64,000 bases of DNA from Aquitalea magnusonii (GTDB lineage: Bacteria; Pseudomonadota; Gammaproteobacteria; Burkholderiales; Chromobacteriaceae): positions 558,001-622,000 of the forward strand of contig NZ_AP018823.1 of the NCBI RefSeq assembly GCF_002217795.2, in the 5' to 3' direction. Under the pieces are notes generated by a model. That model worked only from the letters and a program-made list of their open reading frames with translations, made no database searches and was not told where the DNA came from. Shown piece after piece: positions 1-64,000 of the stretch (positions are counted from its first letter, which is position 1; every line of letters begins with the position of its first letter). The translations under genes were made by a program, and so were the position numbers.

Positions 1-964
1 TGCGGGTGGCCTCGGTGGCATCGGCCAGGCTGAGCGCCAAGGGCTGGTCGTGTCGCACGGCATCGACAAAGTGCTGGGCTTCGCTGACAAAGGCCTCGGC
101 AAAGCGCTGGTAGAAGTCCTGCACACATTCATTGCGCACGCCATGGACATCGCTGATGTCCACCCGGTTGGCGCGCGGATTGGCACCGACAGTCAAGCGC
201 CCGGCAGTGGCAAAGATTTCGGTCAGGGTTTCGTGGCCATGCGCCTGGGTGCGCGAGGCATAGAAGCAGGCCAGCTTGCCATCGGCAAATTCCAGCATGG
301 CCACGCCATTGTCCACATCGCCGCAATCGGCCAGTGCCGGGTGCAGCGCATTGGTGCCAGTGGCCCAGACGCGTAGCGGTTTGGGCGAACCCAGCAGCCA
401 GCGCGCCAGGTCGATATCGTGAATGCTGCAATCCATGAAAATGCCGCCGCTGCTGGGGGCAAACTTGACGAAAAAGCCGTTTTCGTCGTTCAGGTCGCAG
501 GTTTGCGAGCGCAACAGATAGGGCTGGCCTACCAGCCCCTGTTGCAGTTTTTCCGCTGCGTCCTGATAGCTGGCATCAAAACGGCGCACAAAACCCACCA
601 TGGCCTTGAGCTGCGGATAAGCGGTAGCCACGGCCTCCACCTTCTGACAATCTTCCACATTCAAGGCCAGCGGCTTTTCGCAGAACACATGCTTGCCCGT
701 ATGCAGGCAGGCGATGATCTGCCCGGCATGCAGCGCGGTGGGGGTAACCAGGAACACCGCTTGTACGTCGGGTTCGGCCAGCATGGCCTCCAGCGTATGG
801 TGGCGGTGTACACCCGGCAGGTGCTCTGCGGCCCAGTCCAGTTCTTCATCCACTGGCGAACAGGCTGCCACCAGCCGGGCACCACGAATGCGATCACGCA
901 GATTGAGCGCATGACGGCGGCCAAGCCGGCCCAGGCCGACAATGCCGATATTGAGTTCAGACAT
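1..964 (-). CDS. Gfo/Idh/MocA oxidoreductase, inositol 2-dehydrogenase-like (3' end outside window)
   Basis: NAD(P)-dependent oxidoreductase, probably oxidising myo-inositol or a related inositol to an inosose in the cytoplasm. The protein starts at the ATG at 964 (MSELNIGIVGLG) and shows the Rossmann motif GIVGLGRLG at residues 6-14, the family lysine motif FCEKP near residue 95, and IHDIDLARW in the C-terminal domain. About 321 codons are visible and no stop is reached before the window edge, so the gene is truncated by the window and not broken. It lies 58 bp downstream of the second dehydrogenase on the same strand, so the two are probably co-transcribed. Which of the two is the true IolG cannot be settled from sequence; one may act on scyllo- or chiro-inositol. 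Confidence 0.85.
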   Translation of the reverse strand, partial: MSELNIGIVGLGRLGRRHALNLRDRIRGARLVAACSPVDEELDWAAEHLPGVHRHHTLEAMLAEPDVQAVFLVTPTALHAGQIIACLHTGKHVFCEKPLALNVEDCQKVEAVATAYPQLKAMVGFVRRFDASYQDAAEKLQQGLVGQPYLLRSQTCDLNDENGFFVKFAPSSGGIFMDCSIHDIDLARWLLGSPKPLRVWATGTNALHPALADCGDVDNGVAMLEFADGKLACFYASRTQAHGHETLTEIFATAGRLTVGANPRANRVDISDVHGVRNECVQDFYQRFAEAFVSEAQHFVDAVRHDQPLALSLADATEATR

Positions 965-1022
965 GACTTCTCCCTGCCCGCCGACAGGGTGGCGGCGGGC
1001 ATGTGATGGCGGACGGGAAGAT

Positions 1023-2009
1023 TTACAGACTGATCAGACGGTTTTCCTGCCAGGAGCGGGTAGCGGCATCGGCCAGTTCCAGCGCCTTGACGCCATCTTC
1101 CACCGTGGTGCGCGGAGTGACGCCACGCTGCACCACGTCAAAGAAGTGCGCCATTTCCAGCGCGTAGGCGGCGCGGTAGCGTTCCAGGAAAAAATGTTCC
1201 GGCAGATCAGTGCTGACGTGTTGGCCACCATAGGCGGTGACTTCGGTAGGGCGGTGATTACCGGCCTGCAACATGCCCAGGCTGCCCAGCACTTCAAAGC
1301 GCTGGTCGTAGCCATATGCAGCGCGGCGGCTGGTGTTGATCTGGCACAGGCGGCCGGAGCGGGTACGGATGGTGACGGCGGTGGTGTCGGCATCCCCTGC
1401 CTCGCCAATGGCCGGGTCGGTCAGCACACTGGCCGTGGCCTGCACGCTGACGGCTTCGTCAGCCAGAATCCAGCGGCAGATGTCGAAGTCGTGAATCAGC
1501 ATGTCCTTGAAAATGCCGCCGGAGCGCTTGATGTAGTCCACCGGCGGTGCGCCGGGGTCGCGGCTGGTCACTACCAGCACTTCAGGCTGGCCGATTTCAC
1601 CGGCTTCAATGCGTGCTTTCACCGCGGCAAAAGTAGGGTCGTAGCGGCGCTGAAAGCCGATCAGGCAGGCCACACCTGCTTCTTTCACTGCAGCGGCACA
1701 CTGGCGGGCGCGTTCCAGCGTGAGGTCTACCGGCTTTTCGCAGAAGATGGCCTTGCCACGCGCGGCGGCGCGCAGGATGAGGTCGGCATGGGTATCGGTA
1801 CTGGAGGCAATCACCACGGCGCCCACTTCCGGGTCGGCCAGCGCACTGTCGATGTCGCACACGCTGGCACCATATTGCGCCGCCAGTTCCTGCGCCGAAG
1901 GCTGGTGAGTGTCGACGACATACTTCAGGCGTGCGCCAGGCTGGGCGGCCAGGTTGGCGGCGTGGATCTTGCCGATACGGCCGGCACCGAACAGGGCTAC
2001 TGCGGTCAT
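1023..2009 (-). CDS. iolG: Inositol 2-dehydrogenase (Gfo/Idh/MocA family)
   Basis: First step of inositol catabolism: oxidation of myo-inositol to 2-keto-myo-inositol with NAD+. The 328-residue protein has the Rossmann motif FGAGRIGKIH at the N terminus, the catalytic-lysine motif FCEKP near residue 95, and IHDFDICRW, which carries the His/Asp pair of the active site; the length is normal for the family. I chose the ATG at 2009 because AGGAGA lies 6 bases upstream; the open frame extends to 2129 only through the AT-rich promoter region. A candidate promoter (2070-2098) overlaps an IolR-like motif. The assignment as iolG against the neighbouring paralogue at 1-964 is by context. Confidence 0.85.
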   Translation of the reverse strand: MTAVALFGAGRIGKIHAANLAAQPGARLKYVVDTHQPSAQELAAQYGASVCDIDSALADPEVGAVVIASSTDTHADLILRAAARGKAIFCEKPVDLTLERARQCAAAVKEAGVACLIGFQRRYDPTFAAVKARIEAGEIGQPEVLVVTSRDPGAPPVDYIKRSGGIFKDMLIHDFDICRWILADEAVSVQATASVLTDPAIGEAGDADTTAVTIRTRSGRLCQINTSRRAAYGYDQRFEVLGSLGMLQAGNHRPTEVTAYGGQHVSTDLPEHFFLERYRAAYALEMAHFFDVVQRGVTPRTTVEDGVKALELADAATRSWQENRLISL

Positions 2010-2069
2010 TGCTGTCTCCTCATACGTGTTGTTGGCCAACCGTGCTGCGGGCTGGTCTGCTTGCTGATG

Positions 2070-2098
2070 AGTATATGTTAGAAAAAAAATTCTGAAAA
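2070..2098 (-). promoter_or_regulatory. Candidate sigma-70 promoter of iolG
   Basis: On the minus strand TTTTCA (2098-2093) and TATACT (2075-2070) are separated by 17 bases, each matching consensus at 4 or more of 6 positions, about 60 bases upstream of the iolG start. The -35 box overlaps the GAAAATAATTTT motif proposed here as an IolR operator. Inferred by eye. Confidence 0.45.
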
Positions 2099-2122
2099 TA
2101 ATTTTTTGGAAATATATTTTCC
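2094..2122. promoter_or_regulatory. Candidate IolR operators upstream of iolG
   Basis: Two AT-rich near-palindromes sit side by side: GAAAATAATTTTTT (2094-2107) and GGAAATATATTTTCC (2108-2122). Similar motifs occur upstream of iolI/iolD, the binding-protein gene and iolR/iolC. RpiR-type IolR of rhizobia is known to use GGAA-N6-TTCC-like sites; the present sites are similar but not identical in spacing. Confidence 0.4.
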
Positions 2123-2128
2123 AATGCA

Positions 2129-2359
2129 TCAGATCTGGCCTGCCCAGCTCCCGCAGAAGCGCAGCATCAGATGCATCGCCGTATCAAGCCACGGCGTCAC
2201 TGCTTGTCGCAGATGGAGGCTCGGATGACTCCAGCGCTCTGCCACATGACTTTGCAGATAGTGCTGGCATGCGCGTGCGTATTCAGTCTGGCAAGCAGAA
2301 GTCAATGGATGCGGGCAGTTATTTTGGTAGAGATAATCGATATGGGTAGAGAAGTTCAT
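2129..2359 (-). CDS. Small hypothetical protein
   Basis: I do not recognise this protein. The ORF from the ATG at 2359 (MNFSTHIDYLYQNN) gives 76 residues with an ordinary, partly amphipathic composition (many His, Gln, Ala, three Cys) and no membrane segment. A start at 2374 would add MEFIT. No strong ribosome-binding site is visible. It lies between iolG and a zinc-ribbon ORF, starting almost head to head with the latter, in a patch of lower GC than the surrounding inositol genes. It may be a real small gene of foreign origin or a chance ORF. Confidence 0.3.
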   Translation of the reverse strand: MNFSTHIDYLYQNNCPHPLTSACQTEYARACQHYLQSHVAERWSHPSLHLRQAVTPWLDTAMHLMLRFCGSWAGQI

Positions 2360-2397
2360 TGTGATAAATTCCATTGAAATTTTAATTGGAATTGCAA

Positions 2398-2589
2398 ATG
2401 GAATTTGATTGCCCTTATTGCAAATCTCAGTTCATTGATGATTTCGAACTGCTTGCACCCAATTACCTGCATCGTATTTGCTGTGACCAATGTCGGCAAT
2501 ATTTTTGGATGATATCGACCGAGTGTTGCTGTGGCGAGTTAGTGGTGTCAACGATCAGGATGGAGAATGCTGATGGATCTGATAAATAG
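2398..2589 (+). CDS. Small zinc-ribbon-like protein
   Basis: The ATG at 2398 gives a 63-residue protein beginning MEFDCPYCKSQF. CPYC near the N terminus and CDQC about 29 residues later form a plausible four-cysteine zinc ribbon, and a further ECCCGE cluster follows. Function is unknown; such knuckles occur in small nucleic-acid-binding or regulatory proteins. A TTG at 2386 is an alternative start. GGA at 2388-2390 is only a weak ribosome-binding site. Codon use is AT-richer than the neighbouring iol genes, suggesting acquisition by transfer. Confidence 0.45.
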   Translation: MEFDCPYCKSQFIDDFELLAPNYLHRICCDQCRQYFWMISTECCCGELVVSTIRMENADGSDK

Positions 2590-3049
2590 CTTGAATAATC
2601 AATTGTTGATTTTTCTGAAGTTGTTGATGTGGATGACTTGATAAGAAAGATGCGAGCTGAATCGGGTGTTTTTTTGTTGATGGTTGCTTTTTTTTATTGT
2701 CTTGCAGTGTTTACTGTCGTGTATGTTGTGGGTTTGTGTTGCGCTGGTAGAGAGTAAAGTAGCATCTCTGTTGTTTATTATCTTTGCATGTTCATCTTTC
2801 ATATACTGTTTTTCATACGTGCAACATTATGGTTTGTCTGCCGCAGGGGGAGATTGGTAGTTTGCTTCGTATTCATGGAGTCATGATTGTTTGATACAGG
2901 CAGCGTTGTTGTATGGGAATTCACTACATCATGATCATCATGAAAGTAAGAATAAAAATTTTACAGCACTTTGTTTGCGCTAACGTAGTTTAATAGCACC
3001 TTATTTGTATCTTTTCTTTATTGCTTTTGTTTCTGTTTTTTTGATCGTG
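2590..3049. other. AT-rich stretch without a convincing gene
   Basis: About 460 bases rich in T/A runs with only low-complexity short ORFs. A partly palindromic CATCATGATCATCATGA lies near 2927-2943. The composition contrasts sharply with the GC-rich genes on both sides. I see no transposase, terminal repeat or RNA gene in it. Confidence 0.5.
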
Positions 3050-3229
3050 TCATGCGAGGCGAGTTGAATAAATATAATAAGTCTCCATCGGGTTTGGATG
3101 GTGGAAGGCATGACTTTTGTTGAGCATGATTTTATGTTCAACTGGCTTGGTATGAATTTCTGTGATGTGCAATGAAAAAAGCCACATTAGCCATTGGACG
3201 GTGCCAATCACACCAATGGCTAATATCAT
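3050..3229 (-). pseudogene. Truncated start of a third Gfo/Idh dehydrogenase gene (remnant)
   Basis: A strong ribosome-binding site AAGGAGAC stands 4 bases before the ATG at 3229, 53 bp downstream of the iolI-like gene. The first ten codons read MILAIGVIGT, the typical beginning of a Gfo/Idh Rossmann fold, but the glycine motif is never completed: the frame runs on into a 12-bp inverted repeat and AT-rich sequence and stops after 59 residues. I read this as the surviving 5' end of an iolG-like gene whose body was deleted or replaced. Alternatively it is a genuine 59-residue peptide with a short hydrophobic N-terminal segment. Confidence 0.45.
3174..3224 (-). terminator. Inverted repeat with T-run, probable terminator of the iolI transcript
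   Basis: Perfect 12-bp arms (3186-3197 and 3213-3224) enclose a 15-base loop. On the minus strand they are followed after six bases by TTTTTT (3180-3175). It lies just inside the truncated dehydrogenase remnant, so it probably ends transcription coming from the iolI-like gene. Confidence 0.5.
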
Positions 3230-3281
3230 GTCTGTCTCCTTGGTTTTGCTTGTTGTGTGATGCGGAGTTGTGCCAGCAGGT

Positions 3282-4106
3282 TTAGCCGGCCAGTTGCTGG
3301 TGGATGTAGTCCATGCTGTTTTGCAGCAGGGTTTCGCTGTCCGCTGCTTCCATGATGTCGTTGGCAAAGGCTTCGAACGACACCACACCCTGATAGCCAC
3401 GAGCCAGCAGTTCCTTTAGCTGTGGGATATTGCCCAATCTGTCGGCGCTGCCCACCAGCACGCGGTGGCCATCGCGCATTTCCCTGCTGGCAAGGGGGGT
3501 GGATTCCACGCCAGAAATGTGAACCAGCCCGGTCAGTTCCGGGAAGAAAATGTCCTCGCCAGCCAGATAGTGGTGGAAGGTGTCGTGTACCAGGCGGAAA
3601 TGGCGCTCACCAGCTGCGGCGTAAATGGCGGTGACAGCCTCGGACTTGCGGCGCAGCGCACATTCCTCAAAGCCCAGCGGCTCCACCAGCCCGCTGATGC
3701 CATGGTCGTCCAGAATCGGTTTGAGTTGTTTGAGCGCATGAATCAGCTCCTGCTGACGCTGGCTGGCAGTGCGGGTGTCATCGCGGCGGTTGAGCGGGCA
3801 CAGCACCAACGCTTGTGCGCCACAGTCGCGGGCGTAGGCGGCCAGTTGTACGGCGCGTTGTTGCAGCCCGGTATCAAACACATCAAACGGGTAGAGCGCA
3901 TTGATGCTGCGGATGGTGATGCCGGCCTCGGCGGTGGCTGCGCGCAGTTGGGCGGCCAGAGTGCCATTGCTGATTTCCACGCCGTTCAGGTCGTTGCGGA
4001 TTTCAATGTCGCTGACGCCCAGTCGGCGGCACATGGCCAGATAGTCGGGAAAGGACAGGCGCGGCGCGCTGATGCGGTTGATGGCAAAACGGATGTTGGC
4101 GTGCAT
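3282..4106 (-). CDS. iolI: Sugar phosphate isomerase/epimerase, IolI-like inosose isomerase
   Basis: TIM-barrel protein of the xylose-isomerase-like AP-endonuclease-2 superfamily, 274 residues from the ATG at 4106 (MHANIRFAIN). In the iol context the best reading is IolI, which interconverts 2-keto-myo-inositol and 1-keto-D-chiro-inositol so that D-chiro-inositol can enter the pathway. Supporting motifs are the metal-ligand-type segments GLVEPLGF, VHDTFHHYLAG, LVHISGVE and VSFEAF. The open frame continues upstream to 4151 without a start supported by a ribosome-binding site. It is divergent from iolD. The family assignment is firm; the substrate is inferred from neighbours and other sugar epimerase roles are possible. 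Confidence 0.7.
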   Translation of the reverse strand: MHANIRFAINRISAPRLSFPDYLAMCRRLGVSDIEIRNDLNGVEISNGTLAAQLRAATAEAGITIRSINALYPFDVFDTGLQQRAVQLAAYARDCGAQALVLCPLNRRDDTRTASQRQQELIHALKQLKPILDDHGISGLVEPLGFEECALRRKSEAVTAIYAAAGERHFRLVHDTFHHYLAGEDIFFPELTGLVHISGVESTPLASREMRDGHRVLVGSADRLGNIPQLKELLARGYQGVVSFEAFANDIMEAADSETLLQNSMDYIHQQLAG

Positions 4107-4518
4107 GGCGGTCTTTCTGTGGTGAGGGGAAAACTCAACGCTGCTGCCCATTACAGTGGTACTGAGCCAGATAGCACTCTATTGAGGGGCTGCTGGACGT
4201 GGTGATCGATCAACACCAGGATGGCCAGGCCATCAAGGCGCTGCAATAGGTGCTGGCAGCACTGGCGGTGTTGCGCAGGGTGGGCTTGTGGCGGCTCAGT
4301 TCCGTCTGTATCTGGCAGAGAACATGTCGGCGTCGTCCTATCTGTCCGCCTGGGCAGGCCTGGTTTGTTTTGCGGAAATTGTTTTTCAAAATAAAATTAA
4401 AATGAAAAATAATTTGCAACCGTGCGGAAATCTTATATCGTAGTGGCTGGATTTTCCTTACTCTCGATGCCGACAGGCTGGCACCGCCCGGTCAGCCGCC
4501 GTCATCGCCCCCTGGAGA
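4107..4518. promoter_or_regulatory. Divergent iolI/iolD promoter region with IolR-like motifs
   Basis: A 400-base intergenic region whose iolD-proximal part is AT-rich. It contains GGAAATTGTTTTTC (4374-4387, GGAA-N6-TTTC) and TGAAAAATAATTTGC (4403-4417), resembling the motifs near iolG, the binding-protein gene and iolR. I could not place a convincing -35/-10 pair. No protein-coding gene is apparent. Confidence 0.45.
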
Positions 4519-4524
4519 ATGGAT

Positions 4525-6384
4525 GTGAAAACCGTACGTCTCACCGTGGCCCAGGCGCTGGTGCGCTATCTGGCCGCGCAGTTTGTCACCATGCCGGATG
4601 GCAGCCGGCAGCGGCTGTTTGGCGGCGTGTGGGCCATTTTCGGCCACGGCAATGTGGCCGGTCTGGGTGAAGCCTTGCAGGCAGCGCAGGATGTGCTGCC
4701 CACCTTGCGCGCCCACAATGAGCAGGGCATGGCACTGGCTGCAACTGCTTATGCCAAGGCGCATTTCCGCCGCCGCATGATGGCGGTCAGCACCTCCATC
4801 GGCCCCGGTTGTACCAATCTGGTCACTGCCGCCGCAGTGGCCCATGTCAACCGCCTGCCCATGTTGCTGTTGCCCGGTGATGTATTCATCTCGCGCGCGC
4901 CGGACCCGGTATTGCAGCAAGTGGAAGACTTTCAGGATGGTGGCGTGTCGGCGGTGGATTGCCTGCGGCCGGTGTCGCGCTACTTCGACCGCATCGTGGT
5001 GCCGTCCCAGTTGCTGACCGCTTTGCCGCGTGCCATCGCCACCCTCACCGACCCGGCGCAGTGCGGCCCGGTGACACTGGCCCTGCCGCAGGATGTGCAG
5101 GCGCAGGCCTTTGACTGGCCGGAAGCCTTCTTTGCCGAGCGCGATATCCATTTCCGTCAGCCACCGGCGGAACCCACCGAGCTGGCGGCACTGGCCGGTC
5201 TGCTGCGTCAGGCCAAGCGCCCGCTCATCGTCTGCGGTGGCGGGGTGCTGTACAGCGCGGGTGGTGCTGACGCGCTACGCCAGTTTGCCGAAACGCACGG
5301 TATTCCGGTTGGCGAGAGTCAGGCGGGTAAGGGGGCTTTGGCCTGGGATCATCCCTTGCTGGCCGGTTCCATCGGCGTCACCGGTTCCCCTGCCGCCAAC
5401 GAGCTGGCCGCCCAAGCCGACCTGGTGCTGGCGGTGGGCAGCCGCCTGCAGGACTTCACCACCGGTTCGCATGCGCTATATGCCCAGGCCACGCTGTTGT
5501 CCATTAATGTGAATGGTTTTGATGCCGGCAAGTGGGGCGGCCACGGCCTGCAATGTGATGCTGCGGTCGGGTTGGCGGCACTGAGTGCAGCGCTGGAGGG
5601 CTGGCAGGCCGATGCCGACTGGACCGCACACAGCCAGCGCCTGTGCAATGGCTGGCGCCGTCAGGTGGACGAGATTGTGCGCAGCCCGCGCGCCAGCCTG
5701 CCCACCTATGCCGAGGCCATCGGCGCAGTGCAGGCCTCGGCGGCGGATTCGGCCGAACGCGACATCGTGGTATGCGCCGCCGGTACGCTGCCGGCCGAGT
5801 TGCACAAGCTGTGGCGCACCAGTACGCCCGGTGGTTATCACATGGAGTACGGCTTTTCCTGCATGGGTTATGAAGTGGCCGGTGGCCTGGGGGTGAAGAT
5901 GGCCCGGCCGGAGCGCGAAGTCATCGTGATGGTGGGCGATGGCAGCTATTTGATGCTGAACAATGAGCTGGCCACTTCGGTGATGCTGGGTCACAAGCTC
6001 ATCGTGGTGTTGCTGGACAATGCCGGTTATGCCTGCATCAACCGCTTGCAGCAAGCCTGCGGCGGTGCGCCTTTCAACAATATGCTGGCCGACTGTCGGC
6101 ATGGCGAACACGGCATCCCGCAGATCGACTTTGCCCAGAATGCCCGCTCGCTGGGGGCGGAGGCCGAAACCGTCGGCTCGGTGGCCGAATTGCAGGCCGC
6201 CATGGTGCGCGCCCGCGCCGCCAGCCGCAGTTATCTGATCCAGCTGCGCATCGATGGCCCGCAATGCACACCGGAAGGCGGCAGTTGGTGGGAAGTGGGC
6301 ATTCCCGAGGTTTCCGAACGCGAAGCGGTACGTAGCGCCCGTGCCGACTATGAACAGGCCCGCCAGCGTCAACGTCTGGGCTGA
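4525..6384 (+). CDS. iolD: 3D-(3,5/4)-trihydroxycyclohexane-1,2-dione acylhydrolase
   Basis: ThDP-dependent ring-opening hydrolase converting the cyclic diketone made by IolE into 5-deoxy-glucuronate. At 619 residues it has the three domains of the acetolactate-synthase fold: N-terminal PYR domain with HNEQGMA, middle domain, and C-terminal PP domain with the ThDP/Mg motif GDGSYLMLNNE. I prefer the GTG at 4525 (MKTVRLTVAQALV), because GGAGA at 4514-4518 is 6 bases upstream; the in-frame ATG at 4519 is too close to that site. It is the first gene of the operon running into iolE1, 29 bp away, and lies downstream of candidate IolR sites. Confidence 0.93.
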   Translation: MKTVRLTVAQALVRYLAAQFVTMPDGSRQRLFGGVWAIFGHGNVAGLGEALQAAQDVLPTLRAHNEQGMALAATAYAKAHFRRRMMAVSTSIGPGCTNLVTAAAVAHVNRLPMLLLPGDVFISRAPDPVLQQVEDFQDGGVSAVDCLRPVSRYFDRIVVPSQLLTALPRAIATLTDPAQCGPVTLALPQDVQAQAFDWPEAFFAERDIHFRQPPAEPTELAALAGLLRQAKRPLIVCGGGVLYSAGGADALRQFAETHGIPVGESQAGKGALAWDHPLLAGSIGVTGSPAANELAAQADLVLAVGSRLQDFTTGSHALYAQATLLSINVNGFDAGKWGGHGLQCDAAVGLAALSAALEGWQADADWTAHSQRLCNGWRRQVDEIVRSPRASLPTYAEAIGAVQASAADSAERDIVVCAAGTLPAELHKLWRTSTPGGYHMEYGFSCMGYEVAGGLGVKMARPEREVIVMVGDGSYLMLNNELATSVMLGHKLIVVLLDNAGYACINRLQQACGGAPFNNMLADCRHGEHGIPQIDFAQNARSLGAEAETVGSVAELQAAMVRARAASRSYLIQLRIDGPQCTPEGGSWWEVGIPEVSEREAVRSARADYEQARQRQRLG

Positions 6385-6413
6385 GCCGGATGATAACAAG
6401 GAGAGAGAGCGTG

Positions 6414-7322
6414 ATGGATTTCGATGTGCGTATTGGCATCAACCCGATTTCCTGGAGTAATGACGACCTGCCGCAACTGGGCGGTCATATCCCGCTGGAA
6501 ACCTGCCTGCAGGAGGGCGCGGAAATCGGCTATGCCGGCTTCGAGCTGGGCAACAAGTTTCCCAAAGACCCGCAGGCGCTGCGCGACAAGATGGCCGAAT
6601 ACGGCGTGGCGGTGGTGTCCGGCTGGCATTCCGGCCATCTGGCCGAGGGCTCGGTAGAGGATGAAATCGTGGCGGCCACTGCCCATGTGGACAAGCTGGT
6701 GTTCAACGGTTGCCAGGTGCTGGTGTATGGCGAGGTGGCCGGTTCGGTGCAGGGACAGCAGCAAACGCCACTTTCGCAACGACCACGCTTTGCCAGCCAG
6801 CAGCAATGGCGCGATTACGCCGCGCGGCTGGATGCCTTTGCTGCCTGGCTGAAGGGCAAGGGCATCACCCTGGCCTATCACCATCACATGGGCGCGTATT
6901 GCGAAACCAGTGCCGACCTGGACTTGTTGATGTCGCTCACCGGGCCGGATGTCGGCCTGCTGTTTGATACCGGCCACATCACTTTTGCCGGAGGCGATGC
7001 CTATGTCGAGCTGCTCAAGCATGTGGACCGGGTGGTGCATGTGCATTGCAAGGATGTGCGACGGGCGGTGATGCAACAGGCCAAGGCGGAAAATTGGAGC
7101 TTTCTGGATGCCGTGCTCAAGGGGGTGTTTACCGTGCCGGGCGACGGCATGATCGACTTCGCGCCCATTCTGGCCACGCTGCAACGGCATGGTTATCGCG
7201 GCTGGCTGGTGGTGGAAGCCGAGCAGGACCCGGCGCTGGCACCCAGCTATGAATACGCCAAGAAGGGCTACGACTACCTGGCCGCCCTGTGCAACAGCCT
7301 GCGCCAGCCGGTTGTTGCCTGA
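6414..7322 (+). CDS. iolE: Myo-inosose-2 dehydratase (copy 1)
   Basis: Dehydrates 2-keto-myo-inositol to the trihydroxycyclohexane dione, the substrate of the IolD encoded just upstream. The 302-residue TIM barrel begins MDFDVRIGINPISW and carries FELGNKFP, AYHHHMGAY, FDTGHITFAGGD, HVHCKDV and VVEAEQDP, which supply metal ligands. AAGGAG at 6398-6403 serves either this ATG or the GTG at 6411. A close paralogue lies at 15386-16303, roughly two-thirds identical by eye. Both keep the same motifs, so both look active. Confidence 0.92.
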   Translation: MDFDVRIGINPISWSNDDLPQLGGHIPLETCLQEGAEIGYAGFELGNKFPKDPQALRDKMAEYGVAVVSGWHSGHLAEGSVEDEIVAATAHVDKLVFNGCQVLVYGEVAGSVQGQQQTPLSQRPRFASQQQWRDYAARLDAFAAWLKGKGITLAYHHHMGAYCETSADLDLLMSLTGPDVGLLFDTGHITFAGGDAYVELLKHVDRVVHVHCKDVRRAVMQQAKAENWSFLDAVLKGVFTVPGDGMIDFAPILATLQRHGYRGWLVVEAEQDPALAPSYEYAKKGYDYLAALCNSLRQPVVA

Positions 7323-7360
7323 AATCCCTGCTTGCCGGTGAAGCTGGCAGCAGTATCAGT

Positions 7361-7387
7361 AGCCATGCCATGTCGGCATGGCTTTTT
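7361..7387 (+). terminator. Rho-independent terminator after iolD-iolE
   Basis: Nine-bp stem AGCCATGCC / GGCATGGCT with a five-base loop followed by a T-run, 38 bases after the iolE stop. It separates iolDE from the transporter operon, which therefore needs its own promoter. Confidence 0.85.
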
Positions 7388-7513
7388 CATTTTTCGGTAC
7401 TGCCAGCTTTTTGCCAAAAATAAATCTTGTTAATCAGTAAGATAACTGCCGTTTATGCTGCGGTGTGGCAAGCTGCTGCTGCCATTGTTTGGCCGATGAC
7501 GCTGGCAAAATAT

Positions 7514-7527
7514 AGAAAAATATTTCT
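7514..7527. promoter_or_regulatory. Candidate IolR operator upstream of the transporter operon
   Basis: AGAAAAATATTTCT is a near-perfect palindrome in an AT-rich patch of the transporter leader. It lies about 30 bases upstream of the candidate -35 box and resembles the motifs at the other iol promoters. Confidence 0.4.
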
Positions 7528-7530
7528 ACG

Positions 7531-7629
7531 TGCAGTGCAGCATGAAATTTTATTTGCAATATTGATGCGGCTCACTTATCTTAGCTGCACGACAACACGA
7601 TATGCGCATCGCATTGCACTGCAACATGA
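7531..7629 (+). promoter_or_regulatory. Candidate promoter flanked by two similar 15-bp repeats
   Basis: TTGCAA (7554-7559) and TATCTT (7577-7582), 17 bases apart, form a plausible promoter about 100 bases upstream of the binding-protein start. It is flanked by TGCAGTGCAGCATGA (7531-7545) and TGCACTGCAACATGA (7615-7629), identical at 13 of 15 positions and exactly 84 bp apart. Each has a palindromic core (TGCA-N-TGCA). The arrangement suggests a paired operator. Confidence 0.4.
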
Positions 7630-7684
7630 GCGGTCGGCGGCATGTCGGGATCGAACTCACACCATAAGGACAGGAGACGCATCA

Positions 7685-8623
7685 ATGAAACGCATCACCA
7701 AGCTTGCTGGTTCCGCAGTGTTCTTTTCCCTCACCATGCTGGCCATGCCGGCATCCGCCGCCAAACTGGGCGTGACCATGTCCGCCTTTGACGACAACTT
7801 CCTCACCGTGCTGCGCAATAACATGAAAACCTATGCCGGCAGCCAGAAGGGTGTGGACATCCAGTTTGAAGATGCGCAGAACGATGTTGGCCGCCAGCTC
7901 AGCCAGGTACAAAACTTCATTGCCCAGAAAGTGGATGCCATCATTGTCAACGTGGTGGATACCGATGCCACCCCGAAAATCACCAAGCTGGCGCAAAGCG
8001 CCGGCATTCCGCTGGTGTACGTAAACCGCATGCCGGCTGACAAGACCTTGCCTGCCAAGGTGGCCTTTGTCGGCTCCAACGAGGCCGAATCCGGCACCGT
8101 GCAGATGAAAGAGGTGTGCCGCCTGATGAAGGGCAAGGGCAATATCGTGGTGATGATGGGCGACCTGGCCAACCAGGCTGCGCGCCAGCGTACCAAGGAT
8201 GTGGAAGAAGTCATCGCCAAGGCCCCGTGTAACGGCATCAGGGTTGTAGAAAAACAGACCGCCAAATGGTCGCGCACCGATGGCCGCGACCTGATGATGA
8301 ACTGGCTGAGTGCCGGCCTGCAGTTTGACGCTGTGGTGTCGAATAACGACGAAATGGCATTAGGTGCCATCCAGGCGCTCAAGTCCGCCAAGCGTCTGGA
8401 CAAAACCATCGTGGCTGGCGTGGATGCCACCCAGGATGCCCTCACCGCGATGAAAAACGGCGAGCTGAAAGTGACGGTGTTCCAGAATGCCGCCGGTCAG
8501 GGCAAGGGGGCGGTGGACACCGCTCTCAAGCTGTCGCGTGGCGAAAAGCTGCCGTCGATGATCTGGGTGCCGTTCGAGCTGGTTACTCCGGCCAACCTGA
8601 AGAACTACCAGTCGCGCAACTAA
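7685..8623 (+). CDS. ibpA: Inositol ABC transporter, periplasmic substrate-binding protein
   Basis: Periplasmic type-I sugar-binding protein of 312 residues that captures the substrate and delivers it to the permease. A signal peptide with a SAA cleavage region precedes [14 protein letters not shown], and [17 protein letters not shown] and [15 protein letters not shown] are typical of the ribose/inositol binding cluster. The ATG at 7685 is preceded by an AGGAGACG ribosome-binding site. It heads an operon with the ATPase (58 bp downstream) and the permease inside the iol island. Inositol specificity is inferred from this context. Confidence 0.88.
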
Positions 8624-8681
8624 TGCTGAAGCGGGCGGTAGCAAGAGACTGCCGCCCGGTACTCAAGGAGGAGAGCAAGCC

Positions 8682-10229
8682 ATGTTGAGTCTGGCCCCGG
8701 AAAAACCGAAGGCAGCCGCCCCGTCCCACCCGCCGGTGAACAGCGAAACGCTGCTGATTGAAGTGGAAGGTGTACGCAAGGCTTTTCCCGGTGTGGTGGC
8801 GCTGGATGATGTGTCCTTCCGCCTGCGTGCCGGTACCGTGCATGCGCTGATGGGCGAAAACGGCGCCGGCAAGTCCACGCTGATGAAAATCCTGGCCGGG
8901 GTGTATATCCCGGACCAGGGCGTCTATCGCCTGCACGGTCGCGACATCGCGCTGACTTCGCCGCTGGATGCCCTGGAAAACGGCATCGCCATGATTCATC
9001 AGGAACTCAACCTGATGCCCTTCATGAGCATTGCCGAAAACATCTGGATCCGCCGCGAGCCGCTGAACCGCTTCGGCCTGATCGACCACGCCAGAATGTA
9101 CCAGATGACCCGTGAGCTGTTTGCCCAACTGGCCATCGATCTGGACCCCGAGGCCAAGGTGGCCAGCCTGAGCATTTCCAGCCGCCAGATGGTGGAGATT
9201 GCCCGTGCGGTGTCGTACAACTCCGACGTGCTGATCATGGACGAACCTACGTCAGCACTGACCGAGCACGAAGTCGCCCACCTGTTCCGCATCGTGCGCA
9301 TGCTGCGCGAGCAGGGCAAGGGCATCATCTACATCACCCACAAGATGAATGAGCTGTTCGAGATTGCCGACGAGGTGTCGGTATTCCGCGATGGCCATTT
9401 CATCGGCTGCAAGCGGGTGGAACAGCTCAGCCACGATGAAGTGATCCGCATGATGGTGGGGCGTGAAATCACCGAGATGTTCCCCAAGACCATCGTGCCG
9501 ATTGGCGAGGTGGCACTGGAAGTGGAACAGCTCACCCTCGATGGTGTATTCCACGATGTGTCCTTTTCCGTGCGCCAGGGGGAAATCCTCGGTGTGGCGG
9601 GGCTGATCGGCTCCGGCCGCAGCAATGTGGCGGAAACCCTGTTTGGCGTCAGCCCGGCCAGCAGCGGCCAGATCCGCATCAATGGCCAGGCGGTGACGGT
9701 GGATTCGCCGCGCACTGCCATGCAGCACGGCATGGCCTTTCTCACCGAAGACCGCAAGGACACCGGCTGTTTTCTCAACCTGAGCATTCAGGAAAACATG
9801 CAGATTTCAGTGCTGGGCGGAGACAATCTCAAGGCCGGTTTCGTGCGGCAACAGGCGCTGGATGAAATGTGCGCGGCCATGTCCGGCACGCTGCGGGTGA
9901 AAACGCCGAATCTGGAAGAACGCATCGAGAACCTGTCCGGTGGCAACCAGCAGAAGGTATTGATAGGCCGCTGGCTGCTGACCAACCCGAAAATACTGAT
10001 TCTGGATGAACCCACCCGCGGTATCGATGTGGGCGCCAAGGCCGAAATCCACAAACTGATCTGCAAGCTGGCCGGGCAGGGCGTGGCCGTCATCATGATT
10101 TCGTCGGAGCTGCCCGAGGTGCTGGGCATGAGTGACCGCATCATGGTGATGCATGAGGGCCGGGTGACCGGCATTGTCGACCGTGCCGACGCCACCCAGG
10201 TCAGCATCATGACGCTGGCTGCCGGTTGA
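8682..10229 (+). CDS. iatA: Inositol/sugar ABC transporter ATP-binding protein (two ABC domains)
   Basis: Cytoplasmic ATPase driving uptake by the IbpA-type system. The 515-residue protein has two fused nucleotide-binding domains, as in RbsA/MglA. The first has Walker A GENGAGKS at residues 58-65 and Walker [11 protein letters not shown]. The second has the degenerate Walker A GLIGSGRS, signature LSGGNQQK and Walker [11 protein letters not shown] strong AAGGAGG site precedes the ATG at 8682. The degenerate second Walker A is normal in this subfamily. The name follows the Caulobacter inositol transporter by context. Confidence 0.88.
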
Positions 10230-10278
10230 GCGTCAGACGCTTGAGCAGCCAAGCACAATAACAGCAGGAGAAGACAAA

Positions 10279-11304
10279 ATGGCAATCAGCAATACGCAAG
10301 CACTGGGCAAATCCCCCAAGTCCGGCGCGTTCAGGTTCAAGCTTCCCGCCGAAGCGCGCATCTTCATGGTGCTGCTGGGCGTGGCCCTGGTATTTGAATT
10401 ATTGGGCTGGCTGTTTGTTGGCCAAAGCTTCATCGCCAACAAGGAAAGACTGATCGTGATGGTGCTGCAGGTGTCGGTCATCGGCATCATCGCGGTGGGC
10501 GTCACCCAGATCATCATCATGGGCGGCATCGACCTCTCATCCGGCTCGGTGGTGGCACTTACCGCCATGGTGTCGGCCAGTCTGGCGCAAACTTCGGACT
10601 TTGCCCGCGCGGTATTCCCATCACTGACCGACCTGCCGGTAATCGCACCGCTGGCCGCCGGCTTGCTGGTGGGGCTGGTGTGCGGACTGATCAACGGCGC
10701 GGTGATTGCCAAAACGGCGATCCCGCCCTTCATCGCCACACTGGGCATGATGGTGACCGCCCGTGGTTTGGCCAAGTGGTACACCCAGGGTGAACCCATC
10801 AGCATGTTGTCGGACCACTATGCCGCCATCGGTGCCGGCATCAATCCCATCATCATCTTCCTGCTGACGGCGCTGGCCTTCCACATCATCCTCAGCTACA
10901 CCCGCTACGGCAAATATACCTACGCCATCGGTGCCAACCGCGCCGCCGCGCGGGTGGCCGGCATCAATGTCAACCGTCACCTGATTTTGGTGTACACCGT
11001 GGCCGGCCTGCTGTCCGGGCTGGCCGGGGTGGTAACGTCGGCGCGGGCGGTGTCCGGTCAGGCCGGCATGGGCATGATGTATGAGCTGGATGCCATTGCC
11101 GCCGCGGTGATTGGTGGCACCTCGCTCAATGGCGGCCTGGGCAAGATTACCGGCACGGTGATTGGCGCGCTGATTCTGGGCACCATGACGTCCGGCTTCA
11201 CCTTCCTGCGTATCGACGCCTATTACCAGGAAATCGTCAAAGGCATCATCATCGTGGTGGCCGTGGTGGCGGACCAGTACCGCCAGCGTAATCGCCGCAG
11301 CTGA
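10279..11304 (+). CDS. iatP: Inositol/sugar ABC transporter permease
   Basis: Integral membrane permease of the RbsC/branched-chain-type family, 341 residues with about eight to ten hydrophobic segments. The motifs GGIDLSSGSVVAL, IPPFIATLGMM, AIGANRAAARVAGI and ISGTSLNGG-like AVIGGTSLNGG are family hallmarks. An AGGAGAA site precedes the ATG at 10279. It is the last gene of the transporter operon, followed by a terminator at 11419-11442. Specificity is inferred from position between inositol genes. Confidence 0.88.
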   Translation: MAISNTQALGKSPKSGAFRFKLPAEARIFMVLLGVALVFELLGWLFVGQSFIANKERLIVMVLQVSVIGIIAVGVTQIIIMGGIDLSSGSVVALTAMVSASLAQTSDFARAVFPSLTDLPVIAPLAAGLLVGLVCGLINGAVIAKTAIPPFIATLGMMVTARGLAKWYTQGEPISMLSDHYAAIGAGINPIIIFLLTALAFHIILSYTRYGKYTYAIGANRAAARVAGINVNRHLILVYTVAGLLSGLAGVVTSARAVSGQAGMGMMYELDAIAAAVIGGTSLNGGLGKITGTVIGALILGTMTSGFTFLRIDAYYQEIVKGIIIVVAVVADQYRQRNRRS

Positions 11305-11418
11305 TAGACCGCTATCACACAGCGGGTGTGGCAGCAGTTAAACTGTGGCCGGAGTCACACCCGGCTGTCTTGATGCGGCATGGCAATGCGGCAGGAATCT
11401 CTCAGCAGGGTGTTGATC

Positions 11419-11442
11419 GGGAAGGTGCGCCTTCCCGTTTTT
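11419..11442 (+). terminator. Rho-independent terminator after the transporter operon
   Basis: GGGAAGG / CCTTCCC stem with a four-base loop followed by G and six T. It lies inside the upstream extension of the EamA reading frame, which argues that the EamA protein starts downstream of it. Confidence 0.85.
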
Positions 11443-11487
11443 TCATTGTTGCGGAAACCTGTTGTGCGCCCGAATCCTGTTGTGAGA

Positions 11488-12399
11488 GTGAATCAAGCTG
11501 TGCGTCCCGGTCTGGCAGAAGCCACGCTGGTGCTGGTTACCCTGATTGCCGGTTTTGGCTGGCTGTGTTCCAAGGAGGTGCTGCGCGGCATGCCGCCCTT
11601 GCTGTTTCTGGGCGTGCGCTTTGGCAGCGCCGGTGTGGTGCTGGCCTTGCTGGCGCGCTGGCGCGGCCAGCCGCTGCCATGGCGTTTGCCGGCCAGCAGT
11701 TGGTGGAGTGCGGCCTTGCTGGCGCTGGCCATGGCCCTGTGGATGTTGGCGCTGCAACTGAGCAATAACCTGGGGGTGGGGGCGTTTATTGGCAGCCTGG
11801 GGGTGGTGCTGGCCCCGGTGCTGGCGCGGCTGATGTTTGGCACCGTGCTGCTGGTGCAAACCTTGTGGGCCATGCCGCTGGCGGCGCTGGGGGTGGCGGC
11901 CATGGCCTTGCATGGTGGCGGGCAACTGGCGGCGGCGGACGCGCTGTTCCTGGCCTCGGCGCTGGCGATGTCGGTATTTCTCAATCTGAACGGCAGGGCC
12001 GGGAGCCAGGCTCCGGCATTGTCATTGTCTGCCTTGCAACTGCTGTTGGCTGGCTGCGCCGGCTTTGTCGGCAGTGCTTATGCGGAACACTGGCCAGTTG
12101 CGCTCAGTCCCGCTGTCTGGAGCTGGCTGCTGGTGAGCATCCTGCTGGCCACCTGCGGGCGCTTCTTCCTGCAAGGCTGGGCGCAGGCGCGGGTGCCAAT
12201 GCAGCGTTCGGCCTTCATCCTGCTGCTGGAGCCGGTATGGACCGCCATCCTGGCCTGGTTGTGGTTTGGCAGCGGCATGAGCGCCAGTCAGCTGACCGGC
12301 GCGGGCCTTATCATGTCGTCCTTGCTGATCAGTCGTCGTAAGCCCCGGCGTCGCGGGTCTCTTCAATCACCAGTTCCAGCCGGTAAGACAGGGCAATGA
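11488..12399 (+). CDS. EamA/DMT-family transporter
   Basis: Inner-membrane metabolite exporter of the drug/metabolite transporter superfamily with about ten hydrophobic segments in two EamA repeats (residues roughly 10-130 and 145-285), e.g. FGWLCSKEVLRGMPP and LLLEPVWTAILAWLWFG. The frame is open from 11380, but a terminator at 11419-11442 sits in that extension, so I prefer a downstream GTG (11488; 11464 and 11500 are alternatives). No strong ribosome-binding site decides between them. The basic tail (RRKPRRRG) overlaps the 3' end of iolR by 71 bp in the antisense orientation. Substrate unknown; a role in exporting a pathway intermediate is only a guess. Confidence 0.75.
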   Translation: MNQAVRPGLAEATLVLVTLIAGFGWLCSKEVLRGMPPLLFLGVRFGSAGVVLALLARWRGQPLPWRLPASSWWSAALLALAMALWMLALQLSNNLGVGAFIGSLGVVLAPVLARLMFGTVLLVQTLWAMPLAALGVAAMALHGGGQLAAADALFLASALAMSVFLNLNGRAGSQAPALSLSALQLLLAGCAGFVGSAYAEHWPVALSPAVWSWLLVSILLATCGRFFLQGWAQARVPMQRSAFILLLEPVWTAILAWLWFGSGMSASQLTGAGLIMSSLLISRRKPRRRGSLQSPVPAGKTGQ

Positions 12400-13228
12400 A
12401 CAAGGCCTGACACAGGCTGATGGTGCTGGTGAGCGAACGGAAGGAAAACGCCGTGCCCTCTTTTACCGTCAGTACCGCGTCGGCATTGCGTGCCAGCGGG
12501 CTTAACTGGCTGTCGGTAATCACCAGTTGTCTGGCCTTGTTCTGCGCGGCCACGCGCGCGCAGTAACGGGTTTCCTTGCCATAGGGCTGGAAGCTGATGG
12601 CAATCAGCAGGTCGTTTTCGCGGATGCTGCGGATCTGGTCGTGGTACATGCCGCCCAGGCCGGAAACCAGATGCACCCGCTTGGCAGTGTGTTGCAAGGC
12701 ATAGCTGATATAGCTGGCAATCGGAAACATGCGCCGTACCGCCACCACATAGATATTCTCCGCCTTCACCAGCAGTTCCACCGCCTTGTCGATGGCCGCC
12801 GGGTCCAGCGCTTGCGACAACTCGTCCAGCCCTTGCTGGCAGGCCGTGATGAAGTTCTGCGTCACCTGGGTATTGCTCAGCGGCGTGTCCTGGGTGGCAA
12901 TCACGCTGCGGATGCGCTTCTGGTAATTGTTGACATTGCCACCGGCCGGGGCAAAGGCATCGCGGAACACCGTCTGCATATCGGAAAAGCCGCTGAAACC
13001 AAAGCGCTGGGCAAAACGCACGATGGCGGAAGGTTGCACCTCGCAGGCCTGGGCAATGTCGGTAATGCGTTCCAGCACCAGGGTCTGGCGGTGTTCTTCT
13101 ACATATTTGGCAATGACTTTCAGCTGCTTGCTCAGGTCTTCGTATTCCTCGGCGATGCGTTGCATCAGCTGATCGGCGCTTATTTCCTTGGTCATGGCAG
13201 GAATGTTCGGCAATGTGGATGGCGTCAT
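12329..13228 (-). CDS. iolR: RpiR-family transcriptional repressor, probable IolR
   Basis: Regulator with an N-terminal helix-turn-helix (residues about 15-80, including ITDIAQACEVQPSAIVRFAQRFGF) and a C-terminal SIS phosphosugar-binding domain (about 125-260, LLVKAENIYVVAVRRM, LVSGLGGMYHD, DLLIAISF). RpiR-type IolR proteins repress inositol genes and are relieved by a pathway intermediate. It is divergent from iolC, the usual position for the pathway regulator. Starts at 13249 (GTG), 13228 or 13195 are possible; none has a good ribosome-binding site. Its last 71 bases overlap the convergent EamA gene. The identity as IolR is by family plus context. Confidence 0.82.
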   Translation of the reverse strand: MTPSTLPNIPAMTKEISADQLMQRIAEEYEDLSKQLKVIAKYVEEHRQTLVLERITDIAQACEVQPSAIVRFAQRFGFSGFSDMQTVFRDAFAPAGGNVNNYQKRIRSVIATQDTPLSNTQVTQNFITACQQGLDELSQALDPAAIDKAVELLVKAENIYVVAVRRMFPIASYISYALQHTAKRVHLVSGLGGMYHDQIRSIRENDLLIAISFQPYGKETRYCARVAAQNKARQLVITDSQLSPLARNADAVLTVKEGTAFSFRSLTSTISLCQALFIALSYRLELVIEETRDAGAYDD

Positions 13229-13265
13229 TTTAGAGTGAAACCGGCGCACTACAAAAACATTTTTC

Positions 13266-13290
13266 GGAAAATAATTTCTATTAGAAAATA
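13266..13290. promoter_or_regulatory. Candidate IolR operator in the iolR/iolC intergenic region
   Basis: GGAAAATAATTTC (13266-13278) is followed by TTAGAAAATAA (13281-13291) in a conspicuously AT-rich stretch between the divergent iolR and iolC. It matches the motif at iolG (GAAAATAATTTT) and iolD (GAAAAATAATTT). Autoregulation plus iolC control is the simple reading. Confidence 0.45.
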
Positions 13291-13305
13291 AATACGAAAA
13301 AAAAG

Positions 13306-13334
13306 TTGCATTCGTCAGGCCGCCGATTTATGCT
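13306..13334 (+). promoter_or_regulatory. Candidate sigma-70 promoter of the iolC operon
   Basis: TTGCAT (13306-13311) and TATGCT (13329-13334) with a 17-base spacer, about 28 bases downstream of the GGAAAATAATTTC motif and roughly 80 bases upstream of the iolC start. Confidence 0.45.
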
Positions 13335-13421
13335 GGACTTCACCGATAAGGCTGACGGCGCACTTCCCCGGGCGGGTGGAAGCGGGCCGCAGCGGCGGAC
13401 AGTCACTCAACGAGACAAAGA

Positions 13422-15368
13422 ATGTACATCATGCAAAACACCACCCATTTTGCTGCCGACCGACCGCTGGACCTGATCTGCCTGGGCAGACTGGCCATCG
13501 ACTTGTATGCCCGCCAACTGGGAGCCCGGCTGGAAGACGCCAGCAGCTTTGCCCGCTATCTGGGCGGCTCCTCCGCCAACATCGCTTTCGGTACTGCCCG
13601 CCTCGGCCTGAAGTCGGCCATGCTGTCCCGCGTGGGCGACGAACACATGGGCCGCTACCTGCTGGACACCCTGTCTGCCGAAGGCTGTGATGTCAGCCAG
13701 GTGAAGGTAGACCCGGAGCGGCTTACCGCGCTGGTGCTGTTGGGCATCAAGGACCGCGATACCTTCCCCCTGCTGTTCTACCGTGAAAACTGTGCCGATA
13801 TGGCGCTGGAAGAAGCGGATATCAATGAAGACTTCATTGCCTCCAGCAAGGCGCTGCTGATTACCGGCACCCACTTTTCCACTGCCAAGGTGAATGCCGC
13901 CAGCCGCAAGGCGCTGGCGCTGGCACGAAAGCACGATGTGCGCACCGTGCTGGATATCGACTATCGCCCGGTGCTGTGGGGCATTACCGGCCGTGGCAAT
14001 GGCGAGGAGCGCTATATCGCCAGCGACGGGGTGACTGCCCATTTGCAATCGGTGCTGCCGCTGTTCGACCTGATTGTCGGCACCGAAGAAGAAATCAATA
14101 TCGCCGGGGGCTCGGACGATTTGCTCACCAGCCTGGCCACCGTGCGCCAGCTGGCTCCGCAGGCCACGCTGGTGGTGAAGCGTGGCCCGCTGGGCTGCGC
14201 GGTGATTCCTGGTGCCATCCCGGCGCGTATCGAGGATGCGTTCTCGGTCAAGGGCGCGCAGGTGGAAGTGATGAATGTGCTGGGCGCGGGCGATGCCTTT
14301 CTGTCCGGCTTCTTGTCCGGCTGGCTGCATGGCCGCGACTATGGCTGGTGCTGCACCCGCGCCAATGCCTGCGGCGCGCTGGTGGTGTCGCGCCATGGCT
14401 GCTCGCCAGCCATGCCCACTCCGGCCGAACTGGATTATTTCCTCGGTCTGGAACAGACACCGCTGCGACCGGGTGACGATGCCACGCTCAGCCGCCTGCA
14501 CCGGGTCAGCATCAAGCGCAAGCAATGGGATGACCTGTGCGTGTTTGCCTTCGACCACCGCAACCAGTTTTTCGAGCTGGCGCGGCAAAGCGGGGCGGAC
14601 GAGGCGCGCATTTCCGTGCTCAAGCGCCTGCTGGTGGAGGCGGTGGCGCAAACCGAAAGCGCACTGCAATTGCAAGGCCATATCGGCATTCTGGTGGATG
14701 ACCGCTACGGCGAGGACGCCATGTATGCCGCCACCGGTCGCGGCTGGTGGATAGGCCGTCCGGTGGAACTGCCCGGTTCCAACCCGCTGGAATTCGACCG
14801 TGGCCGCACCGCCACCGCCCGGCTGGAAAGCTGGCCGCAGGAACACATCATCAAATGTCTGGTGCAGTACCACCCGGACGACACACTGGAAAACCGGCTG
14901 GAGCAGGAAGCCCAGGTGCGCGCCATTTACGAAGCCGCTCAACTGAGCGGACATGAGCTGCTGCTGGAAGTGATTCCGTCGAAAAAGCTGCCGCAACAGT
15001 CGGACACCGTGCTGCGCGCACTCAAGCGTTTTTACAATCTGGGCATCTATCCGGAGTGGTGGAAGCTGGAATCCATGTCGGCCGCGCAATGGCAGGCGGT
15101 GGACGCGCTGCTGGCCGAGCGTGACCCCTATTGCCGTGGCGTGGTGCTGCTGGGCCTGCATGCTTCGCTGGATGTGCTGCGTCAGGGTTTTGCCGATGCG
15201 GCCGCCAGCCGCAGCTGCCGTGGTTTCATGGTGGGACGCACGCTGTTCCACGAACCGTCACAACGCTGGCTGGCCGGCGAACTGGACGATGCCGGGCTGA
15301 TTGCAGCCGCCCGTGGCAATTTTGAAACCCTGATCGACATCTGGCGCAGCCGTCGCCAGCCGCGCTAA
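13422..15368 (+). CDS. iolC: 5-dehydro-2-deoxygluconokinase fused to DUF2090 (probable DKGP aldolase domain)
   Basis: Phosphorylates 2-deoxy-5-keto-gluconate (DKG). Residues about 10-330 are a PfkB-type ribokinase with FARYLGGSSANIAFGTARLG and the catalytic GAGDAF near residue 288. Residues about 350-645 are a DUF2090 domain, a TIM-barrel aldolase-like unit (VFAFDHRNQFFEL, GILVDDRYGEDA, MVGRTLFHEPS). At 648 residues it is about twice the size of stand-alone IolC. Because no separate iolJ occurs in the window, the C-terminal domain probably cleaves DKG-6-phosphate to DHAP and malonate semialdehyde, as annotated for similar bifunctional proteins. The ATG at 13431 is an alternative start. Confidence 0.9.
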   Translation: MYIMQNTTHFAADRPLDLICLGRLAIDLYARQLGARLEDASSFARYLGGSSANIAFGTARLGLKSAMLSRVGDEHMGRYLLDTLSAEGCDVSQVKVDPERLTALVLLGIKDRDTFPLLFYRENCADMALEEADINEDFIASSKALLITGTHFSTAKVNAASRKALALARKHDVRTVLDIDYRPVLWGITGRGNGEERYIASDGVTAHLQSVLPLFDLIVGTEEEINIAGGSDDLLTSLATVRQLAPQATLVVKRGPLGCAVIPGAIPARIEDAFSVKGAQVEVMNVLGAGDAFLSGFLSGWLHGRDYGWCCTRANACGALVVSRHGCSPAMPTPAELDYFLGLEQTPLRPGDDATLSRLHRVSIKRKQWDDLCVFAFDHRNQFFELARQSGADEARISVLKRLLVEAVAQTESALQLQGHIGILVDDRYGEDAMYAATGRGWWIGRPVELPGSNPLEFDRGRTATARLESWPQEHIIKCLVQYHPDDTLENRLEQEAQVRAIYEAAQLSGHELLLEVIPSKKLPQQSDTVLRALKRFYNLGIYPEWWKLESMSAAQWQAVDALLAERDPYCRGVVLLGLHASLDVLRQGFADAAASRSCRGFMVGRTLFHEPSQRWLAGELDDAGLIAAARGNFETLIDIWRSRRQPR

Positions 15369-15385
15369 GCCACCGGGAGACCATC

Positions 15386-16303
15386 ATGAACAAGCCATTT
15401 CAGGTAAAAATCGGCATCAACCCCATTTCCTGGTGCAATGACGACCTGCCCTCGCTGGGCGGGGAGGTCACACTGGACACCATTTTGCGCGAAGGTGCGC
15501 GCATCGGTTATCAGGGCTTCGAGCTGGGCAACAAGTTTCCGCGCGACCCGCAAACGCTGGCTGCCGTATTACAGCCTTATGGCGTGGAGTGCGTTTCCGG
15601 CTGGCATTCCGGATATCTGGCGGAAAGCAGCGTGGAAGAGGAAATCCGCCGCGTGGAGCCGCATCTGCAATTGCTGGTGCAAAACGGCTGCAAGGTGATG
15701 GTGTATGGCGAGGTGGCCAGTGCCATTCAGGGCCAGCCCCAGCCCTTGTACAAGCGCCCGCGTTTCACCAGTCAACAGCAATGGCTGGCCTATGGCGCGC
15801 GGCTGAACGAATTTGCCCGCCATCTGCAATCACGCGGCATCACCCTGGCTTATCACCACCATATGGGGGCCTATGTCGAAACCGCGCAGGACATCGACCA
15901 GTTGATGGCGGTGACCGGCCCGGAAGTCGGCCTGCTGTTTGATACCGGCCACATCACTTTTGCCGGTGGCGATGCGCTGGCCGTACTGAACAAACATATT
16001 GCCCGCGTGGTGCATGTGCATTGCAAGGATGTGCGCCCGCAAGTGGTGAAACAGGCCTGGAACGGCAACTGGAGCTTTTTGCAGGCGGTGATCAATGGCG
16101 CGTTTACCGTGCCGGGTGATGGCTGCATCGACTTTGCCGCCATCCTGCACACACTGGCGCAGCATGATTATCAGGGCTGGCTGGTGGTGGAGGCCGAGCA
16201 GGACCCGGTCGTCGCCCCCAGCTATGAATACGCCGACAAGGGCTATCGCACCTTGTCCGCACTGGTGGCGGCCATCAATCAGCAGGAAAGGAATGTGGCA
16301 TGA
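15386..16303 (+). CDS. iolE: Myo-inosose-2 dehydratase (copy 2)
   Basis: Second IolE of the island, 305 residues, starting MNKPFQVKIGINPISW after a GGGAG ribosome-binding site and 17 bp downstream of iolC. All metal-site segments seen in copy 1 are kept (FELGNKFP, AYHHHMGAY, FDTGHITFAGGD, HVHCKDV, VVEAEQDP). It overlaps iolB by the ATGA stop/start, so translation is coupled. Keeping two copies in separately promoted operons suggests a split by substrate (for example products of IolI or of the second dehydrogenase) or a dosage effect. Confidence 0.92.
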   Translation: MNKPFQVKIGINPISWCNDDLPSLGGEVTLDTILREGARIGYQGFELGNKFPRDPQTLAAVLQPYGVECVSGWHSGYLAESSVEEEIRRVEPHLQLLVQNGCKVMVYGEVASAIQGQPQPLYKRPRFTSQQQWLAYGARLNEFARHLQSRGITLAYHHHMGAYVETAQDIDQLMAVTGPEVGLLFDTGHITFAGGDALAVLNKHIARVVHVHCKDVRPQVVKQAWNGNWSFLQAVINGAFTVPGDGCIDFAAILHTLAQHDYQGWLVVEAEQDPVVAPSYEYADKGYRTLSALVAAINQQERNVA

Positions 16304-17097
16304 GCTTGTTGGTCAAGGCAGGCAAGGGGCGCGAAATTGCCGACATCACCCCGCACAGCGCCGGTTGGCAACATGTGGGTTTCCGCGCCGTGCGGCTGGC
16401 GGTGGGTGAACAGGAAAGCTGGCAGGATGCCGGGCGCGAATGCTGTCTGGTGGTGCTGACCGGCAAGGTGGCGGTGCAGGCAGGTAGTCTGTACTGGGAC
16501 AGCCTGGGCGAGCGCAGCAGCGTGTTCGACGAGCAGGCACCGTGGGCGGTGTATGTCCCGGCCGGCGAGCCTCTTACCATCACCGCACTGACCCCGGCCG
16601 AAGTGGCCTTGTGTTCGGCACCTGGCCAGCCGGGCCGCGAGGTGCGGCTGATTGCCCCTGCCAGCATGCAGCGCAGTGTGCGCGGCAAGGGGGCCAACAC
16701 CCGCTATGTGACTGACATCCTGCCGCAGACCGAGCCGGCCGACGGCCTCTTGGTGGTGGAGGTGATCACCCCGTCCGGCCATTCTTCCAGCTACCCGCCG
16801 CACAAGCACGATCTGGACAATCTGCCAGCGGAAAGCGCACTGGAAGAAACTTATTACCACCGCATCGACCCGCCGCAGGGTTTTGCCTTCCAGCGGGTCT
16901 ACACCGACGACCGCAGCCTGGACGAATCCCACGCCGTGGAAAACCACGACGTGATGATGGTGCCGCGCGGCTATCACCCGGTGTGCGTGCCCTATGGCTA
17001 CCAGTCCTATTACCTCAACGTGATGGCCGGGCCCAAACGCCAGTGGTCCTTCCACAACGACCCGCAGCACGAATGGCTGTTGCAACTACCTGATTGA
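16300..17097 (+). CDS. iolB: 5-deoxy-glucuronate isomerase
   Basis: Cupin-fold isomerase converting 5-deoxy-D-glucuronate, the IolD product, to 2-deoxy-5-keto-gluconate, the IolC substrate. 265 residues, normal for the family. The C-terminal cupin shows the metal-binding histidines in HSSSYPPHKHDLDN and a later HPVCVPYGYQSYYLN. The ATG at 16300 overlaps the iolE2 stop by four bases. The end (HNDPQHEWL) is typical of IolB. Confidence 0.93.
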   Translation: MSLLVKAGKGREIADITPHSAGWQHVGFRAVRLAVGEQESWQDAGRECCLVVLTGKVAVQAGSLYWDSLGERSSVFDEQAPWAVYVPAGEPLTITALTPAEVALCSAPGQPGREVRLIAPASMQRSVRGKGANTRYVTDILPQTEPADGLLVVEVITPSGHSSSYPPHKHDLDNLPAESALEETYYHRIDPPQGFAFQRVYTDDRSLDESHAVENHDVMMVPRGYHPVCVPYGYQSYYLNVMAGPKRQWSFHNDPQHEWLLQLPD

Positions 17098-17213
17098 GGC
17101 CATGGCGCCGGGCTGTCCTGGTCCGGCGCTGGTTGTCACATTCCCGCTCATTTTCCATTTGATGCCCACCGCTCAGGGGCAGGCCCCCGGCTTGCCCGCA
17201 GCAAGGAGAAACC

Positions 17214-18707
17214 ATGTTGCAGATTCCGCATTTCATCAATGGCCAGCGTACTGCTGGTGTGGCACAACGTTACAGTGCCGTGTTCAACCCGGCATTGGGA
17301 CGTCCGCAGGCCGAAGTGGCCCTGGCCGAGCCGCAGGATGTGGCCGCCGCCGTGGCCGCCGCCCATGCGGCCTTTCCGGCCTGGGCGGCACTGTCTCCGC
17401 TCAAGCGCTCGCGCATCCTGTTCCGCTTCAAAAGCATTCTGGAGGAACGCCAGCGCGAACTGGCAGCGGTGATTTCCAGCGAGCATGGCAAGGTGGAGTC
17501 CGACGCTCAGGGCGAAGTGCAGCGCGGGCTGGAAGTGGTGGAGTTTGCCTGCGGCATTCCGCAGTTGCTCAAGGGCGAATACACCGAGCAGGTGGCCACC
17601 GGCGTGGATGCCTGGACCATGCGCCAGCCGCTGGGCGTAGTGGCCGGCATCACACCGTTCAACTTCCCGGCCATGGTGCCGATGTGGATGTTCCCGGTGG
17701 CGCTGGCCTGCGGTAATACCTTCATCCTCAAGCCTTCCGAGCGCGATCCGTCCGCTGCTGTCTTGATTGCCGAATGGCTGCAGGAAGCCGGGCTGCCGGA
17801 TGGCGTGTTCAATGTGCTGCAAGGCGACAAGCTGGCGGTAGATGGCCTGCTTACCCATCCAGACGTGGCCGCGGTCAGCTTTGTCGGCTCCACCCCGATT
17901 GCCCGCTATATCTATGAAACCGGTGCCGCACACGGCAAGCGGGTGCAAGCGCTGGGCGGGGCCAAGAACCATATGGTGGTGCTGCCGGATGCCGACCTGG
18001 ACATGACCATCGAAGCGCTGATGGGTGCGGCCTATGGTTCGGCTGGCGAGCGTTGCATGGCCATCTCCGTGGCCGTGGCCGTGGGTGAGGTGGCTGACAC
18101 GCTGGTGGCGCGGCTGGCCGAGCGTACCCGCCAGTTGCGCATCAATGTCGGAACCGACCCCAAGGCCGAAATGGGTCCGCTGGTAACGCGCCAGCATCTG
18201 GACAAGGTGAGCGGCTATATCGCGCAAGGGGTGGCCGAAGGCGCCAGACTGGTGGTGGATGGCCGTGGCCTGGTGGTGCCAGGCTGCGAGGAAGGCTTCT
18301 TCATCGGCGGCACGCTGTTCGATCACGTCACCCCGGAGATGACCATCTATCAGGAAGAAATCTTCGGCCCGGTGCTGGCCGTGGTGCGGGTGGACAGTCT
18401 GGAGGCGGCAGTAAAGCTGATCAACCAGCACGCCTATGGCAATGGCACGGCCATCTTTACCCGCAATGGCGGCGCGGCGCGGGAGTTTGCCCATCGCATT
18501 CAGGTGGGCATGGTGGGCATCAATGTGCCGATTCCGGTGCCCATGGCCTTCCACAGCTTTGGCGGCTGGAAAGCCTCGCTGTTTGGCGACCATCACATGC
18601 ACGGCCCGGAAGGTGTGCGTTTTTACACCCGCATGAAGGCCATTACCAGCCGCTGGCCGGCCGGGCAGGTGCAGAGCGCAGAATTTGCCATGCCAACCCT
18701 GGGTTGA
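17214..18707 (+). CDS. iolA: Methylmalonate/malonate-semialdehyde dehydrogenase (CoA-acylating)
   Basis: Last step: malonate semialdehyde is oxidatively decarboxylated to acetyl-CoA with NAD+ and CoA; the enzyme family (MmsA) also acts in valine breakdown. The 497-residue ALDH-fold protein has [13 protein letters not shown], the NAD motif [12 protein letters not shown] and the catalytic cysteine C281 in [14 protein letters not shown] precedes the ATG at 17214, 116 bp after iolB. A terminator at 18785-18807 ends the iolC-iolE-iolB-iolA unit. Confidence 0.93.
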
Positions 18708-18784
18708 GCGGCAGCAAGGGGAGCCGTGCTCATCGCCTGGCTTCTCTTGCTCCGGACATGGTGTGCATCCTCTGATTCACCTTC

Positions 18785-18807
18785 AGGCAGCCGTGGCTGC
18801 TTTTTTT
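18785..18807 (+). terminator. Rho-independent terminator after iolA
   Basis: GCAGC / GCTGC stem with a CGTG tetraloop followed by seven T, about 80 bases after the iolA stop. Confidence 0.75.
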
Positions 18808-18816
18808 CATCGGGGC

Positions 18817-18849
18817 AAACACAAGGCCCGCCTTGTTGAAGGGCGGGCC
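18817..18849 (-). terminator. Rho-independent terminator of the SPOR gene
   Basis: Eight-bp GC stem (18825-18832 with 18842-18849) read on the minus strand and followed by TTGTGTTT, 20 bases past the stop of the SPOR-domain gene. It is convergent with the iolA terminator. Confidence 0.65.
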
Positions 18850-18868
18850 GGTGTGCTGATTGGTGCAA

Positions 18869-19705
18869 TTACTGACCGGCGGGAGCCAGCAGTGCGGTGT
18901 AGCCCAGGCTGCGCAGCTTGGCCATGGCCTCGTCCGCCTCGGCGCGACTTTTGAATGGTCCCAGTTGCACACGGGTTTCGGTATGCGCCTCGATACCCTT
19001 GGCCTTTAGCTCCTTCACCAGTTTTTCAGCATTGCCCGTGCTGGAAAACAAGCCCAACTGCAACTTGTAGCCCAGCGAGCTGCCTTCCGGCTTGGCCTTG
19101 CTCAGTGGCGCGCTCTGGGGCAGGGCGGTGGTTTCTGCATTACTCACCACCACCGATGGCACGGGGCTGGCAGATGGTGCAGGCTTGCTGGCCGCTGTGT
19201 GCGGTGCAGCGGTGTTGGTCATCGCTGGCGGGGCCGGATTGGGTGTGTTGCTGGTGGTGCTGGTGGGGGGCTTGCCGGCAGCTTTGCCGGCAGGCGGGTG
19301 CGCCAGCGGTGCTGTCACCGGTTTGGCACTGGCCACCGCCGGGGTTTTGCTGATATCCGGAGTCTGCGGGGGCGCAGCAAGTGGTGCTGCGGGCGAGGGC
19401 GAGCTGCCCGCATCCGTTACGGGTGCGCTGGCTTCGGCCACGGGGGTACTGGCGCTGGTGGGTTCGGCAGCCGGTACTTCTGCTGCCGGGGCTGAGGTGG
19501 GGTTGACGATCTTGCCCGAACTGCCTGCTGGTGTGCTGGCTGTCATGTCCACTTTGGGCTTTTTCATGCCATCCAATACCGGAATTGCCGCCAGCGCCAC
19601 GGCCACCAGGCCGCCGGCAATCGCCAGCCGCTTTTTCAGCTTGCTGTTGAGGTCTTTTTCATCCGGCTCCGTGCCGGGGTGCTGCCCTTGGTTTTGTTCT
19701 GTCAT
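18869..19705 (-). CDS. SPOR-domain membrane protein
   Basis: Bitopic inner-membrane protein of 278 residues. A charged cytoplasmic N terminus (about 28 residues), one membrane segment (LAIAGGLVAVALAAIPVL), a long Ala/Pro/Thr/Ser-rich linker to about residue 195, and a C-terminal SPOR domain (LGYKLQLGLFSSTGNAEKL ... TRVQLGPF). SPOR domains bind denuded glycan at the division site, as in FtsN/DedD, so a role in septal peptidoglycan work is likely. No specific name is justified. It is divergent from ndk. Confidence 0.8.
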   Translation of the reverse strand: MTEQNQGQHPGTEPDEKDLNSKLKKRLAIAGGLVAVALAAIPVLDGMKKPKVDMTASTPAGSSGKIVNPTSAPAAEVPAAEPTSASTPVAEASAPVTDAGSSPSPAAPLAAPPQTPDISKTPAVASAKPVTAPLAHPPAGKAAGKPPTSTTSNTPNPAPPAMTNTAAPHTAASKPAPSASPVPSVVVSNAETTALPQSAPLSKAKPEGSSLGYKLQLGLFSSTGNAEKLVKELKAKGIEAHTETRVQLGPFKSRAEADEAMAKLRSLGYTALLAPAGQ

Positions 19706-19843
19706 GGCCTTGAATTTTATGCAGCAGAGGCTTGAAAAGGCTGGTAAAATGTCGGGTTCCTCAGAATTGCGTAACCCGAGTGGATAAGCTACAGCCTAGT
19801 TTAGCCACTTGTTCTGTTATTTGGGAGTATTTGGGAGATATTT

Positions 19844-20269
19844 ATGGCAATTGAACGTACCCTGTCCATCGTTAAGCCGGATGCCGTCGCCAAGAACGTG
19901 ATTGGCAAGATCTACGACCGTTTCGAATCCGCCGGTCTGAAAATTGTAGCCGCCAAGCTCAAGCAACTGTCCCGTGCAGAAGCCGAAGGCTTCTACGCCG
20001 TACACAAAGAACGTCCTTTCTTCAAGGATCTGGTTGACTTCATGGTTTCCGGCCCGGTGATGATCCAGGCTCTGGAAGGTGAAAACGCCATCGCCAAGAA
20101 CCGCGAACTGATGGGCGCCACCGACCCGAAAAAAGCTGACGCCGGCACCATCCGCGCTGACTTCGCCGAGTCGATCGACGCTAACGCCGTACACGGCTCC
20201 GACAGCGCTGAAAACGCTGCCATCGAAGTGGCTTACTTCTTTGCCGCTTCCGAGATCTACTCCCGTTAA
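19844..20269 (+). CDS. ndk: Nucleoside diphosphate kinase
   Basis: Transfers the gamma-phosphate of ATP to NDPs by a phosphohistidine intermediate. 141 residues, with [12 protein letters not shown] at the N terminus and the catalytic histidine H117 in NAVHGSDS. Codon use is strongly biased, as expected for a highly expressed gene. It opens the conserved betaproteobacterial train leading to purA and is followed by a hairpin terminator before rlmN. Confidence 0.97.
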
Positions 20270-20297
20270 TCTCGTTCTGCCGTAATGGATGTATCTG

Positions 20298-20325
20298 GCG
20301 GCAGCCTGGTGGCTGCCGCTGTTTT
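20298..20325 (+). terminator. Rho-independent terminator (possibly leaky) between ndk and rlmN
   Basis: Nine-bp stem GCGGCAGCC / GGCTGCCGC with a four-base loop and a short T-run, ending 13 bases before the rlmN start. Since rlmN follows at once, it may act as a partial terminator. Confidence 0.65.
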
Positions 20326-20337
20326 ACCGAGGATTGC

Positions 20338-21432
20338 ATGAAAACCAACCTGCTCGACTTCAATCTGGACCAGTTGACCGAACACTTTGCCGCCATGGGA
20401 GAAAAACCCTTCCGTGCCAAGCAGGTGATGCGCTGGATGCACCAGATGGGCGAAGACGATTTCGACGCGATGACCGACCTGGCCAAGAGCCTGCGTGCCA
20501 AGCTGCACGAGCGTGCCGAGGTGCGCGTACCGTCGCTGATGACCGGGCAGGCGTCCAGTGATGGTACCCGCAAGTGGCTGCTTGACGTCGGCACCGGCAA
20601 CGGTGTGGAAACCGTGTTCATTCCGGAAGACGACCGCGGCACCTTGTGCGTGTCATCCCAGGTGGGTTGTGCGCTGGAGTGTACCTTCTGCTCCACCGGC
20701 CGCCAGGGTTTCAACCGCAATCTCTCCACCGCCGAGATCATCGGCCAGTTGTGGTGGGCCAACAAGGCCATGGGCGTGACGCCCAAGAACGAACGCGTCA
20801 TCTCCAATGTGGTGATGATGGGCATGGGCGAGCCACTGGCCAACTTCGACAATGTGGTCAGCGCGCTGCAAATCATGCTGGACGACCACGGCTACGGCCT
20901 CAGCCGCCGCCGTGTGACGCTGTCCACCTCCGGCCTGGTGCCGCAGATGGACCGCCTGCGCGAAGCCTGTCCGGTGGCGCTGGCCGTCAGCCTGCACGCC
21001 CCCAACGATGCGATTCGCGATGAAATCGTCCCCATCAACAAGAAATATCCGCTCAAGGAGCTGATGGCAGCCTGCCAGCGTTATCTGGAAAAGGCCCCGC
21101 GCGATTTCATCACCTTTGAATATGTGATGCTGGACGGCATCAACGACCGGCCGGAACATGCGCGCCAACTGCTGGAACTGGTGCGCGATGTACCGTGCAA
21201 GTTCAACCTGATACCGTTCAATCCCTTCCCCAATTCGGGGTACGATCGCTCCAGCAATAATGCAATCCGTATTTTCCGGGAAATGTTGCAGGAGCAAGGC
21301 TACGTGGTTACCGTAAGGAAAACCCGCGGCGACGATATCGATGCCGCCTGTGGGCAGTTGGCGGGACAGGTGATGGACAAGACCCGCCGTCAGGTCAAAT
21401 GGATGCAGATCGCGCAGGAGAATCAAGAATGA
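20338..21432 (+). CDS. rlmN: Dual-specificity 23S rRNA / tRNA adenine-C2 methyltransferase
   Basis: Radical SAM enzyme methylating C2 of A2503 in 23S rRNA and A37 of some tRNAs. 364 residues; the CxxxCxxC cluster motif is C111, C115 and C118 in CALECTFC, and [12 protein letters not shown] follows. A conserved cysteine near the C terminus (DIDAACGQL) fits the methyl-carrying cysteine. The stop overlaps the pilW start (ATGA), indicating coupled translation. Confidence 0.96.
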
Positions 21433-22172
21433 TCAAGTGGCGAGTGTGGATGGCAGTGAGCCTGTTGGCGTATTCCTGTGTCGCATTCGCCGCTCCGGCC
21501 AACCGGAAACTGGCGGAAATCCGCAGCCAGTTGGCCGTCGAATATGCTTCCCTCGGCAATTTGCCGGTGGCGCTGGAGTCGGCCAACGATGCCGTCAATG
21601 CCGATGACGGCTTTGTCGGTGCCTACCTTACCCGTGCCTACATCTTCACGCTGATGCAGTTGGATGCCGATGCCGAGAAGAACTTTCTGAAGGCTTTGCA
21701 GGTCGACCCAAACAGTCCAGAAGCCAATAACAACTATGGCCAGTTTCTGTGCGAACATGATCGCCCGCGGCAGGCCATGGATTATCTGGCCAAGGCAATC
21801 GCCAATCCGCTGTATCAAACCCCGCAAACGGCCTATCTGAACATGGGCCGTTGCAGTGTAAAACTGGGTGAAACCACCCAGGCCAATGATTACCTGTTGA
21901 CCGCATTGCGGCTGTCTGCGGACTATCCGCCCGCACTGCGGGAGCTGGCGGCCTTGCATCTGGAGCTGGGCAATGCCAAGCTGGCATCCTTTTATTTTTC
22001 CCGCTTGCTGAAAATTGTCGGGAATACCCCGCCCGGTGCCGATGTGCTGTGGCTGGGGGTGCAAATTGCCAGAAAAGGGGGAGACCGGGCGCATGAGGCG
22101 GAATATTCGGCCCTGCTGAAAAACAAATACCCGGACTCCAAGGAAACTCAAATGCTGTTGAGTGGAAGCTGA
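21429..22172 (+). CDS. pilW: Type IV pilus biogenesis/stability protein PilW (TPR)
   Basis: TPR protein (PilF in Pseudomonas) that stabilises or targets the outer-membrane secretin for type IV pili. 247 residues: hydrophobic N-terminal export signal ([17 protein letters not shown]) and TPR-like repeats from about residue 35 to 200 ([38 protein letters not shown]). The cysteine in LLAYSC is a weak lipobox; cleavage at AFA is the alternative. The ATG at 21429 has AGGAGA upstream and overlaps rlmN. Confidence 0.88.
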
Positions 22173-22174
22173 AG

Positions 22175-23104
22175 ATGGAACAGGAAGCAAATGACCAGCC
22201 TGCCGGCTTTGAGGTCGGTGCGGCGCTGAAAGCAGCGCGCGAGCGGGCCGGCATGAGCCTGGGCGAAGTGGCCGACAGGCTGAAGCTTTCCATCCGCCAA
22301 CTGGAAGCCATCGAACACGATGATTTCCAGCAATTGCCGGGTGCAACCTTTGTCCGTGGTTTCGTCAGGAATTATGCGCGCTTTCTCCGGGTTGACCCGG
22401 AACCATTGATGGCCAGGCTGGAGCAGCAGTTTCCATCGGCAGTCAATGACGTGGTCAATCTGGTCAAGCATGAGGCGCAGGGTGATGCCGTGGCACACGC
22501 TGCGCAGGCAAGCGGACTGGACAGCGCACAGGCAGCGGGCGGTAAGGCCGGCAAATGGCTGATCATCGTACTGCTGCTGGCGGCACTGGCTGCTGCCGTC
22601 GCCTGGTTCCTGTCGCGGCCCGCCGATAAGGCGGATGACAGCAAGCAAAGCTTGCAACCCATGCTGACGGAACAGGCCGCCTCGGCAGCGACGCCAGCCT
22701 CGGCTGCCTTGCCGCAGCCCGCGGCGGCATCCGCGCCGCAAGCCGCGCCAACGGCCATTACGCAGCCGGTTGCATCGGCCCCCGCCGTGGTGACGCAGCC
22801 GGCCCCGCCAGCCAGCAAGCCGCAGGCCAGCGCGCCAAGTGCAGGGGATGCCACCGCCAGCGCCGCGACCGGCAAGATCAGCCTCAGTGCCAAGCAGGCA
22901 GCGTGGATCTCCGTCATTGATGCCACCGGCAAGAAGCTGCAATTTGGCACGCTGGAAGCAGGTGGCAGTAAGGAGTTGAGCGGTACGCCGCCGTTCCAGC
23001 TGAAAATTGGCAATGCGGCCCAGGTTGAACTCAGTTTTAACGGACAGCCGGTAGCGCTGGCCGACAAGATTCGTGGCACTACTGCCAAAATTAAACTCAA
23101 GTAA
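22175..23104 (+). CDS. rodZ: Cytoskeleton protein RodZ
   Basis: Membrane protein linking MreB to the elongation machinery. 309 residues: an N-terminal helix-turn-helix of the Xre type (about 15-80, [19 protein letters not shown]), a membrane segment near 128-148 ([19 protein letters not shown]), an Ala/Pro/Gln-rich periplasmic linker, and a C-terminal DUF4115 beta domain ([28 protein letters not shown]). It starts 2 bp after pilW and runs into ispG, the normal neighbour. Confidence 0.9.
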
Positions 23105-23118
23105 ATGCGGATTGTTGC

Positions 23119-24402
23119 ATGAATAGCGTGAATATCGCGCGACGCCCCACCCGCCAGGTGCGTGTGGGGCATGTCATGGTGGGGTCGGCTGCACCGGTTG
23201 TGGTGCAGTCCATGACCAATACCGACACGGCAGACGCCATCGCCACCGTAGAACAGGTTTATCAGTTATCCCAGGCAGGCTCCGAGCTGGTGCGCATTAC
23301 GGTCAATTCGCCGGAAGCTGCCGCGCGCGTGGCGGAAATCCGTCAGCGCCTGGACGACATGGGCTGTGATGTCCCGCTGGTGGGCGATTTCCATTTCAAT
23401 GGCGAACGCCTGCTCAAGGAATACCCCGACTGTGCCCGCGCGCTGGCCAAATACCGAATCAATCCTGGCAATGTCGGCAAGGGTGCCAAGGGGGACGACA
23501 AGTTCGCCTACATGATCCGCACCGCGGCCGAGCTGGACAAACCGGTGCGCATCGGCGTGAACTGGGGCAGCCTGGATCAGGCGCTGCTGGCACGCATGCT
23601 GGATGCCAACAATCGCAAGCCGCAGCCCTTGCCACTGGAACTGGTGATGCGCGAAGCGCTGATCGTGTCGGCACTGGAGTCCGCCGACAAGGCGATGGAG
23701 CTTGGTTTGCCGGCAGATAACATCCTGCTGTCGTGCAAGGTCAGCAATGTGCAGGATTTGATCACCGTTTACCGTGATCTGGGCAAGCGTTGCGATTTCC
23801 CGCTGCATCTGGGCCTCACCGAAGCCGGCATGGGCAGCAAGGGCATCGTGGCTTCTTCCGCGGCGCTGGCCATTCTGTTGCAGGAAGGCATTGGCGATAC
23901 TATCCGTATTTCGCTCACGCCGCAGCCGGGCGAAGCACGTACCCGTGAAGTGGTGGTGGCGCAGGAACTGCTGCAAACCATGGGCTTGCGCAGCTTCACC
24001 CCGCTGGTGACTGCCTGTCCCGGCTGTGGCCGCACCACCAGCACTTTTTTTCAGGAACTGGCCGACCAGATTCAAAGCTATCTGCGCGAGCAGATGCCCA
24101 TCTGGCGTTTGCAGTACCCTGGCGTAGAAGACATGAAGGTGGCGGTGATGGGCTGTGTGGTAAACGGTCCGGGCGAAAGCAAGCTGGCCGACATCGGCAT
24201 TTCGCTGCCGGGCACCGGAGAGGTACCGGTGGCACCGGTCTACGTGGATGGTCAGAAAGATGTCACCCTGAAAGGCGACAATATCGCGGCAGAATTCATG
24301 GCGCTGGTGAACAACTATGTTCACAGCCGTTTTGGTGAAGGTGGCAGCAAGCGTCGGGAAGCACCGGCTGCACGCACCATTCCCATCCTGCCGCAGCGCT
24401 GA
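23119..24402 (+). CDS. ispG: 4-hydroxy-3-methylbut-2-en-1-yl diphosphate synthase
   Basis: Penultimate MEP-pathway enzyme, an iron-sulfur protein converting MEcPP to HMBPP. 427 residues with [11 protein letters not shown] near the N terminus and the cluster cysteines C300, C303 (ACPGCGRT) and C346 ([10 protein letters not shown]). The catalytic glutamate in NGPGE is present. It lies between rodZ and hisS, the common order in proteobacteria. The spacing suggests one operon. Confidence 0.96.
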
Positions 24403-24456
24403 GCGCAGGCAGCACCGGGCTGGCAAGATCAACCGAATAGCAAGAAAAAATATCAA

Positions 24457-25728
24457 ATGGCGCAAAAATTGCAGGCAATCAAGGGCATGAATGATGTACT
24501 GCCCGCCGAGTCGTACCAATGGGAATACTTTGAAGGCGTACTGCGCAAGCTGCTGGCCGACTATGGCTATCAGAACATCCGCACCCCGATTGTGGAAACC
24601 ACACCGCTGTTTGTGCGGGCCATTGGCGAAGTGACCGATGTGGTCGAAAAGGAAATGTACACCTTTGTCGACAGCCTCAACGGAGACAGCCTGACGCTGC
24701 GTCCGGAAGGTACCGCCGGTACCTTGCGTGCCGTGGTGGAACATACCTTGCTGTACAACACCACGCAGAAGCTGTGGTATATGGGCCCGATGTTCCGTCA
24801 CGAAAAGCCGCAAAAAGGCCGCTATCGTCAGTTCCACCAGATGGGTATCGAGGCGCTGGGCTTTGCCGGTCCGGATATCGACGCCGAAATCATCGCCATG
24901 ACTGCCGACCTGTGGCAGCGCCTGGGCCTGAGCCAGTATGTCCGTCTGGAAATCAACTCGCTGGGCAATGCCGAAGAACGTGCCGCTCACCGCAAGGCGC
25001 TGATCAGCTATCTGGAAGGCTTTGTCGACATTCTGGATGAAGACGGCAAACGCCGTTTGTATACCAATCCGCTGCGCGTGCTGGATACCAAGAATCCGGC
25101 ATTGCAGGACATGGCCAATAATGCGCCGCGCTTGTCCGATTATCTGGGCGAAGCCTCACGCGCCCATTACGAAGGCTGGAAGGCCATGATTGGCGCACTG
25201 GGCATCGACTTTGTCGAAAACCCGCGCCTGGTCCGTGGCCTGGATTACTACAATCAGTCCGTGTTCGAGTGGGTGACCACCGAACTGGGCGCACAAGGCA
25301 CGGTATGTGCCGGTGGCCGTTACGATGGCCTGATTGAACAACTGGGTGGCAAGCCTGCACCGGGCATCGGTTTTGGCATGGGTCTGGAGCGCGTGCTGCT
25401 GCTGTTGCAGGACAAGGGTTTGTTGCCGGCGGCACGCAGCGTGGATGTCTACATCGTGCAGCAGGGCGATGGTGCCGCCATGTATGCGATGAAACTGGCC
25501 CAGCAGTTGCGTAGTGCCGGGCTGTCGGTCATCCAGCACCTGGGTGAAGGCAGCTTCAAGTCACAAATGAAAAAGGCCGATGGCAGCGGTGCAGAGTTTG
25601 CCGTCATCATCGGTGAAAACGAAATGGCGGCTGGTCAGGCCGTGGTCAAGCCCATGCGTGCCGAGGCAGCACAGCAAACCGTGGCGCTGGACCAGGTCGC
25701 TTCAACCATTGCCGCGATCAAGGCTTGA
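24457..25728 (+). CDS. hisS: Histidyl-tRNA synthetase
   Basis: Class II aminoacyl-tRNA synthetase charging tRNA-His. 423 residues; motif 2 region [17 protein letters not shown] and the histidine-specific motifs LVRGLDYYN and [14 protein letters not shown] are present, with a C-terminal anticodon-binding domain from about residue 330. It is distinct from the paralogue hisZ at 32749, which lacks the synthetase function. Confidence 0.97.
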
Positions 25729-25745
25729 TATAAGGGGGGTGCGCA

Positions 25746-26375
25746 ATGGCGTACGACTTGCAGGAACAGGAACAGATCGACTCCATGAAAGCCTTCTGGC
25801 AACAGTGGGGCAAACTGATTGGCGGCGCAGTGCTGGCCATCAGCGTGGCCTACCTGGGCTATAAGGGCTATGGCTACTATCAGGCTGCGCAGGCCAGTAA
25901 GGCCGCCGTGGTGTTTGCCGATGTGGAGCAGGCTGCGCAGACGCAGGATGTGGCCAAGCTCAAGTCGGCAGCAGCATTGCTGCAGTCCGACTATGCCGCT
26001 ACGGCCTACGCCGCCGATGCCGCCTTGCTGGCGGCCAAGGTTGCGTTTGAAAAGAACGATCTGGCCACAGCCCAGACCCAGCTTTCCTGGGTGGTGCAGA
26101 ATGTGAAGGATGAGGCCATGGTTGCCGTGGCGCACCTGCGCCTGGCCACCATTCAGCTGGATCAGAAGCATTACGATGCCGCCATTGCGGAACTTGGTCA
26201 GGCTCACCCCAGCGCCTTTGATGCACTGTTCCTTGATTTGAAGGGTGATGTGCATGCCGCTAAAGGCGATAAGGCCGCTGCCCGTGATGCGTACAAGGCC
26301 GCCCTGGCCAAGCTGGTGGGGGAATCACCCAACCGCCAGTTCATTCAGACCAAACTCGACGCACTGGGAGGTTAA
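25746..26375 (+). CDS. yfgM: YfgM-like TPR membrane protein
   Basis: Ancillary SecYEG-associated periplasmic chaperone-like protein in E. coli (UPF0070). 209 residues: a short cytoplasmic start (AYDLQEQEQIDSMKAFW), a single membrane segment (residues about 22-42) and helical TPR-like repeats to the C terminus. It sits between hisS and bamB as in other proteobacteria, 17 bp after hisS and 3 bp before bamB. The function is transferred from the family. Confidence 0.85.
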   Translation: MAYDLQEQEQIDSMKAFWQQWGKLIGGAVLAISVAYLGYKGYGYYQAAQASKAAVVFADVEQAAQTQDVAKLKSAAALLQSDYAATAYAADAALLAAKVAFEKNDLATAQTQLSWVVQNVKDEAMVAVAHLRLATIQLDQKHYDAAIAELGQAHPSAFDALFLDLKGDVHAAKGDKAAARDAYKAALAKLVGESPNRQFIQTKLDALGG

Positions 26376-26378
26376 TTG

Positions 26379-27518
26379 ATGCGCCGCCAATTGCTGGTTA
26401 CTGCTGTTCTTTCCTCGTTCTTGCTGGCCGGCTGCGCCAGCTGGTTTGAAAGTTCTTCCGCTGCAAAACCCACACCGCTGGCGGCCATCAAGCCTATCCA
26501 GGCCCTGAACGTGAAGTGGAGCCTGTCGCAGGCCGCCTCCGACAATGCATTCTCCCCGGTGTATGCCAACGGAAACGTCATCTCGGCTGATGCTTCCGGT
26601 CGCATCCGCACCGTGGATGCCTTGTCCGGACGCGTCAGCGCTGACGTTTCCCTCAAGCGCGAGCTTTCCACTGGCGTGGCTGTTGCGGGTGATACCGTGA
26701 TTGTCGGCACTCAGGACGGCAAACTGCTGGCGGTTGAGCGCAGCAGCGGCAAGCAGTTGTGGGAACAAACCCTCACCAGCGTGGCGCTGGAAGCCCCGCA
26801 AATTGCCGCCGGCATGGTAGTGGTGCGCAGCAATGATGGTCGTCTGACCGGCTTCAGCCTTGCCGATGGCAAGCAGCAATGGTCGGTAGCACGCACACAA
26901 CCACAGTTGCTGGTACGTAATACCGGTTCCATGCAGGCGGTGGGGAATGAGGCGGTCATGGTGGGCCTGCCCGGTGGCAAGCTGGACATCATCAGCCCGG
27001 CCAATGGCAACACGCTATGGGAAGGTGTGGTTGCCAACCCGCGCGGTGCCACCGAGCTGGAACGCATCACCGACATCACCAGCCGCCCGGTCTACGATGC
27101 CGGGCAGGTATGCAGCGTAGCCTATCAGGGGCGCGTTGCCTGCTTCGATGCCAAGAGCGGTAGCCTGATGTGGGCAAGAGAGCTGTCATCCAGCCGTGGT
27201 GTGGCACTGGATGACAGCAAGCTGTATGTCACTGCGGAAGATGGTTCGGTGTGGGCGTATGATCGCAGCACTGGTCGCAATCTGTGGAAAACCGACGCAC
27301 TGAAATTCCGTAATGTATCTGGCCCTGCCATGCTAGGACGTTTTGTTCTGGTGATCGATGGCGAGGGCTACGGCCATCTGCTGTCCAACGAGAGCGGCAG
27401 TCTGGTGGGCCGTGTGAAACTAGGCAGCGAAGGCACCGTCGCCCAACCCCTCTCCCTGGGCGCATCTGCCCTGGTGCAGGGGCAGAATGGTCGCCTGTCG
27501 CTGCTGTCGATTGAGTAA
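26379..27518 (+). CDS. bamB: Outer membrane assembly lipoprotein BamB
   Basis: Lipoprotein of the BAM complex that inserts beta-barrel proteins in the outer membrane. 379 residues with signal peptide and lipobox LLAGC (lipidated C19), followed by a PQQ-like eight-bladed propeller with recurring blades ([39 protein letters not shown]). The ATG at 26379 is preferred over the TTG directly before it. Confidence 0.93.
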
Positions 27519-27529
27519 AAGCTGTAACC

Positions 27530-28942
27530 ATGAAACCAACCGTAGCACTGGTCGGCCGCCCCAATGTGGGCAAGTCGACCCTTTTCAACCGGCTCACCCG
27601 TAGCCGTGACGCCCTGGTCGCCGACCAGCCCGGCCTGACCCGCGATCGCCATTACGGCCATGGTCGTGTGGGCGGGAAACCGTATCTGGTGGTAGACACT
27701 GGCGGTTTTGAACCCGTGGTCGATGCAGGCATCCTGTTCGAGATGGCCAAGCAGACGCTGCAGGCCGTGGATGAGGCCGATGCCGTGGTGTTCCTGGTGG
27801 ATGGCCGTACCGGCATCACGCCGCAGGACAAGATCATTGCCAATCGCCTGCGTCAGATCGACCGACCGGTGTTTCTGGTAGTCAACAAGGCAGAGGGCAT
27901 CAGCCATGCCATCGCCGGTGCTGAATTCCACGAACTGGCACTGGGCCAGCCGCTGGTGATTTCCGCGGCACACGGTGACGGCGTGCGCGAACTGATGGAT
28001 ATGGTGCTGGAAGACTTCCCCGAAGAAGTGGAGGAAGAAGACCGCTATCACCCCAAGTTTGCCGTCATCGGCCGCCCGAATGTGGGCAAATCCACGCTGG
28101 TGAATGCCATTCTGGGGGAAGAGCGCGTCATCGCCTTCGACCAGGCGGGTACAACGCGTGACAGCATCTATATTGATTTCGAGCGCGAAGGCCATACCTA
28201 TACCATTATTGACACGGCCGGTGTGCGGCGTCGTGGCAAGGTAAACGAAGCCATCGAAAAGTTTTCCGTCATCAAGACGATGAAGGCGATCGAAGACGCC
28301 AATGTGGCAGTGCTGGTGCTGGATGCACAGTTGGATATCTCCGAGCAGGATGCCACCATTGCCGGTTTCGCCCTGGAGGCAGGTCGCGCTCTGGTAGTGG
28401 CAGTCAATAAATGGGACAACCTGGACTTCGAACAAAAGGAAACCATCAAGCGCGATATCGCGCGCAAGATCAGCTTCCTGGACTTTGCCAAGTTCCATTA
28501 CATTTCTGCTTTGGAAGGCCGTGGTGTGGCGGATCTGTTCAAATCCATTGATGAAGCCTACCAGGCAGCGATGGTGAAACTGGCCACACCCAAGCTGACC
28601 CGTGTGCTGAATGTTGCAGTTGAACGTCAGGCCCCGCCGCGTTCGGGCCTGATGCGTCCCAAGATGCGTTATGCTCACCAGGGCGGGATGAATCCGCCTA
28701 TCATCGTCATTCACGGCAATGCACTGGATGCGATTCCGGCAAGTTATACACGTTATCTGGAACATACCTTCCGCAAGGTGTTCAAACTGCAGGGTACGCC
28801 CTTGCGAGTACAGTACAAAACCTCGGAAAACCCCTTCGATACCGAAGAGTCCAAGGAAAAAACCAGGGCCAAGCCCAAACCGATGTCCAAGATGCGTGGG
28901 CGCGAGAAGGAAGTGCGCTGGGGCAAGAGTGGTAAAAAATAG
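27530..28942 (+). CDS. der: Ribosome biogenesis GTPase Der (EngA)
   Basis: Essential GTPase for 50S maturation with two tandem G domains and a C-terminal KH-like domain. 470 residues; first P-loop GRPNVGKST near residue 10 and second GRPNVGKST near residue 183, each with its DTAG/DTGG and NKWD/NKAE motifs. The basic tail ends in GKSGKK. It is 11 bp downstream of bamB. Confidence 0.97.
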
Positions 28943-29031
28943 TAGGCTGGGTTTTTTTCTGCTAAAAATAAGCATGCCAGCCGGGTTTAAAAGATTACTT
29001 AATACAACAATCAACGATTCGGAGAAAACGA

Positions 29032-29289
29032 ATGAGCTCTAAAGGGCAAATGTTACAAGACCCGTTCCTGAACATCCTGCGTAAGGAACACGTGCCGGTT
29101 TCCATCTACCTGGTAAACGGCATCAAGCTGCAGGGTCAGGTCGAGTCTTTTGACCAATACGTCGTGCTGTTGAAAAACACGGTAACCCAGATGGTCTACA
29201 AGCACGCCATCTCCACCGTGGTACCGGCCCGTCCGGTAAACATCCCGCACGAACATCCGGGTCAGAAGCAGGATCAGCAAGACGCCTGA
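29032..29289 (+). CDS. hfq: RNA chaperone Hfq
   Basis: Hexameric Sm-like protein pairing small RNAs with mRNAs. 85 residues with the Sm1 motif ([15 protein letters not shown]) and the Sm2 motif [10 protein letters not shown], where the proximal-face KHA is kept. The C-terminal tail is short and Gln/Asp-rich. It has an AT-rich leader after der, so it may have its own promoter. A terminator lies between it and hflX. Confidence 0.97.
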
Positions 29290-29315
29290 TCAGGCCGAGC
29301 GCTGTATCCTCCACG

Positions 29316-29360
29316 GGCCGCCAGGCTGTGTCATCACGACACGGTTTGTCGGCCTTTTTT
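29316..29360 (+). terminator. Rho-independent terminator after hfq
   Basis: Nested stem: outer GGCCG / CGGCC and inner CTGTGTC / GACACGG, followed by six T. It lies about 26 bases after the hfq stop. Confidence 0.75.
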
Positions 29361-29419
29361 CATGCCAGGTTGGGCTGCAGGCAGCATCTGTGCTGCAGAC
29401 CTGCCTTTCTCCTACGGTT

Positions 29420-30559
29420 ATGAATACTGTGTTTGATCGTCCCGATATTGGAGACCAGGCTGTACTGGTCTGTCTGGATTTTGGTGATCCGGATCATCAG
29501 GAAAATGTTGCCGAATGCGCCGAGCTGGTGCGTTCTGCCAATGTCACTGTCACCGGCATCATCCAGGGCAAGCGCCAGCGGCCCGACGCTGCCTTGTTTG
29601 CCGGCAAGGGCAAGGTGGAAGAAGTTGCGGTGATGGTACGGGCAACCGGTGCCAATGTGGTCATCTTCAACCACCAGTTGTCACCGGCACAGGAGCGCAA
29701 TCTGGAACGCGCGCTGCAATGCCGCGTGATCGACCGAACCAGTCTGATTCTGGACATTTTTGCCCAGCGGGCCCGCAGTCATGAAGGCAAGCTGCAAGTC
29801 GAACTCGCGCAACTGTCGCATATTGCTACCCGCCTGGTGCGTGGCTGGACCCACCTGGAACGCCAGAAGGGGGGGATCGGCCTGCGAGGACCGGGTGAGA
29901 GCCAGCTGGAAACCGACCGTCGCTTGTTGGGCAACCGGGTCAAAGCATTGAAAGAACGCCTGGCCCAGGTGCAGAAGCAGCGCAATACCCAGCGTCGTGG
30001 CCGCCAGCGCACCGGCATTGCATCGGTATCGATAGTTGGTTATACCAATGCAGGCAAGTCCACGCTGTTCAATGCGCTGACCAAGGCGCGTGCTTATGCA
30101 GCCGACCAGCTGTTTGCCACGCTGGATACCACCAGCCGCAAACTTTTTCTCAATACAGAAACCTCCATCATCGTTTCCGACACTGTCGGCTTTATCCGCG
30201 ATTTGCCGCATACCCTGGTAGCAGCATTTCGCGCAACACTGGAAGAAACCATCCAGGCAGATTTGCTGTTGCATGTGGTTGACTCGTCCAATCCGCTGCG
30301 TGATGTCCAAATCGAAGAAGTCAACAAGGTGCTGGCCGAAATCGGAGCGGAGGCTGTTCCCCAGCTAATTGTGTGGAACAAGACCGATTTGCGTCAGTTG
30401 CCGGCCGCCATTGAGCGTGACGAACTGGGCGCAATCCAGGCAGTACGCTTGTCAGCACTCACTGGCGAAGGGCTGGAACTCTTGCGTGAGGCGCTTGCCG
30501 AACGTCTGCAGTCATCTGATAACCAACACGAAGAACAAGACGCATATGTCGCAGAATGA
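29420..30559 (+). CDS. hflX: Ribosome-splitting GTPase HflX
   Basis: GTPase that splits stalled 70S ribosomes under stress. 379 residues from the ATG at 29420; N-terminal HflX domain with KGGIGLRGPGESQLETDRR linker region and a G domain with P-loop GYTNAGKST, DTVGFI and NKTD. The frame opens at a GTG at 29390, but no ribosome-binding site supports it. Its 3' end overlaps hflK by 14 bases. Confidence 0.93.
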   Translation: MNTVFDRPDIGDQAVLVCLDFGDPDHQENVAECAELVRSANVTVTGIIQGKRQRPDAALFAGKGKVEEVAVMVRATGANVVIFNHQLSPAQERNLERALQCRVIDRTSLILDIFAQRARSHEGKLQVELAQLSHIATRLVRGWTHLERQKGGIGLRGPGESQLETDRRLLGNRVKALKERLAQVQKQRNTQRRGRQRTGIASVSIVGYTNAGKSTLFNALTKARAYAADQLFATLDTTSRKLFLNTETSIIVSDTVGFIRDLPHTLVAAFRATLEETIQADLLLHVVDSSNPLRDVQIEEVNKVLAEIGAEAVPQLIVWNKTDLRQLPAAIERDELGAIQAVRLSALTGEGLELLREALAERLQSSDNQHEEQDAYVAE

Positions 30560-31757
30560 TCCAAACCGGGGGCGTCGGGGCAGTGACGGACCGCCGGATC
30601 TAGACGAAATTTTCCGCCAGCTTAATCAGCGCCTGGCACGTTTGCTTGGTGCCCGTCCTCCGGCAGGGGGACAGCCAGGCCCGCAACCGCAAGCGGCATT
30701 CAAGGGCGGGGCCATCGCCGTTGTCGGCGTCCTGGCGGCACTATGGCTGGGTAGCGGCTTCTATGTGGTGGATGCCAAGGAGCAGGGGGTGGTGTTGCGC
30801 ATGGGCAGTTTCAGCCGCGTGACCGATCCGGGCCTGCAGTGGCATGCGCCTTACCCGTTTGAAAAGGTTGAAATCGTCAACCTTACCGAACTGCGCAGCG
30901 TGGAAGTGGGCTATCGCAGCAATGCCAAGAACAAAGTGCCGGAAGAATCCCTAATGCTGACGGCAGACCAGAACATCATTGATGTACAACTGTCGGTGCA
31001 GTACGACGTGAAGGACCCCAAAGCCTTCCTGTTCAATAATGCGGCTGCAGATCACAATGCCAACGATATTGTGAAGCAAGCGACGGAGACGGCTATCCGG
31101 GAAGTGGTTGGACGCAACAAGGTTGACTTTGTGCTCAATGAAGGCCGCTCCCAGATTGCTGCAGATGCACAAAAAGTGATTCAGGACATTCTGGATCGCT
31201 ATGGCCTGGGCGTGCGCATTGCCAAGGTCAATATCAATGCGGTGCAGCCTCCCGAGCAGGTGCTTGCCGCCTTTGATGATGCAGTCAAGGCCGGTCAGGA
31301 TAAGGACAAGTTGCGCAATGAAGGCTTGGCCTATGCCAACGATGTCGTCCCCAGGGCAAAGGGGATGGCCGCCAGACTGGAGCAGGAGGCCGAAGCTTAT
31401 CAGCAGAAAGTGGTAGCGGAGGCAGAGGGGGATGCGTCGCGCTTCAAACAAGTGTTGTCGGAATACAACAAGGCTCCCAAGGTCATGCGTGACCGCCTTT
31501 ATCTGGACATGATGCAGCAAGTAATGAGTGCCACCAGCAAGGTGATTGTGGATCAGAAAGGCGGCAATAGCCTGCTTTATCTGCCCCTGGACAAACTCAC
31601 GCAGGCTGCAAATGCCCCAGCACCAAATGGTGCTGCCGCGCCAACTGCAGCACCCCCGGCGGCACCCGTTCCCGCTCCGGCGGCTCCGGCAGTCCGTAAC
31701 GGCAAGAGTGGTCGTGATTCTGGCCGTAGTCGTGACATTTTCGGTGGGGAGCACTGA
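30546..31757 (+). CDS. hflK: HflK, membrane protease modulator subunit
   Basis: SPFH/prohibitin-family inner-membrane protein that with HflC encloses FtsH and modulates its proteolysis. 403 residues: Gly/Pro-rich N-terminal region, membrane segment near 58-78 (AIAVVGVLAALWLGSGFYVV), SPFH domain, a long charged helix (AARLEQEAEAYQQKVVAEAEG) and an Ala/Pro-rich tail. The start overlaps hflX and hflC follows after one base. Confidence 0.94.
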   Translation: MSQNDPNRGRRGSDGPPDLDEIFRQLNQRLARLLGARPPAGGQPGPQPQAAFKGGAIAVVGVLAALWLGSGFYVVDAKEQGVVLRMGSFSRVTDPGLQWHAPYPFEKVEIVNLTELRSVEVGYRSNAKNKVPEESLMLTADQNIIDVQLSVQYDVKDPKAFLFNNAAADHNANDIVKQATETAIREVVGRNKVDFVLNEGRSQIAADAQKVIQDILDRYGLGVRIAKVNINAVQPPEQVLAAFDDAVKAGQDKDKLRNEGLAYANDVVPRAKGMAARLEQEAEAYQQKVVAEAEGDASRFKQVLSEYNKAPKVMRDRLYLDMMQQVMSATSKVIVDQKGGNSLLYLPLDKLTQAANAPAPNGAAAPTAAPPAAPVPAPAAPAVRNGKSGRDSGRSRDIFGGEH

Positions 31758-31758
31758 C

Positions 31759-32637
31759 ATGCAGAAACTCATGCCAACCATGCTTGCCCTGCTTGCTGTC
31801 CTGTTCATCGCCAGCCTGTCGTTGTTTACGGTCGACCAGCGCCAGTACGCCATGGTCTTCCAGTTTGGAGAGGTGGAACGTGTCATCAAGCAGCCAGGTA
31901 TTCAGTTCAAGATTCCACTACTGCAAAATGTGCGCTATTTCGACAGCCGCGTACTGACCATCGATGCCGAAGCGCCCGAGCTGTTCAATACCCGCGAGAA
32001 GAAGAACGTGCTGGTGGATAGCTACGTGAAATGGCGCATTGTCGATGTCGAACAGTTCTACAAGAGCGTTGGTTCGGAAGCCGCCGCAGTTGCCCGCTTG
32101 AAGCAAACCATCAATGACGGCTTGCGCGCCGAGTTCGGTCAGAAAACGGTTGCTGACGTGATTTCCGGCAAGCGAGACGAGGTGATGGACACGGTTCGCA
32201 AGCGCGCAGACGCAGATGCGCGTAAAATAGGCGTCGAAATTCTCGATGTGCGCTTAAAACGTGTCGATTTTCCGGATAAAATAAGCAGCTCTGTGTACGA
32301 CCGCATGCAGTCGGAGCGTCGCACCGTCGCAAGCCAGTTGCGTAGCGAAGGTGCAGCCGACGCCGAACGCATCCGGGCTGAAGCAGAAAAGCAGCGCGAC
32401 GTGATTCTGGCTGAAGCCTACAATAAGGCGCAGCAGCTTAAAGGCGAGGGCGATGCCAAGGCTGCGGCGATTTATGCCGAGGCTTATGGTCGCAGTCCGG
32501 AGTTCTATGCCTTCTGGCGCAGCATGGATGCGTACAAAGAGTCGTTCAAGAACAAGAGCGATGTCATGGTGCTGGACCCGAACAGCGAGTTCTTCAAGTA
32601 TTTCAAGAACCCGCAGGCCGCCAGCAAGGGCAAGTAA
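31759..32637 (+). CDS. hflC: HflC, membrane protease modulator subunit
   Basis: Partner of HflK. 292 residues, N-terminal membrane segment (LALLAVLFIASLSLFTV), SPFH domain with VDQRQYAMVFQFGEVERVI-like start, and a coiled-coil region (RAEAEKQRDVILAEAYNKAQQ). The ATG at 31759 follows the hflK stop by one base, so the pair is tightly coupled. Hairpins follow at 32671-32691 and 32705-32733. Confidence 0.94.
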   Translation: MQKLMPTMLALLAVLFIASLSLFTVDQRQYAMVFQFGEVERVIKQPGIQFKIPLLQNVRYFDSRVLTIDAEAPELFNTREKKNVLVDSYVKWRIVDVEQFYKSVGSEAAAVARLKQTINDGLRAEFGQKTVADVISGKRDEVMDTVRKRADADARKIGVEILDVRLKRVDFPDKISSSVYDRMQSERRTVASQLRSEGAADAERIRAEAEKQRDVILAEAYNKAQQLKGEGDAKAAAIYAEAYGRSPEFYAFWRSMDAYKESFKNKSDVMVLDPNSEFFKYFKNPQAASKGK

Positions 32638-32704
32638 GCGTTGTCTTGATTCTACAATCAGTTTTCATGACTGGCCGGACACCCCGGCCAGTTTGCCGTA
32701 AACA

Positions 32705-32733
32705 GGGCGGGGTGATGAATCCCGCCTTTTATT
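32705..32733 (+). terminator. Rho-independent terminator after hflC
   Basis: GGCGGG / CCCGCC stem followed by TTTTATTT. A second hairpin CTGGCCGG / CCGGCCAG (32671-32691) lies just upstream with only three T after it. Together they separate hflKC from hisZ, whose start is 16 bases on. Confidence 0.6.
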
Positions 32734-32748
32734 TGTCGAAACCGGAAT

Positions 32749-35228
<2,480 letters not shown>

Positions 35229-35241
35229 TCCTGGCCTGATC

Positions 35242-35275
35242 AAAAAAAGCCCACCTCATACGGTGGGTTTTTTTT
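35242..35275. terminator. Terminator after purA
   Basis: CCCACC / GGTGGG stem with a six-base loop, seven A before and eight T after. It is symmetric, so it could act in both directions, but only purA reads into it. Confidence 0.85.
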
Positions 35276-35367
35276 ATGCAGCAGTGCTGGCAAGATAGCG
35301 CTAACACCCTGGATGCAGTCCATTTCCAGCGCGTATTTGACCTGCCTTGCCTCCCTCCGGAAATGAC

Positions 35368-36417
35368 ATGAGCACACCCTTGAATGCTGTATTGCTTGGC
35401 TATGGCTATGCCGGCAAAACCTTCCATGCACCGTTGATTGCAGCCTGTCAGGACCTGCGTCTGTACGGGATTGTCAGCAGCAAGCCCGAGCAGTTGCAGG
35501 CTGACTGGCCTGATGCACGGTGCTGGCCCTCGTTTGAACAGGCTTTGCAAGATGCAGCAGTCGACCTGATTGTGATTGCCACACCCAATGACGTGCATTT
35601 CAAACAGGCGCAGGCTGCGCTGCTGGCTGGCAAGCATGTTGTCGTCGACAAGCCGTTTACCGTCACGCTAAGCGAGGCAAGAGAGCTGGATGAGCTGGCA
35701 AAGCAGCAGGGCGTGTTGTTATCCGTTTTCCATAATCGTCGCTGGGATGCAGATTTTCTGACCCTGCGCCAGTTGCTGGACAGTGGCCGCTTGGGGCAGA
35801 TCAGCCAGTTTGTCTCGCACTTTGACCGCTACCGTCCTGAAGTACGACAGCGCTGGCGCGAGCAGGGCGGTGCCGGTAGCGGTTTGTGGTACGACCTGGG
35901 TCCGCATCTGCTGGATCAAGCCTTGTTGTTGTTCGGGCGTCCTCTGGGAATTACCGCCTTTCTTGCCACGCAGCGTCAGGGCGCCAAGGCAACGGATTAT
36001 TTCCATGTGCAATTGCGCTATCCGGCAACGCACGTGGTATTGCATGGCTCATGCCTGGTGAGTGGCGGTATCCCGCGCTATGCGGTGCATGGCGATCTGG
36101 CCAGCTACGTCAAATACGGACTGGATACGCAGGAGTCGGACTTGAAGCAGGGCAAGGCTGTGGGCGCAGAAGGATGGGGCAATGACCCTCTGCCGGGGCA
36201 ACTGATCGTGGCTGAAGGTGATGTGAGCCATTGCTCGCAATGGGCTAATCAGGTTGGTGACTATCGTTGTTACTACCAGCGTGTTGCTGCAGCCATCCGT
36301 GGGCAGGACAGTAATCCGGTGACTGCCGTCGAAGCCGCCAACGTGATGGAGTGGCTGGAGCGTGCCGTGCGTAGCGCTGCGTCGGGGCGTGAAATCTCTG
36401 CGGAGGAGGTGCTGTGA
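35368..36417 (+). CDS. Gfo/Idh/MocA-family oxidoreductase
   Basis: Cytoplasmic NAD(P)-dependent oxidoreductase, 349 residues, starting STPLNAVLLGYGYAGKTFHAP (YdgJ/YhhX-like subgroup with a GYGYAG Rossmann motif), with the lysine motif VVDKPFT and WYDLGPHLLDQAL in the C-terminal domain. It is not closely related to the iol dehydrogenases at the left end. The last four bases overlap the start of a UPF0303 gene, so the two are co-translated. Substrate unknown. Confidence 0.85.
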   Translation: MSTPLNAVLLGYGYAGKTFHAPLIAACQDLRLYGIVSSKPEQLQADWPDARCWPSFEQALQDAAVDLIVIATPNDVHFKQAQAALLAGKHVVVDKPFTVTLSEARELDELAKQQGVLLSVFHNRRWDADFLTLRQLLDSGRLGQISQFVSHFDRYRPEVRQRWREQGGAGSGLWYDLGPHLLDQALLLFGRPLGITAFLATQRQGAKATDYFHVQLRYPATHVVLHGSCLVSGGIPRYAVHGDLASYVKYGLDTQESDLKQGKAVGAEGWGNDPLPGQLIVAEGDVSHCSQWANQVGDYRCYYQRVAAAIRGQDSNPVTAVEAANVMEWLERAVRSAASGREISAEEVL

Positions 36418-36905
36418 GTCTTGAGCAGGATTTGCAGATCATTGCGCAGCAGGAAGCCCTGCTGCAATTCAAGCAATTCGATGCGGATACCGCGTGGCTG
36501 GTGGGTTGTCGTCTGCGGGAGGAGGCAATACGGCGTGGTGCCGCACTGGCGATTGTGCTTACTCTCAACCAGACCCGGCGCTTTCAGTGCCTGATGCCAG
36601 GTGCCACAGCCAATAACAAGGACTGGGCCAGGCGCAAGCATAATGTGGTGCAGAAGTTCGAGCGCAGCTCACTGGCCATCGGGCTGGATTGCCAGCGTCA
36701 GCAAACCAGCCTGCAGGAGAAGAACGGACTGCCACTGGCAGATTACGCTACCCATGGCGGCGGGTTTCCGCTGTTGCTGGAAGGAGGAGTGTGTGTCGGC
36801 TCGGTCGTGGTATCCGGCTTGCCACAACGCGAGGACCACCAACTGGTGGTGGATGTGCTGGCTGCCATGCTGGGCCGGGAGGATGTACCCCGGCTGGATG
36901 AGTAA
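36414..36905 (+). CDS. UPF0303 / GlcG-HbpS-like family protein
   Basis: 163-residue protein of the UPF0303 (YBR137W-like) branch of the GlcG/HbpS fold. Recognisable segments are RRFQCLMPGATANNKDWARRK, YATHGGGFPL and GSVVVSGLPQREDHQLVV. Family members have been linked to haem or protein binding, but no firm function is known. The start is GTG at 36414, overlapping the upstream oxidoreductase stop, which suggests a functional link. It converges with the peroxidase gene 12 bp away; a GC hairpin without a T-run (36908-36931) spans the junction. Confidence 0.8.
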   Translation: MSLEQDLQIIAQQEALLQFKQFDADTAWLVGCRLREEAIRRGAALAIVLTLNQTRRFQCLMPGATANNKDWARRKHNVVQKFERSSLAIGLDCQRQQTSLQEKNGLPLADYATHGGGFPLLLEGGVCVGSVVVSGLPQREDHQLVVDVLAAMLGREDVPRLDE

Positions 36906-36917
36906 GCGCAGCGGCCC

Positions 36918-38186
36918 CTATGGCCCGCTGCGGGCTGGGCGGGCATCGGCATCCGTCAGTGTGCCGAGAAAAGCCAGCAAGTCATTGATTTCTTGTGCGT
37001 TAAGCGCTGGCGATGCGCCCTTTTTCCCGCCAAAGGGGGCATCGCGGTTGATATTGCCATGATAAACCGTCGGCAAATCATCAAACATGACCACCTGGCC
37101 ATTGCTGGCGACGGGGTACCATTTTTCCGGCTGGGTATCACGGCTGGCATAGAATTCCACCGCCTTGCGCAAATCATGGAATACCCCGTTGTGGAAAAAC
37201 ACCTTGCGTGTGGCCACATTGCGCAAGGACGGGGTCCGAAATAGCCCGCAGTATTCTGCTTTCTGCATATCCTGGCGCACTGGTCCACATAGACCCATAT
37301 CGTGGAATGCCGTATTCCGATTTATTTCCAGTTGTCGATTGCGTGGAACACCCAGCGCAATCAGGCCAAAGTCGCTGAATGCCGGAAAGGCACCATCGGG
37401 CTGCCACTCACTCAAATGACAGGCGGCACAGTTGCCCTTGTCCGGACTGTTGAATACTTGCAAGCCGCGCATTTCCTGACGGCTCAGCGCAGCCTTGCCC
37501 CGCAGCCAGTCATCATATTTGCTGCTATACGGGTAAAAATCGGCCGGGTTTTGCTGGAAAACCTCCAATGCCAGCACCAGTTTGTCGAAGGCTTGTGCCG
37601 GGTGCTGGAAGATATCCTGGCCGAAAACCGCCATGAAGGCGTTGGCACTTGCACTGGCTTTTAGCTGCCTGACCACCTGATCCGTACTGGTATTGGCCAT
37701 CTCATTGCCTGCCAGTAATGGAATGGACGCCTGTTCGTGTACGCTGGCAGCCCGGCCATCCCAGGTAAAGCCCCCGGTCGGCCCTGCATCCTCGCTGTCA
37801 TTGCCATCGTTGTCGCGGAAGTGCTCGCTAAAAGGCGGCACGATTTGCAAATAGCGCAAGGATGGTACGGCACGGTTGCCCATTTGCTTGCCGTCCAGCC
37901 CGCCAAGTTGTGCCGACTTACCATCCGGCGGGCCGTAAGCATGCTCCGGGCTGTGACAACTGGCACAGGAATGTTTGCCATTGGCCGATAGCGCGGTTTC
38001 AAAGAACAGCCGGCGTCCCAGTTGGGTCAACTGGCGGTTGTCCGGTATCGAGCTGGCTGCATAAATACCTGCCGCTTGGCCGCTTTGCGCTTGCCTGCCT
38101 GTTTGTGTGCATGCACAAAGACTGCCGAGCAGCAGAAAACCGCTTAGCCAAGAGGAAATACGTAGCAGGGTGGTGGAGTGGTGCAT
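36918..38186 (-). CDS. Dihaem cytochrome c peroxidase / MauG-family lipoprotein
   Basis: Periplasmic dihaem c-type protein, 422 residues from the ATG at 38186. A hydrophobic signal (residues about 10-24) ends in a Cys-containing GSLCACT, so it may be lipid-anchored. Haem sites are CASCH (74-78) and CAACH (253-257), with the usual family spacing; RLFFETALSANG and FRTPSLRNV are typical of the CCP/MauG family. It would detoxify hydrogen peroxide or oxidise a partner protein. The start at 38219 is an alternative; neither has a good ribosome-binding site. It is divergent from the phosphoesterase gene. Confidence 0.85.
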   Translation of the reverse strand: MHHSTTLLRISSWLSGFLLLGSLCACTQTGRQAQSGQAAGIYAASSIPDNRQLTQLGRRLFFETALSANGKHSCASCHSPEHAYGPPDGKSAQLGGLDGKQMGNRAVPSLRYLQIVPPFSEHFRDNDGNDSEDAGPTGGFTWDGRAASVHEQASIPLLAGNEMANTSTDQVVRQLKASASANAFMAVFGQDIFQHPAQAFDKLVLALEVFQQNPADFYPYSSKYDDWLRGKAALSRQEMRGLQVFNSPDKGNCAACHLSEWQPDGAFPAFSDFGLIALGVPRNRQLEINRNTAFHDMGLCGPVRQDMQKAEYCGLFRTPSLRNVATRKVFFHNGVFHDLRKAVEFYASRDTQPEKWYPVASNGQVVMFDDLPTVYHGNINRDAPFGGKKGASPALNAQEINDLLAFLGTLTDADARPARSGP

Positions 38187-38372
38187 GGTGCTTGATCGAC
38201 GACAGAATTGTTGCAACATAACGCAGTTTCATCACGGCTTGATGACGTTAAGCCCCTGCACTAGGGTCAGTAACTGCCACCTTGCCCCGTCAATAATTTT
38301 CAGTCTCTAATCCATCATCATGGTGCAACACGCCGCAGTCACAATCGCTGGTATCAGCATACGGAGACAGAC

Positions 38373-39989
38373 ATGAAACATTCCAAGCCCCTGTTGGCAC
38401 CGATGGTACTGACCCTTGCGCTGGCTGGCTGTAACAGCATGCCTGCAGCGTCGCCGACAACGGCTGGCTCACTTGATACCATCCAGAACGTAGTGGTTAT
38501 TTTTGCCGAGAACCGCGCTTTTGATAATCTTTATGGACTGTTTCCCGGCGCAAACGGCATACCCGGGGTGAACCCCTCTTCACGTGGTGCGTACATACCG
38601 CAGAAGGATTTTGATGGTTCCGTACTCCCCGTATTACCGCCAACCTGGGGTGGACTGACAGTAGCCGGGCAGCGTGTCACCTTGTCCCAGGCGCAAACCA
38701 TGGGCTGGCCAAACCGGCCGTTCCAGCTGGATGATCCCACAGGAGTGCAGGGCAGCGGCACCGTGATTGGGCAGGACGTTACGACACGTGACCTGGTCCA
38801 CCGCTTTTATAACAACCAGATGCAGATCAATGGTGGTGCCAACGACAAGTTTGCCGCTTACTCCGATGCTGGCGGTCTGAGCATGGGCTATTACGATGGC
38901 AGCAAAATGGCCTTGTGGAAACTGGCGCGTCAGTACACGCTGGCCGACAACTTCTTCATGGGTGCCTTTGGGGGTTCCTTCCTCAATCACCAGTACCTGA
39001 TTTGCGCCTGTGCTCCGCAATACCCGCATGCAGATGCTGCAGACTCGCCGGCGCGCGATTCCATTTCGGCCATCGACACCGATGCGCAGGGGCGTTTCCT
39101 GCGTCTGACCCCTGCTGCCAGTGCCAAGGCATCTGTTCTGGATGGCAAGCCAAGCTACAAGAATGACGGCAACCTGACGCCCAAAGACCAGCAGGGCATG
39201 TTCTACGCGGTGAATACCATGCAGCCGCTATACCAGCCCAGTGGCAATGCACCGGCCGCCAATGGTGCCAGTCAGTATGCGGACACTGCCAAGGCAAGCA
39301 CCCTGCCGGCCCAGACTGGCCCGACCATCGGGGACCGGCTGACTGCCAAAGGTGTGAGCTGGGCATGGTATGCTGGTGGCTGGAATGCTGCACTGGCCGC
39401 CCGCAGCAATATCTACAACGGCAGTACACCAAACTTTCAGCCACACCATCAGCCCTTCAACTATTACGCCGAGTTTGACCCGCTTACCCGACAGGCCAAC
39501 CGTCAGGCTCACCTGAAGGATTTTGATGCAGAATTCCTCCAGGCTGCACAAGCCGGGAAGCTGCCAGCGGTTTCATTCTATAAACCGCAAGGTAATGTCA
39601 ACCAGCATGCAGGTTATGCCAGCGTGGCAGATGGCGACGAGCATATTGCTCAGGTCATTGCCCGTCTGCAGCAGAGCCCGCAATGGAAGAACATGCTGAT
39701 TGTGGTGACTTACGATGAAAATGGCGGCATCTACGACCACGCACCTGTTCCGCAAGGCGATCGCTGGGGTCCGGGCAGCCGTATTCCGGCCATCATCATC
39801 TCCCCGTATGCCCGCAAAGGCTTTGTCGATCACACGCAATACGATACCGGCTCCATCCTGCGCTTCCTGACGCGCCGTTTTGAGTTGCAACCTTTGCCTG
39901 GCGTACTGGAACGTGATGCCGGTTTGCGCGCTCATGGGGCAGCACCTATGGGTGACCTCAGCAACGCCTTGCAGTTACCAGCGCAGTAA
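38373..39989 (+). CDS. AcpA/phospholipase C-type phosphoesterase lipoprotein
   Basis: Exported phosphoesterase of the alkaline-phosphatase-like superfamily (phosphoesterase family, PF04185 type), 538 residues. Signal peptide with lipobox LALAGC (C20). The active-site region reads VVVIFAENRAFDNLYGLFPG, where Asn/Glu ligands of the metal site lie, and the C-terminal metal motif is VVTYDENGGIYDHAPVP. Length and motifs fit acid phosphatase AcpA of Burkholderia-like bacteria better than haemolytic PlcN. It could scavenge phosphate from phosphoesters. A terminator follows at 40010-40040. Confidence 0.85.
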   Translation: MKHSKPLLAPMVLTLALAGCNSMPAASPTTAGSLDTIQNVVVIFAENRAFDNLYGLFPGANGIPGVNPSSRGAYIPQKDFDGSVLPVLPPTWGGLTVAGQRVTLSQAQTMGWPNRPFQLDDPTGVQGSGTVIGQDVTTRDLVHRFYNNQMQINGGANDKFAAYSDAGGLSMGYYDGSKMALWKLARQYTLADNFFMGAFGGSFLNHQYLICACAPQYPHADAADSPARDSISAIDTDAQGRFLRLTPAASAKASVLDGKPSYKNDGNLTPKDQQGMFYAVNTMQPLYQPSGNAPAANGASQYADTAKASTLPAQTGPTIGDRLTAKGVSWAWYAGGWNAALAARSNIYNGSTPNFQPHHQPFNYYAEFDPLTRQANRQAHLKDFDAEFLQAAQAGKLPAVSFYKPQGNVNQHAGYASVADGDEHIAQVIARLQQSPQWKNMLIVVTYDENGGIYDHAPVPQGDRWGPGSRIPAIIISPYARKGFVDHTQYDTGSILRFLTRRFELQPLPGVLERDAGLRAHGAAPMGDLSNALQLPAQ

Positions 39990-40009
39990 TGCCCTGGATG
40001 TGTCATCAC

Positions 40010-40040
40010 AAACAAGGCTGCCACGTGCTGCCTTGTTTTA
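40010..40040 (+). terminator. Rho-independent terminator after the phosphoesterase gene
   Basis: AAACAAGGC / GCCTTGTTT arms (40010-40018 and 40030-40038) with an 11-base loop that contains CACGTG, ending in TTTTA. Confidence 0.65.
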
Positions 40041-40135
40041 TTCAGTCACCCGCAACACTTGTTTGTAAGATCCTTGCGGTGGGTTTGGGTCAAACTGTTA
40101 GACTGAATTCAGACTTCCTACCGTTGTGACACAAC

Positions 40136-41554
40136 ATGCAGTTTCTTCTTGCCCGCGGCATGCTGACGCCGCTTATCATTGCGACCGCATTATTCATGGA
40201 AAACATGGATGCCACGGTTATTTCCACCTCCTTGCCCGCCATTGCACAGGATTTGCTGGTCGATCCGGTGGCGCTCAAGCTGGCGCTGACCTCCTATCTG
40301 GTCAGCCTTGCCGTCTTTATCCCCGTCAGCGGCTGGATGGCGGACCGTTTCGGCGCACGTCGGATTTTCCGCTCCGCCATCCTGGTTTTCATGGCGGGTT
40401 CCATCCTTTGTGGCTTCAGTGGCTCGCTGGAGTCATTTGTCCTGGCGCGCTTCGTGCAGGGCATGGGCGGGGCGATGATGGTGCCGGTGGGGCGACTGGT
40501 CATTTTGCGCACAACGCGCAAGGATGAATTGGTCCGGGCATTGAGCTACCTGACCATTCCGGCCTTGTTGGGGCCGGTGATCGGGCCGCCATTGGGTGGG
40601 TTTATCACCACTTATTTCCATTGGCGCTGGATTTTCTTCATCAATATTCCCATCGGCCTGCTGGGCATGGTGCTGGCCAAGCGCTATATCGAAGATCTGC
40701 GCGATGAAAATGTGCCTGCACTGGACAAGACCGGCTTCTTCTTGAGCGGAGTGGGCTTGTCCATGCTGATGCTGGGGCTGGCTACCGAGGGCAAGCATAT
40801 GTTGTCGGCCAACCTTTCTGTGGCAGTCAGCGTGGCAGGAGGATTGTTGCTGCTGGCTTACCTGCTGCATTACCGCCGGGTAAATGAACCCTTGCTCGAC
40901 CTATCCTTGCTGCGCTTGCCAACCTTTCATGCCAGTGTGCTGGGTGGCTTTCTCATTCGCATGGGGATTGGGGCCACGCCTTTCCTGCTGCCCTTGATGC
41001 TACAGCTTGGTTTCGGCTACTCGCCTTTTCAATCGGGCTTGCTGACTTGCTCTACAGCGGTTGGCGCCATCTTCATGAAAACGATTGTCTCCAAGGTGCT
41101 CGAGCGCTTTGGCTTCAAGCAAGTGCTGATCTGGAATGCCGTATTGGTTGCCATTTCCATGGCCGTGTACGGACTGTTTCGCCCCGACACGCCGCACTGG
41201 GTGATGCTGTTGGTGTTTGTACTGGGTGGATTTTTGCGCTCTTTGCAATTTACCAGTCTGAATGCCATTGCCTTTGCCGACGTGGCACAGGCGCGCATGA
41301 GCCATGCAACCAGCCTGTCCAGCGTCGCGCAGCAACTGGCGGCGGGTTTTGGCGTCACTGTTGCCGCCATCATTCTGCAGACTACTGCGGGACTACAAGC
41401 GCATGGCACCTTGCAAAGCAGCGATTTCGCCTGGTCTTTTCTGGTGATGGGCATGCTGACCTTACTTTCGGTCGCATTTTTCTGGAGACTGGATGGTAAT
41501 GCAGGTGCTGCACTGGCAGGGCGCGGGGAAGATAGCAAAAAGCAAGCGCAATGA
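40136..41554 (+). CDS. MFS transporter, DHA2 (EmrB/QacA) family
   Basis: Proton-driven multidrug-type exporter of the inner membrane, 472 residues with about 14 hydrophobic segments. Hallmarks are MENMDATVISTSLPAIA in TM1, GWMADRFGARRIF in the loop 2-3 motif, and VQGMGGAMMVPVGRLVI. No membrane-fusion protein or regulator is adjacent, so it either works alone or shares partners. Substrate unknown. The terminator at 41575-41607 ends the transcript. Confidence 0.88.
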   Translation: MQFLLARGMLTPLIIATALFMENMDATVISTSLPAIAQDLLVDPVALKLALTSYLVSLAVFIPVSGWMADRFGARRIFRSAILVFMAGSILCGFSGSLESFVLARFVQGMGGAMMVPVGRLVILRTTRKDELVRALSYLTIPALLGPVIGPPLGGFITTYFHWRWIFFINIPIGLLGMVLAKRYIEDLRDENVPALDKTGFFLSGVGLSMLMLGLATEGKHMLSANLSVAVSVAGGLLLLAYLLHYRRVNEPLLDLSLLRLPTFHASVLGGFLIRMGIGATPFLLPLMLQLGFGYSPFQSGLLTCSTAVGAIFMKTIVSKVLERFGFKQVLIWNAVLVAISMAVYGLFRPDTPHWVMLLVFVLGGFLRSLQFTSLNAIAFADVAQARMSHATSLSSVAQQLAAGFGVTVAAIILQTTAGLQAHGTLQSSDFAWSFLVMGMLTLLSVAFFWRLDGNAGAALAGRGEDSKKQAQ

Positions 41555-41574
41555 AATTATCTGGGTAGAAATGG

Positions 41575-41607
41575 AAAAAGCCGTTGATCAGAGATCAACG
41601 GCTTTTT
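41575..41607. terminator. Bidirectional terminator between the MFS gene and tRNA-Leu genes
   Basis: A 15-bp perfect hairpin: AAAAAGCCGTTGATC, loop AGA, then its complement ending in TTTTT. The symmetric A/T flanks allow it to stop both the plus-strand MFS transcript and the minus-strand tRNA transcript. Confidence 0.9.
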
Positions 41608-41609
41608 AT

Positions 41610-41697
41610 TGGTGCCCAAGAGAAGACTCGAACTTCCACACCCTTGCGGGCGCTAGGACCTGAACCTAGTGCGTCTACCAATTCCGCCACCTGGGCA
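41610..41697 (-). tRNA. tRNA-Leu(CAG), copy 3 in transcription order
   Basis: Class II tRNA of 88 nt with encoded CCA. Acceptor TGCCCAG pairs with TTGGGCA, the anticodon loop is TTCAGGT (anticodon CAG) on the CTAGG stem, the extra arm is long, and the T-loop is TTCGAGT. The sequence is identical to the two upstream copies. Confidence 0.95.
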
Positions 41698-41749
41698 AAG
41701 CAAATTGTGGTACTACAAACCAGCAATACCTGCTGATTTTAAAAATTGT

Positions 41750-41837
41750 TGGTGCCCAAGAGAAGACTCGAACTTCCACACCCTTGCGGGCGCTAGGACC
41801 TGAACCTAGTGCGTCTACCAATTCCGCCACCTGGGCA
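41750..41837 (-). tRNA. tRNA-Leu(CAG), copy 2
   Basis: Same 88-nt sequence as its neighbours, anticodon CAG, encoded CCA. It is separated from the next copy by about 52 bases of unrelated AT-rich spacer, consistent with a tandem array processed from one transcript. Confidence 0.95.
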
Positions 41838-41887
41838 AACCAAATTTTCCGCTACAACTTTAATAAGCACTATACAATACAGTTTGT

Positions 41888-41975
41888 TGGTGCCCAAGAG
41901 AAGACTCGAACTTCCACACCCTTGCGGGCGCTAGGACCTGAACCTAGTGCGTCTACCAATTCCGCCACCTGGGCA
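41888..41975 (-). tRNA. tRNA-Leu(CAG), copy 1
   Basis: First tRNA of the minus-strand array, 88 nt with CCA and anticodon CAG. The promoter should lie in the 75 bases shared with the divergent rnr start. Confidence 0.95.
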
Positions 41976-42050
41976 CTGCTTTGCTGTATCATTCAGTTGC
42001 TGTAGTGCTGCAACGAGATGCGAATTATAAACAAGTTTCTGAGGGTGTCA

Positions 42051-44666
42051 ATGGCCCAATCTGCAAAAAAACAAAAAAATATCCCCCTGCGCATGCAGGA
42101 TCCCTTCTTGGAACGAGAAAAACTCAAATATTCCAATCCCTTACCCAGCCGGGAGTTCGTTCTGCAACTTCTGGAAAATAACGGTGTGCCAATGTTCCCG
42201 GAAGAACTGGCCGCCATGTTGTCTATCAAGAATACCGAATTGGGCTTCTTTGAGCGCCGCCTGCTGGCCATGGAACGTGAAGGTCAACTGATCATCAATC
42301 GCAAAGGTGCAATTTGTGCCGCTCAAAAGCTGGACCTGATCAAGTGCAAGGTTTCCGGTCACCGTGACGGTTTTGGCTTTGCTCTGCCGGATGAAGGTGA
42401 AGGCGGTGGGGTGGATATCTTCCTGCCCGAGCGTGAAATGAAAAAAGTCATGCATGGCGACCGTGTGCTGGTACGTCCTTCGGGCGTTGATCGTCGTGGA
42501 CGGCAGGAAGGCAAGATTGTCGAGGTGCTGGACCATGCGGTCAGCAAACTGGTAGGACGCATTCATCAGGAGCGTGGCGTCTGGATCGTCACGCCGGAAG
42601 ATCGTCGTATCCGGCACGAGGTTCTCATCGAGCCTGGCAGTCAACAGGATGCCAAGCATGGCCAGGTCGTCATGGTGGAAATCCTGCAGTATCCGGATGC
42701 CTACCGACAGCCGGTAGCCAAGGTCGTGGAAGTGCTGGGCAATTATGCTGATCCGGGCATGGAAATTGAAATTGCGCTGCGCAAACATGCCTTGCCGCAT
42801 GAGTTTCCGGCAGAGGTATTAGCCCAGGCCAAGTCCACGCCCAAGAAGGTACGCAAAAAAGACTTGTCCAAGGATCGTGTCGACTTGCGTCATCTGCCGC
42901 TGGTGACCATTGATGGCGAAACTGCACGCGACTTCGATGATGCTGTCTATGCGGAGAAGCAAGGCAAGGGTTTCCGGCTGATCGTGGCCATTGCCGATGT
43001 CAGTCATTATGTCCAGCCGGGCGATGCCCTGGATCAAGAGGCAGTGAATCGCGGAACGTCCGTCTATTTCCCGCGCCGTGTTATCCCGATGCTGCCCGAA
43101 GCACTGTCAAACGGCATTTGTTCCTTGAATCCCGATGTTGAGCGGCTGTGCATGGTTTGTGACATGCAAATCAATGGCAAGGGAGAAGTCAAACGCTATC
43201 AGTTCTACCCTGCAGTCATGCTTTCAAAAGCACGGCTGACCTATACCCAAGTATGGGACTGGATCCAGCATGGGACTGATAACCCGCTGCTGCCGAATAT
43301 CCAGACACTCTACAGCTTGTTCAAGGTCTTGCTGGCAGCCCGTGCCAAGCGGGGGGCAATCGAGTTTGACTCGATTGAGACGCAGATGATCTTCAACGAG
43401 CAGGGCAAGATAGACAAGATCGTTCCGGTGGTCCGCAACGATGCCCATCGGCTGATTGAAGAGTGCATGCTGGCGGCCAACGTCTGCGCGGCGGACTTCC
43501 TGCTCAAGAGTAAGCAGAAATGTCTGTATCGCGTACATGAAGGCCCTACGCCAGAAAAACTGGAAAACCTGCGCAACTACTTGCAGTTGGTTGGACTGAC
43601 ACTGGCCGGTAACGACAAGCCGACGGCCAAGGATTATGCCAAGCTCGCCGAGCAGATTCATGGTCGCCCGGATGCGCCGGTACTGCAGACCATGCTGCTC
43701 AGATCCATGCAGCAGGCCGTCTATACGCCGGACAATAATGGCCATTTTGGTCTGGCTTATGATGCCTACACGCATTTCACCTCACCGATCCGCCGTTACC
43801 CGGATTTGCTGGTTCACCGTTCCATCAAGGCAGTATTGCAGGGCAGTAAATACAAACCCGGCAAGTGGGCTCAGCTGGGTATGCATTGCTCCATGACGGA
43901 GCGGCGGGCGGATGATGCCAGTCGTGACGTCGAGTCCTGGCTCAAGACTTACTATATGCAGGACAAGGTAGGCGAGGTATTCGAAGGCAAGATCAGTGCG
44001 GTCACCAGCTTTGGCGTGTTTGTGTTGCTGGATAATGTTTATGTAGAAGGTCTGGTACATATCTCCGAACTGGGCAAGGACTACTTCCATTTCCGCAAGG
44101 ACATTCAGGCAATCGTTGGCGAAAAGAGCGGGATGTCTTATCGCCTCGGCGATACGCTGACGGTAAAGGTGGTGAGTGCCAATCTGGAAAATGCCCAGGT
44201 TGATTTTGCATTGGTGCGCGATACCACGCAGCCTGCATTGGCTGCGCCTGCGGGTAAGCGTGAGAAGCCACAGCACGCAAGCCATACTGCTACATCCTCC
44301 CGCAAGCAGAACAACCATGGTGGGCGTAGTCGGAATCAGCATGGCAAACATGCTGACAGCCGACAAGATAATGTCGCTGCTGTTCCGCAAGCGGCATCGG
44401 CAGCATCCGGCAGGGCAAGGAATCAGCGTAAACCGGCAGCGGTGCCAACGCCGGTGGATCCTAGACCTCCTGTGAAAGGTGAGCCAGCGAAGTCGACAGC
44501 CGCACGACGCAAGCCTGCGGGAAGTTCCGTCGCTGCGCAGTCTGCGGGGGATGCCGTTGTACCTGCTCCGCGTTCGCGCCGTAAGCCGGCTGCAAGTTCT
44601 GAGGCAGCGGTACCATCTGCACCGCGCGGCCGTAGTCGAAATACCAAGAAGCCGAACAGTCAGTAA
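42051..44666 (+). CDS. rnr: Ribonuclease R
   Basis: Processive 3'-5' exoribonuclease degrading structured RNA, also needed in trans-translation. 871 residues: N-terminal winged helix, two cold-shock domains, RNB catalytic domain with GETARDFDDAV (metal-binding aspartates) and FTSPIRRYPDL, an S1 domain (about 640-725, FEGKISAVTSFGVFV), then a ~120-residue low-complexity Ala/Pro/Lys/Arg/Ser tail. The ATG at 42051 follows GAGGGT; the frame opens at 42018 without support. It ends before the terminator at 44718. Confidence 0.95.
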   Translation: MAQSAKKQKNIPLRMQDPFLEREKLKYSNPLPSREFVLQLLENNGVPMFPEELAAMLSIKNTELGFFERRLLAMEREGQLIINRKGAICAAQKLDLIKCKVSGHRDGFGFALPDEGEGGGVDIFLPEREMKKVMHGDRVLVRPSGVDRRGRQEGKIVEVLDHAVSKLVGRIHQERGVWIVTPEDRRIRHEVLIEPGSQQDAKHGQVVMVEILQYPDAYRQPVAKVVEVLGNYADPGMEIEIALRKHALPHEFPAEVLAQAKSTPKKVRKKDLSKDRVDLRHLPLVTIDGETARDFDDAVYAEKQGKGFRLIVAIADVSHYVQPGDALDQEAVNRGTSVYFPRRVIPMLPEALSNGICSLNPDVERLCMVCDMQINGKGEVKRYQFYPAVMLSKARLTYTQVWDWIQHGTDNPLLPNIQTLYSLFKVLLAARAKRGAIEFDSIETQMIFNEQGKIDKIVPVVRNDAHRLIEECMLAANVCAADFLLKSKQKCLYRVHEGPTPEKLENLRNYLQLVGLTLAGNDKPTAKDYAKLAEQIHGRPDAPVLQTMLLRSMQQAVYTPDNNGHFGLAYDAYTHFTSPIRRYPDLLVHRSIKAVLQGSKYKPGKWAQLGMHCSMTERRADDASRDVESWLKTYYMQDKVGEVFEGKISAVTSFGVFVLLDNVYVEGLVHISELGKDYFHFRKDIQAIVGEKSGMSYRLGDTLTVKVVSANLENAQVDFALVRDTTQPALAAPAGKREKPQHASHTATSSRKQNNHGGRSRNQHGKHADSRQDNVAAVPQAASAASGRARNQRKPAAVPTPVDPRPPVKGEPAKSTAARRKPAGSSVAAQSAGDAVVPAPRSRRKPAASSEAAVPSAPRGRSRNTKKPNSQ

Positions 44667-44717
44667 GCTGTCATGAGAACTGCCCTCTCTGGTATCAGAA
44701 ATGGCTGACTCAGCAAA

Positions 44718-44741
44718 AGGCCCGGCCCAGCCGGGCTTTTT
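44718..44741 (+). terminator. Rho-independent terminator after rnr
   Basis: GCCCGGC / GCCGGGC stem with a three-base loop followed by five T, about 50 bases past the stop. Confidence 0.85.
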
Positions 44742-44946
44742 GCTGCCTGTGTCGGTGCTGAGACCAGCTTTTTGCGCCAGTTTCCTGCATGGGTCAGCGT
44801 CAGGAAGGACGTCAGTGCGTCGCTGGCTGTGCACCCGCAGCAAAACAGCCATGAAACCCGTATTTCATAAAGTATTACCGTTCAGTGACTTAGCGGTCTG
44901 CGGGACGGAATTTTGGCAAATCCTGCAGATTTATTCGCACAAAGTG

Positions 44947-44975
44947 TTGACGAGGGTGGGGCAGGGCGGTATAGT
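44947..44975 (+). promoter_or_regulatory. rRNA operon promoter
   Basis: TTGACG (44947-44952), a 17-base spacer and TATAGT (44970-44975) are near-consensus sigma-70 boxes, about 180 bases upstream of the 16S gene. The region between rnr and 16S (44742-45155) otherwise holds only the transcribed leader with a short repeat of CAGCGAC and a boxA-like element; ORFs over it are not genes. Confidence 0.75.
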
Positions 44976-45028
44976 TCGCCTCCTCAGCAGACAACGCAGC
45001 GACGGAAACGAAACGCAGCGACCTGCAC

Positions 45029-45041
45029 CGCTCTTTAAAAA
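45029..45041 (+). promoter_or_regulatory. boxA-like antitermination site in the rrn leader
   Basis: CGCTCTTTAAAAA resembles boxA (TGCTCTTTAACA), the NusB/S10 loading site of rRNA antitermination, in the expected leader position. Confidence 0.6.
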
Positions 45042-45155
45042 ACAGAATAACCGATAGGTGTGAGTGCTTGGCGAAAGCCAAATACTTGCACTGCAAGACA
45101 AGAAATACTTGTTATTTTCTTTGATCTTGCGTGCCAGAAAATTTGCTATGAGATT

Positions 45156-46694
<1,539 letters not shown>

Positions 46695-46755
46695 GAGAAG
46701 GCGATCGTCAAGTATTCACAGCCTATCGGTTATTCGAGATTTTAAGGGTTTGACT

Positions 46756-46832
46756 GGGTTTGTAGCTCAGCTGGTTAGAGCACTGTGTTGATAACGCAGG
46801 GGTCGAAGGTTCGAGTCCTTCCAGACCCACCA
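46756..46832 (+). tRNA. tRNA-Ile(GAT)
   Basis: 77-nt tRNA in the 16S-23S spacer with encoded CCA. Acceptor GGGTTTG pairs with CAGACCC, and the anticodon loop is TTGATAA (GAT). Confidence 0.95.
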
Positions 46833-46836
46833 GTTT

Positions 46837-46912
46837 GGGGGATTAGCTCAGTTGGGAGAGCACCTGCTTTGCAAGCAGGGGGTCGTCGGTTCGATCCCGT
46901 CATCCTCCACCA
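46837..46912 (+). tRNA. tRNA-Ala(TGC)
   Basis: 76-nt tRNA four bases after tRNA-Ile, with encoded CCA. Acceptor GGGGGAT pairs with ATCCTCC (one G-U), and the anticodon loop is TTTGCAA (TGC). The Ile-Ala order is the usual spacer arrangement. Confidence 0.95.
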
Positions 46913-47197
46913 CCTCAACTCAAACAAAAACGCATCTGGAAACGTTGTTTCCGGGTATCTTTTTGTTTGCGTTGAATTGACCGCAAGGTCGAACGCCCGA
47001 TCTTTAACAAACTGAAGAAGCCGAATTAATTAGACGGCGAAATGAAATGCATGAAGTTAACTCTGCATGCAGGACAAATCGTCATCTTGGGAATTTGATT
47101 GTATCTAATGTCATGTCGCCATCACAAAAGGGGCGGTGTGACATGTCGCACAAACACAATCCTGTCGGATTGGTAACTCAGGTTACTGAAATGATAG
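46913..47197 (+). other. tRNA-Ala to 23S spacer
   Basis: Transcribed spacer of 285 bases. It contains a boxA-like CGATCTTTAACAAAC near 46999-47012 and the sequences that should form the 23S processing stem. No gene is present. Confidence 0.7.
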
Positions 47198-50084
<2,887 letters not shown>

Positions 50085-50228
50085 ATCATTTGAGTGGCTT
50101 GGGAAACCGAGACCGGATGGATAGTGAATGTGCGACGCGATCAAAGATCCAAGATAAGATACCTAATTAATTCAGTGATTCAGACGAAGTCTGGATGACA
50201 AAGCTTCTTCAAGTTTGTTGACAGTTTA

Positions 50229-50346
50229 TGTCTGGTGGCCATAGCGAGGTGGTCCCACGCCTTCCCATCCCGAACAGGACCGTGAAACGCCTTAGCGCCG
50301 ATGATAGTGTGGCATTCGCCATGTGAAAGTAGGACACTGCCAGACT
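50229..50346 (+). rRNA. rrf: 5S ribosomal RNA
   Basis: About 118 nt. The 5' GTCTGG pairs with 3' CCAGAC; the internal CCATCCCGAACAGG and AGTAGGACACTGCC segments are typical. Confidence 0.95.
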
Positions 50347-50357
50347 CCCCTTACAGA

Positions 50358-50383
50358 AGCCCAGCTCAATCGAGCTGGGCTTT
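50358..50383 (+). terminator. rRNA operon terminator
   Basis: Ten-bp stem AGCCCAGCTC / GAGCTGGGCT with an AATC loop followed by TTTG, just after the 5S gene. Confidence 0.85.
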
Positions 50384-50489
50384 GTGCTTTGTGGCGTATG
50401 GTGGCAATGTGCAATGTGCGCTGCTTTGGTTTGTGAGCGCTGCTGATTGTGCCGGACAATGCTGGCATTACTTTGGCTATGGAGCACTG

Positions 50490-51890
50490 ATGCTATTACG
50501 CCATCTGTCTTTCAAAACCTTGCTGGTTGCCAGCCTGTTTGTGGTGACGCTGATTCCTTCGTTGGCTTTGGTTCAAACTTGGTGGCATTTGCAGCAGCTG
50601 GCAGAACAGGTAGATCAAAGCCAGCGGCAAGCACAGCAGCTTGCCGAAACCATGCGTGTTTTTTCCAGCCAGGGCGAACTGTTTGAGCGTGCTAGCCGGC
50701 AATGGAATGTGCTGCATGACGATAGTTATGCCCATGCCGGACGTGATGCACTGGCCGGATTACAGCAACTGGCTGATCGGCTGAAGCACATGGATGATGA
50801 GGGGTTGCAGCGCTTGGGAGGGCGGCTGATGCTGTGGAGTCGACAGTCGCGGCTGCTGCTGGATGGCGCGGATCATCCTGCCAGTGCGTGGTCGAGCCAA
50901 TATCTGGCTTTGGCCAGCCTGGGGGCCGAGCTTGAAACGCACATCAGGCAGCTTGCTGACGCGAGGCGACAGCAGTGGGATGGCAGCTTGCGAGACAAGC
51001 GCCAGCAGGCTGATCGGGTGGCCGTGTTGTCTCTGTGCCTTGCGATTGGATGTGGTTTGCTGCTGGCTTGGTTGCTGGTTCGGCCCTTGCAGCACTTGCG
51101 CAGCAAGATTGCCGCTCTGGCACAAGGTGTGCGAGGCCAGTCCTGGGGGATGTCCGCGCCTGTGGATATCGTGCAACTTGCGGCTGCGCTGGGGGAGCTG
51201 GATCAGCGTCTTGCCCGGCTGGAGGAAGATAAGGCTGACTTTTTTCGCCACGTTTCGCATGAACTCAAAACACCGTTGGCCGCCATTCAGGAGGCTTCCT
51301 CGCTCTTGCAGGACCAGATTCCAGGCCCTTTGCTGCCATCTCAGCAGGAAATCGTGGCTATCACGCTATCCAATACCCGTCTGTTGCGACAGCGTGTTGA
51401 TGCGCTATTGATGCATGATGCGGCCAACTGGCTGGAGCGGCCGCTTGCCATGGCGCAGCATGATTTGTGTGCGCTGATTGCGGTGTCTGCCGCGGCCATG
51501 CAGCCATTACTGCAGCAAAAGCGGCTGCGTCTTGAATTGCCGTCTGGTATTTTGCTGGTACAGGTGGATCAGGAAAAACTCCGAACCATTATCGATAATC
51601 TTCTTTCTAACGCCATCAGGTTTTCTCCAAGTGATGGTGTCATTTCTGTAGAAGCGCTCAGGCTAGCTGACAGGACTATGGTGTCCGTCATGGATCAAGG
51701 TCCTGGAATTCCTGCCCAGCAGCACATGCTGGTATTTCAGCCCTTTTATACCGGGCCGGCGCCATTTGGCGAGCCGCCTGGAAGTGGTATTGGGCTGACC
51801 ATGGTAAAAACCTTTGCTCAATTGATGGGTGGAGATGTCGAGTCATTACCGGCAGAACGAGGCGCGCATTTACGCGTCTGGTGGCCATGA
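50490..51890 (+). CDS. glrK: Sensor histidine kinase, GlrK/QseE type
   Basis: Membrane sensor kinase of 466 residues. TM1 about residues 10-30 (LLVASLFVVTLIPSLALV), a periplasmic helical domain of ~140 residues, TM2 about 172-193 (VAVLSLCLAIGCGLLLAWLLV), HAMP, HisKA with phospho-accepting H257 in HVSHELKTPL, and HATPase with NLLSNAIRF, DQGPGIP and GSGIGLTMV. The ATG at 50490 follows GGAG. Kinase, small lipoprotein and sigma-54 response regulator in this order match GlrK-GlrL-GlrR (QseE-QseG-QseF) of enterobacteria, which senses envelope state. Confidence 0.87.
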   Translation: MLLRHLSFKTLLVASLFVVTLIPSLALVQTWWHLQQLAEQVDQSQRQAQQLAETMRVFSSQGELFERASRQWNVLHDDSYAHAGRDALAGLQQLADRLKHMDDEGLQRLGGRLMLWSRQSRLLLDGADHPASAWSSQYLALASLGAELETHIRQLADARRQQWDGSLRDKRQQADRVAVLSLCLAIGCGLLLAWLLVRPLQHLRSKIAALAQGVRGQSWGMSAPVDIVQLAAALGELDQRLARLEEDKADFFRHVSHELKTPLAAIQEASSLLQDQIPGPLLPSQQEIVAITLSNTRLLRQRVDALLMHDAANWLERPLAMAQHDLCALIAVSAAAMQPLLQQKRLRLELPSGILLVQVDQEKLRTIIDNLLSNAIRFSPSDGVISVEALRLADRTMVSVMDQGPGIPAQQHMLVFQPFYTGPAPFGEPPGSGIGLTMVKTFAQLMGGDVESLPAERGAHLRVWWP

Positions 51891-51911
51891 TCCTGCTGAG
51901 TGAACAAGTGC

Positions 51912-52424
51912 ATGATGCGTAAAAATATATATGCCTTGCTGGTGCTGCTGATGGTGACCGGCTGTGCGGGCATCAGCGGGCGGCAGTCGCGCGATGGTGC
52001 TACCTCTGCTGGCGGCAGATACGCGCAACGTAGTTGCCCTGATGCGGATGCGGTGTTGGGCAGTGTTCGCCGGGGAAAAGAAAGCGTTGTGCCTGCTCGG
52101 GAGGCTTGTGCGGGTGACAGGCTGCGTTTTGTCGCCCAGCAACTACTGAATGGCGAGGCCAGGTTTGACACCATGCGCATACAGTTGGAACTGGCCAATG
52201 CCCAGTTACGACAGGAGCCCGCAGAGGGACTGAGCGGCTTATCCCTACTGTTGTCCGTGCAGTTAAACGAACGCAGGCGGCATGATGAGTCGCTGCAAAA
52301 AAGCAATGCCCAGTTGCTGGAGCAGCAGCACCGGGCGGATGAGTTGGCGGCAAAGCTGGATGCTTTGCGCCAGATTGAACAATCCATGGTCAACAAGGCC
52401 AGCAAGAAGAAAATACAGCCATGA
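51912..52424 (+). CDS. QseG/GlrL-like outer-membrane lipoprotein
   Basis: 170-residue protein from the ATG at 51912, with a signal peptide and lipobox VTGC, then a soluble, largely helical region with a coiled-coil C terminus (RHDESLQKSNAQLLEQQHRADEL, split by Gln/Glu heptads). Located between kinase and regulator and overlapping the regulator start by four bases, it occupies the position of QseG/GlrL, an activator of the kinase QseE. GTG at 51900 and ATG at 51915 are alternative starts. The identity rests on position, size and lipoprotein nature, not on strong motif similarity. Confidence 0.72.
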   Translation: MMRKNIYALLVLLMVTGCAGISGRQSRDGATSAGGRYAQRSCPDADAVLGSVRRGKESVVPAREACAGDRLRFVAQQLLNGEARFDTMRIQLELANAQLRQEPAEGLSGLSLLLSVQLNERRRHDESLQKSNAQLLEQQHRADELAAKLDALRQIEQSMVNKASKKKIQP

Positions 52425-53767
52425 AGCAAAGTGGACGCGTATTACTGGTTGATGACGATGCTGATCTGTTGCGCCTGCTTAGCCTGCGTCTTGAAGCTGC
52501 CGGCTATCTGGTAGACAAGGCTGCATCTGCCGAGGCTGCCTTGAGCGCACTGGCGGTACGTCGGGCGGATGTACTGCTGACTGACTGGCGCTTGCCTGGC
52601 ATGAATGGCATGGATTTATTCGAACTGGTGAAAAAGAGTTATCCATCAATGCCGGTCATCATTCTGACTGCACATGGTACGGTGCCGGACGCTGTTGATG
52701 CGGTCAGTCGCGGTGTGTTCGGTTATCTGGTGAAGCCATTTGACAGTGCTGCCTTGCTGAATAAGGTGGAGCAGGCTTTACAGCTGTCTGCACCTGCCAT
52801 GGTGGTGGATGATCAGAATGCCTGGCGTGCGGAAGTGGTGAGTTGCAGTCCCCTGATGGATGAGCTGCTGGCCGAGGCCCGTCTGGTTGCAGCAACGGAT
52901 GCCAGCGTGTTGATCCGTGGCGAGAGTGGCACTGGCAAGGAAGTGCTGGCCCGCGCCTTGCACCGCGCCAGTCCGCGTGCCAGCGGGCCGTTTATCGCGG
53001 TCAATTGTGCGGCCATTCCGGATAACTTGCTGGAGAGTGAGTTGTTTGGTCATGAGAAGGGGGCATTTACCGGTGCTGCCGCACGTCATCAGGGTCTGAT
53101 TGCCCAGGCCGATGGCGGCACTCTGTTTCTGGATGAGATCGGTGACATGCCGCTGGCCTTGCAGGTCAAGTTATTGCGCGTGCTGCAGGAGCGCGAGGTG
53201 CGACCGGTTGGTGCCAGCAAATCATTGGCGGTGGATGTGCGCGTCATCTCGGCGACGCATCGTGATCTGGAGTCGCTGATCGGAGACGGCCTGTTCCGGG
53301 AGGACTTGTTTTACCGACTGAATGTGGTGGCCTTGCAATTGCCTGCGCTCAGTGAGCGCAGGGAAGACATTCCCTTGCTGTCGCAACATTTTCTGGCGCA
53401 GCTATGTGAGCGTTATGGCAAGGAGGTGGCTGGTTTTGCCCCGGATGCCATGGAGTATCTGTGCAGCCTGCGCTGGTCTGGCAATATCCGTCAGTTGGCC
53501 AATGCGGTGGAGCAATGCTGTGTGCTTAGCACCTCTGGCTTGATTCCGCTGAGCCTGGTGCAAAAAGCCGTGTCTGATGGCATGGCCAGTATTCCAACAC
53601 TGGCTGAGGCAAGACGTCAGTTTGAACGGGATTACCTGGAAAAGCTGCTGCGGGTGACTGCGGGCAATGCCAGTGTGGCCGCGCGCATTGCGGACCGGAA
53701 CCGCACTGAATTTTATCGGCTGTTGCAAAAGCATGATTTGGTTGCATCTGCATTCAAGGAGTGTTGA
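52421..53767 (+). CDS. glrR: Sigma-54-dependent response regulator, GlrR/QseF type
   Basis: NtrC-family enhancer-binding protein of 448 residues. REC domain with VDDD at the start and phospho-acceptor D55 in LLTDWRLPG; AAA+ domain with Walker A GESGTGKE near 166-173, sigma-54 contact loop GAFTGA near 213, and Walker B LFLDEIGD; C-terminal helix-turn-helix (ASVAARIADRNRTEFYRLLQ). The enterobacterial homologue binds TGTC-N10-GACA; two exact copies lie at once downstream, before a sigma-54 promoter. It overlaps the lipoprotein gene (ATGA). Confidence 0.9.
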   Translation: MKQSGRVLLVDDDADLLRLLSLRLEAAGYLVDKAASAEAALSALAVRRADVLLTDWRLPGMNGMDLFELVKKSYPSMPVIILTAHGTVPDAVDAVSRGVFGYLVKPFDSAALLNKVEQALQLSAPAMVVDDQNAWRAEVVSCSPLMDELLAEARLVAATDASVLIRGESGTGKEVLARALHRASPRASGPFIAVNCAAIPDNLLESELFGHEKGAFTGAAARHQGLIAQADGGTLFLDEIGDMPLALQVKLLRVLQEREVRPVGASKSLAVDVRVISATHRDLESLIGDGLFREDLFYRLNVVALQLPALSERREDIPLLSQHFLAQLCERYGKEVAGFAPDAMEYLCSLRWSGNIRQLANAVEQCCVLSTSGLIPLSLVQKAVSDGMASIPTLAEARRQFERDYLEKLLRVTAGNASVAARIADRNRTEFYRLLQKHDLVASAFKEC

Positions 53768-53786
53768 AGCAGTCGCGGCCGCTCAA

Positions 53787-53818
53787 CCCCTGTCGCCAAA
53801 TGGCGACAGGGGTTTTTT
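53787..53818 (+). terminator. Rho-independent terminator of glrKLR
   Basis: Eleven-bp stem CCCCTGTCGCC / GGCGACAGGGG with an AAAT loop and six T, 20 bases after the glrR stop. Its stem contains a complete TGTC-N10-GACA palindrome (53791-53808). Confidence 0.9.
53791..53808. promoter_or_regulatory. Candidate GlrR binding site 1
   Basis: TGTC-GCCAAATGGC-GACA matches the TGTC-N10-GACA consensus known for GlrR exactly. It is centred about 176 bases upstream of the predicted sigma-54 start and embedded in the glrR terminator stem. Confidence 0.6.
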
Positions 53819-53857
53819 ATTTTAAATCAATGGCTTGGTGCTTTGTGGTGGTCCGGC

Positions 53858-53875
53858 TGTCGCCAGTTTGCGACA
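53858..53875. promoter_or_regulatory. Candidate GlrR binding site 2
   Basis: TGTC-GCCAGTTTGC-GACA is a second exact TGTC-N10-GACA site, centred about 110 bases upstream of the predicted start, a normal enhancer distance. Unlike site 1 it is not part of a terminator, so its presence is not explained by RNA folding. Confidence 0.72.
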
Positions 53876-53949
53876 GAATGGCCCGGCTTGATGGGGTGGG
53901 TAGACGGTGTTTTTATGCAAGTTACTGTTATTAAAGGAAATTAAATAGC

Positions 53950-53965
53950 TGGCACGGCATTTGCA
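53950..53965 (+). promoter_or_regulatory. Sigma-54 promoter of the BON-domain gene
   Basis: TGGCACGGCATTTGCA has the -24 element TGGCACG and the -12 element TTGCA with exactly ten bases between GG and GC, a full match to the RpoN consensus. Transcription should start near 53976, giving a leader of about 25 bases. Confidence 0.88.
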
Positions 53966-54000
53966 AAGACAGGGGAAACGCTCTTGTCGTGAGGTGTGGA

Positions 54001-54333
54001 ATGAAAATGAAACGTTCTGGCTTGCTGCTTTTCTTGTTGCTTTCCCTGCAGGGTGCGATGGCTGCCGGCAGCTTGGTGCTTGATCCGATTGCTGAGCATG
54101 TTGCGGTTACCCACCTGTCGGCCGACGAAAAAATTGCCTGGGAATTGAATGAAGTGTTGAAGCCGCTGGCGGATGGTTCTGGCTCGGTGGTGCATCCTTG
54201 GGTAAAGGCCGGAATGGTGAGGCTACAGGGTTCAAGCCCCAGCCGGGATGCCATCCGGCATTTGCTGGAAGTGGCGGCCAATGTCCCCGGTGTGCGCGAA
54301 GTCCGCTCGGAAATGTCGATTCGTCCTATCTGA
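54001..54333 (+). CDS. Small secreted BON-domain protein
   Basis: 110-residue protein from the ATG at 54001 with a signal peptide (LLLFLLLSLQGAMAAG) and a single BON domain at about 48-108 (VKAGMVRLQGSSPSRD, ANVPGVREVRSEM). BON domains occur in periplasmic proteins that bind membranes or protect against envelope stress (OsmY, DolP). A TGTGGA stretch precedes the start. Its only visible promoter is the sigma-54 one, with two GlrR-type sites upstream, so it is probably the direct output of the adjacent kinase-regulator pair. Followed by a terminator; monocistronic. Confidence 0.82.
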   Translation: MKMKRSGLLLFLLLSLQGAMAAGSLVLDPIAEHVAVTHLSADEKIAWELNEVLKPLADGSGSVVHPWVKAGMVRLQGSSPSRDAIRHLLEVAANVPGVREVRSEMSIRPI

Positions 54334-54363
54334 CTGTCTATTGCTTGATGTGAACTGCCCTTT

Positions 54364-54399
54364 GGCCTGCCTTCCCCCCCGAGAGGCAGGCCTTTTTTT
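54364..54399 (+). terminator. Rho-independent terminator after the BON gene
   Basis: GGCCTGCC / GGCAGGCC stem with a 13-base loop and seven T, 30 bases after the stop. Confidence 0.85.
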
Positions 54400-54401
54400 A
54401 T

Positions 54402-54755
54402 TCAGAAGCTGAGCACCTTGTCTGCTTCCAGTGTCCAGCCTGCTAGCTCTGGCATGGTGCTTATCTTTACCCCGGGCAGCAGGCGTGTCTGATCCAGCCC
54501 GCGTGCCTCGGCACAGCTGCGGCAAACATAGACTGCCACGCTGTGTGCCATGGCTTCTGTCAGCATCTCGCCCAGGCTGGGACCAGCCGTATTGCCCTGA
54601 CCGCTTTGTGCGGTAATGACGGCATCAGAAATGAGAAACAGTTTGATACGACTGGGCTGGCTATGGCTGGCGAGGGCAAGTGTCAGGCGTAGTGCGCTAA
54701 GGATGCGTTCGCTGCCATAGGGGCTGGCATTCAGGGTCAATAAAATATTCTGCAC
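54402..54755 (-). CDS. DsrE/DsrF-like family protein
   Basis: 117-residue cytoplasmic protein of the DsrE/YchN fold: QNILLTLNASPYGSERI at the N terminus, KLFLISDAV in the core and the family cysteine motif VCRSCAEARGL near residue 90. Members take part in sulfur relay, but single-gene versions like this have no assigned role. I chose the GTG at 54755, since AGGA lies about 6 bases upstream; the longer frame to 54797 begins with TTG without support. It converges on the BON gene. Confidence 0.78.
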   Translation of the reverse strand: MQNILLTLNASPYGSERILSALRLTLALASHSQPSRIKLFLISDAVITAQSGQGNTAGPSLGEMLTEAMAHSVAVYVCRSCAEARGLDQTRLLPGVKISTMPELAGWTLEADKVLSF

Positions 54756-55044
54756 GGCTATCCTGTCATTGGCTACAAAGTGGAAACGGCGTGACAAGTG
54801 CTGCTGGTATTGGGGGCATGCCGTTTTACTAAGCTACAGCGTTGTGGCAATGCAACAGCTACACGCAGTTGCGGCAAGCCAAATAATAGGACAAGTCGCT
54901 TGATTTGCCTTGCTCGTTTGCCTTGGATGCAATATTAACTTCTACGAATATTTTATATTGTCGAACAAAGAAAAATGCAATTGTATACAATAGGCAAATC
55001 TTAACCGGTACAAACCGGGCTGCGAACAAAATCGGGAGTTTTCC
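54756..55044. other. Intergenic region upstream of putA
   Basis: 289 bases, AT-rich near putA. A perfect palindrome TTGTATACAA lies at 54982-54991, which could be an operator or overlap a -10 box. I could not place a -35/-10 pair with good spacing. No gene is apparent. Confidence 0.4.
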
Positions 55045-58000
55045 ATGCAATTCGAGGTGTTTGCCCTAAACCAGAGCGACTTGCGCGATGCCATTACATC
55101 CGCATACCGTCGCGATGAACAGGAATGTGTACAGGCCTTGTTGCCGCAGGCGGCTTTGCAGCCGGCACAGGTAAGCGCTACCCAGGACCTGGCGCGTCGC
55201 CTGGTCAGCCAGGTGCGGCATGAGCGTACGCGCTCCAGCGGGGTGGATGCCCTGATGCATGAATTCTCGCTGGATAGTGCGGAAGGCATTGCACTGATGT
55301 GTCTGGCGGAAGCCTTGCTGCGTATTCCGGACAAGGAAACGGCCGACAAGCTGATCCGCGACAAGATTTCCCGTGGCGACTGGAAAGCCCACCTGGGCAA
55401 CAGCTCCTCCTTGTTCGTCAACGCCGCGGCCTGGGGCCTGGTGGTGACCGGCAAGCTGGTTTCCTCGCACAGCGAGCAAGGCCTGTCTGCCGCCATGACC
55501 CGTCTGATCGCCAAGGGCGGCGAGCCGCTGATCCGCAAAGGCGTGGACATGTCCATGCGCATGCTGGGTAAGCAGTTTGTCACCGGTGAAACCATCGAAC
55601 AGGCGCTGGAAAATGGCCGTGAGCGCGAAGCACGCGGTTATCGCTTCTCCTACGACATGCTGGGTGAAGCCGCCATGACCGAGGATGATGCTCAGCGTTA
55701 CATGAAAGACTACGTGATGGCGATTCACGCCATCGGCAAAGAGTCTGCCGGTCGCGGCATTTACGATGGTCCGGGCATTTCGGTGAAACTGTCCGCCATT
55801 CACCCGCGTTACAGCCGCGCCAAGCGTGAACGCGTGATGACCGAGCTGTATGCCCGCCTGAAGGAATTGTTGGTTCTGGCCAAGCAATACAATATCGGCC
55901 TGAATATCGATGCCGAAGAAGCCGACCGCATGGAGCTGTCGCTGGACTTGCTGGAACAACTGGCTTTCGACAAGGACCTGGCAGGCTGGAACGGTATTGG
56001 TCTGGTGGTGCAGGCTTACCAGAAGCGCTGCCCGTTCATCATCGATTATCTGGTGGATCTGGCACGCCGCTCCGGTCACCGCTTCATGGTACGTCTGGTG
56101 AAGGGTGCTTATTGGGATGCCGAAATCAAGCGCGCCCAGGTGGATGGCCTGCCGGGCTACCCGGTGTATACCCGCAAGGTGTATACCGATATTTCCTATC
56201 TGGCATGTGCCAAGCGTCTGCTGGCCGCACAGGATGCCATCTACCCGCAATTTGCCACCCACAATGCCTACAGCCTGTCCGCCATTTATCAACTGGGCCA
56301 GGGTCTGGATTACGAATTCCAGTGCCTGCACGGCATGGGTGAAACCCTGTACGACCAGGTGGTGGGCAAGGACAATCTGGGCAAGGCCTGCCGTATTTAC
56401 GCGCCGGTAGGTTCGCACGAAACCCTGCTGGCTTATCTGGTACGCCGCCTGCTGGAAAACGGTGCCAATAGCTCCTTCGTCAACCGCATCGTCGACGAAA
56501 ACGTATCCATCGACGAACTGGTGACCGACCAGGTGGCGGAAGCCGCCAGCCATGCCGGTCAGCCGCATCACAAGATTGCCCTGCCGGTTTCCCTCTATGG
56601 CAGCGAGCGTCAGAATTCCAAGGGCCTGGACCTGTCCAGCGAGCATGTGCTTGCCGCCCTGCAAATCGGCCTGCAAGGCTCGGAACAGCAGCAGTGGCTG
56701 GCCAGCCCCTTGCTAGGTGATGCTGATATCAGCGAAGGCGACAAGCTGCCGGTACGTAACCCGGCCGACCACGCCGACATCGTCGGTGAAGTGATTGAAG
56801 CCACGCCGGAACATGTGGAACGTGCCTTGCAACTGGCCGAAGCTGCCGCCGCACGCTGGGCTAATACCCCGGTGGCAGACCGCGCCGGCTGCCTGAACCG
56901 CATGGCCGACCTGATGGAAGACCACATGCCGGCACTGATGGGCCTGGCAGTGCGTGAAGCGGGCAAGACCCTGAGCAATGCCATTGCCGAAGTGCGTGAA
57001 GCGGTGGACTTCTGCCGTTACTATGCCGCGCAGATCGTCGCCAATTTCGACAATGCCACCCACCAGCCGCTGGGCCCGGTGGTGTGCATCAGCCCGTGGA
57101 ACTTCCCGCTGGCCATCTTCATTGGTGAAGTGACCGCCTCGCTGGCCGCCGGTAACCCGGTGCTGGCCAAACCGGCCGAGCAGACCAACCTGATTGCCGC
57201 CTATGCCGTGCGTCTGCTGCACGAAGCCGGCGTGCCACGCGATGTGCTGCAACTGCTGCCGGGCCGTGGCGAAATCGTCGGTGCGGCACTCACCAGCGAT
57301 GCGCGTATCCAGGGCGTGATTTTCACCGGTTCCACCGAAGTGGCACAAATCATCAACCGCACCCTGGCCAAGCGTGGCGAGGACGTGGTGCTGGTGGCCG
57401 AAACCGGCGGCCAGAACGCCATGATCGTGGACAGCTCGGCCCTGCCGGAGCAGGTGGTGACCGATGTGCTGAGCTCGGCCTTCGATTCGGCCGGTCAGCG
57501 TTGTTCCGCCTTGCGCGTGCTGTACCTGCAAAGCGATATCGCCGACAAGGTGATCGCCATGATCAAGGGTGCCATGGCCGAACTGACCGTGGGCAACCCG
57601 GCCAAGCTGAGTACCGATGTCGGCCCGGTGATTGATGCCGAAGCCCAGGCCGGCCTGTTGGCACACATCGACAAGATGAAGCAGCGTGCGCGCTGGTTCT
57701 ACCAGACCCCGCTGTCGGAACAATGCCAGCAAGGGACGTTTGTAGCGCCGACGCTGTTTGAAATCGACAACCTGTCCGACCTCACCCGCGAAGTATTCGG
57801 CCCGGTACTGCATGTGCTGCGCTTTGAAGCCAGCCAGCTGGACAAGGTGGTGGCCGAAATCAACAGCACCGGTTACGGCCTGACCCACGGCATTCACAGC
57901 CGTATCGACGAAACCATCAACAATATTGTCGACAAGATCAAAGTGGGCAATGTCTACGTCAACCGCAATATCGTGGGTGCGGTGGTGGGTGTGCAGCCCT

Positions 58001-58641
58001 TCGGCGGCGAAGGCAAGTCCGGTACCGGCCCCAAAGCCGGTGGCCCGTTCTACCTGTACCGTCTGACCCGCGCTGCATGGGCGCCCAAGCTGGCCTTGCA
58101 GCCGGTGGCCGCCAATCTGTCCGGTCTGTCCAAGCTGGCCGCGGTGGCGGACAGCATGGGTGTGCCTGGCCTGGCTGCCCGTATTGATGCCGCACGTCGC
58201 GCCTCGCCCTTGACTCATCAGGTCAGCCTGCCTGGCCCGACCGGTGAAAAGAACACGCTTTGCTTTGCCGCCCGCGGCAAGGTAGGGTGCGTGGCCAGCA
58301 GTAGTGCAATGCTGGCTGAACAACTGGTGGCCGTACTGGCTACCGGCAATGTGGCAGTGCTGGCGGACTCGCCGGCCAATCGCCAACTGGCCGCCACGCT
58401 GGGCAGTCACGTCGAGTTGACGCAAGACGTACTGACCGCGTCGCTGGATGCCGTGCTGTATGAGGGGAACGATGCTGCCAAGGCGCGTCAGCAACTGGCG
58501 CAGCGTGATGGTGCGCTGATTCCCCTGGTACTGGCCGGCAAGGATGGCTACAACCTGCATCGTCTGGTGGTGGAACGCGCAGTCAGCGTCAACACCACCG
58601 CGGCGGGCGGTAATGCCAGCCTGATGAGTATTGGCGACTGA
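55045..58641 (+). CDS. putA: Bifunctional proline dehydrogenase / P5C dehydrogenase
   Basis: Two-step oxidation of proline to glutamate, FAD- then NAD-dependent, at the inner membrane. 1198 residues: helical arm, FAD-binding PRODH barrel about 170-480 (SVKLSAIHPRYS, VRLVKGAYWDAEIKRAQ), ALDH-type domain about 570-1010 with ISPWNFPLAIF and catalytic C820 in GQRCSALRV, then a C-terminal ALDH-like dimerisation region to NTTAAGGNASL. The N terminus lacks the ribbon-helix-helix DNA-binding domain of E. coli PutA, so this form should not self-repress. A branched-chain amino-acid binding protein gene follows. Confidence 0.95.
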   Translation: MQFEVFALNQSDLRDAITSAYRRDEQECVQALLPQAALQPAQVSATQDLARRLVSQVRHERTRSSGVDALMHEFSLDSAEGIALMCLAEALLRIPDKETADKLIRDKISRGDWKAHLGNSSSLFVNAAAWGLVVTGKLVSSHSEQGLSAAMTRLIAKGGEPLIRKGVDMSMRMLGKQFVTGETIEQALENGREREARGYRFSYDMLGEAAMTEDDAQRYMKDYVMAIHAIGKESAGRGIYDGPGISVKLSAIHPRYSRAKRERVMTELYARLKELLVLAKQYNIGLNIDAEEADRMELSLDLLEQLAFDKDLAGWNGIGLVVQAYQKRCPFIIDYLVDLARRSGHRFMVRLVKGAYWDAEIKRAQVDGLPGYPVYTRKVYTDISYLACAKRLLAAQDAIYPQFATHNAYSLSAIYQLGQGLDYEFQCLHGMGETLYDQVVGKDNLGKACRIYAPVGSHETLLAYLVRRLLENGANSSFVNRIVDENVSIDELVTDQVAEAASHAGQPHHKIALPVSLYGSERQNSKGLDLSSEHVLAALQIGLQGSEQQQWLASPLLGDADISEGDKLPVRNPADHADIVGEVIEATPEHVERALQLAEAAAARWANTPVADRAGCLNRMADLMEDHMPALMGLAVREAGKTLSNAIAEVREAVDFCRYYAAQIVANFDNATHQPLGPVVCISPWNFPLAIFIGEVTASLAAGNPVLAKPAEQTNLIAAYAVRLLHEAGVPRDVLQLLPGRGEIVGAALTSDARIQGVIFTGSTEVAQIINRTLAKRGEDVVLVAETGGQNAMIVDSSALPEQVVTDVLSSAFDSAGQRCSALRVLYLQSDIADKVIAMIKGAMAELTVGNPAKLSTDVGPVIDAEAQAGLLAHIDKMKQRARWFYQTPLSEQCQQGTFVAPTLFEIDNLSDLTREVFGPVLHVLRFEASQLDKVVAEINSTGYGLTHGIHSRIDETINNIVDKIKVGNVYVNRNIVGAVVGVQPFGGEGKSGTGPKAGGPFYLYRLTRAAWAPKLALQPVAANLSGLSKLAAVADSMGVPGLAARIDAARRASPLTHQVSLPGPTGEKNTLCFAARGKVGCVASSSAMLAEQLVAVLATGNVAVLADSPANRQLAATLGSHVELTQDVLTASLDAVLYEGNDAAKARQQLAQRDGALIPLVLAGKDGYNLHRLVVERAVSVNTTAAGGNASLMSIGD

Positions 58642-58847
58642 TGACCCGGACCGCCCCGGTGCCACCTTCTCCAGTTGACGGGAATGGTCACAAACCGGGG
58701 CTCAACGGTGCGATCTGTGCCAAGCTACTTGTCATGTGCTGTCGGCATTGGAATAATGCCGCCAGCGTTTTAACTTACAACAAGCTCGCTGCATGAGATC
58801 TGTCCGTCACAAGCGGACAGGAGAGACCGAAAGATAGAGGATTCAAG

Positions 58848-60077
58848 ATGCAATTCACCAAGCTGACCACCGTTACCATCGCTGTCGCTGCTGCGCTGGC
58901 ACTGTCTGCATGTGGCAAAAAAGATGACGCCGCCGCGCCGGCTGGCGCATCTGCCCCGGCCGCTGCCGCCGCTGGTGGCGATACCGTCAAGATCGGCTTT
59001 GCCGCACCGCTGACCGGCCCGCAAGCCCACTATGGCGAAGAATACAAAAACGGCGTGACTCTGGCCATTGAAGATGCCAACGCCGAGAAGCCGACCATCG
59101 GTGGCAAGCCGGTGACTTTCGAACTGGACGCCCAGGATGACCAGGCCGACCCGAAAACCGCAACCCAACTGGCCCAGAAGCTGGTGGACGACAAGGTAGC
59201 CGGCATCATCGGTCACTTCAACTCCGGTTGCGCCATCCCGGCCTCCAAGATCTACTCTGACGCCGGCATCCCGATGATTGCCATGGCGACTTCGCCGGTA
59301 TTTACCGCACAAGGCTTCAAGAACACCTTCCGTTCCATGACCTCTGATACCCAGCAAGGTAGCGTGATGGGCAAGTTCGTGGTGGACACCCTGAAAGCCA
59401 AGAAGATCGTCATTGTTGACGACCGCACCGCTTACGGCCAAGGCCTGGCTGACGAATTCGAAAAAGCCGTCAAGGCTGCCGGTGGCGACGTGGCCAAGCG
59501 CGAATTCACCAATGACAAGGCAACCGATTTCGCTGCCATTCTCACCTCCATCAAGAGCGTGAATCCGGACGTGATCTTCTACGGTGGTGCTGACGCCCAG
59601 TCCGCCCCGATGGCCAAGCAGATGAAGCGCCTGGGTCTGAAGGCTCCGCTGATCTCCGGCGAAATGACCAAGACCCCGAACTTCCTGCAACTGGCTGGCA
59701 AGGAAGCCGAAGGCTCCATCGCCTCGCTGGCTGGCCTGCCGCTGGAACAAATGCCCAAGGGCAAGGAATATGCCGACAAGTACAAGGCACGTTTCAAGAC
59801 CGACGTAGCCACTTACTCCCCGTACGGCTATGACGCGACCCGCGCGCTGATCCAGGCGATGAAGGATGCCAACTCCACCGATCCCAAGGCTTACCTGCCG
59901 GTACTGGCCAAGATCAAGTACTCCGGTGTGACTTCTTCCAACTGGACCTACGACGACAAGGGCGACCTGAAAGACGGCGGCATTACCGTGTACAAGGTTG
60001 AAGGCGGTCAGTGGAAAGTGATGCAAACCATCGGTGGCGGCGCTGCCGCTCCGGCTGCGGCATCTGCCGCTCAGTAA
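58848..60077 (+). CDS. Branched-chain amino-acid ABC transporter substrate-binding lipoprotein (LivJ-like)
   Basis: Type I periplasmic binding protein, 409 residues. Signal peptide with lipobox LSAC (C22), Ala-rich linker, then the Leu/Ile/Val-binding fold (TVKIGFAAPLTGPQAHYG, GHFNSGCAIPASKIY, SPYGYDATRALIQAM) and an Ala-rich tail. Being lipid-anchored in a Gram-negative is somewhat unusual for LivJ but common in this group. No permease or ATPase lies in the window. A hairpin CTGTCCG / CGGACAG (58800-58820) sits in its leader. Confidence 0.85.
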   Translation: MQFTKLTTVTIAVAAALALSACGKKDDAAAPAGASAPAAAAAGGDTVKIGFAAPLTGPQAHYGEEYKNGVTLAIEDANAEKPTIGGKPVTFELDAQDDQADPKTATQLAQKLVDDKVAGIIGHFNSGCAIPASKIYSDAGIPMIAMATSPVFTAQGFKNTFRSMTSDTQQGSVMGKFVVDTLKAKKIVIVDDRTAYGQGLADEFEKAVKAAGGDVAKREFTNDKATDFAAILTSIKSVNPDVIFYGGADAQSAPMAKQMKRLGLKAPLISGEMTKTPNFLQLAGKEAEGSIASLAGLPLEQMPKGKEYADKYKARFKTDVATYSPYGYDATRALIQAMKDANSTDPKAYLPVLAKIKYSGVTSSNWTYDDKGDLKDGGITVYKVEGGQWKVMQTIGGGAAAPAAASAAQ

Positions 60078-60100
60078 TTCAGACTGGCAGTCCCGACAGA

Positions 60101-60127
60101 AACGGCGCAGACCCTGCGCCGTTTTTT
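60101..60127 (+). terminator. Rho-independent terminator after the binding-protein gene
   Basis: ACGGCGCAG / CTGCGCCGT stem with a three-base loop and six T, about 25 bases after the stop. Confidence 0.9.
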
Positions 60128-60213
60128 CATGTATATACGCTGACAATTTTCCGCATTGGCCGGACAGATGTGCATAATGCAGCGATAAATGAATAAAACC
60201 TTTGTGATTGTGT

Positions 60214-60957
60214 ATGAGTGAGTTGTTTGTCAGCCTGCCCGCCAACCAGAACGGTCGCGATTTTGTCGTGGGCGATGTCCACGGCTGCTTTACCGAATTA
60301 CGCCAGTTACTGGAAACCGTGGTGTTTGACGGTAGCCGCGACCGGCTGTTTTCCGTCGGTGATCTGGTGGATCGTGGTCCCGAATCGCGTCAGGTGCTGG
60401 AGTGGCTGGCCAAGCCCTGGTTTTATGCCGTGCGGGGCAATCATGAACAGATGGCGCTGGAATTCGACCTGGCGCAAACCGACGCTTGCGAGCGCTATCT
60501 CAACAATGGCGGCGGCTGGTTCATCTGCCTGGCGGAACGCGACAAGCAAGCCTACCGTGACGCATTCAACCGCTTGCCACTTGCCATCGAGCTTGCTTGT
60601 GAGCATGGCCTGATCGGCCTGTTGCATGCCGACTGCCCATTGGATGATTGGAATGTCCTGCGTGCGCAATTGGCGCAGCCTGAGCCCTGGGGCAAGGAGG
60701 GCGGCAAGCTGTTGCGGCAGATTACCTGGTGCCGTCTGCGCGCCAAGGGAATGCCGCGCAAGCCGGTTGTCGGCGTATTCATGCTTTGCGTCGGTCATAC
60801 ACCGCAATCCAGAGTGCGCAGCATCGATAATGTCTGGTATCTGGATACCGGCGGCGTCTATGGTCGCAGCTTGAGCATGCTGCAGCTTGATACCTTGCAG
60901 ACGCATAGTGTCAACGTGGCTGACAAGGGGTATAGCAGTGATGTGATGGAAGGGTGA
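60214..60957 (+). CDS. PP2A-like metallophosphoesterase (PrpA/PrpB type)
   Basis: Cytoplasmic di-metal phosphatase, 247 residues. The three calcineurin-type motifs are present: GDVHGCF near 22, GDLVDRGPE near 48 and GNHEQM near 75, with a later histidine in CVGHTPQS. Size and motif spacing match bacterial serine/threonine phosphatases PrpA/PrpB, which act on phosphoproteins in vitro; Ap4A hydrolysis is the alternative. The ATG at 60214 is preferred over an upstream in-frame start at 60208. Confidence 0.85.
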   Translation: MSELFVSLPANQNGRDFVVGDVHGCFTELRQLLETVVFDGSRDRLFSVGDLVDRGPESRQVLEWLAKPWFYAVRGNHEQMALEFDLAQTDACERYLNNGGGWFICLAERDKQAYRDAFNRLPLAIELACEHGLIGLLHADCPLDDWNVLRAQLAQPEPWGKEGGKLLRQITWCRLRAKGMPRKPVVGVFMLCVGHTPQSRVRSIDNVWYLDTGGVYGRSLSMLQLDTLQTHSVNVADKGYSSDVMEG

Positions 60958-61237
60958 GATGCGGACATGCGGGTAATGACATTTTCTTGAGCATGGACAA
61001 GCCAGCGGTTTGTATCTCCATGTCATGGTTGTGACTTGCTATCATGCCGTATGATTGTTGGTGTCTGGTCCCGCGTGTCGGGTTAGAACGATTCCCTTGT
61101 AGCAGGTTGTATATGTATCAATCGTGTAGCATTTCCTCCCGGCCCCAATCCGGCCGCGGCAGTCTGGCGCTGCCCTTGTGCTCAACGTCGGTGTTGACTG
61201 GCTCGACCAGGCTCAGTCTGGTGAGCAGGTACCAGAC
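60958..61237. other. Intergenic region without recognised features
   Basis: 280 bases between the phosphatase and the DUF1289 gene. I found no convincing promoter, hairpin or gene in it; an open frame from 61178 is the unsupported upstream extension of the next gene. Confidence 0.4.
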
Positions 61238-61600
61238 ATGAGACAGCCTATCCCCTCGCCATGTCAGCAGCGTTGCCAACTGGATGCCACCGGAGAACAC
61301 TGCACCAGTTGCCGACGTACCATCAAGGAAATCGCCGGTTGGCCCGGTTTCAGTGATTTCGAGAAAAAAGCGGTGTGGAACCGTTTGCTGTCCTTGCCGC
61401 CACAAGCCCAGGCCAAGGTGTGTCAGCAGTGTGGCGATAGTTTCAGTTGCGGTGCCAGCGGGCCGGCAGAGCGCTGCTGGTGTGAGAAACTGCCACAGGT
61501 GATACCGCTGGGCGAGGAGGGCGCAGACTGCCTCTGCCCATCCTGCTTGTTGCTGGCCATTGCCAGGGCAGCATCTGCTGCTGCCCCTGATGTGGGCTAA
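61238..61600 (+). CDS. DUF1289 - cysteine-rich CWC fusion protein
   Basis: 120-residue protein from the ATG at 61238. Residues about 5-55 are a DUF1289 domain (PSPCQQRCQLDATGEHCTSC, GWPGFSDFEKKAVW); residues about 62-110 are a second cysteine cluster of the CWC type (CQQCGDSFSCG, AERCWCEKLP, CLCPSC). In all 13 cysteines in pairs suggest at least two metal sites. The functions of both domains are unknown. The frame continues upstream to 61178 but AGGT before 61238 and domain limits favour this start. Confidence 0.75.
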   Translation: MRQPIPSPCQQRCQLDATGEHCTSCRRTIKEIAGWPGFSDFEKKAVWNRLLSLPPQAQAKVCQQCGDSFSCGASGPAERCWCEKLPQVIPLGEEGADCLCPSCLLLAIARAASAAAPDVG

Positions 61601-61607
61601 GCGCCCC

Positions 61608-62741
61608 TCATGCTGACAGCAACTTGCCAGTCTTGAATGCTTGACTGGTTGCCACCTTGGCCACGCTCATTCCTGCCGTGGCGTAGGGGTGCAGTTCATG
61701 TGCATACAGCATGCCGCCATAGGCCGAACTGAGTACCGTTACCTTGTCCTGCAGGGGGTCGATAATCTCAGCCACAGGCTGGCCCGCCGCGACCACACTG
61801 CCCGGTGGCAGCAGGAAACTGATGACGCCAGGGTGGGGGGCCACCAGGTTTTCCGATCCTGCCAGCGGCGTGGCCGGGTAGGGCAGTGGCGGCATGGCGG
61901 CTGGCGCATCGCCGCTGATCAGCCCACGCCAGCGCAGGAAATCCAGAATGGCAGTAGCATCCTGCCGGGCCAGTTGCCGGTTAACCTGGTGCTGGCCACG
62001 TAATTCCACCGTGACCGACAGACAGGCCATATCAATCGGTACATCCAAGCCATCTTGCTGGCACCGTGCCTGCAGTTCCCACCAGGTCTGGCTGCAGGCT
62101 TCGTCAAATGGATAATCACCAGAGTCGGTGGCCAGCAACTGCGCGTGGGATTGCAGATAGCGCGCCAGTGGTTCGCACTGCTCCCATAGCGGGGTGCCGG
62201 TATACACATGCAAGGCGGCATTGCTGTCGCAGTGCAGGTCCAGCACGATATCGGCATCGGCAGCCAGCAGCATCAGCGTTTTGCGCAGGCTGACCAACTC
62301 GGTCGGTTCCGGCAGTTGGCGCAGGTGTCGACGCATGGCTGCGCGGATAAGGGCTGTATTGGCTTTTGCGTTTGCACCCAACTGGTTCTTGACCTCGGCA
62401 TACACGGCACTGGTCAACTGCGGGTAGTGGCGGTTGAAATTCTGTCCGCTGGCCAGATCGAAGCGTCCCAACTGATAACCTTGCAGCGACTGTGCATGCC
62501 CGATGGGGTTGGCCTGGGGAACCAGAATGATTTCGCCGGCAATCTTGCCTTGCTGTTCCAGCGTCAATAGCGTCTGTTTCAATTCCCAGGCAGTCAGCAT
62601 GCCCGGCAGTTCATCCGCATGCAGTGATGCCTGGATATAAGCCTTGCCGGCCTGGCTGCCGGCTGGGCCGAAATGGAAGCTGGAAAGCTTACGCTCAGTG
62701 CCCAGGCAGCTTGAGGTAAGGGGGTGGTGGTGGTGGATCAT
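61608..62741 (-). CDS. Succinylglutamate desuccinylase/aspartoacylase (AstE/AspA) family protein
   Basis: Zinc-dependent amidohydrolase or peptidase of the M14-like AstE/AspA fold, 377 residues. Zinc ligands are in the HADELPG (HxxE) motif near residue 46 and the DLHCDSN segment near 170, with a catalytic glutamate in VTVELRG. The C-terminal part (about 285-377) is a beta-barrel or biotinyl-like domain (PGVISFLLPPGSVVAAGQPVAEI). GGAG precedes the ATG at 62741. Substrate unknown. The His-run MIHHHHP at the start is native sequence. Confidence 0.82.
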   Translation of the reverse strand: MIHHHHPLTSSCLGTERKLSSFHFGPAGSQAGKAYIQASLHADELPGMLTAWELKQTLLTLEQQGKIAGEIILVPQANPIGHAQSLQGYQLGRFDLASGQNFNRHYPQLTSAVYAEVKNQLGANAKANTALIRAAMRRHLRQLPEPTELVSLRKTLMLLAADADIVLDLHCDSNAALHVYTGTPLWEQCEPLARYLQSHAQLLATDSGDYPFDEACSQTWWELQARCQQDGLDVPIDMACLSVTVELRGQHQVNRQLARQDATAILDFLRWRGLISGDAPAAMPPLPYPATPLAGSENLVAPHPGVISFLLPPGSVVAAGQPVAEIIDPLQDKVTVLSSAYGGMLYAHELHPYATAGMSVAKVATSQAFKTGKLLSA

Positions 62742-63114
62742 GCTTGCTCCGTCTTTGGCCACTGCAATGAGCTGGCCTTGTTGCCATCAAGCAGCAATGT
62801 AACGCGTTGTGTTCTGGCTGTCTGCATTGATTCAGTCCCTGGTCTGCAGCCTGGATGAGACAGCCTGACGGTTTTTGCCAGGCCAATTGGCATGGTAAAT
62901 CCCGGCGATTGGCATGATCAGAATTTTCCTATTGTTTGTTGAGAAATAACCCGGATAGTGATGCCGTTCCTCTTTCTAAGCTTGTAGTGCTTCTTGCGCC
63001 AGCCTTGCTGTGTGAGTTGTAGGCGCGGTGTCCGGATCAACCGTGTACATCCGCATGGCTGTTCTGCGTAAGGGAGTGGGCGTATCCGTATAATCAAAAA
63101 CAGGTGTCAGTGTC
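62742..63114. promoter_or_regulatory. Intergenic region with a 9-bp direct repeat
   Basis: 373 bases without a gene. ATTGGCATG occurs twice (62886-62894 and 62908-62916), 22 bp apart, which is two helical turns. TTGTTT (62932-62937) and GATAGT (62954-62959), 16 bases apart, may be the promoter of the REC-Hpt gene; the repeats lie just upstream like an activator site. Inferred by eye. Confidence 0.3.
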
Positions 63115-63966
63115 ATGTCAAACAATCAGATTCTTTCAATGATGCAACGCATGAATAATCCGTTGCACAGCGCTGTATCCGAATCAGGACCCGCTGCTTA
63201 TGGTGCGGCGGAGAGCCAGGCCCTGCCTGCCGGGGATCTCTGGGCTCATGGTCTGCAGCCACGGGTATTGGTGGCTGAGGATAATCTTGCCAACCTGTTT
63301 CTGCTCAACAGCCAGTTGCAGCGGCTGGGATGTGAAGTGCTTGGGGTCAGTAATGGCCTGGAGGCGCTGACGCAATGGCGACAAGGCCAGTTTGATTGCC
63401 TGCTGACTGATCTGGGCATGCCGCAGTTGGATGGTTTCTGCCTGGTACGGCAATTGCGCAAGGACGGTGACATGCGCCCGGTCATCGGCATCTCGGCCGA
63501 TCCTGGCGAGCAGGAGCGGCAGCGTGCGGCTGAGGCCGGTTTCAATATCCTGCTGGCCAAGCCGGTCAGCTTGTCGGTTCTGCATACCACCTTGCTGCGG
63601 TTTGCCCTGGCCAGCAGCATGCAGCGGCTGCCGGTATATATGGATGACAGCCTGGCGGCCCTGTTTGATGGCGACGCGGGACTGATGAAAAAATTTGTGG
63701 CCCGCTTGCTGGACAGTAACCGGCAGGATCTGGCCGAAGCGTTTGTCTTGTATGGCCAACAGCAGTGGGGTGAGCTGGCGCAGGTGCTGCACAAGATCAA
63801 GGGAGCTGCCCGGCTGATTGACGCACAGCAGGTGGCACGTGATTGTGAGCAGATGGAAAAAGCCTGCAAGGCAGCCAATCAGGAACAGGTAGGCATTCTG
63901 TTGGAAGACCTGCGGCTGCGGCTACAGACACTGGAGGACAGTTTGCAGGCCAAGGCCATGCTGTGA
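63115..63966 (+). CDS. Response-regulator receiver / Hpt protein
   Basis: 283-residue signalling protein with no output domain. After a variable 48-residue N terminus comes a REC domain (about 50-165) with acidic pair AEDN, phospho-acceptor D99 in LLTDLGMPQ and the lysine in LLAKPVS. It is followed by an Hpt domain (about 175-280) with phospho-histidine H226 in LHKIKGAARL. The arrangement equals the C-terminal REC-Hpt half of hybrid kinases such as EvgS/BvgS, here as a stand-alone phosphorelay protein. No kinase or downstream regulator is within the window. The stop is 34 bp before the window end. Confidence 0.87.
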   Translation: MSNNQILSMMQRMNNPLHSAVSESGPAAYGAAESQALPAGDLWAHGLQPRVLVAEDNLANLFLLNSQLQRLGCEVLGVSNGLEALTQWRQGQFDCLLTDLGMPQLDGFCLVRQLRKDGDMRPVIGISADPGEQERQRAAEAGFNILLAKPVSLSVLHTTLLRFALASSMQRLPVYMDDSLAALFDGDAGLMKKFVARLLDSNRQDLAEAFVLYGQQQWGELAQVLHKIKGAARLIDAQQVARDCEQMEKACKAANQEQVGILLEDLRLRLQTLEDSLQAKAML

Positions 63967-64000
63967 TGCCGTGAGGCAGCTTCAGGCGCGCAACGGCACC

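Follow-up and report, generated by a model that had tools for sequence, protein, structure and literature searches.

A probable QseE-QseG-QseF-type envelope sensor in Aquitalea magnusonii with an adjacent, predicted GlrR- and sigma-54-dependent BON-domain protein gene

We analysed a 64,000-nucleotide stretch of the Aquitalea magnusonii genome (NZ_AP018823.1, positions 558,001 to 622,000; hereafter the window), in which the genes for a histidine kinase, a lipoprotein and a GlrR-like regulator are followed by two palindromes, a sigma-54 promoter and a gene for a small exported BON-domain protein. Very probably this locus encodes a QseE-QseG-QseF-type three-component envelope sensor with a protein output of its own, working through the GlrR-sigma-54 mechanism described below. 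A sensor of this type has already been reported in Betaproteobacteria (excerpts of PMC12691602), and the promoter layout is the known one of glmY; what is new is that the sensor has a protein output dedicated to it. Our literature searches met with no dedicated adjacent protein output, nor its spread through the family and order, no exchange of such an output for other envelope genes, and no terminator doubling as a GlrR site. The features of the locus, in window coordinates, are as follows.

50231-50345: 5S rRNA gene, upstream of the histidine kinase gene
50490..51890, plus strand: glrK/qseE-like histidine kinase gene (HisKA and HATPase_c domains)
51912..52424, plus strand: gene for a QseG-like lipoprotein, GlrL (lipobox below the Pfam cut-off, gene position, profile match of the C-terminal helix to QseG)
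52421..53767, plus strand: gene for a GlrR/QseF-like sigma-54 activator response regulator (GlrR the best NCBIfam model; identity to E. coli GlrR)
53785..53814, plus strand: predicted intrinsic terminator after glrR, containing UAS1 (stem, T tract, folding energy)
53791-53808, no strand assigned: UAS1, predicted GlrR site, TGTCGCCAAATGGCGACA (exact TGTC-N10-GACA)
53858-53875, no strand assigned: UAS2, predicted GlrR site, TGTCGCCAGTTTGCGACA (exact TGTC-N10-GACA, without terminator features)
53918-53930, minus strand: IHF-like site (two mismatches in the window)
53950-53965, plus strand: predicted sigma-54 promoter, TGGCACGGCATTTGCA (full consensus)
54001-54333, plus strand: gene for an exported protein of 110 residues with a single BON domain (PF04972)
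54402-54797, minus strand: gene for a DsrE-family small protein, convergent with the BON gene

By analogy with the homologues of E. coli and Salmonella, the outer-membrane lipoprotein would stimulate the kinase, and the kinase would phosphorylate GlrR. As the conserved sites suggest, phosphorylated GlrR would bind UAS1 and UAS2, IHF would bend the stretch that separates UAS2 from the promoter, and GlrR would open the sigma-54 RNA polymerase complex at 53950-53965 to give a short BON mRNA, the product of which would be exported and act in the envelope. The kinase gene starts about 145 bp past the 5S rRNA gene (window 50231-50490), so that read-through from the rRNA operon could add to glrK expression.

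The kinase is related to E. coli GlrK over its full length (25.9% identity over residues 14-452) and matches PDB chain 9m08_C (E 1.3e-36, residues 14-454), an entry whose code occurs in the work on the QseG-QseE complex (excerpts of PMC12691602); it also keeps the QseG-contact motif ER..RQ..VL.D. The regulator has Response_reg and Sigma54_activat domains, an HTH_8 match that lies under its Pfam cut-off, and a helix-turn-helix stretch in which 15 of 21 residues are identical to E. coli GlrR, to which it is 55.6% identical over 441 residues. Its best match among the listed NCBIfam models is GlrR (NF011695) at 587.3 bits, below the curated cut-off of 763, and we therefore call it GlrR-like. Palindromes of the TGTC-N10-GACA type at the sigma-54 target add to its resemblance to GlrR/QseF. 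The lipoprotein gene lies between the kinase and regulator genes, and across Pseudomonadota, Betaproteobacteria included, qseG is described in this position between qseE and qseF (excerpts of PMC12691602). Its lipobox scores 17.9 bits with LPAM_1 (Pfam cut-off 20), and a lipobox ORF, by a simple pattern, precedes glrR in 92 of 121 loci. The protein appears too diverged from QseG for BLAST, which gave no significant match (E 0.19). By profile its C-terminal helix aligns with that of QseG over 39 columns only (probability 85, E 5.8e-6), and it is through its C-terminal domain that QseG binds the kinase, as described in the same work (PMC12691602, excerpts).

The product of the downstream ORF reaches the gathering score of the BON family PF04972 narrowly (28.1 bits against a cut-off of 27, over profile positions 28-69 only) and, by eye, has a signal-like N-terminus without a lipobox cysteine. 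Its AlphaFold model (mean pLDDT 74, with block means of 83-89 over residues 41-100) finds its best structural matches in OsmY, DolP, BonA and the BON-like domains of CdsD. The modelled fold thus agrees with BON, and a shared fold does not show function. OsmY has two BON domains and DolP is a lipoprotein. DolP also has two BON domains (title of entry 7a2d), whereas the window protein has one and, by eye, no lipobox; the single domain likewise sets it apart from OsmY. We infer from the sequence that it is exported to the periplasm and, from its family, that its place of action is most likely the outer membrane or the connection of that membrane with the wall, as is supposed for BON proteins such as OsmY and DolP. 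A part as envelope-stress effector would fit both the BON family and the kinds of proteins that replace BON in other genera (see below).

The first-pass annotation had treated palindromes, -24/-12 element and BON gene as one unit, and in relatives within the family the three are indeed conserved together. GlrR was found in 10/10 genomes of the genus, and a promoter follows glrR in all ten loci (nine strict, one with one changed base) together with two palindromes (both exact in nine loci; in one the second is one base off). The exact pairs are 66-68 bp apart, and the distance from the start of UAS2 to the sigma-54 element is 92 bp in nine loci and 93 in one. In the family, 27 of 61 genomes encode GlrR at E 1e-115 or better, and all 17 loci from outside the genus have a strict promoter with at least one exact UAS (14 with two, 3 with one). 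The gene after the promoter matches BON (E 0.01 or better) in 16/16 readable non-genus outputs, the seventeenth being cut off by a contig end. Within the family, then, relatives that keep the operon keep the sites as well, and in genus and family alike a BON protein is encoded next wherever the contig extends far enough. With the window BON protein as query, 22 of the 61 family genomes gave matches at E 1e-6, all of them GlrR-positive, and 21 of these lie on the same contig, just after glrR, with one on another contig; the 34 GlrR-negative family genomes gave none at this threshold. Five GlrR-positive genomes have no BON match at E 1e-6: in one the locus runs off its contig, and the other four (loci L151, L159, L162 and L163) encode diverged BON proteins that were found by Pfam. 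Comparison thus shows that, across the whole family, glrR comes with both this promoter architecture and a BON gene. In one sister genus (L151-L154) a variable-length repeat of the DASAPAEQAQRATAAKG type lies between the signal peptide and the BON domain.

In the wider order, 153 of 399 genomes encode GlrR at E 1e-120, and 69 of the 158 genera have it. In 43 of 80 glrR loci sampled from outside the family, the first 300 bp after glrR contain a strict sigma-54 promoter, and 42 of these 43 have a UAS (at most one mismatch) upstream of it. Promoter density in this stretch is 1.79 per kb, whereas the remainder of these loci has 0.015 per kb; single-base shuffles, which ignore the kinship of the sequences, gave 0.03 promoters for all 80 loci. 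Of 19 exact UAS pairs, 17 have a spacing of 65-68 bp. The other 37 loci comprise 8 with a relaxed promoter and a palindrome, 7 with palindromes only, 3 whose palindromes all lie ahead of the operon, and 19 (of the 80) in which these patterns recognised no site. The combined pattern of a palindrome, 60-90 bp and a sigma-54 element occurs in 37 of the 399 genomes, representing 24 genera (reversed control 0); all 37 are among the 153 GlrR-positive genomes and none among the 246 others.

The genes behind these promoters are of several kinds. The 43 promoter-bearing order loci yielded 50 candidate ORFs, some loci contributing two and others one, and at E 0.001 these comprise BON (13), glycine zipper (6), glycosyltransferase family 2 (5), MdoG/OpgG (3) and EF-hand (2, which may overlap BON), along with single others and a remainder without match. 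The N-termini of the family-2 glycosyltransferases resemble OpgH, and OpgH-like ORFs (outside the Pfam scan) are the output in Variovorax, Pseudacidovorax and Pseudorhodoferax. In a Herbaspirillum locus (L167) the promoter precedes a BON-like ORF and is accompanied by no exact palindrome. In the order, genes for BON proteins, glucan synthesis or glycine-zipper proteins thus follow one and the same promoter architecture. Tentatively, and with some doubt, one might picture the sigma-54 output beside the sensor as a slot whose occupant can change: in this lineage evolution would have placed there various factors of the periplasm or outer membrane (BON, EF-hand with BON, glycine zipper or glucan synthesis) that remedy one envelope defect, and in the window's family the BON protein would close a homeostatic loop on the sensor. 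Rather unlikely is a reading in which GlrR control is as proposed and the BON protein, beyond being an end effector, feeds back on the lipoprotein-kinase pair. Such feedback would suit the adjacency and co-occurrence of the genes through the family and the predicted periplasm-facing position of all partners, but in other genera the sensor is retained while its output is not a BON protein.

The architecture can be compared with that of E. coli. There, glmY is preceded by palindromes of the same type, and TGTC-N10-GACA-type palindromes are the consensus GlrR/QseF sites of enterobacteria (excerpts of PMC8745638 and PMC6075780), the known targets glmY and rpoE likewise coming from enterobacteria (PMC6075780, excerpts). 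The window shares with E. coli GlrK-QseG-GlrR (QseEGF)-glmY the gene order kinase-lipoprotein-regulator, the sites, a sigma-54 promoter, an output adjoining the operon and, as a predicted site here, the assistance of IHF (excerpts of PMC6075780). The difference lies in the output: E. coli has a small RNA, encoded ahead of the kinase gene, and the window has a protein, whose gene follows glrR. GlmY (RF00128) gave no match in window positions 50100-54500 and none in the 61 family genomes (Infernal with stricter filters), the E. coli control being positive and the sole match. The qseEGF clusters described with the QseG-QseE complex likewise have qseG between qseE and qseF and the kinase contact motif, but in the excerpts of that work the target named is glmY, and a BON output does not appear (PMC12691602). 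In gammaproteobacterial loci, exact palindromes lie 2.8-3.1 kb before glrR in Halomonas (L173), Arsenophonus (L175), Kushneria (L176) and Neptuniibacter (L177), where those of E. coli glmY sit, and a second Halomonas locus (L172) has no exact palindrome before glrR; none of these five has a palindrome downstream of glrR. Among the other five of the 14 loci taken as examples, L178 has a palindrome and a promoter downstream of glrR, L171 a palindrome there without promoter and L168 a palindrome upstream; L174 and L179 have none near glrR. A formal parallel is ZraSR-ZraP of enterobacteria, a sigma-54 two-component system that also lies beside its periplasmic protein target, but with another regulator branch and another output protein. 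The GlrR-type regulator would keep its DNA code while the output shifts from RNA to several protein families. A conserved adjacent target would moreover (i) offer a ready reporter, (ii) suggest that what the system guards is the periplasm or outer membrane, and (iii) link BON proteins to a defined sensor.

The palindromes, the promoter and the BON gene stand where the first-pass annotation had placed them: direct reading gives two exact TGTC-N10-GACA palindromes, a full-consensus sigma-54 element and an ORF of 110 residues that scores above the PF04972 cut-off. The full consensus TGGCACGN4TTGCW occurs at eight places in the 4.85-Mb genome (reversed control 0), and only the window's copy is preceded within 400 bp by exact TGTC-N10-GACA sites; a single further copy has, in this range, a palindrome with one mismatch. 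A single TGTCGN8CGACA is ordinary, with 14 occurrences in the genome, fewer than the 30 of the reversed control; the outstanding feature is the tandem pair, 67 bp apart, together with the promoter. A looser match to the UAS-sigma-54 pattern (G000:C1:4721488-4721598, minus strand) was taken for chance.

Two further elements had escaped the first-pass annotation. One is that palindrome 1 is part of a strong predicted intrinsic terminator after glrR, with a 13-pair stem and a T tract (-26.9 kcal/mol, z -7.3). Counting as terminator-like a stem extended by at least 2 pairs with at least 5 T in the next 8 positions, we find that this description fits the first UAS of all 10 genus loci, of 2 among the 17 other family loci, and of none among the 40 order loci that have one. 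All 17 other family loci have the first UAS, mostly without terminator features, and these patterns are explained most simply if the palindrome was originally a GlrR site and became a terminator later, in this genus. The other element is an IHF-like site between the second palindrome and the promoter, and IHF is known to assist GlrR/QseF at E. coli glmY (PMC6075780, excerpts). The best IHF-like match starts 32 bp before the promoter in 10/10 genus and 13/17 other family loci, a spacing held although the palindrome-promoter distance varies. A site within one mismatch occurs in 9/10 genus, 14/17 family and 22/32 order intervals, the last being those of the 43 promoter loci from which an interval of 40 bp or more with its palindrome could be taken. 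In 300 single-base shuffles, which ignore the kinship of related sequences, counts as high as these never arose. The window has the worst site of the genus, with two mismatches against none or one in the nine other loci.

It could be argued that the palindromes are mere terminator hairpins and that another activator serves the sigma-54 element, as palindrome 1 is a strong terminator in the genus and nine further proteins related to the regulator are encoded in the genome (E 1e-60 or better). This is most improbable: palindrome 2 lacks terminator features, the first UAS is kept in loci where it is hardly ever terminator-like, the UAS-sigma-54 pattern was found only in GlrR-positive genomes, and the palindromes are of the enterobacterial GlrR/QseF type (PMC8745638 and PMC6075780, excerpts). 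We give equally little credit to a constitutive or sigma-70-driven BON gene with vestigial sigma-54 control, for, although the sequence would allow some basal transcription to start at another promoter, scanning 53500-54500 with a simple sigma-70 consensus gave no promoter-like match (shuffles mean 0.4), and the sigma-54 element is kept in 27/27 family loci, with one changed base in one. GlrR-sigma-54 control of the BON gene, as first proposed from the window, is thus strongly supported by sequence comparison, through the sites in genus, family and order, the identity of the regulator and the glmY palindromes.

That the circuit is self-contained, as the first-pass annotation also held, is probably incorrect, because the UAS-sigma-54 pattern recurs once more in the same genome, outside the window (G000:C1:1457328-1457424, L275). 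This second site is also found in 4 of 5 other genus genomes searched (G002-G005), and in all five genomes that have it, the window's own included, it precedes an ORF for a small exported Pro/Gln-rich protein of 66 residues (68 in G003). An IHF-like site with one mismatch lies exactly 32 bp before the promoter in 4 of the 5; in G003 none fits at that distance. There would thus be at least one further candidate target elsewhere in the genome. BON-like ORFs (outside the Pfam scan) also stand behind UAS-sigma-54 promoters away from glrR in L251 and L266, so that the BON output may also occur in trans. GlrR-type promoters also precede further ORFs in L262, L268, L269 and L260, three of which resemble bactofilins and one a WecG-like glycosyltransferase.
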